DNA of 39,177 bases, taken from the NCBI RefSeq assembly GCF_017635265.1, contig NZ_JAGBLU010000132.1, forward strand, positions 1 through 39,177. Direction: 5' to 3'. The stretch comes from Butyrivibrio sp. (GTDB taxonomy: Bacteria; Bacillota; Clostridia; Lachnospirales; Lachnospiraceae). Positions 1 to 39,177 of this stretch are shown one piece after another; position 1 is the first letter of the stretch; every line of letters begins with the position of its first letter. Under the pieces are notes generated by a model that was not told the DNA's origin, searched no databases, and saw nothing but the letters and a program-made list of their open reading frames with translations. Both the position numbers and the translations under genes were made by a program.

Positions 1-119
1 GTGCAGTCCTTTCCAATGGAAGCACCAATAGCTTTAAAACTAAGGGATGCATCCAATCCGTGCTGTATGTCATAACGATCATCTAATACAAGGTGTTTGT
101 TCTTATTTGTTGATTCCAT
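1..119 (-). CDS. IS30-family transposase, N-terminal fragment (runs off the window)
   Basis: Only the first 39 codons are inside the window. Read on the minus strand from the ATG at 119, the peptide begins MESTNKNKHLVLDDRYDIQ and continues with a helix-turn-helix segment of the type LSFKAIGASIGKD. This 'recognise, fix, apply to each new site' DNA-binding helix, preceded by an LxxxxR start, is what the N-terminus of IS30-family DDE transposases (HTH_38) looks like. A perfect ribosome site, AAGGAGGAAC on the minus strand, sits one base upstream of the ATG (120-130), so this is a genuine gene start and not a shadow. The catalytic DDE domain would lie left of the window. It is the only gene read leftwards here and is most simply a mobile-element insertion next to scfA. 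Family assignment rests on a short peptide. Confidence 0.7.
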   Translation of the reverse strand, partial: MESTNKNKHLVLDDRYDIQHGLDASLSFKAIGASIGKDC

Positions 120-177
120 AGTTCCTCCTTTATGCCGGAGTAGCATATGTGGATGAACTATTGGATGGTACCATTAT

Positions 178-260
178 GAATTAGTAAATTCCACCACAAT
201 GTTTGGAATTAGTAACTTCCATGGCTGCCTTAAGAGGGGTGGAAGTTAGTATTACAATTC
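178..260. repeat. Repeat-bearing flank of the IS30-like element
   Basis: Three related words lie just outside the transposase start: GAATTAGTAAATTCCA (178-193), GGAATTAGTAACTTCCA (205-221) and, inverted, GGTGGAAGTTAGTATT (239-254). The first and third can pair (ATTAGTAAATTCCACC with GGTGGAAGTTAGT). Terminal inverted repeats close to the transposase start are normal for IS30-family elements, so the outer boundary of the element is probably near 250-260, but I cannot fix it without the other end. Confidence 0.45.
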
Positions 261-299
261 ACTCAAGTAATGTTGCAGAAGAGGATAAAAAAGAAACAC

Positions 300-328
300 T
301 TTAATATTTTACCAATATATGGTATACT
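300..328 (+). promoter_or_regulatory. Candidate promoter of scfA
   Basis: A good -10 box, TATACT at 323-328 (preceded by ATGG), lies 58 bases before the scfA start. The best -35 match at 17 bp spacing is TTTAAT (300-305), which is weak. The -10 lies outside the IS-derived repeats, so scfA probably keeps its own promoter despite the nearby insertion. Confidence 0.45.
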
Positions 329-386
329 AGGTCGATGTAAAAACTCGAAAGTGGAACAGTTCACATTTCAAGTAGGAGGCAAGTTT

Positions 387-533
387 ATGAAGCACGTAAA
401 GTCATTAGTAACAAGAAATCTTAAAGAATCAATGAAAAAGGGCGGATGCGGTGAATGCCAGACATCATGCCAGTCAGCATGCAAGACATCTTGCACTGTA
501 GGAAACCAGAGTTGTGAGCAGCTTAGCAAGTAA
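387..533 (+). CDS. scfA: SCIFF ribosomal peptide precursor (six cysteines in forty-five residues)
   Basis: A 48-residue peptide starting MKHVKSLVTRNLKES and carrying six cysteines at positions 21, 24, 28, 32, 36 and 43. The core, SACKTSCTVGNQSC, is the strongly conserved SCIFF core found almost throughout Clostridia. The partner enzyme installs a Cys-to-Thr thioether; in the characterised homologue CteA I recall the bond joining Cys32 and Thr37, and both residues are at the same numbers here. The start at 387 is chosen over an in-frame ATG at 270 because AGGAGG at 374-379 precedes it and because family members begin MKH. The maturase gene follows after a terminator-like hairpin. The biological role of the mature peptide is not settled. 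Confidence 0.93.
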   Translation: MKHVKSLVTRNLKESMKKGGCGECQTSCQSACKTSCTVGNQSCEQLSK

Positions 534-574
534 TCTATCTGAATCGATATTGGTTTTGAAAGTTTAAGTTATCG

Positions 575-605
575 GGCAGCGGCCGAGGCCGCTGCCTAGT
601 TTTTG
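575..605 (+). terminator. Terminator/attenuator between scfA and scfB
   Basis: A 9-bp G+C-rich stem (575-583 with 588-596, CGAG loop) is followed within three bases by TTTTT. It lies between the precursor peptide gene and its maturase with no clear new promoter after it, so it probably lets only a fraction of transcripts read into scfB, giving much more peptide mRNA than enzyme mRNA. Confidence 0.8.
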
Positions 606-645
606 CATAGCTCAAAAAGTTTGTTTTATTTATTTAGGAGATTTT

Positions 646-2079
646 ATGATTCACGCTTATAAGAACAACGGCTATAACATTGTTCTGGATGTCAACAGCG
701 GTTCAGTACATGTTGTTGATGATATTGTTTTTGATTTGGTTAACATCGTAGAGGAAAAGCTCAGCGCCAGATATGGTACTGCAGCTGTTTCGGATGGACA
801 GGAAGAGGCATCTAGAGAAGATTTTGGATGGATTTTCGAAGAAATTAAAAAGCTTTCGGAGATTACAGATAAGTACTCTTTAGACGATATCAAAGAGGCA
901 GTAGAGGAACTTTTGGAGCTTCGTGCTTCACAGGTTCTTTACACAGATGATGTTTATGAGAATTATGTTGAGGAATTCCAAAACAGAGAGACAGTAATCA
1001 AGGCTCTTTGCCTTAATATAGCTCATGACTGTAATTTGAGATGTAAATATTGCTTTGCTGATGAAGGTGAGTATCACGGAAGACGTGCGCTCATGACAGA
1101 AGAGGTCGGTAAGGCAGCACTTGATTTCCTTGTTAAGAATTCCGGAAATCGTAGAAATCTCGAAGTGGATTTCTTTGGTGGAGAACCACTTATGAACTGG
1201 GAGGTCGTTAAGAAAATCGTAGAGTACGGCCGTCAGATTGAAAAAGAACATAACAAGAATTTCCGTTTCACTATTACTACAAACGGAACTCTTTTAAATG
1301 ATGAGATTCTTGAGTATGTAAACAAGGAAATGGGCAATATTGTCCTTTCTATTGATGGACGTAAGGAAGTTCACGATGCAATGCGTCCAAGACGAGGTGG
1401 ACAGGGAAGCTATGAGACAATAGTTCCTAAGTTCCAAAAGGTTGCAGAGAGCCGTCATCAGCTCAGATATTTTGTAAGAGGAACATTCACACATAACAAC
1501 CTTGATTTTTCAGAGGATGTTAAGCATCTGGCTGACCTTGGATTCAAGCAGATTTCTGTGGAGCCTGTAGTAGCTAAGCCGGAGGATTGGTATGCTCTTA
1601 AAGACGAGGATATTCCTAAGCTTTGCGAAGAGTATGACAAACTGGCCAAGTTTTATCTTGAGAGACAGAAAGAAGGAAGAGGATTTAATTTCTTCCATTT
1701 CAATATAGATCTTGAAGGCGGTCCATGTGTTGCTAAGAGACTTTCCGGATGCGGTTCGGGATGTGAATACCTTGGAGTTACTCCATGGGGTGATCTTTAT
1801 CCTTGTCATCAGTTCGTTGGAAATGAAGATTTTATCATGGGCAACGTGTTTGAAGGTATTAAGAGAACAGACATTCAGGATATGTTCAAAAAGAGCAATG
1901 TATATTCAAGACCTGAATGTGAAAAATGCTTTGCCAGATATTATTGCAGTGGTGGATGCGCTGCAAATGCTTATAATTTCAACGGCAATATCAATACGAC
2001 ATATAAGCACGGTTGTGAGCTTCAGAGAAAGCGTATCGAGTGTGCGATTATGATAAAAGCGGCTATGGCCGAAGAGTAA
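646..2079 (+). CDS. scfB: SCIFF radical SAM maturase (thioether-forming)
   Basis: A 477-residue radical SAM enzyme that reduces SAM at a [4Fe-4S] cluster and crosslinks the SCIFF peptide. The cluster motif CX3CX2C is C129-NLR-C133-KY-C136. The N-terminal ~110 residues fit a peptide-recognition (RRE-like) domain, beginning MIHAYKNNGYNIVLD. FFGGEPLMNW follows the cluster region as expected of the SAM-binding GGE motif. The C-terminal third is a SPASM domain for auxiliary clusters, with cysteines in GPCVAKRLSGCGSGCEYLG, YPCHQF and CEKCFARYYCSGGC. An AGGAG ribosome site (636-640) precedes the ATG. It is placed directly after scfA and before secDF, the usual clostridial arrangement. Confidence 0.94.
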   Translation: MIHAYKNNGYNIVLDVNSGSVHVVDDIVFDLVNIVEEKLSARYGTAAVSDGQEEASREDFGWIFEEIKKLSEITDKYSLDDIKEAVEELLELRASQVLYTDDVYENYVEEFQNRETVIKALCLNIAHDCNLRCKYCFADEGEYHGRRALMTEEVGKAALDFLVKNSGNRRNLEVDFFGGEPLMNWEVVKKIVEYGRQIEKEHNKNFRFTITTNGTLLNDEILEYVNKEMGNIVLSIDGRKEVHDAMRPRRGGQGSYETIVPKFQKVAESRHQLRYFVRGTFTHNNLDFSEDVKHLADLGFKQISVEPVVAKPEDWYALKDEDIPKLCEEYDKLAKFYLERQKEGRGFNFFHFNIDLEGGPCVAKRLSGCGSGCEYLGVTPWGDLYPCHQFVGNEDFIMGNVFEGIKRTDIQDMFKKSNVYSRPECEKCFARYYCSGGCAANAYNFNGNINTTYKHGCELQRKRIECAIMIKAAMAEE

Positions 2080-2136
2080 TTATTGCTATTACGAAGCGAG
2101 TGCTTTTGATGGCAAGATATGGGAGGATGTATTACA

Positions 2137-4425
2137 ATGAAACGCTTAAAGTCAGTTTTAGCGCTCATCATCGTTCTGTTGCTGCTGGGGGGAGTTGGAT
2201 ATTCAGCAGTATACGGACTCGGTGAAGACAAGTCAGGTTCCTTATCAAGTATCAATTTAGGACTTGATCTTGCAGGTGGTGTCAGCATCACTTATGAAGT
2301 AGTTGGAGAAGAGAATCCTGATAAGGAGGATATGGCTGATACTATTTACAAGCTTCAACAGCGTGTAGAGCAGTATAGTACAGAGGCTCTTGTTTATCAG
2401 GAGGGATCAAACAGAATCAACATTGAGATTCCGGGAGTTTCGGATGCCAATGCAATCTTAGAGGATCTCGGACAGCCGGGTAATCTGTACTTTATTGCAC
2501 AGACAGATTCTGAAGGCAATGAGAACTATACTTATCACTCAGGAATAACAGCAGAAGGTAGTCTTGAGACTGATGAAGAAGGAAATATTCTTTTCGGATA
2601 CGTTCTTAACAAGACTCTTGAAGAGCTTCAGGAAGATGGCTCAATTGTTCTTTCAGGTGATCAGGTATCTGTGGCTCAGGCTGCAGCTCAGCAGGATTCA
2701 TACGGTTCACAGGAGCCTGTTGTTTCTCTTGAGTTTACTGAGGAAGGAAAAACAGCTTTTGCTGAAGCAACCAAGAAAGCTTATGCAGACGGCGAAACAA
2801 TCGGTATCTATTATGACGGACAGTTTATTTCAGTTCCTAAGGTTCAGGCAGAGATTACAGATGGCAAAGCTGTTATTACAGGTATGAGTTCATATGAAGA
2901 AGCTCAGAATCTGGCTTCTATGATTAGAATCGGTGGACTTAAGCTTCAGCTTAACGAACTTAGATCCAATGTAGTAGGAGCACAGCTTGGTAGTGATGCT
3001 ATCAGAACTTCACTTATTGCAGCAGCTGTAGGTTTTGCGCTTATCGCAGTTTTGATGATTGTGTTCTTCAGATTGCTTGGCTTTTCAGCAACAGTTGCAC
3101 TTGCATTCTATTGCGGACTAATGGTATTCCTTCTGTCTGCATTTGAAATGACACTTACTCTTCCTGGTATTGCAGGTATTATTCTTTCAATCGGTATGGC
3201 GGTTGACGCGAACGTGCTTGTATTCTCCAGAATAAAAGAGGAAATTGCAGTCGGCAAGTCTGTTGATGAAGCAAGAAAAAATGGTTATAACAAAGCGCTC
3301 TCATCAATCCTTGATGGTAATATTACAACTCTTATAGTTGCTATCGTTCTTAGAGTTGGTGGAACAGGATCTATCAAAGGTTTTGCTGAGACACTTATGC
3401 TTGGTATCATCCTTTCAATGTTTACTGCCCTTGTAGTTACAAGAGTTGTTACTTCTATCCTTTACGGACTTGGACTTGAGAATCCGGTTCTTTATGGTAA
3501 AGCAAAGAAAGTCAAGAATTTTGATTTCGTTGGAAAGAGAAGAATTTTCTACCTGATTTCATGTGCTGTACTTGTTGTCGGTATCATAACAATGGCAGTT
3601 AATGCTTCAAGTGGAAAGGGTGCATTTAACTACAGTCTTGACTTTGTAGGAGGAACATCTACAACAGTTACTTTTGACAAGGCTTATGAGCTTTCAGAAC
3701 TTGAAAGTACTGTAGCATCTGATATCAAGAATGCAGCCGGAGTAAATGAAATTCAGATTCAGACCGTTGCCGGAACAAATCAGGTAATATTTAAGACAAA
3801 TACACTTGATGTTTCACAGAGAGAAGCGGTTGAAGAGGTTCTTGAGACCAACTACGGTGTATCTGCTGAAAATATTGCAGCTGAGACAATCAGTTCAACA
3901 ATTAGTGGTGAGATGAGATCCAGTGCTGTAAAAGCTCTCCTTGTAGCCCTTATCCTTATGCTTATATACATATGGATCAGATTCAAGGACATCAAGTTTG
4001 GTGCCGCAGCTATTATAGCTCTTGCACATGACGCTTTAGTGGTTGTTACAGCATACGCACTTACCAGACTGTCAGTAGGCAGCACATTTATAGCTGTAAT
4101 ACTTACAATTGTTGGTTACTCAATCAACGATACTATCGTTACTTTTGATAGAATCCGTGAGAACCTTCACAGTGCAACCAATAGAAAAGAGGAAGCAGAA
4201 CTTGTTAATACAAGTGTTTCACAGACAGTTACAAGAAGTTTGTTCACATCAGCAACAACATTCTTTACTGTATTTGCTCTTTATATCTTTGGAGTAGCAG
4301 ATATTAAGGCATTTGCACTTCCACTTATGGTTGGTGTTATCTGTGGTACATATTCATCAATCTTTATCGCATCACCAATGTGGTACGATCTTAAAACAAA
4401 GTTTAAGACATTTTTTGCAAAGTGA
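2137..4425 (+). CDS. secDF: Fused protein translocase subunits SecD-SecF
   Basis: An RND-family membrane protein that uses the proton gradient to help pull secreted proteins through SecYEG on the outer face. The N-terminal half is SecD: a leader membrane segment, GLDLAGG (the SecD D1 motif), a large extracytoplasmic domain, and a membrane block with AVDANVLVFSRIKEE. The C-terminal half is SecF: SLDFVGG followed by a membrane block with GYSINDTIVTFDRIREN. Fusion of the two is common in Firmicutes. The ATG at 2137 (762 residues) is preferred to an in-frame ATG at 2119, because the ribosome site GGGAGG (2121-2126) lies between them. Spacing from scfB is short, so the two are probably cotranscribed. 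A terminator follows at 4487. Confidence 0.95.
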   Translation: MKRLKSVLALIIVLLLLGGVGYSAVYGLGEDKSGSLSSINLGLDLAGGVSITYEVVGEENPDKEDMADTIYKLQQRVEQYSTEALVYQEGSNRINIEIPGVSDANAILEDLGQPGNLYFIAQTDSEGNENYTYHSGITAEGSLETDEEGNILFGYVLNKTLEELQEDGSIVLSGDQVSVAQAAAQQDSYGSQEPVVSLEFTEEGKTAFAEATKKAYADGETIGIYYDGQFISVPKVQAEITDGKAVITGMSSYEEAQNLASMIRIGGLKLQLNELRSNVVGAQLGSDAIRTSLIAAAVGFALIAVLMIVFFRLLGFSATVALAFYCGLMVFLLSAFEMTLTLPGIAGIILSIGMAVDANVLVFSRIKEEIAVGKSVDEARKNGYNKALSSILDGNITTLIVAIVLRVGGTGSIKGFAETLMLGIILSMFTALVVTRVVTSILYGLGLENPVLYGKAKKVKNFDFVGKRRIFYLISCAVLVVGIITMAVNASSGKGAFNYSLDFVGGTSTTVTFDKAYELSELESTVASDIKNAAGVNEIQIQTVAGTNQVIFKTNTLDVSQREAVEEVLETNYGVSAENIAAETISSTISGEMRSSAVKALLVALILMLIYIWIRFKDIKFGAAAIIALAHDALVVVTAYALTRLSVGSTFIAVILTIVGYSINDTIVTFDRIRENLHSATNRKEEAELVNTSVSQTVTRSLFTSATTFFTVFALYIFGVADIKAFALPLMVGVICGTYSSIFIASPMWYDLKTKFKTFFAK

Positions 4426-4486
4426 TTGGACTGTGAGAATATTTCAGTAAAATAAATTACCAGATAGTTAAAAATATACAAGAATA

Positions 4487-4531
4487 AAAAAACATCGTCT
4501 CCGTTAATGATAATGGCAGGCGATGTTTTTT
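4487..4531 (+). terminator. Rho-independent terminator after secDF
   Basis: AAAAAACATCG (4487-4497) pairs with CGATGTTTTTT (4521-4531), with a T run inside the 3' arm. The mirrored A run means it could stop transcription from either side. Confidence 0.8.
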
Positions 4532-4660
4532 GTTATGTCTGTTACAAGGTCATTTTGTTAGTAATATTCATAGTGATTTTGATATAATGGTAATTGATTT
4601 CTTAAAGACACTTAATACTTGGCAGATATTATTTAAATCTGTAGGAAGGAGATTTTATTG

Positions 4661-4885
4661 ATGAAGGTACTTATAATAAATGGAAGCCCAAGAGTGGATG
4701 GCAACACAACAATAGCTTCAAGCCAATATTGAGAAAAGGGAGAAGCAAATAAGGACCTTGAGGGACTTCAGACTATGAGAGTTCTTGCACGAAATATGTC
4801 TTTTTTGTTGAAGAGCATTGCTTTGGGAAAAGAAAAGTATGGGTTACCAAAGACAGAAGAGCATCAGTGGACTCATTTAATTTGA
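4661..4885 (+). pseudogene. Remnant of a flavodoxin-fold NAD(P)H-dependent oxidoreductase
   Basis: A ribosome site (GGAAGGAG, 4643-4650 region) and ATG open a frame reading MKVLIINGSPRVDGNTTIA, the FMN-phosphate-binding N-terminus of the flavodoxin-like/NADPH-dependent FMN reductase family, but it stops at TGA 4730-4732. Beyond the stop the same frame continues as KDLEGLQTMRVLARNMSFLL and ends at 4885 with TEEHQWTHLI, which resembles the family's C-terminus (normally LRTM...GRNMAWLLK... and a short tail). Only about 75 codons remain of a protein usually near 200 residues, so the whole middle is missing. Since both ends are in one frame, a deletion plus one nonsense codon explains it. Confidence 0.75.
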
Positions 4886-4953
4886 TGGGACTGACGAACC
4901 TACACAGACTTTTTATGAATAAAATTACCGGTGCGGGCATAGTTCTTTTGGTG

Positions 4954-4979
4954 TAAAATAAATACTATTCGGCCGATAG
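4954..4979 (+). promoter_or_regulatory. Sigma-D (SigD/FliA)-type promoter signature upstream of recJ
   Basis: TAAA (4954-4957) and GCCGATAG (4972-4979) are separated by 14 bases. The known SigD consensus in Firmicutes is TAAA, about 15 bases, GCCGATAA/T. It points towards recJ, about 100 bases downstream, with no other gene between. It may drive recJ, or be left over from a lost motility gene next to the pseudogene at 4661-4885. Pattern match only. Confidence 0.4.
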
Positions 4980-5080
4980 GAAACTGCGCTGCCGGATACG
5001 TTAGAAAGTAATACAAGTGGCAATTTTGCAAATATTACAATATGCTGCGCACTTAATGATATGTAATAACGAGGAGTAAC

Positions 5081-7015
5081 ATGGCAAAATGGATGATAGC
5101 AAATAAGAAAGCTGATTTTGACGGAATAGCCGCAAAGTATGGAATATCCAACATTACAGCAAGACTTATTGCTAATAGACTGATAAATTCCAGAGAGACA
5201 GAAAAGGAGGATTGTTCAAAGGAAAAGGTAGACGCGTATCTTAATGGTAATGTTTCGATGCTACACGATCCATTCAAGATGGCAGATATGGAAAAGGGCG
5301 CAAGGATCATGCTTTCCAGAATAGCTGCAGGTGCCAGAATACGTGTTATTGGTGATTATGATGTTGATGGTATATGTTCATCTTACATTCTTGTAGACGG
5401 GCTTAGGATGTTTGGCGCTGATGTTGACTGCGTTCTCCCGGACAGAATCAAGGATGGGTATGGACTTAGCGTAAAGCTTGTTGATGCTGCAATTGAAGAT
5501 GGTATTGATACTATCATTACCTGTGATAACGGCATTGCTGCATATGATCAGATCAAACATGCCAAAGAAAAGGGCATGACCGTCGTAGTGACGGATCATC
5601 ATGAGGTACCGTTTGAAGAGCTTGGAAGCGATGACGAATCGGATGATATAAAAAAGTCTGATCACGTGGATTCTAAATCAAGCCGCAAAGAAATTCTTCC
5701 TCCGGCAGATGCTGTAATTGATCCCAAAAGATCAGAGGGGGCTTATCCTTTTAAAGAAATATGCGGAGCCGTTGTGGCCTATAAGTTTCTGCAGGTAATG
5801 GCACAGCTTAAGAGAAGCGGTGAAGAAAAAGACGGAGCTTGTGCTGATATTGGAAAAGACTTTAAAGAAAGCAGTGATTTGCAAATATCTGAGTTTGAAG
5901 AGCTGTCATCCGGATTTTTCAGCGAAAAAATAATTTTTGCAGGAATAGCAACCGTATGTGATGTTATGGAACTTAAGGATGAGAACAGGATTATAGTTAA
6001 AGAGTCGCTAAAGCGGATTCCATATTCTGAAAACAAAGGCCTAAAAGCACTCATAAACGTTAATAATATTGATCCGAGAGCCATGACAAGCTATCATTAC
6101 GGCTTTGTCATAGGGCCTTGTCTTAATGCAACGGGAAGACTTGACCTTGCATCAAGGGCTTTATCTCTTTTTCTTTCTGAAGATGATGCAGAAGCAGCTA
6201 TCATTGCAACAGACCTTAAGAATTTAAATGATAGCAGAAAAGATATGACCAAAGAAGGTGTAGATGAAGCAATAGAAATGGTTGAAGAAAAAAAAGAAGA
6301 TGGAAATCTGCCCAAAGTAATAGTTTTGTATCTTCCGGATGTACACGAGTCTATAGCAGGAATTATCGCCGGCAAAGTAAAAGAAAAGTACTACAGACCG
6401 ACAATAATTTTGACAAAAGCTTCTGATGGCGGAGCCAAGGGTTCGGGAAGATCAATAGAGAGCTATGACATGTATGAGCATCTTACAAAATGTAAGGATC
6501 TTTTTACCAAATTTGGCGGACATAAAATGGCAGCCGGGCTTTCTCTTCCGGAGGCCAACATAGAAATACTTGACAAAAGACTTAATGATGAATGTGAACT
6601 CTCGGATAAGGATTATGAGAGAATAGTTCATCTTGACATGGTCATGCCTCTTAAGTATGCAAGCATGGAACTTGTAAGGGAATTTTCAAAATTGGAACCC
6701 TTTGGAAATGGAAATATCAAGCCATCTTTTGCCCAAAAAGATGTAACTCTTTTATCGGGACGAATAATGGGTAAAAACAGAAATTGCGGAAAATACAGGG
6801 TATCTGACGGGGATAATAACACATATGATATGATGTATTTTGGAGATATGGATAAGTGGCACGAATTTCTTAGAGAGAAATATGGCAAGAATGCGGTTGA
6901 TGATCTATATGGCGGTTACTGTGGCAATATGAAGGTCAGTATCGCATATTATCCGGATATCAACAGCTATCAGGGGAGAGAATCTATTCAGATAGTTATG
7001 AATGATTACACATGA
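5081..7015 (+). CDS. recJ: Single-stranded-DNA-specific exonuclease RecJ
   Basis: A 5'-to-3' ssDNA exonuclease of recombination and mismatch repair, DHH phosphoesterase superfamily. Catalytic motifs visible: GDYDVDG at residues 91-97, the DHH triad TDHH at 171-174, GPCLNATGRLD in the DHH domain, and the DHHA1 nucleic-acid-binding motif FGGHKMAAGLSL. The remaining C-terminal part fits the OB-fold of RecJ. At 644 residues it is longer than typical RecJ (about 560-580). The extra length is two charged inserts, one rich in Asp/Ser/Lys right after the DHH motif (about residues 179-208) and one between the DHH sub-blocks (about 245-280). The start at 5081 follows a GAGGAG ribosome site. It stands alone between a pseudogene and a structured intergenic stretch. 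Confidence 0.93.
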   Translation: MAKWMIANKKADFDGIAAKYGISNITARLIANRLINSRETEKEDCSKEKVDAYLNGNVSMLHDPFKMADMEKGARIMLSRIAAGARIRVIGDYDVDGICSSYILVDGLRMFGADVDCVLPDRIKDGYGLSVKLVDAAIEDGIDTIITCDNGIAAYDQIKHAKEKGMTVVVTDHHEVPFEELGSDDESDDIKKSDHVDSKSSRKEILPPADAVIDPKRSEGAYPFKEICGAVVAYKFLQVMAQLKRSGEEKDGACADIGKDFKESSDLQISEFEELSSGFFSEKIIFAGIATVCDVMELKDENRIIVKESLKRIPYSENKGLKALINVNNIDPRAMTSYHYGFVIGPCLNATGRLDLASRALSLFLSEDDAEAAIIATDLKNLNDSRKDMTKEGVDEAIEMVEEKKEDGNLPKVIVLYLPDVHESIAGIIAGKVKEKYYRPTIILTKASDGGAKGSGRSIESYDMYEHLTKCKDLFTKFGGHKMAAGLSLPEANIEILDKRLNDECELSDKDYERIVHLDMVMPLKYASMELVREFSKLEPFGNGNIKPSFAQKDVTLLSGRIMGKNRNCGKYRVSDGDNNTYDMMYFGDMDKWHEFLREKYGKNAVDDLYGGYCGNMKVSIAYYPDINSYQGRESIQIVMNDYT

Positions 7016-7042
7016 GCATGAAAACAAAGTGGAGCATTTTTG

Positions 7043-7135
7043 TTTGATAGAAATTTTTCTATCAAATAAAAAACTCCCCCTAAAACCACAAAAACACACG
7101 CGAGGCGTGTGTCTGCGGTTTCTTATGAGGGGGAG
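7043..7135 (+). other. Nested-hairpin stretch between recJ and murE
   Basis: First, an 11-bp palindrome (7043-7053 with 7056-7066). Then three nested helices: CTCCCCC (7074-7080) with GGGGGAG (7129-7135), AAACC (7083-7087) with GGTTT (7117-7121), and an 8-bp stem 7094-7101/7105-7112 with a GAG loop. There is no T run after it, so it is not an ordinary terminator. It could be a small structured RNA, a processed leader of murE or a 3' stabiliser of recJ. I match it to no riboswitch class I know. Confidence 0.5.
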
Positions 7136-7226
7136 ATAGTGAGCCTTAGCTCATATCTTTAAAATATATACTACTCCTAAATTGTGAATAAAATGTGACG
7201 AAAAAATAAAAAATAGGGAGGCTAAT

Positions 7227-8717
7227 ATGAAGCTCACAAATTTACTGGAAAATCTTGAATTTACTATTACAAAAGGAAACTCTTCGGAAGAACTTGACCC
7301 ACAGACAATCGAAATAAAAGACGTGGTCAATGATAACAGAAAGATTTCTGAAGGCTCTCTTTTTATATGTATAAAGGGTGCCAATTTCGATGGACATAGC
7401 TGTGCAGCGGAAGCTGCAGAAAAGAAGGCTGCGGCAATTGTTGTAAGTAAGGAAGTAGAGCTTCCGGAAAATTCTGACATAGCAGTAATAAGGGTTGAAG
7501 ATACCAGATATGCAATGGCATTTATTTCAGCAGCATATTTTGATCATCCTGCCAGAAAGCTTAAGACAATTGGTATTACAGGAACAAAGGGGAAGACCAC
7601 TACAACATACCTTATTCGCAGTATGCTTGAAAATGCCGGACACAAAGTTGGGCTTATAGGGACAATTGAAGTCATAATTGGTGATGAACATATTCATTCT
7701 GAAAATACGACACCGGAGTCATATAATCTTCAGGAATACATGGCAAAAATGGTTAAAGCAGGTTGCGATAGCGTTGTAATGGAGGTTTCTTCGCAGGGAC
7801 TTATGCTTCACAGAACTCAGGGATTTACTTTTGATATAGGTATTTTCACAAATATTGAGCCTGATCATATCGGTCCTAATGAGCACAAGGATTTTGATGA
7901 TTATATGCACTGCAAAGGATTATTATTCAAACAGTGTAAGGTTGGTATATGCAATGGAGATGATATTCATACAGAGGATATTTTGGAAGGTCATACCTGC
8001 GAAGTAGAGACATATGGCTTTGCTGAAGGAAACGACCTTCGTGCCATTAATCTTGCATATATTCACAAGCCCGGTCAGCTTGGAGTGTTTTTTGATACCG
8101 ATGGACTTATTAATGTTCATGCAGAGGTTGAAACTCCCGGTAAATTCAGTGTACTCAACGCACTTTGTGCAATTGCTGTTGCAAGGCATTTTGGCTGCAG
8201 CGAAGCTGAGATAGCACCTGCACTTAAGGGCGCCAGGGTTAAAGGACGAATAGAGATGGTCAAGGTTTCTGACGACTTTACCCTTATGATCGACTATGCT
8301 CACAATGCTATGGCACTTAAAAGTCTTCTTACAACTCTTAGAGATTATCATCCAAACAGACTTATCTGCCTCTTTGGCTGTGGAGGAAACAGAAGTAAAC
8401 TTCGCAGATTTGAGATGGGTGAAGTCAGTGGCAAGTACGCGGATTTTACTATTATTACATCTGATAACCCAAGATTTGAAGAGCCTTTGGATATCATGGA
8501 TGATATTGAGACAGGCATGAAAAAGACAGATGGAAAATATATCAAGATTGCCGATAGAAAAGAGGCAATTGCTTATGCCATAGATCATGGCGAACAGGGC
8601 GATATTATTGTCCTTGCCGGTAAAGGCCATGAGGATTATCAGGAGATAAAGGGTGTAAAATATCATATGGATGAGAGAGAACTTATCCGGGAAATTCTTG
8701 AAGAGAGAAAAAAGTGA
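7227..8717 (+). CDS. murE: UDP-N-acetylmuramoyl-tripeptide synthetase (meso-DAP-type MurE)
   Basis: Cytoplasmic Mur ligase that adds the third amino acid to UDP-MurNAc-L-Ala-D-Glu with ATP. Three Mur-ligase domains are visible: an N-terminal UDP-binding part, the ATPase domain with P-loop GITGTKGKTTTTY (residue 116 onward), and a C-terminal domain ending with AGKGHEDYQ. The motif DNPR at residues 413-416 is the one associated with meso-diaminopimelate specificity (L-lysine enzymes differ here). Two positions deviate from the common form: the usual VSSHAL reads VSSQGL, and the region after the substrate loop reads DHIGPNEH. The enzyme therefore belongs to a divergent MurE subgroup, and its function in vivo is a family inference. 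GGGAGG precedes the ATG. priA follows 10 bases downstream. Confidence 0.88.
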   Translation: MKLTNLLENLEFTITKGNSSEELDPQTIEIKDVVNDNRKISEGSLFICIKGANFDGHSCAAEAAEKKAAAIVVSKEVELPENSDIAVIRVEDTRYAMAFISAAYFDHPARKLKTIGITGTKGKTTTTYLIRSMLENAGHKVGLIGTIEVIIGDEHIHSENTTPESYNLQEYMAKMVKAGCDSVVMEVSSQGLMLHRTQGFTFDIGIFTNIEPDHIGPNEHKDFDDYMHCKGLLFKQCKVGICNGDDIHTEDILEGHTCEVETYGFAEGNDLRAINLAYIHKPGQLGVFFDTDGLINVHAEVETPGKFSVLNALCAIAVARHFGCSEAEIAPALKGARVKGRIEMVKVSDDFTLMIDYAHNAMALKSLLTTLRDYHPNRLICLFGCGGNRSKLRRFEMGEVSGKYADFTIITSDNPRFEEPLDIMDDIETGMKKTDGKYIKIADRKEAIAYAIDHGEQGDIIVLAGKGHEDYQEIKGVKYHMDERELIREILEERKK

Positions 8718-8727
8718 AAGCCAAAAT

Positions 8728-10974
8728 ATGTACGCTAACATTATCATAGATATTTCTCACGAAAAAGTTGATAGAACATTTCAATATCGCGTTCCGGACA
8801 GGCTCATTGATGCTGTATCTGAAGGAGTGCCTGTTAAGATACCTTTTGGTCGTGGAGATACGCTGCGAACAGGTTATGTCATTGAGCTGACAGACAAGCC
8901 TAATTGGAATCCGGATAAGATAAAAGAAATAATAGATGTGGAACAGGGACTTATTTCTGCCGGGGATATTTCCATAAGACTTGCTGCATGGATGAAAAGG
9001 CAATACGGTTCCACCATGATTGCCGCTCTTAAAACCGTTTTGCCTGCATCAAAGAAACAAAACAGACAGGTTCATAAGTTTATTTCTTTAAGGCTCCCTG
9101 AACGTGAGGTGAGGGATTTTTACAATGAGTGCGTAAGAAAAAAACAAAAAGCAAGAGAAAGACTGTTAAAGGAATTTTTGGATAATCCTGATGATAGGAT
9201 TCCTTATGAATTTGTCACCGGGAAACTAAATGTTTCAGCGCAGGCAATCAAAGCTCTTGGCGATAAGGGAATAATTAAAATCGAAAGCGAAGAGTACTAT
9301 AGAAAACCTATAGCTGCTTCTTCCGATCGCTATGGAAAAAAGGTTTTAAGTTCTGAACAGCAGCACATAGTCGATAGCATAAAAAGCGACTATGACGCCG
9401 GAAAAAGAGATACTTACCTGATTCACGGGATTACAGGAAGCGGAAAAACAGAAGTTTATATAGCCCTTATTGATGATGTGATAAAAAGGGGAAAACAGGC
9501 TATTGTTTTAATACCTGAGATTGCTCTTACATATCAGACACTTATGAGGTTCTACAGGCATTTCGGAGACAGGGTTTCGGTAATGAATTCGACTCTTTCT
9601 CCGGGAGAAAAATTTGATCAGATGGAAAGAGCCAGAAATGGGGATATAGACATTATTATCGGACCAAGATCAGCTCTTTTCACACCATTTCCCAACACCG
9701 GGATAATAATAATAGATGAAGAGCATGAAGCAACCTATAAAAGCGAGACAATGCCCAAATACCATGCAAGAGAAGTGGCAATACAGTTATCAAAGCTTCT
9801 TCCTGACGGGGCGGCAGTCGTGCTTGGGTCTGCAACGCCGTCTCTTGAAGCATATTATAGAGCAGAGACAGGTGAGATAAAGCTCTTTGAACTTAACAAA
9901 AGGCTTACAGGAGGAACATTACCTGAGGTTGAGATTGCAGATCTTCGTAAGGAGCTAAGAGAAGGCAACAGATCTATATTTTCCAGAAGACTCTTTGAAC
10001 TGATGGAAGACAGATTAAATCGCGACGAGCAGGTAATGCTTTTCATTAACAGAAGGGGACTTGCAGGTTTTATTTCATGCAGGTCCTGTGGTCATGTTTT
10101 CAAATGCCCCCACTGCGATGTGTCATTATCGGAGCATCGAGGCGGGAAGCTTATCTGTCACTACTGCGGATATGAGGAGCCAAGACCTAAGATATGTCCT
10201 AAATGCGGCTCTAAATATGTTTCCTCTTTTAGAGCAGGAACCCAGCAGATAGAGGATGAGGTAAAAAAATATTTCCCTGATGCCAAAGTACTCAGGATGG
10301 ACGCAGATACCACAAAGACTAAAGGAAGCTATGAAAAGATTCTGGGAGCTTTTGCCAACAAAGAGGCAAATGTACTTGTTGGAACCCAGATGATTGTTAA
10401 GGGACATGATTTCCCTGATGTTACGCTGGTTGGAATTCTGGCGGCCGATATGTCCTTGTATGCCAGTGATTACAGAGCAAGTGAGCGTACATTCCAGCTT
10501 CTTACCCAGGCAGCCGGAAGAGCAGGACGCGGAGAAAGAAAAGGCAATGTTGTAATACAGAGTTATCAGCCTGATCATTACAGCATTTTGGCGGCAGCAA
10601 ATCAGGACTATAAGGGATTTTATGAGGAGGAGATAGCGTATAGGGATTTACTCAGATATCCTCCTGTTTCTCATATGATGTCCGTACAGATTCAGGGAAA
10701 AAATGAAGATGAGGCGCTTGCCTTTGCCACTAAACTGCGAGCGGTAATGGAACAGCAAAAACTTCAAAATGTTGTCTTTATCGGACCTGCTTCAGCTTCT
10801 ATCGGAAAGATAAATGATATTTATCGCATGGCAATCTACGTCAAGGCAGATGATATGAATATTCTTATAAGGTTAAAAGACCTGGTTGAAAAATATGTCA
10901 GAATGCTTGAAGATAAAGGCTATTTGAAGTATTTGACCACCCAGTTTGATTTTGATCCGGTAAATGGATTCTGA
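8728..10974 (+). CDS. priA: Primosomal replication-restart helicase PriA
   Basis: A 748-residue 3'-to-5' DNA helicase that reloads the replisome at stalled forks. Order of parts: N-terminal DNA-binding domain (starting MYANIIIDISHEKVDRTFQY), winged helix, helicase lobe 1 with Walker A GITGSGKTE (from residue 234) and the DEEH box at 330-333, then the Zn-binding insert with CXXC pairs (CRSCGHVFKCPHC, CHYCGYE, CPKCG), and lobe 2 with GRAGRG. Length is near the family norm. The ATG at 8728 is chosen since it lies just after the murE stop and gives the family N-terminus; an in-frame start at 8671 would overlap murE by 47 bases. The ribosome site is weak, hinting at translational coupling to murE. 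Confidence 0.95.
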   Translation: MYANIIIDISHEKVDRTFQYRVPDRLIDAVSEGVPVKIPFGRGDTLRTGYVIELTDKPNWNPDKIKEIIDVEQGLISAGDISIRLAAWMKRQYGSTMIAALKTVLPASKKQNRQVHKFISLRLPEREVRDFYNECVRKKQKARERLLKEFLDNPDDRIPYEFVTGKLNVSAQAIKALGDKGIIKIESEEYYRKPIAASSDRYGKKVLSSEQQHIVDSIKSDYDAGKRDTYLIHGITGSGKTEVYIALIDDVIKRGKQAIVLIPEIALTYQTLMRFYRHFGDRVSVMNSTLSPGEKFDQMERARNGDIDIIIGPRSALFTPFPNTGIIIIDEEHEATYKSETMPKYHAREVAIQLSKLLPDGAAVVLGSATPSLEAYYRAETGEIKLFELNKRLTGGTLPEVEIADLRKELREGNRSIFSRRLFELMEDRLNRDEQVMLFINRRGLAGFISCRSCGHVFKCPHCDVSLSEHRGGKLICHYCGYEEPRPKICPKCGSKYVSSFRAGTQQIEDEVKKYFPDAKVLRMDADTTKTKGSYEKILGAFANKEANVLVGTQMIVKGHDFPDVTLVGILAADMSLYASDYRASERTFQLLTQAAGRAGRGERKGNVVIQSYQPDHYSILAAANQDYKGFYEEEIAYRDLLRYPPVSHMMSVQIQGKNEDEALAFATKLRAVMEQQKLQNVVFIGPASASIGKINDIYRMAIYVKADDMNILIRLKDLVEKYVRMLEDKGYLKYLTTQFDFDPVNGF

Positions 10975-11116
10975 TATGTGACTTGACTTTTTTGATTAAA
11001 AAGATATCATATAAAATAAAATTGTACAAAACCCATTACAGCTCATATTTTATTTTATGTGAGATTATATGCTATCATATTAAAAAAACTATTTGATTTA
11101 TAAAAAGGAGGCCGTT

Positions 11117-11620
11117 ATGGCACTTAGAACAATTAGAGAATATGGCGATGAGGTACTTACACGCCGTTGTAAAGAAGTAAAAGAAGTAACACCAAGAATA
11201 AGAGAACTTGTAAATGATATGCTTGAGACAATGTATGAGGCAAACGGCGTTGGTCTTGCAGCACCACAGGTTGGAATACTTAAGCGAATCGTTGTAATTG
11301 ATATTTCACCGGAGGCTGATGATCCTATAGTTATGATCAATCCTGAAATCCTTGAGACAGATGGTGAGCAGACAGGATATGAAGGCTGCCTTTCAATTCC
11401 CGGTAAGTCCGGTGTGGTTACAAGACCTAACTATGTTAAGGCAAAAGCCTACGATCTTGACATGAACGAGTATGTAATTGAGGGTGAGGAACTCCTTGCA
11501 AGAGCTATATGCCATGAGCTTGATCACCTTGACGGACATATGTATGTCGAGAAGGTTGAGGGTGAGCTTGTAAATAACGAAGATCTTATTCAGGATGAAA
11601 ATTCAGAGGACGAAGAATAA
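11117..11620 (+). CDS. def: Peptide deformylase
   Basis: Metalloenzyme that removes the formyl group from the N-terminal methionine of new proteins. The three PDF motifs are all present in a 167-residue protein: GVGLAAPQ (44-51), EGCLS (89-93) whose Cys is a metal ligand, and HELDH (133-137) supplying two His ligands and the catalytic Glu. The start at 11117 follows AAAAGGAGG (11103-11111) and gives the usual MALRTI start; an in-frame upstream ATG (11093) has no ribosome site. Its functional partner fmt lies downstream, separated by an inserted transporter cassette. Confidence 0.95.
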   Translation: MALRTIREYGDEVLTRRCKEVKEVTPRIRELVNDMLETMYEANGVGLAAPQVGILKRIVVIDISPEADDPIVMINPEILETDGEQTGYEGCLSIPGKSGVVTRPNYVKAKAYDLDMNEYVIEGEELLARAICHELDHLDGHMYVEKVEGELVNNEDLIQDENSEDEE

Positions 11621-11626
11621 TAATAC

Positions 11627-12301
11627 ATGTTTAATGCACAGACACTGGAGCTTCTTATCAGCTCTTTTCCCAAGATATTAGTATATGGACTTAAGGTGTC
11701 TCTGCCTCTTGCACTAACAGCGTTTGTGCTGTCAACGTTTATCGCTGTTTTGGTTGCGACGGTGCAGTACGCAGAGGTTCCTGTTTTCAGACAGATATGC
11801 AGATTCTATATCTGGATCATTAGAGGAACACCGCTTTTGGTTCAGCTTATGGTAGCTTTCTACGGATTACCGTTATTCGGAATTAATGCCAATCCTTTTC
11901 TGGTGGCAATCATTGTATTTTCAATATGTGAGGGAGCCTATAGTGCTGAAACGATGAGAGCGGCAATGGAAGCGGTTCCGGCAGGACAGCTTGAGGCCGG
12001 CTACTGCGTTGGGATGAGCTATATTCAGATTATGTGGCATATCATTCTTCCGCAGGCTTTCAGAACAGCTTTTCCATCACTTTTTAATGCTCTTATCAGT
12101 ATGGTAAAAGACACATCTCTTGCATCAAGTATTACTGTAGTTGAGATGTTTACCAGAACCAAGCAGATTGCGGGACAGTCTTATAACTATTTTCCTTTAT
12201 ACATAGAGGTCGCTGCAATATATCTTATATTTTGTACGGTTCTTACCTTTGTTCAAAAGCGCGGTGAGAAGCGCCTTGGGAACTATGGAATACGTAAGTG
12301 A
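11627..12301 (+). CDS. Polar amino acid ABC transporter, permease
   Basis: A 224-residue integral membrane protein of the His/Glu/Gln/Arg/opine permease family. About five hydrophobic segments are visible (for example residues 18-40 and 50-75). The cytoplasmic EAA loop that contacts the ATPase reads [30 protein letters not shown] near residue 65 is a typical family motif. It starts six bases after def and overlaps the region of the ATPase start, so it is one operon with the next two genes. The substrate (cystine, glutamine, arginine or similar) cannot be told from sequence. Confidence 0.9.
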
Positions 12302-12315
12302 TAAAAAAGGACAAT

Positions 12316-13056
12316 ATGACATTATTAGAAATTAGTAACCTGAAAAAATCTTTTGATAACAATGAGGTTTTGAAGGGAATAGATTTAAAAGTAAATAAGG
12401 GTGATGTGGTTTCAATTTTGGGGCCTTCAGGTTCCGGAAAGACGACGCTTCTTAGATGCATAAATTTTTTGGAAAAACCTGATGGTGGGCATCTTTCTTT
12501 TGAAGGAAAAGAGTATGATCTTTCAAAAATTTCAAAAAGTGATATATCATCAATCAGAAAAGATACAGGCTTTGTTTTTCAGGGATACAATCTTTTCGCC
12601 AATAAAAATGTGCTTGAGAATGTGACTTTAGGTCTTACATCTGCAAGGCATGTACCGAAAAAGCAGGCTGATGAAAAGGCACTTGAGGTTCTGAAAAAGG
12701 TTGGAATGGATGGTTATAAGGATTATTATCCAAGCCAGCTTTCGGGCGGACAACAGCAGAGAGTGGCTATTGCGAGGGCTTTGGCTACCGATCCCGGCAT
12801 AATCTATTTTGATGAGCCTACTTCAGCACTTGACCCGGAACTTACATCTGAAGTTTTGGAAGTTATGAGGGAGCTTGCTTCTGAAGGGATGACTATGATA
12901 GTGGTTACACATGAGATGGGGTTTGCAAAAGAGGTTTCATCACATGTTGTATTTATGGCTGACGGCAGGGTTATTGAAGAGGGAAATTCAAAAGAATTCT
13001 TTGATGATCCGAAAGAGGAAAGAACAAGAGAGTTTCTTAGGCTGACGGAACACTGA
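12316..13056 (+). CDS. Polar amino acid ABC transporter, ATP-binding subunit
   Basis: Cytoplasmic ABC ATPase powering the neighbouring permease. Walker [10 protein letters not shown], signature LSGGQQQR, Walker [13 protein letters not shown] and switch histidine VVTHEMGFA are intact, at the usual length (246 residues). The ATG at 12316 has AAAAAGGA just before it; a GTG at 12298 overlapping the permease stop is the alternative and adds six residues. Same family as GlnQ/TcyC. Confidence 0.92.
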
Positions 13057-13095
13057 AAATTTCAAAAATGCATATGTTTATAAAGGAGGATATTT

Positions 13096-13890
13096 ATGAA
13101 AAGGATTCTATCATTGTTACTGACAACAGTTCTTGCAACAGGTCTTTTAGCAGGATGCGGTGCTGCTAAGAGTGATGATCACCTTGCTCGTATTAAGGAA
13201 GCAGGAAAGATTACGATTGCAACAGAGGGTGTGTGGGCACCTTTTACATATCATGATCCTGACACAAATGAACTTGTTGGATTTGATGTGGAAGTTGCAG
13301 CTGCTATTGCTGAAAAGCTTGGTGTAACAGCAGAGTTTAAGGAAGTTGCATTCGATGGCGGTCTTACAGGTGTTTCCACAGGAACATTTGATATGATGGC
13401 GAATGGTGTTGATGTAACCCAGGAGCGTTCCAACACCTTTGATTTCACGGAGGCTTACGCATATGATCATGCGGTAGTAGTTACACTTGCGTCCAATACA
13501 GATATAACATCTTTTGATGACTTAAAGGGACGTACAACAGCCAATTCAGCCGGCTCTACTTACGAAGCTATGGGAATTGAGTATGGTGCAGCCGTATCAA
13601 ATGTAGATACAATCGGTGAGACAATGACTCTTGTTTTAAATGGAACGGTTGATGCAACAATAAATGCCAACACATCAGCTCAGGACTATTTCAACACAAC
13701 CGGTACTACAGAGCTTAAGGTTGCAGCAGTTGATCCTGATGTGACAAAGTATGCGGTTCCACTTGCCAAAGGAAGCGACAATGATTCTCTCAGAGAAGCA
13801 ATTAATCAGGCAATTGCCGAGCTTCGCGCAGAAGGAAAGCTTTCAGAGATTTCAATCAAGTATTTTGGAGCAGACATAACTGCTGAATAA
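13096..13890 (+). CDS. Amino acid ABC transporter, substrate-binding lipoprotein
   Basis: A 264-residue extracellular solute-binding protein (SBP family 3). The N-terminus is a lipoprotein signal: MKR, a hydrophobic stretch and the lipobox LAGC with the lipidated Cys at position 21. The mature part starts with LARIKEAGKITIATEGVWAP and has GFDVEVAAAIAEKLG, both typical of family 3 polar amino acid binders. GGAGG precedes the start. It closes the transporter operon and is followed by a terminator at 13917. Ligand not assignable from sequence. Confidence 0.92.
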   Translation: MKRILSLLLTTVLATGLLAGCGAAKSDDHLARIKEAGKITIATEGVWAPFTYHDPDTNELVGFDVEVAAAIAEKLGVTAEFKEVAFDGGLTGVSTGTFDMMANGVDVTQERSNTFDFTEAYAYDHAVVVTLASNTDITSFDDLKGRTTANSAGSTYEAMGIEYGAAVSNVDTIGETMTLVLNGTVDATINANTSAQDYFNTTGTTELKVAAVDPDVTKYAVPLAKGSDNDSLREAINQAIAELRAEGKLSEISIKYFGADITAE

Positions 13891-13916
13891 ATAACATAGC
13901 GAATCAATAAATTGTA

Positions 13917-13967
13917 AAAACAGCCTTAAGATGATACACTATAACGTATCCTTTTAAGGCTTTTTTA
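13917..13967 (+). terminator. Terminator after the amino acid transporter
   Basis: GCCTTAA (13923-13929) pairs with TTAAGGC (13954-13960) followed by TTTTTT. An inner GATAC/GTATC stem (13933-13937 with 13945-13949) extends the hairpin. This isolates the transporter from fmt. A TATAAT at 13977-13982 just after it is a likely -10 for fmt. Confidence 0.85.
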
Positions 13968-14004
13968 TTTAAGTAATATAATTGATACTAAGAGGTGGTT
14001 TACG

Positions 14005-14949
14005 ATGAAGATAATTTTTATGGGCACTCCGGATTTTGCCAGAGCTGCTTTGGAGAAAATAATAGATGCAGGACATGAGGTGGTACTTGTTGTTACACAG
14101 CCCGACAAGCCCAAGGGAAGAAGCGGCGAGCTTCAGGTTTCAGATGTAAAGGCCTGTGCACTTGAGCATGGAATCCCTGTTTTTCAGCCTGTCAGAATAA
14201 AACTTCCTGAGAATGTGGCTGAACTTAAAAAATATGAAGCGGATATCTATGTTGTAGCAGCATTTGGACAGATTCTTTCACAGGAAATTCTTGATATACC
14301 TAAATTTGGATGTGTCAATATTCATGCATCACTTCTTCCAAAATACAGAGGAGCAGCTCCTATTCAACAGGCTATCATTGATGGCGAAGAAAAGACGGGC
14401 GTTACCATTATGCAGATGGCAGCAGGTATGGATACAGGAGATATACTGATTCAGAGAGAAATTCCGATTGATCATGATGAGACAGGCGGAGGACTTTTTG
14501 ACAAACTTTCGGTTTTGGGCGGAGAGCTTATAGTGGATGCACTACCAATGATTGAAAAAGGAGAGCTAACACCGATTCCGCAGGAGGAAGAGAAAGCTAC
14601 AAAATGCGGAAAGCTTTCCAAGGATATGGGAAAAATAGATTTTTCGAAGGATGCAAAGTCTGTTCGAAACCTCATTCGAGGGCTTAATCCCTGGCCTTCT
14701 GCGTTTACTTCTCTTAATGGGAAAATGTTGAAAATCTGGAAAGCAGAAGTGGTGGAAAAGCCGGGTGATGAATGTGCGACTGACATAAAGCCGGGTGAAA
14801 TTGTTGCAGTTAATAAAGATAGCTTCATCGTTAAGACGGGAACTGACTATCTGGAGATTTTAGAGCTTCAGCTTGAAGGAAAAAAGCGCATGCCTGTTAA
14901 GGATTTTCTCCTTGGATATAAACTTGAAGCAGGAACGAAATTAGGCTGA
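14005..14949 (+). CDS. fmt: Methionyl-tRNA formyltransferase
   Basis: Transfers a formyl group from 10-formyltetrahydrofolate to Met-tRNA(fMet) for translation initiation. The N-terminus MKIIFMGTPDFA, the catalytic block NIHASLLPKYRGAAPIQQAI and GVTIMQMAAGMDTGDI are the standard Fmt motifs. The C-terminal tRNA-binding OB domain follows (IRGLNPWPSAF). At 314 residues it has the normal length. AGAGGTGG precedes the ATG. First gene after the transporter terminator in the conserved fmt-yugP-rsmB-rlmN-prpC-prkC-rsgA order. Confidence 0.96.
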   Translation: MKIIFMGTPDFARAALEKIIDAGHEVVLVVTQPDKPKGRSGELQVSDVKACALEHGIPVFQPVRIKLPENVAELKKYEADIYVVAAFGQILSQEILDIPKFGCVNIHASLLPKYRGAAPIQQAIIDGEEKTGVTIMQMAAGMDTGDILIQREIPIDHDETGGGLFDKLSVLGGELIVDALPMIEKGELTPIPQEEEKATKCGKLSKDMGKIDFSKDAKSVRNLIRGLNPWPSAFTSLNGKMLKIWKAEVVEKPGDECATDIKPGEIVAVNKDSFIVKTGTDYLEILELQLEGKKRMPVKDFLLGYKLEAGTKLG

Positions 14950-15022
14950 CAAAACCAATATGTGGTAAAATTAATTTTATATCTTAAAGATTGTCAGACT
15001 ACTATGGAAAGAGGCGATTTGG

Positions 15023-15739
15023 ATGTATTACGGATATGGTCGGGGATTTGGCTATGGATATGGCATGGACCCAATGTATATTTTAGTTATTTTAATGGCA
15101 ATACTTTGCATGATTGCCAGCTATAGAGTTCAGTCGGTTTATAAAAAGTACAACAGAGTCCGCAGTATGAGCGGTATGACCGGCGCGCAGGTTGCAATGG
15201 AAATACTTAGAAGAAATGGTGTTACGGATGTGACAGTTCAGCATGTACCGGGAGATCTTACCGATCACTATGACCCAGGAACAAAAGTTGTTAACTTATC
15301 AGATTCAACCTATGGATCTTCTTCGGTAGCGGCTGTAGGTGTGGCTGCCCATGAATGTGGTCATGTGATGCAGCATCAGATGGGATATATACCACTTCAG
15401 ATAAGGTCAGCACTTGTTCCGGCAGCCAATATCGGTTCCAAAGCCGGTGTTCCTATCATCATACTTGGAATGTTTCTTAGCATTTCACCGCTTATTACAA
15501 TCGGAATATGGGTGTTTTCACTGGCTGTTCTGTTTCAGGTAGTGACACTTCCGGTTGAGTTTGATGCTTCTCACAGAGCACTTGTTATGTTGGAAGAGTA
15601 TGGAATACTCGGGTCTGATGAGGTGTCTGATTCAAGGAAAGTTTTGTCTGCGGCAGCAATGACATATGTAGCCAGCGCAGCAGCCGCAGTTGTTCAGCTT
15701 CTTAGACTTGTTATGCTAAATAACAGAAGAAGAGACTAA
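15023..15739 (+). CDS. Membrane-bound zinc metallopeptidase (YugP family)
   Basis: A 238-residue protein of the neutral zinc metallopeptidase family Zn_peptidase_2. The zinc motif HECGH (110-114, HEXXH) is intact. A Tyr/Gly-rich N-terminus precedes a membrane segment (about 17-33), and two to three further hydrophobic segments follow the active site (about 140-175 and 210-230). The conserved family segment FDASHRAL is present. Its place between fmt and rsmB is typical for Clostridia. Substrate unknown. Confidence 0.88.
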   Translation: MYYGYGRGFGYGYGMDPMYILVILMAILCMIASYRVQSVYKKYNRVRSMSGMTGAQVAMEILRRNGVTDVTVQHVPGDLTDHYDPGTKVVNLSDSTYGSSSVAAVGVAAHECGHVMQHQMGYIPLQIRSALVPAANIGSKAGVPIIILGMFLSISPLITIGIWVFSLAVLFQVVTLPVEFDASHRALVMLEEYGILGSDEVSDSRKVLSAAAMTYVASAAAAVVQLLRLVMLNNRRRD

Positions 15740-15781
15740 TTTTATACATATATGAGGGGAGTTCCCGTTTAGGGAGAGTTT

Positions 15782-17176
15782 ATGAGTAATATCAGAGAAA
15801 CAGTTTTAAGCATATTAATGGAATATGACAGGGATGGCAAAAAAAAGCCATCCCTTTTAAAGGACGCCTTGGAGAAGGTGGATTATCTTGAGACCAGAGA
15901 CAAGGCATTTATAAAAAGAGTTGTCGAAGGATGCCTTGAAAGACAGATTCAGATAGATTACATAATTGATAAGTTCTCCAAAACAAAAGTGGAAAAAATG
16001 CAGCCGCTTATCAGAAATATCATAAGAATGGGAACCTATCAGATTATGTTTATGGATCAGGTACCTGACAGTGCAGCCTGCAATGAAGCGGTTAAACTTG
16101 CAGGAAGACACAAGTTTGACGGACTAAAAGGGTTTGTTAACGGAGTTCTTAGGAATATATCAAGAAACAAAGAAAATATTAAATATCCCGATAAGAATAA
16201 TAATCAAAGCATTGATTATTTCTCTGTGTATTATTCAATGCCTGAATGGCTCTGCCGTATGTGGGTACAGGATATAGGAGTGGAAAAAACCGAGAGCATT
16301 TTGCAGTTCTTTTTGGAAGCAAGACCTACTGTTCTTAGGATAAACATGTATGAGACTGATGAAGCTTCAAGGAAGAAGATCAAGGATGAACTTGTGGCGG
16401 AAATCAAAAAGACAGGCGCGGTAGTAAGTGATAATAAACTGCTTCCTTATGCCATAGAACTTGAAAAAACCGATAACATCAGATTTTTGCCGGGGTTTGA
16501 TGAAGGGAAATTTGCTGTTCAGGATGTGAGCTCGATGCTCGTTGCTGAGATTGCAGGAGTGTCTGAGGGACAGACAGTTATAGATGTCTGCGCGGCTCCC
16601 GGAGGGAAAAGTACTCATGCAGCCGAAAAAGTCGGTAAGAATGGAAGAGTGCTCTCCAGAGATGTATCTGAAAGAAAGTGTGAGCTGATCCTTGAAAATG
16701 CTGAGAGGCTTGGACTTGATAACATCGAAGTGAGAAAAGGAGACGCCAGGATTCATGATGGAAATCTTGGAGATATGGCTGATGTGTTATATCTTGATGT
16801 TCCATGCTCCGGATTTGGAATAATCGGAAGAAAGAACGATATCAAGCTTAATATGTCAAAAAAGGCAGTTAAGGAGATAGAATCCCTGCAGTGGGAAATA
16901 GTTAAGGCATCCTGGGATTATGTAAAAAAAGGCGGAACACTTATTTATTCCACATGTACCATCAATAAGGATGAAAACCAGAAAGTGGTTGAAAAGATAT
17001 GCAGGGAATTTCCTTTTGAAACAGTAGATATATCTGATAAGGTATCGGAAATCTTTAAAGCAGATAAAGAGGCTGAAATATACAAGTCAGCCCAAAAAGG
17101 ATATATACAGCTTCTTCCGGGTGAATACGGAACGGATGGATTTTTTATTGCAAGGCTTCGCAGGAAGAACGATTAA
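15782..17176 (+). CDS. rsmB: 16S rRNA (cytosine-C5-967) methyltransferase RsmB
   Basis: S-adenosylmethionine-dependent methyltransferase of 16S rRNA. Residues about 1-140 are a NusB-like RNA-binding domain. The C-terminal Rossmann domain has the SAM motif VIDVCAAPGGKSTHAA, the motif with Cys342 (DVPCSGFGIIGR) and the catalytic Cys392 (YSTCTINKDEN). The 464-residue length fits the family. AGGGAGAG precedes the ATG. Confidence 0.94.
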   Translation: MSNIRETVLSILMEYDRDGKKKPSLLKDALEKVDYLETRDKAFIKRVVEGCLERQIQIDYIIDKFSKTKVEKMQPLIRNIIRMGTYQIMFMDQVPDSAACNEAVKLAGRHKFDGLKGFVNGVLRNISRNKENIKYPDKNNNQSIDYFSVYYSMPEWLCRMWVQDIGVEKTESILQFFLEARPTVLRINMYETDEASRKKIKDELVAEIKKTGAVVSDNKLLPYAIELEKTDNIRFLPGFDEGKFAVQDVSSMLVAEIAGVSEGQTVIDVCAAPGGKSTHAAEKVGKNGRVLSRDVSERKCELILENAERLGLDNIEVRKGDARIHDGNLGDMADVLYLDVPCSGFGIIGRKNDIKLNMSKKAVKEIESLQWEIVKASWDYVKKGGTLIYSTCTINKDENQKVVEKICREFPFETVDISDKVSEIFKADKEAEIYKSAQKGYIQLLPGEYGTDGFFIARLRRKND

Positions 17177-17213
17177 AGTTTAGTTTATAGGAATAAGTAA
17201 TAAGGAAAAAGAA

Positions 17214-18281
17214 GTGAAAGAAGAATATATTAAAGTTCCCGGTGGGAAAACAGATATTAAATCGCTGACGCTGCAGGAACTTAGCCAGTGCATGAAAGAT
17301 ATGGGCGAGCCTGCATTCAGGGCTAAACAGCTCTATGAGTGGATGCATAAGAAACAGGCCAGAGGCTATGATGACATGACCAATATCTCCAAGGCTCTAA
17401 AAGAAAAATGCATGGAGAATTTTGAATATACATCTCTTAAGGTGGTTGAGGTTTTAGAATCAAAGGTTGATGATACCAGGAAGTTCTTATTTGGACTTTC
17501 CGATGGCAATATAATTGAGAGTGTTTTCATGAAGTATAAATTCGGAGTCAGCGTATGCATATCCTCGCAGGTAGGATGCCGAATGGGATGCAGGTTTTGT
17601 GCCTCCACGCTTGATGGCGTTGTAAGGAACCTTTTACCTTCGGAGATGCTGGATCAGATATATTCAATCTCTGAATACACAGGGCAGAAAATTTCCCGCG
17701 TAGTGGTAATGGGAAGTGGAGAACCACTTGATAATTATGATAACCTTTTGAGATTCATAGATCTTTTGACCAATGAAGACGGGATTAATCTGGGACAGCG
17801 CAATCTGACTGTTTCCACCTGCGGTATTGTTCCAAATATATACAGGCTTGCTGATGAGAATCTGTCTATCAATCTGGCGCTCTCTTTGCATGCTTCCAAC
17901 AATGACAAGAGAAAAGAGCTTATGCCGGTGGCCAATAAGTATAGTCTTGATGAAGTACTTTCTGCCTGCAAAGCCTATTTTGAAAAAACAGGAAGACAGC
18001 TTACATTTGAGTACTCATTGGTTAGCGGTGTAAATGACACAGATGCGGATGCAAAGGAGCTGTCTGAGTTGTTATCAGGCTTTAACTGCGTGGTAAACCT
18101 TATTCCTGTAAACCCAATAAAGGAGAGAAGTTATCAGCCAACTGATAGGACCGGAGCCCTTGCCTTTAAAAATAAACTTGAAAAAAGTCGAATAAATGTT
18201 ACTATTAGAAGAGAAATGGGCAGGGATATTAATGGAGCCTGTGGTCAACTTCGTAGGCGCCATTTGGAGGAGACGAATTAG
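17214..18281 (+). CDS. rlmN: Dual-specificity 23S rRNA/tRNA adenine-C2 methyltransferase RlmN
   Basis: Radical SAM enzyme methylating A2503 of 23S rRNA and A37 of some tRNAs. The cluster motif is C122-RMG-C126-RF-C129. The second reactive cysteine, Cys343 in GACGQLRRR, is at the expected C-terminal place. 355 residues is the normal length. The start is a GTG at 17214, 10 bases after AAGGAAAAA, with no better in-frame ATG before conserved sequence begins. Confidence 0.95.
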   Translation: MKEEYIKVPGGKTDIKSLTLQELSQCMKDMGEPAFRAKQLYEWMHKKQARGYDDMTNISKALKEKCMENFEYTSLKVVEVLESKVDDTRKFLFGLSDGNIIESVFMKYKFGVSVCISSQVGCRMGCRFCASTLDGVVRNLLPSEMLDQIYSISEYTGQKISRVVVMGSGEPLDNYDNLLRFIDLLTNEDGINLGQRNLTVSTCGIVPNIYRLADENLSINLALSLHASNNDKRKELMPVANKYSLDEVLSACKAYFEKTGRQLTFEYSLVSGVNDTDADAKELSELLSGFNCVVNLIPVNPIKERSYQPTDRTGALAFKNKLEKSRINVTIRREMGRDINGACGQLRRRHLEETN

Positions 18282-18331
18282 TTCCTGCTTATTTTCATTT
18301 TGTGAAAAAAGAATTGCTTGGGAGGCAGACT

Positions 18332-19093
18332 TTGCTAAAAACTTTTTCCGTAACGGATATTGGAAAGAAGCGAAAACTAAATCAGGATTATGTGTTTTCT
18401 TCTGACAGAAAAATAGGAAATCTTTCAAATGTGTTTATTGTTGCAGACGGTATGGGTGGTCATAATGCCGGAGATTATGCGTCAAGATTTACAGTAGACA
18501 CGATGGTAGAGGAAATAGAAAAATCTTTTGAACAGAGCCCTGTTAAGATTCTTGAAAATGCAATTAAAACTGCCAATTATAAACTTAGGGAGAAGGCTGC
18601 TGAAAATCCCAGTTTGTTTGGAATGGGAACTACAGTAGTAGCCTGTACTGTACTTGGCAGATACCTTCAGGTTGCAAATGTCGGAGATTCCAGGCTCTAT
18701 GTCATCAACGACACAATCACCCAAATTACCAGAGATCATTCGCTTGTTGAGGAAATGGTCAGGATGGGAGGCATTGACAGAGAGACAGCAAGAACCCATC
18801 TTGATAAAAATATTATAACCAGGGCAATCGGTGCCACGGAGACGGTAGACATCGACTTTTTTAATGTGGAATTAAACCGTGGCGATATTGTGCTAATGTG
18901 TTCTGACGGACTTACCAATATGCTGGAAGATGAAGAAATACGAATGATAGTAAGTGGTCAGAGAGATATTATAGAGAAGGCCCAGAAACTTGTTGTGGCA
19001 GCAAATAACAATGGTGGTAAAGATAATATTGCAGTTATTCTGATAGAACCATTTGCAGAAGAAAAGACACGCGAGGTCGGACTTAATGATTAA
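18332..19093 (+). CDS. prpC: PP2C-type Ser/Thr protein phosphatase (PrpC/Stp)
   Basis: Metal-dependent phosphatase that reverses phosphorylation by the PrkC kinase encoded next to it. PP2C motifs: LNQDYVF, DGMGGHNAGD (metal ligands), GDSRLY, SDGLTNML and GGKDNIAVIL. I start it at TTG 18332, because GGGAGG (18320-18325) sits five to six bases before it and the protein then begins LLKTFSVTDIGKKR as relatives do; a GTG at 18302 is in frame but lacks a ribosome site. About 253 residues. Its end overlaps the start of prkC, so the two are translationally coupled. Confidence 0.93.
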   Translation: MLKTFSVTDIGKKRKLNQDYVFSSDRKIGNLSNVFIVADGMGGHNAGDYASRFTVDTMVEEIEKSFEQSPVKILENAIKTANYKLREKAAENPSLFGMGTTVVACTVLGRYLQVANVGDSRLYVINDTITQITRDHSLVEEMVRMGGIDRETARTHLDKNIITRAIGATETVDIDFFNVELNRGDIVLMCSDGLTNMLEDEEIRMIVSGQRDIIEKAQKLVVAANNNGGKDNIAVILIEPFAEEKTREVGLND

Positions 19094-21125
19094 GATAGGA
19101 ATGATAATCGGCGACCGCTATGAAGTGCTTGAAAAAATAGGCACCGGTGGTATGAGCGATGTATATAAAGCAAAAGATCATAAATTAAACCGTTTGGTTG
19201 CAGTTAAGATTCTCAAACAGGAATTTTCCGAGAATGAGAATTTTGTTTCCAAGTTCCGTGTGGAAGCTCAGTCAACTGCAGGACTCATGCACCCGAATAT
19301 TGTTAATGTGTATGACGTAGGAGACGAGGATGGAGTCAACTACATTGTAATGGAGCTTGTTGATGGCATCACTCTCAAAAAATATATAGAGAAAAAGGCG
19401 CGTCTTTCCGTTAAGGAAGCTGTCAGCATAGCTATTCAGGTGGCGATGGGACTTGAGGCAGCTCATAATAACAATATTATCCACAGGGATATTAAGCCTC
19501 AGAACATCATGATTTCCAAGGACGGTAAGGTTAAAGTTACAGACTTTGGTATAGCCAAGGCCGCAACCAGTAATACAATTACCTCCAATGTAATGGGATC
19601 TGTTCATTATACTTCACCTGAACAGGCAAGAGGAGGCTACAGTGATGCCAAGAGTGATATCTATTCACTTGGTATAACGCTTTTTGAGATGTTAACCGGA
19701 AGAGTTCCTTTTAACGGAGACACTACAGTAGCCATTGCGATCAAGCATATTCAGGAGGATCTTCCAAGTCCTGCAGATTACAATGATGATATTCCCATAA
19801 GTGTTGAAAAGATTGTTCTTAAGTGTTGCCAGAAGAGCCCTGACAGAAGATACCAGAGCGCTGCTGAACTCATTACAGATCTTAAAAAATCGCTTATTAC
19901 ACCGGACAAGGACTTTGTATCTTTGGTTGATCCGGATGAAGAGGGTGCAACAAGGATTGCTACCGATGAGGAAAGCAAAGCAGTTAAGAGTGAGAACAGA
20001 TTTTCAGATACAGAGCAAATGCGTCTTAATCGGGATTCTGTAAGAGAATACGATGGCAAGGATTACGACGATTACGACAGAGATAAAAAGAAATCCCACA
20101 GGGATTATGATGATTTTGATGATGATTATTACTACGAAGATAGAAGAAAACGTTCATCTCAGAAAAATGGCGGGCAGGAAAGCAGCCGAATAGAGAAGAT
20201 GACTGTTATTATGGCAATTGTATCTGCCATTCTTATCGGATTCATAGTGATAGTGCTTGTTGGAAGAAGTATTGGAGTTTTTGGGGACGCTGATGCTTCA
20301 GAAGGCTCCAGTGATTCTTCTGTCGGTGCATCATCAGGAGCATCTGTTTCAGAAACAGCAGATGGCATTGCAATACCTGATGTTGTGGGGAAAACATATG
20401 CTGAAGCTAAGTCAATCCTTGATGAAAAGGGCTTCAATGTAGAAAAGGCTGAAGATTCTTCAAATACAGCTGTAAAGGATACAGTAGTATCAATAAGCCC
20501 GGCAGCAGGTCAGCGTGCTGAGGCTGGTACTACTATTACTGTATATGTGAGCAATGGCTCCAATTACAGTGCAAGTGCTGCAACAACGGATGTTTCTGTG
20601 GCAAAGGCTGATGGTCAGGTCACAGTTCCTAACATTATCGGAATGACTTCCGAAGAGGCTGTTATAACGCTTGTGGAGGCAGGACTTCAGGGAGGCACAA
20701 TAGTAGAAACCAACAACGAGGATTCTAATCTTACAGGTCTTATCTGTGCTCAAAGCATTGCTTTTGGTACATCAGTATCTGAAGGAACTGTTATCAACAT
20801 GGAACTTTCTATTGGACCTGCAAGTGTGACATATAGCTACAATGCCGATATTTCAGCACCAACTGAGGGTGAAAACTATACTTATGGGATTCCTGTAAAG
20901 GTTACGCTTGTTACATCTGATGGAACAACTCTTCTTAGTACAACTACATCAGATTTCCCTGTGCAGGGTACTTACAAGGGCATTACTTCACCAACAGGAA
21001 CCATTACATTTGTTTATACTGCAACTACTCCAACCACAACCAATGCCGAGACAGGTGAGACCACAGGTGGAGAGAGCGTAGAATATACTGTAACAAGAGC
21101 TGTTACCTTCAATCAGGAGAGCTGA
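19086..21125 (+). CDS. prkC: Membrane Ser/Thr protein kinase with PASTA domains (PrkC/Stk1)
   Basis: Senses peptidoglycan fragments or lipid II outside and phosphorylates growth and wall proteins inside. Parts in order: Hanks-type kinase (residues about 9-270) with IGTGGMSDVYKAKD, lysine K41 in VAVKIL, HRDIKPQN (133-140) and DFG (153-155); an acidic Tyr/Asp/Arg-rich linker (about 300-370); one membrane helix (372-395); PASTA 1 from residue 430 (IPDVVGKT) and PASTA 2 from 512 (VTVPNIIG); then a Thr/Ser-rich extracellular tail of about 100 residues. Only two PASTA units are clear; relatives often have three or more. The ATG at 19086 overlaps the prpC stop by 8 bases; ATG 19101 is an alternative. 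Confidence 0.94.
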   Translation: MIKIGMIIGDRYEVLEKIGTGGMSDVYKAKDHKLNRLVAVKILKQEFSENENFVSKFRVEAQSTAGLMHPNIVNVYDVGDEDGVNYIVMELVDGITLKKYIEKKARLSVKEAVSIAIQVAMGLEAAHNNNIIHRDIKPQNIMISKDGKVKVTDFGIAKAATSNTITSNVMGSVHYTSPEQARGGYSDAKSDIYSLGITLFEMLTGRVPFNGDTTVAIAIKHIQEDLPSPADYNDDIPISVEKIVLKCCQKSPDRRYQSAAELITDLKKSLITPDKDFVSLVDPDEEGATRIATDEESKAVKSENRFSDTEQMRLNRDSVREYDGKDYDDYDRDKKKSHRDYDDFDDDYYYEDRRKRSSQKNGGQESSRIEKMTVIMAIVSAILIGFIVIVLVGRSIGVFGDADASEGSSDSSVGASSGASVSETADGIAIPDVVGKTYAEAKSILDEKGFNVEKAEDSSNTAVKDTVVSISPAAGQRAEAGTTITVYVSNGSNYSASAATTDVSVAKADGQVTVPNIIGMTSEEAVITLVEAGLQGGTIVETNNEDSNLTGLICAQSIAFGTSVSEGTVINMELSIGPASVTYSYNADISAPTEGENYTYGIPVKVTLVTSDGTTLLSTTTSDFPVQGTYKGITSPTGTITFVYTATTPTTTNAETGETTGGESVEYTVTRAVTFNQES

Positions 21126-21131
21126 TATTTA

Positions 21132-22052
21132 ATGCGTGGTAAGATACTAAAAGGAATTGCCGGCTTTTATTACATAGAAACCAGTGATGAGAAAATCTAT
21201 GAATGTAAAGCAAAGGGCATTTTCCGCAAAGACAATATTAAACCCCTTGTAGGTGATGATGCCATTATAGACATCATTGATGAGGAAAAGCGGTTAGGAA
21301 ATATAACCGGGATTCTTCCCAGAAAGAGTGGGCTTCTTAGACCGCCTGTTGCCAATGTGGATCAGGCGGTTATTTTGTTTGCTATTGTTAAGCCTAATCC
21401 AAGCTTTAATTTGCTGGACAGATTTCTTATTATGATGAGAGGACAGAACCTTCCTGTCATTATATGCTTCAACAAGCAGGATATAGCAACTAAAGAGGAA
21501 CAGGAGGAGCTTACAAAGGCTTATGAAAAGTGTGGATATAAAGTCCTGTTCATAAGTGTAAAAGAGGAGAAAGGCCTTGATGCCTTAAAGGAACTGTTAA
21601 AGGGAAAGACAACTGCCCTTGCAGGACCAAGCGGAGTCGGAAAGTCTTCTCTTTTAAATAAACTTGTTCCTGATGCGGATATGCAGATAGGAGAGCTCAG
21701 CAAAAAAATAGAGAGAGGAAAGAACACGACAAGGCATTCCGAACTCTTTTTTGTAAAGGAACTCTCTGACGGGGATAGCTTTAATACGTTTGTAATTGAT
21801 ACACCAGGGTTTACCAGCCTTGAGCTGCGTGATGTAACCAAGGATAATCTTATGGAATACTATCCTGAGTTTGAAGAGTACGAGCCGGATTGCAGGTTTG
21901 GTGGCTGCTCTCATATTGCAGAACCTGACTGCGGTGTTAAAAAAGCCCTTGAAGAGGGTAAGATATCAAAAGTAAGATACGAAAATTATAAGGTTTTGTA
22001 TGAGGAACTAAAAAATGCAAGGCCCGATTACAGCAAAAAAACGAGAAGATGA
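21132..22052 (+). CDS. rsgA: Small ribosomal subunit assembly GTPase RsgA
   Basis: Circularly permuted GTPase that checks late maturation of the 30S subunit. N-terminal OB domain, then G4 NKQD (114-117) ahead of G1 GPSGVGKSS (165-173) and G3 DTPGFTS, the permuted order that identifies the family. A C-terminal zinc knuckle is seen as CRFGGCSHIAEPDC. 306 residues, normal. It starts six bases after prkC ends, so it belongs to the same operon. Confidence 0.95.
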   Translation: MRGKILKGIAGFYYIETSDEKIYECKAKGIFRKDNIKPLVGDDAIIDIIDEEKRLGNITGILPRKSGLLRPPVANVDQAVILFAIVKPNPSFNLLDRFLIMMRGQNLPVIICFNKQDIATKEEQEELTKAYEKCGYKVLFISVKEEKGLDALKELLKGKTTALAGPSGVGKSSLLNKLVPDADMQIGELSKKIERGKNTTRHSELFFVKELSDGDSFNTFVIDTPGFTSLELRDVTKDNLMEYYPEFEEYEPDCRFGGCSHIAEPDCGVKKALEEGKISKVRYENYKVLYEELKNARPDYSKKTRR

Positions 22053-22077
22053 ACAAAAAACTTAAAGGTGGAGATAT

Positions 22078-22653
22078 ATGAAAATATACGTTACCAGACA
22101 TGGACAGACCGACTACAACGCACAGAGCAGGATGCAGGGAAGAATTGACATTCCGCTAAATGAAAGAGGAAAAGAACAGGCAGGGATCACAAGAAAAAAA
22201 ATCGGGGATGTAAAGTTTGATGCTGTATATAGCAGCCCTCTTATCAGAGCTGTTGAGACAGCAACCATTGTAGGAAATGTTTCCGAAAATCAAATTATTA
22301 AAGATGATAGAATACTTGAGGCAAACTTCGGAAGATATGAAGGAATCGCTTATCACAAGGTTGGACTTCCTATGACAGGATATTGGGGATTTCCGGAGAT
22401 TTTCCCGGCACCTCCGGGAGTTGAAACTATTCCGGAGATGATAAGAAGAACAAGTTCTTTTTTGTCTGAACTTGAGAAAAAAGATTATGAAAATGTACTT
22501 GTGGTTTGTCATGGAGGAATTATAAGAGTGCTGCGAGGCTATCTTGAGGATGTCAGAAGAGGCTTTATATGGAGACCTCGTCCAAAGAACTGCGAGATAT
22601 TTGTATATGAATCAATTGATGGGAAACACAGATTAGTCGATGATATAAAATGA
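22078..22653 (+). CDS. Histidine phosphatase family protein (phosphoglycerate-mutase-like)
   Basis: A 191-residue cytoplasmic protein of the histidine phosphatase superfamily. The phosphorylated His8 is in TRHGQTDYN, with MQGRIDIPLNERG and YSSPLIRAVETA following; the second His is in VVCHGGIIRVL. These enzymes hydrolyse sugar or nucleotide phosphates; the substrate cannot be fixed. It directly follows rsgA where rpe and thiN are found in many relatives. GGTGGAG precedes the ATG. Confidence 0.88.
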   Translation: MKIYVTRHGQTDYNAQSRMQGRIDIPLNERGKEQAGITRKKIGDVKFDAVYSSPLIRAVETATIVGNVSENQIIKDDRILEANFGRYEGIAYHKVGLPMTGYWGFPEIFPAPPGVETIPEMIRRTSSFLSELEKKDYENVLVVCHGGIIRVLRGYLEDVRRGFIWRPRPKNCEIFVYESIDGKHRLVDDIK

Positions 22654-22747
22654 TATTTTACAGGATTGTGGAGTGCAAAGTACGAAATAATAAAAAAGAT
22701 TTTAAGCCGGTGTCAGCACATAAGAGGCGTATACAAGGAGGATAGTC

Positions 22748-23902
22748 ATGGTCATTGCAAATGGTAAGGTTTTTAAAGATAATGCAGGATTTGATGAATG
22801 TAATGTTTTTGTAAGCGGTGAAAAGATTGACAGATTATCAGAGGATAGTGCCGCAGATAATGAAGATTTCCTTGATGCCTCAGGTTGCTTTGTGATACCG
22901 GGGCTTATAGATCTTCATTTTCACGGGGCTGTTGGCGAAGATGTTTGCGACGGCACAATCGAGGGATTAAAAAGGATTTCTGAATATGAGCTCAAAAACG
23001 GGATTACTTCCATTTGTCCGGCTATGATGACTTTGCCTGAAGATGAACTTATAAAAGATATAGAAGTCGGGAAAACCTTTAGGGACGGAGAGGGCAAGGA
23101 TTTTAGCTGCTTTGCGCAGCTCCTTGGCTTTAATATGGAAGGCCCCTTTATCAGTCCTGTAAAAAAAGGAGCCCAGAATGAGGAATATATAAAAAAAGCT
23201 GATGCAGAGCTTGCAGAGAAATTCATTGAAGCAGGAGACGGCCTTGTAAAGATAATAGGTCTTGCACCGGAAGAGTCTCCCAATTATGAGAGCTATATTG
23301 ATGCTGTTAAAGACAAGGTTATTATTTCGTTGGCACACACTGACTCTGATTATGAAACAGCTATGAATGCTATAAAGCATGGAGCCAGTCATGTGGTGCA
23401 TCTGTACAATGCAATGACAGGTCTGACCCATAGGGCGCCCGGAGTAGTGGGAGCTGCCTTTGACAGCAAAAAGGTTACCTGCGAGATAATCTGTGACGGC
23501 ATACATATTGCACCTGCAGCGGTTAGAATAGCATTTAATGAAGCAGGAGCTGACAGGATGATTCTTATCAGCGATAGTATGAGAGCTACCGGTCTTGAGG
23601 ATGGAATATATTCTTTAGGCGGTCTTGATGTTGAGAAAAAAGGAAGCCTTTGTACTCTGAAAGGGACAGATACAATTGCCGGCTCTGCGACCAATCTTTT
23701 TGACTGTATGGTAAATTGTCATAAAAACATGGGGATTGCACTTGAGGTGGCAATAGGAGCTGCCACATACAATCCTGCAAAGGTTCTTGGAGTAAGTGAC
23801 AACCTTGGAAGCATTTCAGAGGGGAAACAGGCGGATTTATTAGTGCTTGATAAGGATTTAAAGCTTATTCATGTAATTAAAAAGGGAAAGCTGATATATT
23901 AA
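22748..23902 (+). CDS. nagA: N-acetylglucosamine-6-phosphate deacetylase
   Basis: Amidohydrolase-fold enzyme releasing acetate from GlcNAc-6-P in amino-sugar and wall recycling. Seen: LIDLHFHGAVGEDVCDG (metal-binding start of the barrel), NMEGPFISPVKKGA, HLYNAMTGLTHRAPG with metal/substrate His, and the catalytic Asp region ISDSMRATGL. The C-terminal barrel strand GSISEGKQADLLVLD is typical. 384 residues, normal. No nagB or regulator is adjacent. GGAGGA precedes the start. Confidence 0.93.
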   Translation: MVIANGKVFKDNAGFDECNVFVSGEKIDRLSEDSAADNEDFLDASGCFVIPGLIDLHFHGAVGEDVCDGTIEGLKRISEYELKNGITSICPAMMTLPEDELIKDIEVGKTFRDGEGKDFSCFAQLLGFNMEGPFISPVKKGAQNEEYIKKADAELAEKFIEAGDGLVKIIGLAPEESPNYESYIDAVKDKVIISLAHTDSDYETAMNAIKHGASHVVHLYNAMTGLTHRAPGVVGAAFDSKKVTCEIICDGIHIAPAAVRIAFNEAGADRMILISDSMRATGLEDGIYSLGGLDVEKKGSLCTLKGTDTIAGSATNLFDCMVNCHKNMGIALEVAIGAATYNPAKVLGVSDNLGSISEGKQADLLVLDKDLKLIHVIKKGKLIY

Positions 23903-23989
23903 AAATGCTGCTGATATTGTAATAGTATTTTCACGTATATTGTGATATTATGTAAATCTGTGCGAAAAACAATTTAGGGGTTTAAAGCG

Positions 23990-25360
23990 ATGAAAGAACG
24001 TGAAAATTTGGGGAGCAGATTGGGATTTATACTTCTGTCCGCCGGATGTGCAATAGGCATTGGAAATGTGTGGCGATTCCCATATATGGTTGGAGAAAAT
24101 GGCGGAGGAATATTTGTTTTATTCTATGTGTTGTTTTTATTGATCCTTGGAGTGCCGATCATGACTATGGAGTACTCCATGGGAAGAGCTTCCAGAAAGA
24201 GTATAATGCCGGCCTACAAAATGCTTGAAAAAACAGGAACCAAATGGCATTTGGTGGGATATATGGCTATGGCAGGCAATTACATCCTGCTTATGTTTTA
24301 TTCGGTAGTTTCCGGATGGATGCTCAGATACTTTGTTTTAATGGTGACAGGTGGCTTTGATAAGGCTTCTACAAGCGATGTAAAGAGCATCTATCAGAGC
24401 ATGATGGATAATCCTCTTGTAATGATATTCTACATGGTGATCACTATGGTCATTACAGTAATTGTATGCTCGCTGGGACTACAGAACGGCGTGGAGAAGG
24501 TTACCAAAATAATGATGATAGCACTTATTTGTATCATGATTGTTTTGGGAATCAATTCAATTGTTCTTCCGGGGGCAAGTGAAGGAATATCTTTTTATCT
24601 AAAGCCCAATATGGACAATGTCAGAAATGTAGGAATCGGAAAAGTTTTATATGCTGCACTGAATCAGAGCTTTTTTACACTCAGCCTTGGAATAGGCAGT
24701 ATGGAAATTTTTGGCAGCTACATTGCCAAGGAAAGAAGTCTTGCCGGTGAAGCGATACTTGTTGCGGGACTTGACACTTTTGTAGCTGTAGTAGCAGGCT
24801 TTATTACTATTCCGGCATGCTTTGCCTATGGGGTTGCACCTGACAGCGGACCAAGTCTTATATTTCTTACTCTGCCCAACGTGTTTGTATCTCTTCCGGC
24901 AGGAAGGATATGGGGGAGCCTGTTCTTTTTATTTATGTACTTTGCGGCACTTTCAACTATGATTGGTGTTTTTGAAAATGATGTTAGTTTTCTCATTGAT
25001 ATACATGGTATGCACAGGAAAAAAGCTTCCATGATAGCAGGGATTATCATAACAGTCGGCTCCATACCATGTGCACTTGGATTTAATGTGTGGAAGTCTT
25101 TCCAACCTTTAAAGGCAGGAAATACTATTATGGATCTGGAGGATTTCATACTCAGCAATCTGATGCTTCCGATAGGGGCGCTTATATGTTGTATATTCTG
25201 TACCACAAAATACGGTTGGGGATTTGATAACTATATCAATGAAGTAAACAACGGAGAAGGACTTAAAGTAAGCAGAAAACTCAGCTGGTACTTCAAGTAT
25301 GTTCTTCCGATAGTAATCGGCTTTCTCGTGATTTATGGTCTGATCACATACTTTTCGTGA
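23990..25360 (+). CDS. Sodium-dependent transporter, NSS/SNF family
   Basis: LeuT-fold symporter bringing in an amino acid or related solute with Na+. The first membrane helix GCAIGIGNVWRFPYMVGENG carries the sodium/substrate-binding unwound motif of the family and is followed by about ten more hydrophobic segments in 456 residues. ALNQSFFTLSLGIGSM matches the TM6-like substrate region. Substrate not assignable. It stands alone; the next 880 bases hold the giant palindrome. Confidence 0.92.
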   Translation: MKERENLGSRLGFILLSAGCAIGIGNVWRFPYMVGENGGGIFVLFYVLFLLILGVPIMTMEYSMGRASRKSIMPAYKMLEKTGTKWHLVGYMAMAGNYILLMFYSVVSGWMLRYFVLMVTGGFDKASTSDVKSIYQSMMDNPLVMIFYMVITMVITVIVCSLGLQNGVEKVTKIMMIALICIMIVLGINSIVLPGASEGISFYLKPNMDNVRNVGIGKVLYAALNQSFFTLSLGIGSMEIFGSYIAKERSLAGEAILVAGLDTFVAVVAGFITIPACFAYGVAPDSGPSLIFLTLPNVFVSLPAGRIWGSLFFLFMYFAALSTMIGVFENDVSFLIDIHGMHRKKASMIAGIIITVGSIPCALGFNVWKSFQPLKAGNTIMDLEDFILSNLMLPIGALICCIFCTTKYGWGFDNYINEVNNGEGLKVSRKLSWYFKYVLPIVIGFLVIYGLITYFS

Positions 25361-25371
25361 CAACTAGTAGA

Positions 25372-26068
25372 GCCTGATTTTCTTTCGGCACCCGTCCCCA
25401 AACTCCCAACTTACCGCTGCGGGGGCGATGCCATATGTGCTTTTTTCTTATCGTTTCGCGTTTTGGTGTTCATGGCATTTAATTTTCTTAATTTTAATCC
25501 TATGTCACAAAACTCGTATTCAAGCGTTTTGTACCCTTGTGCGCAGGGCAGTTTTGGCTTTGCTGATTTCGCGAAAATGCCATTTTTCTTGTGCTCATAG
25601 GCAGCTTTGTCAGCGCATGCGGAAACGATTGTCTGAGCAGGACAAAAATACAGATAAATCAGTCTTGCCCACTTTGTGGGCATATAGGCAGAAATAAAGA
25701 GGCTTTCTTCCAAGCTTTTATAAGTTTGGAAAAAGCCTCTTTTTCTGCCATAGGTGCGTAGCACCCAGACCGATTTATCTGCATTTTTGCCCTGCGAGTT
25801 TTCGTTAAAGCATGCGCATTAAAGAAAAGCTGCATGAGCACATAGAAAAGTTTCATTTTCGTGCCTGAAGCAAAACGAAACTGCCCTGCGCACAAGGGCA
25901 TAAAACGCTTGAATACTCAAACATGTTGCGACAAAGCAGGATTAAAATCAAGAAAATTTAACGCTCATGGACACTTCAAAACGCTCTTAGACGCGAAAAA
26001 AGCACATATGGCATCGCCCCCGCAGCGGTAAGTTGGGAGTTTGGGAAGAAAATGAAAGAAAATCAGGC
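25372..26068. repeat. Giant imperfect palindrome (about 345-bp arms)
   Basis: The whole gene-free stretch between the NSS transporter and the EAL gene is one inverted repeat centred near 25720. The outer ends match for 15 bp (25372-25386 with 26054-26068). Inside these, 25397-25447 is the exact reverse complement of 25995-26045, a perfect 51-bp match. The arms then align imperfectly to the centre, with conserved blocks such as AAGCGTTTT, CCCTTGTGCGCAGGGCAGTTT, GCGCATGC and CAGATAAATC. The centre is a 16-17-bp hairpin. Small ORFs occur in the arms but lack ribosome sites. It could be a dispersed repeat, an inverted pair of one element, or the gene for a long structured RNA. Confidence 0.85.
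25697..25745. terminator. Central hairpin of the palindrome, bidirectional terminator-like
   Basis: AAGAGGCTTTCTTCCAA (25697-25713) pairs with TTTGGAAAAAGCCTCTT (about 25725-25741) and T runs follow on both strands (TTTTT 25740-25744 on +). It could end transcription of the NSS transporter gene and block readthrough into the EAL gene. Confidence 0.6.
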
Positions 26069-26151
26069 TTTGGATTTGTATAAAAGATGTTAAGGCAATA
26101 GAGGCACACTTGGTAAACTAAATAACATGCATAAGTGTTCTGAATATGGAA

Positions 26152-26181
26152 TTGTGCTCTCAAAAGTGGTATCATTATAAT
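26152..26181 (+). promoter_or_regulatory. Promoter of the EAL-domain gene
   Basis: TTGTGC (26152-26157) and a perfect TATAAT (26176-26181) with 18-bp spacing, 57 bases before the start codon and just outside the palindrome. Confidence 0.6.
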
Positions 26182-26237
26182 GGGTTTGAAATCTGCGTAA
26201 TAGCATTCCAAATATCAGTATTTTCAGGAGATATTTT

Positions 26238-28133
26238 ATGTGGGATTTAAGCTATGCAATTCCAAGTTTGCTTTTGCTGATTCTTTTTATTGGATACTAT
26301 TTCTTTTTGCCAAGAGTACCAAATAAGATGAATCGCACATTTATAATGCTTTTGCTCATAGAGGTAACTACAATTATTTTTAACCTGCTTTCGTCATGGG
26401 TAGATATGCATTATATGGATTTTTCCAAAGGCGTTGTTGAGATTATAAATTCTTTGTTCTTTTCGTTGTTTTTCTTAAGAGCTTATGTTTTCTTTTTGTT
26501 TACGACTACTGTGGTAAAGCCGGACTTTTGTAATGACATATATTTTTCAATGTTAAAACGGATTCCACTTCAGCTTAGCATAATAATGGCACTTACCAGT
26601 CCGTGGACCGGGCTTCTTTATAGTGTAGATGAAAAAGGCTATCATTCCGGTCCGTATTACAGAGTGCTTTACCTGGTTTTTTGGCTTTATATAGCCCTTT
26701 CCATTATTATTGTTTTGGGCGAAGGGAAGCATGCTCTTCAGAAAAGGGAGAGAATAAGCTTATATTGGTGTAATACGCTACTTTTTATCGGGACTATATT
26801 CCGACTGCTCGCTCCACGAGTACTCATGATGAATACCTTTTGTGTACTGGCAGTGACTATATTGTATCTCTCGTTCGAAAACCCTGATTTTTATCTTGAA
26901 AAACGGTCACGAATATTTAACAGCAGAGCACTAAGGCAATACCTTGAAGAAATCAATGGAGTAAAACCATACAAGATTTTGGCATTTGCTATCCATAACT
27001 ATCGGGATATCAGGCAAATATACGGTGCGAGGCAGATGGATGCCGGCATTGATATGATAGGTTCGTTTTTAATAGAAAGCTTCCCTAAAATGGAAATTTT
27101 TTATTACAGAAGCGGACGTTTTGTGATCCTTGACGGAGATGATCTGGAGCTTGACCTTGATACGATGAAGGAAAAGATTCAAAAACGTTTTGATAGTCCC
27201 TGGAATGCTCCTGATGCAGAGCTTTTTCTTGATGTCAGTATGGTTTATATTGATCTGGGCAATCATATAAAAAGCGCTGATACAGTTTTTAATATTCTTG
27301 CAGAAAGCCTTGAAAAAGTTGCGAATGCCGGGAGTGAAGATTTTATTGCAATAGATGGAAGAGATGTTATCAGCAGTGAAAAAGAAACGCTTATAAAAAG
27401 AAATCTGGAAAAAGCAATAGAGCAAAACCTTGTGGAAGCATTTTTACAGCCGATTGTAGATGCCAAAAACCATAAAATAATCGGAGCTGAGGCCCTTGCA
27501 AGGATAAGAGATGATGAGGGCAATATTATTCCACCAGGAAGTTTTATCCCAATAGCGGAGCGCAATGGAAGAATAAATCAGCTTGGAGAACAGGTTCTTG
27601 ACAGGGTTTGTAATTTTATCTCACAAAATGATTTGAGTAAGCTAGGAGTGAATTGGATTAATGTGAACCTCTCGCCTATTCAGTTCATGAGGCAGAATCT
27701 TGATGAGCAGCTGGCATCAATCATTGCGAAGACCGGGATTAATCCCAAATATATCCATTTGGAAGTAACGGAGGAATCGCTGATAGATGAAACACTGCTT
27801 CTTAAGCAAATTGAGAATATACAAAAGAGCGGATTCTATTTTGTACTTGATGATTACGGAAAGGGATATTCTAATCTCGCAAGGCTGAGGAAGTGCCCTT
27901 TTATCAATGTAAAGATTGATATGAGCCTTGTGTGGGAATATTCCAAACATCCCGATGAGATGCTTCCCAATATGATTTCTACATTTAAAAATCTTGGCTT
28001 TAGTATTACGGCAGAAGGCATTGAAGATGAGAATATGGCATGGATGATGGCAGAAATTGGTTGCGATTACCTGCAGGGCTTTTATTTCTCAAAAGCTCTT
28101 ACAATGGATGAATTTGTAGAAAAATATTCATAG
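26238..28133 (+). CDS. 7TM sensor with degenerate GGDEF and intact EAL domain (c-di-GMP phosphodiesterase)
   Basis: A 631-residue membrane signalling protein. Residues about 1-215 contain seven hydrophobic segments. Residues about 240-390 resemble a GGDEF domain whose signature is lost (YRSGRFVIL replaces the R-x-GGDEF-x-IL form), so cyclase activity is not expected. Residues about 400-631 are an EAL domain with the catalytic set present: E418 in GAEALARI, N in VNLSPIQF, E in LEVTEESL, D538-D539 in LDDYGKGYSN, K in VKIDMSL, E in AEGIEDE and Q in LQGFYFSKA. Hydrolysis of c-di-GMP is therefore likely, tied in such bacteria to motile/sessile choices. Own promoter and terminator. AGGAGA precedes the ATG. 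Confidence 0.88.
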   Translation: MWDLSYAIPSLLLLILFIGYYFFLPRVPNKMNRTFIMLLLIEVTTIIFNLLSSWVDMHYMDFSKGVVEIINSLFFSLFFLRAYVFFLFTTTVVKPDFCNDIYFSMLKRIPLQLSIIMALTSPWTGLLYSVDEKGYHSGPYYRVLYLVFWLYIALSIIIVLGEGKHALQKRERISLYWCNTLLFIGTIFRLLAPRVLMMNTFCVLAVTILYLSFENPDFYLEKRSRIFNSRALRQYLEEINGVKPYKILAFAIHNYRDIRQIYGARQMDAGIDMIGSFLIESFPKMEIFYYRSGRFVILDGDDLELDLDTMKEKIQKRFDSPWNAPDAELFLDVSMVYIDLGNHIKSADTVFNILAESLEKVANAGSEDFIAIDGRDVISSEKETLIKRNLEKAIEQNLVEAFLQPIVDAKNHKIIGAEALARIRDDEGNIIPPGSFIPIAERNGRINQLGEQVLDRVCNFISQNDLSKLGVNWINVNLSPIQFMRQNLDEQLASIIAKTGINPKYIHLEVTEESLIDETLLLKQIENIQKSGFYFVLDDYGKGYSNLARLRKCPFINVKIDMSLVWEYSKHPDEMLPNMISTFKNLGFSITAEGIEDENMAWMMAEIGCDYLQGFYFSKALTMDEFVEKYS

Positions 28134-28162
28134 AAATATGATAAAATTATATAGTCAGCTAA

Positions 28163-28197
28163 AAGAGCTGTCCTTTAAAAGGACGGCTCTTATTCTT
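28163..28197 (+). terminator. Terminator-like hairpin between the EAL and patatin genes
   Basis: AAGAGCTGTCC (28163-28173) pairs with GGACGGCTCTT (28181-28191) with one G-T pair; the T tract after it is weak (ATTCTT). It lies inside a longer in-frame N-terminal extension of the next gene, which supports the later start at 28213. Confidence 0.6.
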
Positions 28198-28212
28198 GAG
28201 AGGTATTTTTCT

Positions 28213-29040
28213 ATGAAAAAAGGTTTGGTAATGGAAGGCGGCGCTATGCGTGGAATGTTTACGTGTGGCGTTTTGGATGTCCTTATGGAAAACGGGATAT
28301 CTTTTGACGGAGCTGTAGGGGTATCTGCGGGAGCAACCTTTGGATGTAATATTAAGTCCGGGCAGATAGGAAGAGCTTTAAGATACAATAAAAAGTATTG
28401 CACAGACTATAGATATCACAGTATAAGGTCTTTGATAACTACCGGAGATATTTACAATGTTTCTTTTTGTTATGATGAGCTTCCCTATAAGCTGGATAAA
28501 TGGGACATTGATGTTTTTAAGAACAATCCGATGGAGTTTTACTGTGTTGCAACAGATATAAACACGGGAAAGGCTGTCTATCACAAGTGTGAGACCGGCG
28601 AGAAAAGCGATATTGTGTGGATACAGGCGTCTGCTTCGATGCCTTTGGTATCAAGACCTGTAGAGATTGATGGCGGATTATATCTGGATGGTGGAATATC
28701 CGATTCAATCCCCCTTAAGTTCATGGAAGGTCTTGGGTATGACAAAATCCTTGTAATAGAAACTCAGCCAAGAGATTATGTCAAGGAAAAACAAAAATAC
28801 ATGCCACTTGTCAGATTGATGCTGAGAAAATATCCAAACATGATAAAGTGCATGGAAGAGAGATACCTCATGTACAATGAGGAAAAGAGATATATCCGGG
28901 AAAAAGAGGAAAGGGGCGAGATTGAAGTCATAAGACCATTAAAGCCGCTCAATGTCAGTCCTGTTGAGAAAAATCCCGATGAACTTGAAAGAGTATATCA
29001 GCTTGGAAGAGAAGCTGCTCTAAAATACTTAAACAGATAA
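28213..29040 (+). CDS. Patatin-like phospholipase family protein
   Basis: A serine lipid acylhydrolase, 275 residues. Motifs: LVMEGGAMRGMFTCGV (the GGxxRG oxyanion hole), GVSAG (GXSXG nucleophile serine) and DGGISDS (the DG of the Ser-Asp dyad). It has no signal peptide, so it acts in the cytoplasm or at the membrane inner face. I choose ATG 28213 (MKKGLVMEGG, with GAGAGG at 28198-28203) over ATG 28138, which would put the terminator hairpin in the coding sequence. Confidence 0.88.
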   Translation: MKKGLVMEGGAMRGMFTCGVLDVLMENGISFDGAVGVSAGATFGCNIKSGQIGRALRYNKKYCTDYRYHSIRSLITTGDIYNVSFCYDELPYKLDKWDIDVFKNNPMEFYCVATDINTGKAVYHKCETGEKSDIVWIQASASMPLVSRPVEIDGGLYLDGGISDSIPLKFMEGLGYDKILVIETQPRDYVKEKQKYMPLVRLMLRKYPNMIKCMEERYLMYNEEKRYIREKEERGEIEVIRPLKPLNVSPVEKNPDELERVYQLGREAALKYLNR

Positions 29041-29147
29041 ATGGAGCATGATATCGTCCGGGGCGTCTTTTGACGAGTTACGGTATCAGCATCCGGATGG
29101 ATTTAGATAGATTTTAAACTTGTGTTACTGGAGGAGATTATTTGGCT

Positions 29148-31211
29148 ATGGATGAGAGATATAATCCTTTGTTTACAAAATGGAAGATAGGAAATGTTGA
29201 GATTAAGAACCGCATTGTTCTGACTTCTATGGGCGGAACGGATTTATTTGGATGGATGGAAAAAAACCACTTTGATAAAGCCGGTGCCGATTTCATTATG
29301 GAAGTTGCCAAAAATAATGCAGGACTTGTACTTCCGGGATGCCAGCCGGTGTACAATCCTATGTTTGGACAGTGGCTCTACAGCAATAAAAAAATGTATC
29401 AGGAACTGGCGCAGTGGATGCCAAAGCTCCATGAGACGGGAGCCAAGCTTTTTGTGCAGCTTACAGCAGGCTTTGGAAGATCTTTTACCGTTAGTTCCAT
29501 GATGGAAACTTTATATAACAATAAGGCTTTAAGAGTATTGTCCAAGCCTTTCATGGATCTTGACAAGATAACTGCCTCGGCAAGTCCGTCACCTAACAGA
29601 TGGTCAGACAAGCTCCCTTCAAGAGCACTTACCGTAGATGAGATAAAAGAATATGTATCAGCCTTTGGAAAGACTGCTAAGCTTTTAATGGATGCAGGAG
29701 TGGATGGAGTAGAGGTTCATGCAGTTCATGAGGGGTATCTTCTTGATCAGTTTACCCTTCCCTATGTAAACAAAAGAACTGACGAATATGGCGGAAGCTT
29801 TGAGAACAGATACAGATTTGCCGTGGATATTGTAAAAGAAATCAAGAAAGTCTGTGGAAAAGACTTCCCGGTTTCACTCCGCTATAGTGTAGTTTCCAAG
29901 ACAAAAGGCTTTAGAGAAGGCGCTCTTCCCGGAGAAGATTATGTAGAGGCAGGAAGAGATTTTGAAGAATCTAAAAAAGCTGCAAAGTATCTTCAGGACG
30001 CAGGATACGATATGCTAAACTGCGACAACGGCACTTATGATGCCTGGTATTGGGCGCACCCGCCAATCTACATGCCTGAAAACTGCAACTTAAGTGATGT
30101 AGAGAATTTGAAAGAATATGTGGATATTCCGGTTGTATGTGCAGGAAGACTTGACCCTAAAGTAGCAGCAGATTCCATAAAAAACGGAAAACTTGATGGC
30201 GCGGGATTTGCAAGACCGTTCCTTGCTGATCCTGAGTGGGTTACAAAGCTAATGGCAGGCAATGAAGATGATATAAGACCATGTATTTTGTGTCACAATG
30301 GATGCTTTAACATGTGCCACTACAAGGGCGTTCCCAATGATCAGAAACTTTCTGATTCCCTGCATCTTGCCAGATGTGCCGTTAATGCAGAGACAATGCA
30401 GAAGGATAAGCACCATATAAAACCTACCAGGCACCCTAAAAAGGTTTATATCGTAGGCGGCGGAATAGGTGGAATGGAAGCTGCAAGAGTTCTTAAGTTA
30501 AGAGGTCATGAACCTGTCATATATGAAAAGAATGACAGACTTGGCGGAACATTTATTGCAGCCAGCGCAGAATCCTACAAGGGTAAGCTGAGGGATCTTT
30601 TGACATGGTATATCAGAAAAATAGATGAACTTGGAATTGAAGTTCATTTGAAAGAAGAGATAACCGATCTGAAAAAATTTGGAAAAAGCGATATTCTTAT
30701 TGCCACAGGTTCAAAGCCAAGGATATTAAAAAGTATCCCGGGTCATGAGAAGATGATAGAAGCCTGCGAATTCCTTACAGGGAAGGAAGTTGGAGAAACT
30801 GTAGCAGTAATTGGCGGAGGCCTTACAGGATGTGAGATTGCATATGAACTGGCACTTCAGGGGAAAAAGCCTGTTATCGTTGAAATGAAAGACGATCTGA
30901 TTTCCCAAACGGGAGTTTGCCTTGCCAACAGTTCATACTTAAGAGAGTGGTTTGCACTTCATAAAGTTCCGGTTTATCTCGAAACAGGGTTAAAAGAGGT
31001 GAAGGATGGAAGTATTATCTGCAAAACAAAAGACGGAAAAGAAATAGAGATTGAATGTGACAGCGTTATAAGCTCGGCAGGTTACATTCCGGCACCGTTG
31101 ATTAAGGACAGCGACAGAACCAGCAATATTGATTTTATAGGTGACTGTAAACAGATAGGTAATCTACGAAGTGTTATCTGGAGAGCCTACGAAGTTGCCA
31201 TGAGAATCTGA
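29148..31211 (+). CDS. NADH:flavin oxidoreductase, Old Yellow Enzyme/2,4-dienoyl-CoA reductase type
   Basis: A large three-part flavoenzyme (687 residues). N-terminal FMN TIM barrel (about 1-370) with NRIVLTSMGG and the active-site-type segment VHAVHEGYLLDQFTLP; then a [4Fe-4S] cluster motif C-ILC-HNGC-FNMC region (CILCHNGCFNMCHYKG); then an FAD/NAD(P)-binding module with GGGIGGMEAARVL and a second Rossmann motif IGGGLTGCEIAYEL. Relatives reduce enoyl-CoA, trimethylamine or bile-acid intermediates; substrate unknown here. The tail residues ISSAGYIP are typical. The ATG at 29148 lies 11 bases after GGAGGAG (29130-29136); the TTG at 29142 is closer and may be the true start. Confidence 0.9.
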   Translation: MDERYNPLFTKWKIGNVEIKNRIVLTSMGGTDLFGWMEKNHFDKAGADFIMEVAKNNAGLVLPGCQPVYNPMFGQWLYSNKKMYQELAQWMPKLHETGAKLFVQLTAGFGRSFTVSSMMETLYNNKALRVLSKPFMDLDKITASASPSPNRWSDKLPSRALTVDEIKEYVSAFGKTAKLLMDAGVDGVEVHAVHEGYLLDQFTLPYVNKRTDEYGGSFENRYRFAVDIVKEIKKVCGKDFPVSLRYSVVSKTKGFREGALPGEDYVEAGRDFEESKKAAKYLQDAGYDMLNCDNGTYDAWYWAHPPIYMPENCNLSDVENLKEYVDIPVVCAGRLDPKVAADSIKNGKLDGAGFARPFLADPEWVTKLMAGNEDDIRPCILCHNGCFNMCHYKGVPNDQKLSDSLHLARCAVNAETMQKDKHHIKPTRHPKKVYIVGGGIGGMEAARVLKLRGHEPVIYEKNDRLGGTFIAASAESYKGKLRDLLTWYIRKIDELGIEVHLKEEITDLKKFGKSDILIATGSKPRILKSIPGHEKMIEACEFLTGKEVGETVAVIGGGLTGCEIAYELALQGKKPVIVEMKDDLISQTGVCLANSSYLREWFALHKVPVYLETGLKEVKDGSIICKTKDGKEIEIECDSVISSAGYIPAPLIKDSDRTSNIDFIGDCKQIGNLRSVIWRAYEVAMRI

Positions 31212-31220
31212 GTTAATTAT

Positions 31221-31249
31221 AAACCTCTTGTTTTGATAACAAGGGGTTT
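31221..31249 (+). terminator. Terminator-like hairpin after the flavoenzyme gene
   Basis: A 12-bp stem, AAACCTCTTGTT (31221-31232) with AACAAGGGGTTT (31238-31249), loop TTGAT, and a poor T tract. The 5' arm can alternatively pair with AGAGGTTT at 31293-31300, which is followed by a T run. Confidence 0.6.
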
Positions 31250-31364
31250 ATTAAAATTTAACATAAATTTAAGTGAAAAATTGATAACTACCAGAGGTTT
31301 TTTTCCATGAAAATGTTAAAATAATAATGGTGCCTTAAGAAAATATTATTCAAGGAGAGTCTCT

Positions 31365-32420
31365 ATGAAAACCTTTTATGGAAAAAATATTCAAGGAAGC
31401 GTTTCGGAAGCTGTAAATGGGCTTGTATCACCTAAACTCATTATGATGATGAGCAATGCTGACAAGTTTGAGGCAAATGTAGAAACATTGGAGAAGCTCT
31501 ATCCCGGAGTTCCAAGTATTGGATGCGTTGCCATGGGATACGATACATCGGTTGTTGAAAATGGTGTTGCAATCACTGCGTTTACTGACGGAGTGACTGT
31601 TAAGACCGGCGTTTTGGAGAATGTATCAAAAGCACCTGCCAGATACATAGGAAGAATCAAAAAGGATGTTGAAGAGGTAAGACCGGGCAAAGATAATACA
31701 GCAATCATTGATTTTTGCTCAGCTAATGATGCTGCGGTTTTGACAACACTTTCTTCACTTGTGGAAAAATACAATCTTCAGGTTATGGGAGCTACAGGAG
31801 ATGCCGGCAAAGTATCTGTAAATGGCAAGATATATGAAGATGGTATGGCCTATGCCGTAGTAAAGAATAATGGCGGCAAGGTAAAGACGTATAAGGAAAA
31901 TATTTATGCTCCAAGGGATAATACCCAGCTTATTGCATCCAAAACGGATAAGAGTAAGTACTATCTTGGTGAGCTGAACGGACGTCCTGCCAAGCAGGTA
32001 TATATTGAACTTACGGGAGCGCCTGAGTCAGACGTTGTAAATCAGACCTTCAAAAATCCTTTTGGTAAGATGATAGGTGATGATGTCTGCATTGTTTCAC
32101 TTAAGGATGTATCCGGAAATGGTCTTATTTTATACAGACAGATAAACGACTCGGATATTCTTACAATCCTTGAAATGCGCGATCCATCGGAAGTGGCGCA
32201 GGCAACCATTAATAAGATAAAAAATGATTTTAGTCATGTATCGGCTATCTTTTCGGTAAATTGCATATTTAGATACCTTGTATTTGAGGACAGAGGCGGT
32301 CTTTCCAAATACCTTGAAAGGATTGGAACCCTCGGAACTTCATGTGGACTTGTAGGATTTGGCGAACACTATAATACGCAGTTTGTTAATCAGACCATGA
32401 CATGTGTGGTATTTGAATAA
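31365..32420 (+). CDS. FIST domain sensory protein
   Basis: A 351-residue soluble protein with the FIST_N (about 25-205) and FIST_C (about 215-345) arrangement. Typical spots are [20 protein letters not shown] and a C-terminal [12 protein letters not shown] / [14 protein letters not shown], where FIST proteins carry a conserved C-x-G-R-like and GFYTYGE-like region. FIST domains are thought to bind small ligands such as amino acids and are usually attached or adjacent to chemotaxis or cyclic-di-GMP modules. Here the partner is a separate soluble chemotaxis receptor, 14 bases downstream. GGAGAG precedes the ATG. Confidence 0.82.
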
Positions 32421-32434
32421 GGGGGACTATAAAT

Positions 32435-33397
32435 ATGTTTGAAATGTTTGGTAAAAAGAAAAACGAAGAGATTAACGTAAATACTGATAAAATTGCCGAA
32501 GAAAAAGAGAAGATGGCGGAAAAGATGGACTCTTTGGTTTACATTGCTAATTCCATCAAGTCATTCCAAAAAGATCTTGTTCAGAATGAAGTTAATTCCC
32601 TGACTGAGATTCACGATATGGGTGATGCTATCGGAGATGTTATTGAGAGCAATGGAAAACTTAGAGAGAGAATGGAGCTCTTTAACGAAAAATTTGCTGA
32701 AGTTAATCAAAGTGCATCCAAATTTGAAGATGTTAAGATCAATATTTTAAACAGTGTGCAGAATGCGCAGGATAAGGTTGATGAGCTTAAAAGTAATTCC
32801 AATGAAGTAAGAGCAAGCTTTGATGATATGGCTTTAGGCTTTGAAAACTTCAAGCAGTCTGTTGAACAGATTTCAGATTACATGAAGAAAATCATCAGTA
32901 TTGCATCTCAGACAAATCTTCTGGCTCTTAATGCATCAATTGAAGCTGCAAGGGCAGGAGCTGCAGGTAAGGGATTTGCGGTAGTTGCAACTGAGGTCAG
33001 AGAGCTTGCGGATGAGATTAAAGTCATGATTGATCAGGTTAATGCTTCTATCGACAACGCGGGCATGGAGAGTGAAAAAATATCTGTTCTTATGGAAAAT
33101 TCCATAGCTGCTATGGATAAGTCTTTGCAGGGCGTTGAAGAAACAAGGGAAACTTTTGATGAAATCATTCAGAGTACAGATGGAGCCAATGCAGTTCAGC
33201 AGGAAATTTCCGACACAGCTGACGCGGCTTCTGACGAATTAAATCAGATTGGTTCAAATTTTGATGATATCAACAGAAAGTACGATGCTCTTGTTAATCA
33301 GCTTGAAAGAGTTAATCAGCTCGGTACCACGAAGAGCAGCGTATTTGAACATATAGACAATCTGGTTTCGCAGATTGAACCGATTGCAAAATATTAA
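32435..33397 (+). CDS. Soluble methyl-accepting chemotaxis protein
   Basis: A 320-residue coiled-coil protein with no membrane segment or periplasmic sensor. The receptor signalling tip is at about residues 153-185: [19 protein letters not shown], then [18 protein letters not shown], which binds CheA/CheW. It is short for a receptor and seems to lack a sensor domain of its own. Its 14-base spacing from the FIST gene suggests the FIST protein is the sensor and this the output. Followed by a clear terminator. Confidence 0.9.
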
Positions 33398-33465
33398 ATT
33401 AAGCGCTGATGTATCAGTTATTAAAGGCTGGGAACTAAAGAGAAGTTAACGGTCATAAGATATTT

Positions 33466-33497
33466 TCCCCACGGGCAATTGTCTGTGGGGATTTTTT
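33466..33497 (+). terminator. Terminator after the FIST-MCP pair
   Basis: TCCCCAC (33466-33472) pairs with GTGGGGA (33485-33491), followed by TTTTTT (33492-33497). Confidence 0.88.
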
Positions 33498-33506
33498 ACG
33501 ACTTCT

Positions 33507-33534
33507 TTGTAATCAAAAATGGAAATATGATAAT
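33507..33534 (+). promoter_or_regulatory. Candidate promoter of the micro-ORF/ATPase operon
   Basis: TTGTAA (33507-33512) and GATAAT (33529-33534) are 16 bp apart, just after a strong terminator and 45 bases before the 40-codon ORF. Moderate match to the housekeeping consensus. Confidence 0.45.
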
Positions 33535-33579
33535 ATTGAGGGTATGGAGAATGTTTAGTTTCATAAAGGGGATAGTAAT

Positions 33580-33702
33580 ATGAGTAACAGACTAAAAGAA
33601 TTATTGGAGATGGCATCAGTTTACAGAATGCCTAAAAGCAGAGTGATCAGGTACATTTACATTCCTGAAATTATCAGTATGCTAAAGGGGAACAGAAAAT
33701 GA
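33580..33702 (+). CDS. 40-residue ORF equal to the EAA coupling loop of an ABC permease
   Basis: MSNRLKELLEMASVYRMPKS followed by RVIRYIYIPEIIS and a short basic tail. The central 25 residues look like the cytoplasmic EAA (coupling-helix) loop of NitT/TauT-type ABC permeases, the part that docks on the ATPase, but no membrane helix is present before or after. It has a purine-rich ribosome site (AAAGGGGATA) and its stop overlaps the ATPase start as ATGA, so it is translationally coupled. Either a permease gene has been deleted on both sides of the loop, leaving a scrap, or it is a tiny retained adaptor. The resemblance is from memory of family sequences. Confidence 0.6.
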   Translation: MSNRLKELLEMASVYRMPKSRVIRYIYIPEIISMLKGNRK

Positions 33703-34283
33703 TAATTGAAGTAAAAGATGTATCCAAGGCATACGATGGTAAGACAGTTCTTAAAAATTTCAGCCTGAATATTGAAGACGAACATAATTATATTATTACG
33801 GGAAAAGAAGGAAGTGGAAAGACTACACTTTTAAGACTTATTTTGGGGCTTGAAAAACCGGATTCCGGAAAAGTAGGGCTTCTTGGTGATTATAAATATC
33901 CATATATAAATGCAGGGGTGGTTTTTCAACAGGACAGGCTTTGTGAAGGATTTTCTGCGGTGGATAACTGTGCTATGGTCAGTAAGAAAGTTTTCAGAGA
34001 AACTGTCCGTGAGGAGCTTTTAAAGCTTTTGCCTTCAGAGAAGCTGGATATTCCTGTAAGTAAATTAAATAAAGCAGAAAGACGCATGGTATGTATCGCT
34101 CGCGCATGCTGTATTCCCAGTGATGTACTGATTATGGATGAGCCATTTGACGGACTTGAATCAGATGATGTAAAAAAAGCAGTTTCTTTTGTCAAAGATA
34201 AGAGGGGATCGGGCTCCCTTGTTATAGCAGCAAAAGATACGTCACAGCTTGATTTTGGACGAATTATAGATTTAAGCCTCTGA
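33699..34283 (+). CDS. ABC ATPase with aberrant signature and switch motifs
   Basis: A 194-residue ABC-type ATPase, shorter than usual (about 240-260). Walker A GKEGSGKTT (35-43), Q-loop VFQQDRL and Walker B VLIMDEPF (143-150) are intact. The signature that should read LSGGQ is LNKAE (123-127), and the switch histidine that should follow the last strand is replaced (IAAKDTS; Lys179 where His is expected). Such a protein may bind ATP but is unlikely to cycle normally as a transporter motor. It is closest in style to NitT/TauT ATPases, consistent with the EAA-like scrap upstream. No full permease or binding protein is nearby. Probably a decaying transporter, or a repurposed ATPase. Confidence 0.8.
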   Translation: MIIEVKDVSKAYDGKTVLKNFSLNIEDEHNYIITGKEGSGKTTLLRLILGLEKPDSGKVGLLGDYKYPYINAGVVFQQDRLCEGFSAVDNCAMVSKKVFRETVREELLKLLPSEKLDIPVSKLNKAERRMVCIARACCIPSDVLIMDEPFDGLESDDVKKAVSFVKDKRGSGSLVIAAKDTSQLDFGRIIDLSL

Positions 34284-34343
34284 TTATTAAACAATTGAAA
34301 ATCATTTAATAAAAAATCAGATTAGATGAGGAGATTTAATATA

Positions 34344-35177
34344 GTGAAGAAAAAGAAAGATTTATTTTCTTATATATTTATAATACTGGGAGCAATAATG
34401 GCCAGCTTCTCGGTAGCTCTGATTCTGCTTCCAAATGATGCCATAGATTACGGAACCGCAGGTGTTGCAATCATAATAAGTAAGCTCACGGGATTTCAGT
34501 TGTCAATTTGCGTGATTGCCGTTTTTATTCCGTTTATTATTGCAGGATTTGTTTTTCTTGGGAAAAGATTTACTTTAAAAGCAGCGATTGGATCGGTTGT
34601 TTATACTTTGGGACTTGAATTTTTTGAAGAAATTCCCTTTGAACTAAACACAGAACACTTTTTGGCGGTTGCCTTCGGAGGAGCGATTCTCGGAGCCGGG
34701 CTTTCGCTTATTCTAAGGAGCGGCGGATGTATTGACGGATCAGAGATTTTAGCCAATATCATCGTAAAAAAGCTTTCTGATAAAACCGGACGAAACTACA
34801 GTATGACGCCGGTGCTCCTTGTTTTCAATGCACTGGTGTATCTGACAGTCTTTTTTGTAATAGATGTAACTGCAGCACTTTTAAGCCTTCTTGTTTATGT
34901 GGTTGCAACAATGGTTATCGATCATTATACTGACAATTTCGAAGCTATCAAGCAGGTTACGATAATCACTCAGGATCCGGACGGAATAATAAAAGACATA
35001 AAGGACAGATTAAACAAGACCTGTACCATTATGGATACAAGAGGTGCGATTGCCGGAGAGAACAATACGCTTATCTGCTACATCAGCTATTTTGAACTGC
35101 CGATCATGAAGGAAATCATTTCAATACACTCCGGCAGTTTTAGTACGGTGTCCACCATAGATGAAATTCTTAGATAA
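34344..35177 (+). CDS. YitT family membrane protein
   Basis: About 277 residues with five to six hydrophobic segments in the first 200 (YitT_membrane) and a cytoplasmic C-terminal domain of the DUF2179 type (VTIITQDPDGIIKDI... TRGAIAG). Conserved SGGCIDGSEILA and YGTAGVAIIIS are typical. Molecular function is unknown for the family. I start it at GTG 34344, since GAGGAG (34328-34333) lies before it; an ATG at 34326 overlaps that ribosome site and has none of its own. Confidence 0.87.
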   Translation: MKKKKDLFSYIFIILGAIMASFSVALILLPNDAIDYGTAGVAIIISKLTGFQLSICVIAVFIPFIIAGFVFLGKRFTLKAAIGSVVYTLGLEFFEEIPFELNTEHFLAVAFGGAILGAGLSLILRSGGCIDGSEILANIIVKKLSDKTGRNYSMTPVLLVFNALVYLTVFFVIDVTAALLSLLVYVVATMVIDHYTDNFEAIKQVTIITQDPDGIIKDIKDRLNKTCTIMDTRGAIAGENNTLICYISYFELPIMKEIISIHSGSFSTVSTIDEILR

Positions 35178-35199
35178 TGAATAATCAATTTCGACGGAA

Positions 35200-35263
35200 T
35201 GCCTTGCGGTAGGCAAGAGGGAGCAACCCTTTTGAGCTACTGAAAAGTTCTGCAAAATGCTCC
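35200..35263 (+). other. Two small hairpins downstream of yitT
   Basis: TGCCT (35200-35204) pairs with AGGCA (35211-35215), and GGAGCA (35220-35225) pairs with TGCTCC (35258-35263) around an inner AAC..GTT stem. They lie upstream of the sigma-D start, so they belong to the yitT 3' region. No T tract; it matches no riboswitch that I recognise. Confidence 0.35.
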
Positions 35264-35272
35264 GGAGAAGGT

Positions 35273-35299
35273 TAACATAATATATAAATCTGCCGATAA
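35273..35299 (+). promoter_or_regulatory. Sigma-D (flagellar sigma factor) promoter
   Basis: A perfect sigma-28/SigD -10 element GCCGATAA (35292-35299) is preceded, 15 bases upstream, by TAAC (35273-35276), three of four in the TAAA -35 element. The start codon of the coiled-coil gene is 52 bases downstream. Confidence 0.65.
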
Positions 35300-35350
35300 A
35301 TAAGATGAAAGCTGTAATAGACCTTTTTTGATGACACAGGGAGGTGTTTC

Positions 35351-36433
35351 ATGAGAATACAGCAGAACATGGGTATGCAACAAGCCTTATGCACTTCGTC
35401 TTATGCGGTGAGAAAAAAGGATGTTTCTTCACCACTTTCAAAATTTACGGATAAAATAACAGAGGATGATAAGCCTGCTATATCTCAGCAGATGAGGCAG
35501 ATGATAAGAGACCTTAAACAGGAACAGTATAAAAATGCCGAGTCAAAGAATCAGACAGATGGCTTTTCAAAACTGTCAGGAACCCCCGATGCCGCAGAGG
35601 AAGAAGAAATTGTTAATTCCGAGAAGTATAATTACAAAAAAGTGGCAACAAAGATCCGTCAAGCCAAGACATCTATCAGCGCAGGTCAGGCTGTTCTTGC
35701 TGCTAAAAGAGAAACCTTAAAGCTAAAAAGAAAAATAGCATCCGGTTCAGGAGATGCCAAAGAGCTTCAGATTGCCCTTACTCATGCTAAACGCATGGAA
35801 ATGGTGGCAAGAAAAAAGAAGCACCATCTTGAGCTTGAAGAGCTTGTTGAGAATACACAAAAAAGGGACGAAAAACTTGACGGACAGAAAAGTGCTTTAG
35901 TGCAGATGCAAAGTGCTGTTGTCTCTGCCGAAGAAGAAAAGATTACAGAGAAAGAAGATGCTATATTTGATGCGCGGGAAGAAATGCTGAATCAGGCTCT
36001 TGAGCAGATGCAGGAAGGAAGTGTTTCTTTTTCTGAAGAGGAATTAAGAAATCTTAATGAGATGATCGCAGAGTTTGGAGAAGAGCAGCTCAAAGAACTG
36101 GAAGAAGTCATGGAGATGATGGAAACCATGGAAGTGGTAGATCCTCATATGAGTAAAGAAGACCTTGAGGAGCTCAAAAGGAAACACCGCGCATCGGAAG
36201 ATAAGGCGATCATGAAAGCAAATATGGAATATCTTAAAGATATGATAAAGCATGAATTATCTAAAAATGCTTCCATGCCAGGGATGGGAAGCACAGGAGC
36301 TTCACTTACAGCATCCTTTAGCATGCCGCAGGGAATGGGGGCAGGTGCAGGGATTCCTGCTTTACAGGCATCAGTTCCATCAATAGATGTGGGAACAGGA
36401 GCGGGGGCTTCATCAATAGATATTCAGGTTTAA
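35351..36433 (+). CDS. Coiled-coil protein under a flagellar-type promoter, function unknown
   Basis: A 360-residue protein with no recognised domain. The first residues, MRIQQNMGMQQAL, resemble the N-terminus of flagellins (typically M-R/V-I/V-Q-HNM). A charged region follows, then a long heptad-like helical segment (about 100-290) rich in Lys/Glu, and a Gly/Met/Ser-rich tail (about 305-360). No signal peptide or membrane segment. A SigD-type promoter stands in front and a terminator behind, so it is a single-gene unit probably expressed with late flagellar genes. It may be a motility accessory or export-related protein; this is inference from the promoter and N-terminus. GGGAGGTG precedes the ATG. 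Confidence 0.8.
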   Translation: MRIQQNMGMQQALCTSSYAVRKKDVSSPLSKFTDKITEDDKPAISQQMRQMIRDLKQEQYKNAESKNQTDGFSKLSGTPDAAEEEEIVNSEKYNYKKVATKIRQAKTSISAGQAVLAAKRETLKLKRKIASGSGDAKELQIALTHAKRMEMVARKKKHHLELEELVENTQKRDEKLDGQKSALVQMQSAVVSAEEEKITEKEDAIFDAREEMLNQALEQMQEGSVSFSEEELRNLNEMIAEFGEEQLKELEEVMEMMETMEVVDPHMSKEDLEELKRKHRASEDKAIMKANMEYLKDMIKHELSKNASMPGMGSTGASLTASFSMPQGMGAGAGIPALQASVPSIDVGTGAGASSIDIQV

Positions 36434-36473
36434 GTTACAGGAGAGTTTCTGACAATTGATATTGTGATATTAT

Positions 36474-36509
36474 AGGCATATACAGAAAATGTTTTGTATA
36501 TGCCTTTTT
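36474..36509 (+). terminator. Terminator after the coiled-coil gene
   Basis: AGGCATATACA (36474-36484) pairs with TGTATATGCCT (36495-36505), followed by TTTTC. Confidence 0.85.
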
Positions 36510-36566
36510 CTGTATCAAGGCAACTATGAATTTTGTGTATAAATAAAAAAAGAGGGGATAAAGGAA

Positions 36567-37226
36567 ATGATAGTTGAAGGAAAACATATCTACATATATG
36601 GAGAAAAAGGAAAAAAAGTTCCCCTTGTGATTACCAATACATTCCAGGGAAATGGAAGCAGTATTTACAACGAGCTATGTTCTATGACAGATAAAAAAGT
36701 AAATCTGGCTGTAATAAGCGATATAAACTGGGATGATGAAATGTCACCGTGGGAATGTCCGCCTCTAAGTAAAAATGACAGTCCCTGCACAGGTGGTGCG
36801 GATAAATATCTAAAGAAGCTGACTGACAGCATAATACCGGCAATAAAAAATGACGTTGGCACTGAACCTGAATATATTGGCATAGCCGGTTATTCTCTGG
36901 CGGGACTGTTTGCCATCTATAGCCTTTATAAAACGGATATATTTTCAAGAGCCGTAAGTGCCTCCGGTTCCATGTGGTTTCCGGATTTTGTCGAATACAC
37001 ACAAAAAAATGACTTTTCCAAAAAGCCCGATAAAGTCTATTTTTCCCTTGGTGATAAAGAGGCGCATACAAGGCATAAGCTGCTTGGCACAGTAGAAGAC
37101 AAAACCCATGAAATTTATGAACAATTCAAAGCCAAAGGTATAAATGCAATTTTTGAAATGAATCCCGGCAATCACTTTAAGGATGCGGATATCAGGCTTG
37201 CCAAAGGTATTGCTTGGATTTTGTAA
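36567..37226 (+). CDS. Alpha/beta-hydrolase esterase
   Basis: A 219-residue serine hydrolase of the putative esterase (EsteraseD-like) type. The nucleophile elbow is IAGYSLAG (G-Y-S-L-A-G); an Asp in SLGDKEAHT and a His in NPGNHFKDA complete the probable triad. No signal peptide, so cytoplasmic. AGAGGGGATAAAGG precedes the ATG. Its substrate is not evident; siderophore or acyl esters are common in relatives. Confidence 0.83.
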   Translation: MIVEGKHIYIYGEKGKKVPLVITNTFQGNGSSIYNELCSMTDKKVNLAVISDINWDDEMSPWECPPLSKNDSPCTGGADKYLKKLTDSIIPAIKNDVGTEPEYIGIAGYSLAGLFAIYSLYKTDIFSRAVSASGSMWFPDFVEYTQKNDFSKKPDKVYFSLGDKEAHTRHKLLGTVEDKTHEIYEQFKAKGINAIFEMNPGNHFKDADIRLAKGIAWIL

Positions 37227-37264
37227 ACATGCATTCTTATGATAGACATGCCTACAGTCAAATG

Positions 37265-37307
37265 CTGTTGTTTAATATGTTGAAATATGAACAACAGGTC
37301 TTTTTTT
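37265..37307 (+). terminator. Terminator after the esterase gene
   Basis: CTGTTGTT (37265-37272) pairs with AACAACAG (37290-37297), followed by GTC and a seven-T run. Confidence 0.8.
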
Positions 37308-37407
37308 ATTTCTTTAATGGTAATTTTCTATATATGAGCAGGTCTCTTATAGAAAAGAACAGGCACACAATACCCATAATGTAGTACCAGGGATTTTCTG
37401 CAGGTGA

Positions 37408-37674
37408 GAAGAAAATCTTTCCTCATTTAGAGATGCCTTTAAGGCAACTATCAGCCAGCTGGTGAGGGTTGACCTTAAAAATGACAGCTCATATTCAAAA
37501 GAACAGCAGCTTGTTTTAAGTGATCTTACAGCCGTATGTATAGCGTATGCATATCTTGACTGGCTGGCAGGAGAGTACGGGCAGGCGCAGCTCACTGATG
37601 TCATAGACATTACCAAAGGGATATTAAAAGATACGCTGGCTCATGTTGTCTATGTAAAGGAAAGTAAGGCATAG
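37408..37674 (+). pseudogene. Start-less C-terminal gene remnant
   Basis: From just after a TGA at 37405 the frame is open to 37674 and reads as an ordinary protein tail, with segments FRDAFKATISQLVRVDLKND and AVCIAYAYLDWLAGEYGQ. No ATG with a ribosome site fits; the only internal start is a GTG at 37462 without one. The composition and the WLAG segment remind me of the C-terminal domain of TetR-type regulators, but this is weak. Most likely the surviving 3' end of a deleted gene. Confidence 0.45.
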
Positions 37675-37825
37675 TTTACCGGTAGTGAGCGGGAGAAAAA
37701 TAAGAACATCTTGCTTTGTTACATCTCTATTATTCAATAGTAGAGATATTCTATAAAATGTGGTAATATACTCTATGTTTTGGGCACCATAAATTGTTGC
37801 GTAAAATCTATTGCCTTGAAATAAG

Positions 37826-37951
37826 AATCCCGTATTTACGGGGAATTGGAGAAATAATATGAAACTCGGAATCGAAGTTCGATAGGGTTTTCATAAAAAT
37901 CGATGTATTTGATATGAAAGTCGATAAAACCCTATGTTTACAGGACTTCGA
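37826..37951 (+). other. Gene stub (8 codons) and nested inverted repeat
   Basis: A small hairpin (about 37827-37845) is followed by a ribosome site (GGAG) and ATG at 37859 reading only MKLGIEVR before TAG (37883-37885). From 37872 the DNA is an inverted repeat: TCGAAGT (37872-37878) with ACTTCGA (37945-37951), ATAGGGTTTT (37882-37891) with AAAACCCTAT (37926-37935), and TTTCATA (37889-37895) with TATGAAA (37913-37919). It looks like a short palindromic element sitting in, or regulating, a former reading frame. Confidence 0.5.
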
Positions 37952-38062
37952 GAATGCTTAACTTCATGTATCTTGATGTAACTATTATAAAAGCCGATGT
38001 TAAAATGGCGTAAAAATGGTGTAAAGTGTAACTACCACTGAACTCAATACAACGAAAATAAT

Positions 38063-38096
38063 GCCTGTTGGAGATTTAATCTTCAGCAGGCTTTTT
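38063..38096 (+). terminator. Terminator before the right-edge gene
   Basis: GCCTGTTGGAG (38063-38073) pairs with CTTCAGCAGGC (38081-38091, two G-T pairs), followed by TTTTT. No intact gene feeds it now, which fits loss of a gene from the 37227-38060 stretch. Otherwise 37675-38060 shows only an imperfect hairpin near 37726-37750 and a possible -10 (TATACT, 37767-37772). Confidence 0.8.
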
Positions 38097-38153
38097 GTAT
38101 AATTGAAGCTAGTTGAGTGTTGCTCAGAATATTCGATTTAGGGGGCTGTTAAA

Positions 38154-39062
38154 GTGGAGTACACAAAATTATCTTCGTATAAATTCAAAAAGGGCAAATT
38201 TATTTCACCATGGAATGAATTTATGAATCCCGTTGATGACAATAAATCATGGACTTATGGAAGATTACCAGAGTATATATGGATAGCTTTAATATTTCAT
38301 AAATATGGTAGACAAGAAGGCTTTAAAAGATTAAGCCCAATCTTATATATAATAAAGGATAAAACGTCATTAACGCATATTAGAATGTCCGATTTTTTGT
38401 TGGCTAGCGAAGCTGAAAAAGAATGTATTTTTAACGCTTTATTTGATAATGCAGGATTAGAGTGCTTGGCGCCGTTAACGGTGGTTATTACAGGCGAAAT
38501 TGATTCGATGTTCGCTCTAAAGTTCACTAATAGTATGTTGATTGAGGAAAGAGTAAAGATAATTCAAGATTGCATGCAAAAGGTTATGGGGCATCAATCA
38601 AACGAAGCTACGGATATACGGTATATCCCTTTGGTATATAGTATTATCTGCGGAAAGTTGCATGTGATGAAAGAGCAAGGTGATATGCTGTTTAAGTATC
38701 AATTAGTGGAGCATTCATCTGAAGAGATGAGGATGATAAGGCCGTTGGTTCGTTCGAGCGAATTAATGCTTTTAACTATGGAAAAAGCTAATGATACTTA
38801 TTTAGATGTGTTTTGGAGTGCAATTAGTGAGTTAACGGAGTGTGATTTATATATTATGGGTTTTGACAAAGAAAGAGCAGATACAAAAAAATACTATGTT
38901 TTTGTTAAAGATATATTTGGATATTTTCAGCAATTATATGAGGCTTGTGATCCTTTGGATAAAAGGATGAAAGTCCTTTTTGGTATAGCTACATATTCAT
39001 TCAAAAGACTTGAAGAAGCAGAAAACCATAACCTATATAGTGTATGCTCAGCAACCGGCTGA
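38154..39062 (+). CDS. Unrecognised protein, probably 5' part of an interrupted gene
   Basis: A 302-residue soluble, mostly helical protein starting from GTG 38154 after GGGGGC (38140 region). Visible near the start: SPWNEFMN and RLPEYIWIALIFHKYGR. It has no domain that I can name with confidence. Codon use is more A+T-rich (many TTA, ATT, GAT) than the housekeeping genes, suggesting acquisition. It ends abruptly in SVCSATG and the stop lies inside a hairpin that starts foreign-looking DNA at about 39056, so the original protein was probably longer. Confidence 0.6.
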   Translation: MEYTKLSSYKFKKGKFISPWNEFMNPVDDNKSWTYGRLPEYIWIALIFHKYGRQEGFKRLSPILYIIKDKTSLTHIRMSDFLLASEAEKECIFNALFDNAGLECLAPLTVVITGEIDSMFALKFTNSMLIEERVKIIQDCMQKVMGHQSNEATDIRYIPLVYSIICGKLHVMKEQGDMLFKYQLVEHSSEEMRMIRPLVRSSELMLLTMEKANDTYLDVFWSAISELTECDLYIMGFDKERADTKKYYVFVKDIFGYFQQLYEACDPLDKRMKVLFGIATYSFKRLEEAENHNLYSVCSATG

Positions 39063-39177
39063 TTTTTTCAGCCGATGCTTTCGCATAAAAAATAACAACA
39101 ATTGTACCTTGAAAATATCAAAATCAATTTTTGGAACAAAGAAAGCCTTAACAGGCTATCCAAGTTCATTGAGATGA
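39056..39177. mobile_element. Possible end of an inserted element at the right edge
   Basis: CGGCTGA (39056-39062) and TCAGCCG (39068-39074) form a 7-bp stem around TTTTT, then ATGC/GCAT (39074-39085 area) makes a second small stem. The remaining ~100 bases carry no gene. Two close hairpins at the point where the preceding reading frame breaks off are what the end of an insertion could look like, but no transposase is inside the window. Confidence 0.3.

What the first reader, a model, noticed from the sequence alone, without database searches (positions are those of the whole stretch)
25372..26068. A ~700-bp near-complete palindrome fills the largest intergenic gap, with a perfect 51-bp inverted repeat near its ends
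Positions 25397-25447 and 25995-26045 are exact reverse complements, the outer 15 bp also match, and the arms keep aligning, with changes, all the way to a central hairpin. A transcript from either strand could fold into one very long hairpin. Long perfect palindromes are usually unstable, so persistence of diverged arms with conserved ends suggests selection or a widespread repeat family. The end block (starting CCCAAACTCCCAACTTACC) gives me an impression of being a recurring Lachnospiraceae intergenic repeat, which I cannot verify here.
Basis: partly seen in the sequence, partly recalled or inferred. Interest (0 to 1): 0.75.

Follow-up and report, generated by a model that had tools for sequence, protein, structure and literature searches.

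The report
Giant-hairpin jumping element in Butyrivibrio
The 700-base palindrome is one copy of a family of gene-less mobile DNA elements in Butyrivibrio bacteria that fold into one giant hairpin and tend to lie at gene ends, in this case apparently inside a transcription terminator.

Summary
The palindrome is real: window 25371-26069 aligns to its own reverse complement over its full length, with an exact 51-bp pair. It is not a one-off. Two more copies lie in this genome, and a model of one conserved arm segment hits 29 of 79 genomes of the genus. I collected 78 distinct palindromes longer than 250 nt. Younger copies look mobile: 13 of 78 carry terminal repeats close to GTTACYATTCACAG at both ends, against 0 of 78 for a reversed control, and four of these have exact 8-bp target duplications. 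An IS66-family transposon of the genus carries the same ends. In three relatives the window's gene pair is separated by a short gap holding a terminator-like hairpin; the palindrome appears to sit in that hairpin's loop, so its outermost 16-bp arms are the split stem. The arms covary, but G-T pairs are hardly commoner than A-C mismatches, which argues against a structured RNA. Best reading: a non-autonomous, probably IS66-mobilised, giant-hairpin element tolerated at gene ends. The window copy itself lacks recognisable terminal repeats. What keeps the hairpin folded is unresolved.

The parts
25371..26069 (.). whole palindrome, including the native stem at its edges
   Evidence: self-reverse-complement alignment; folds
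25371..25386 (.). probable left half of the split native terminator stem (outermost arm)
   Evidence: 100% complementary to 26054-26069; aligns with the terminator-like hairpin of three relatives that lack the palindrome
26054..26069 (.). probable right half of the split native terminator stem
25397..25447 (.). perfect 51-bp outer stem, left arm; variable between copies
25995..26045 (.). perfect 51-bp outer stem, right arm
25584..25643 (+). conserved inner left arm segment
   Evidence: aligned across 21 copies
25789..25850 (+). conserved inner right arm segment, basis of model R1
   Evidence: 32 of 64 alignment columns invariant in 20 copies
25667..25681 (.). small hairpin at the tip, GCCCACTTTGTGGGC
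   Evidence: folds; sequence
25687..25749 (.). central hairpin, A-rich before and T-rich after, resembling a two-way terminator
   Evidence: (I7), crude scan; not listed by the terminator scan
25753..25765 (.). small hairpin at the tip, GGTGCGTAGCACC
   Evidence: folds; sequence
23990..25360 (+). upstream gene, SNF-family sodium symporter
   Evidence: Pfam PF00209
26238..28133 (+). downstream gene, EAL-domain protein
   Evidence: Pfam PF00563

Best explanation
It is a degenerate copy of a non-autonomous, gene-less mobile element of Butyrivibrio that is nearly all palindrome. Shown: homologous copies lie at many loci; younger ones have GTTACYATTCACAG-type inverted ends and 8-bp target duplications; an empty site and decayed sites exist in a related genome; the gene pair of the window lies close together, without palindrome, in four relatives. 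Inferred: an IS66-family transposase acting on the shared ends moved it; the window copy landed in the loop of the upstream gene's intrinsic terminator and has since lost its recognisable ends; insertion at gene 3' ends is tolerated, perhaps because the element carries a two-way terminator-like hairpin at its centre. The pairing of the arms is kept up by selection on the folded DNA strand, by arm-to-arm copying, or both; the data do not decide.
For: Copies: 3 in the own genome; model R1 hits in 29 of 79 genus genomes, up to 17 hits in one; 78 distinct palindromes longer than 250 nt. Ends: 13 of 78 copies with the terminal repeat (3 or fewer mismatches) at both ends and 6 at one end, against 0 and 1 for the reversed pattern; target duplications 8/8 in L014, L017, L060, L063, 7/8 in L115, 6/8 in L075. 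Orthologous sites, 5 pairs compared: L115 against L197 is a clean insertion; L014 against L195 fits, with 33 extra bases of another repeat; the L017 site keeps only a 47-bp end-to-end scar; the L005 site keeps a shrunken hairpin; L023 against L196 is nearly empty but without terminal repeats. Transposase: L249 is a 3204-bp contig that begins and ends with GTTACTATTCACAG and encodes a protein 97% identical to the 584-aa IS66 transposase of L160 (L160 matches NF033517 with 193 bits against a cut-off of 180). Window: same gene pair 158, 159 and 161 bp apart in G065, G098 and G012 and 193 in G064, counted from the last sense codon, without a palindrome; 880 in the window; hairpins of -28.1, -28.0, -22.8 kcal/mol at the place of the outer arms in G098, G012, G065. 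Position: 83 of 128 flanking gene sides are 3' ends, P 0.001; median distance 25 bp to 3' ends, 119 bp to 5' ends.
Against: The window copy has no terminal repeat (best match 6 mismatches) and I saw no target duplication. 65 of 78 copies lack the repeat at one or both ends, and 7 of the 13 with both ends match in only 2 to 5 of 8 flank bases. The L160-type transposase is found in 15 of 79 genomes; 5 of these are among the 29 with hairpin-model hits, and 5.5 would be expected by chance, so the two are not associated; it is not detected in G031, G001, G063 or the own genome, though these carry copies. The own genome has other IS66-type hits. Movement was not observed. Loop insertion is not general: of the 13 copies only L063 and L046, and weakly L115, sit in a hairpin loop. 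In G064 no strong hairpin stands at the window's site (-9.4 kcal/mol). The terminator scan listed neither the central hairpin of the window nor the relative's hairpin in L276; I did not examine why.
Confidence: 0.7

Rival explanations
1. A structured RNA (regulatory RNA or RNase III substrate) whose folded transcript is selected.
For: Very stable fold on both strands; covariation, 651 double changes keeping Watson-Crick pairs against about 230 in shuffles; positions unpaired in one clade tend to be unpaired in another (43-70 shared against 20-28 expected, 10 of 10 comparisons).
Against: At consensus pairs, single changes to G-T and A-C are equal (320 and 310, besides 857 other mismatches, one of four groups read on the other strand; swapping it gives 322 and 308). 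Over 69 copies 576 G-T and 568 A-C (same strand error for part of the copies); over five groups read on one strand 316 G-T against 255 A-C, P 0.012, a small excess in favour of this rival. Structured RNAs prefer G-U strongly (recalled, no control run). No Rfam family at its gathering score. Orientation to flanking genes is even. No sigma-70-like promoter.
Confidence: 0.12
2. The hairpin has no function: arm-to-arm copying by template switching in replication keeps the arms alike, and the element is pure selfish or dead DNA.
For: Outer stems are nearly perfect in many copies although they differ between copies; no clear wobble preference; unpaired and paired columns are equally conserved, 0.575 and 0.564, unpaired higher in 19 of 30 triples; decay by a deletion that fits slippage between short direct repeats.
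Against: In the core, unpaired positions persist in shared places next to covarying pairs, which long copying tracts should erase. Uncorrected random pairs also stay unpaired, so this is suggestive only.
Confidence: 0.35
3. The element is kept as a two-way terminator or insulator between genes.
For: 33 tandem, 25 convergent, 6 divergent of 64 scorable copies; 40 of 83 3'-end sides within 20 bp of the palindrome; in a crude scan 26 of 69 centres have a hairpin with both A-rich and T-rich flanks, 0 of 138 quarter points.
Against: Survivorship alone would place copies at gene ends; 36 of 69 centres fail both halves of the scan; some sites still have a terminator-like hairpin next to the copy (by eye in L011 and L005 flanks).
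Confidence: 0.3
4. A one-off inverted duplication without a role.
For: None found.
Against: 78 distinct copies, target duplications, an empty site.
Confidence: 0.01

Closest known systems
MITEs of prokaryotes (review PMC10969869, passages read)
   Same: non-coding, multicopy, intergenic, terminal inverted repeats and target duplications in young copies, foldable, decaying copies that lose ends
   Different: 71 of 78 palindromes are 510-807 nt and palindromic throughout; the MITE sizes I saw in that review's passages are about 150-235 bp; arms covary across species
IS66-family transposons
   Same: terminal repeat GTTACYATTCACAG shared exactly with L249 and with at most one mismatch with L251 and L254; 8-bp target duplication as recalled for IS66
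   Different: no transposase inside; the transposase is not detected in several genomes that carry hairpins and the two are not associated across the genus; I did not compare the interiors
SPRITE repeats of Streptococcus pneumoniae (named in passages of PMC10969869)
   Same: small repeat with terminator-like hairpins in intergenic places
   Different: no sequence comparison was made; the palindrome here is far longer (SPRITE length recalled as short) and, in the window, appears to sit inside a terminator
Integron attC sites (recalled)
   Same: imperfect palindrome that could act as a folded DNA strand with unpaired bases in set places
   Different: several times longer; no cassette array or integrase link was looked for

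Membership tests
MITE | no transposase or other protein gene inside | tested here: met
   three ORFs of at least 80 aa inside the window copy, no Pfam match at E 0.001
MITE | many related copies at different loci | tested here: met
MITE | terminal inverted repeats recognised by a transposase | tested here: inconclusive
   13 of 78 copies at both ends, 0 of 78 control; not met by the window copy itself (best 6 mismatches); recognition not tested
MITE | target site duplication | tested here: inconclusive
   8/8 in 4, 7/8 in 1, 6/8 in 1 of 13 copies with both ends; not seen for the window copy
IS66-derived element | ends shared with an IS66-family transposon | tested here: inconclusive
   L249 has GTTACTATTCACAG at both ends, as the young copies do; not met by the window copy
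IS66-derived element | partner transposase in the same genome | tested here: not met
   no match to the L160 transposase in G000, G031, G001, G063; present in G064, which also has copies; G000 has other PF03050 hits
IS66-derived element | mobilisation by the transposase | not testable with these tools
   needs a transposition assay
Structured RNA family | match to a curated family | tested here: not met
   no match at gathering score; five weak ones below it
Structured RNA family | covariation with G-U pairs preferred over A-C | tested here: inconclusive
   covariation present; G-T 316, A-C 255; equal among changes at consensus pairs
Integron attC-like folded DNA site | recognition of the folded strand by a recombinase | not tested
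   no biochemical data

The most novel reading that the evidence does not exclude
The folded single DNA strand is the functional unit: a DNA hairpin with arms of about 300 bases, set unpaired positions and a branched tip, selected as DNA for recognition by a protein in replication or transposition, and aimed at hairpin-forming terminators as targets. This would be a mobile element that lives as a DNA shape, far larger than attC sites.
Probability: 0.13. Interest if true: 0.85.

Novelty: new variant of a known kind. Interest (0 to 1): 0.57.

Why it matters
Long palindromes are thought to be quickly lost from bacteria (recalled), yet genomes of this genus carry up to 17 model hits of an element that is almost entirely one imperfect palindrome, mostly 510-807 nt, with arm pairing kept across species. 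It offers a natural system for asking how cells tolerate giant hairpins, how arm pairing is maintained, and whether transposons choose terminator hairpins as targets. It also warns genome annotators: several contig ends in these assemblies fall inside such copies.

Tried and rejected
Rfam search: nothing at gathering score. blastn in the plasmids and phages collections: no match. First idea that the arms are a structured RNA: weakened by the wobble counts. In some searches the G063 copies had been read, wholly or in part, on the opposite strand; one search repeats the work with them turned, and gives a small G-T excess that the earlier counts hid. Idea that unpaired positions are more conserved than paired ones: the direct comparison favours it in 10 of 10 pairs, but a test with flags from a third clade does not, so I dropped it. 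The canonical IS66 element of G064 (L205) does not carry these ends at 2 or fewer mismatches. Model hits in another genus (G346, 13 hits): nine regions fetched and the automatic loci gave no palindrome longer than 250 nt, so I do not count them as members. Orthologous sites: flanks of 9 loci were prepared and 5 of them searched; the L010 flanks fell on two contigs of the other genome and were not compared. Pairs of copies flanking genes as composite transposons: looked at L093 only, no clear case. Papers: the searches listed no title or abstract start that describes this family; most subscription journals are not in that library, so this is no proof that it is unpublished.

Full report
What is there. 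Window 25371-26069 is one imperfect palindrome of 699 bases between an SNF-family symporter gene (ends 25360) and an EAL-domain gene (starts 26238), both on the + strand. The fold is one long stem with internal loops ending in a junction of three small hairpins. Chance is excluded (E 2.5e-117; 0 of 20 shuffles in each).

It is a family. The own genome has two further copies, 87% identical over 585 bases and 71% over 430. Among 61 genomes (own genome included) blastn found matches in 7, all of one genus. A sequence model of the conserved right arm segment (20 copies) hit 29 of 79 genomes of the genus at E 0.01, and 6 of 397 genomes drawn from the family at E 0.001, two of them in the genus. A self-reverse-complement test on all loci held at that point gave 78 distinct palindromes longer than 250 nt, 71 of them 510-807 nt. 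By my tally of the locus lists they come from 26 of the 29 genomes with hits; G036, G011 and G016 gave none.

Anatomy. Aligned in one orientation, 21 copies share inner arm segments around GCATGCG on both sides (output cut; 32 of 64 columns of the right segment invariant in 20 copies). The outer stems differ between copies but remain largely complementary within a copy. The centre is a hairpin, often with A-rich and T-rich sides, flanked in the window by two small hairpins.

It moves. Some copies end in GTTACCATTCACAG or GTTACTATTCACAG in inverted orientation. Within 60 bases outside and 130 inside the palindrome edges, 13 of 78 copies have this repeat at both ends with at most 3 mismatches and 6 more at one end; the reversed pattern gives 0 and 1. 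Of the 13, the 8 bases outside the repeats agree 8/8 in L014, L017, L060 and L063, 7/8 in L115, 6/8 in L075, and 2 to 5 of 8 in the other seven. Five orthologous sites were compared between two related genomes. L115 against L197 is a clean insertion. L014 against L195 agrees with an insertion, but the other genome has 33 more bases of a separate short repeat. At the L017 site the other genome keeps a 47-bp scar of the two ends, as a deletion between short direct repeats would leave. At the L005 site it keeps a shrunken hairpin. L023 against L196 is nearly empty, without terminal repeats.

What may move it. The same 14-base end stands at both ends of a 3204-bp contig (L249) that encodes a protein 97% identical to the 584-aa IS66 transposase of L160 (family assignment of L160). 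L251 and L254 show these ends with at most one mismatch. The transposase was found at E 1e-20 in 15 of 79 genomes of the genus, but not in G000, G031, G001 or G063, which carry hairpins. Five of the 15 are among the 29 genomes with hairpin-model hits, where chance gives 5.5 (my tally). Absence of the partner is common for old non-autonomous elements (recalled), yet it leaves the link as inference.

The window copy. Of 30 loci fetched with the upstream gene (the window's own among them), four others have the downstream gene next to it: G065, G098 and G012 with 158, 159 and 161 bp from the last sense codon to the next start, and G064 with 193, none with a palindrome; the window has 880. In G098, G012 and G065 a hairpin of -28.1, -28.0 and -22.8 kcal/mol with a T-tract stands there, and it aligns with the outermost 16-bp arms of the window; G064 has no strong hairpin at that place. 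So the palindrome most likely entered the loop of the native terminator. The window copy has no recognisable terminal repeat, so it is filed as a relative of mobile copies, not as a proven member by its own ends. Loop insertion is also seen for L063 and L046 and weakly for L115, but not for the rest of the 13.

Where copies sit. Of 78 copies 64 had clear neighbours: 33 tandem, 25 convergent, 6 divergent. Every gene has one 3' and one 5' end, so half of the 128 sides should be 3' ends; 83 are (P 0.001). Median distance is 25 bp to 3' ends (40 of 83 within 20 bp) and 119 bp to 5' ends (5 of 45). Gene calls were simple longest ORFs, and distances are from the palindrome's edge. Survivorship alone could cause this.

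What holds the arms together. In four groups of copies (44 sequences), consensus pairs show 651 cells with a double change that keeps a Watson-Crick pair, against about 230 when partners are shuffled; single changes to G-T and A-C number 320 and 310, other mismatches 857 (the G063 group was read on the other strand, and swapping it changes this to 322 and 308). A first count over 69 copies gave 576 G-T and 568 A-C (same strand error for G063 copies). With five groups (47 sequences) on one strand, all pairs give 316 G-T, 255 A-C, 1204 other mismatches, 11875 Watson-Crick; the G-T excess is small (P 0.012). This speaks against strong selection on an RNA helix. Positions unpaired in one clade are unpaired in another 1.7 to 2.9 times as often as expected in 10 of 10 comparisons, but their bases are no better conserved than paired ones when judged by a third clade (0.575 against 0.564). 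Arm-to-arm copying, selection on folded DNA, or both, remain open.

Terminator at the centre. A crude scan finds a hairpin with both A-rich and T-rich flanks at 26 of 69 centres and at 0 of 138 quarter points; 36 of 69 centres fail both halves. The session's terminator scan did not list the central hairpin of the window. The idea that the element brings its own two-way terminator is therefore plausible, not shown.

Literature. I read passages of PMC10969869, PMC4853749 and PMC13155455 and search listings otherwise. None of what I saw describes this family. Verdict: a new, unusually large, palindromic variant of the MITE kind.

Noticed in passing
G001 and G031, query positions about 395-451 (for example L199 from 926): A short hairpin repeat of about 37 bp (AAAATGAGCCC..CCTCCGTCCCTAG.GCTCATTTT) occurs about 60 times in each of the two genomes, several as closely spaced inverted pairs.
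   Followed up: no
L157, L158, L159, L161, L164, L165, L173: Segments with the GTTACTATTCACAG end lie next to different genes (ABC transporter and acetyltransferase by eye, a caspase-domain protein by Pfam), some beside IS66 transposase remnants, as if IS66-type elements carry passengers.
   Followed up: partly
L204 (G001:C16) and L167 (G031:C12): Tiny elements of about 45 bp made of the two terminal repeats and little else; the first is the scar of a giant hairpin at the same site in the related genome.
   Followed up: partly
G031, G001 and G036 contig ends (for example L209-L214): Several contigs of these assemblies begin or end inside a hairpin copy, so copy numbers in draft genomes are probably too low.
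   Followed up: no
G346, 13 hits of model R1, loci L127-L135: Arm-like sequences in a second genus of the family, several as close pairs, without a palindrome longer than 250 nt in my test; possibly a distant or decayed branch.
   Followed up: partly
window 7037-7072, 13917-13966, 36474-36505: Three short palindromes of 32-50 bp, perhaps ordinary terminators or operators.
   Followed up: no
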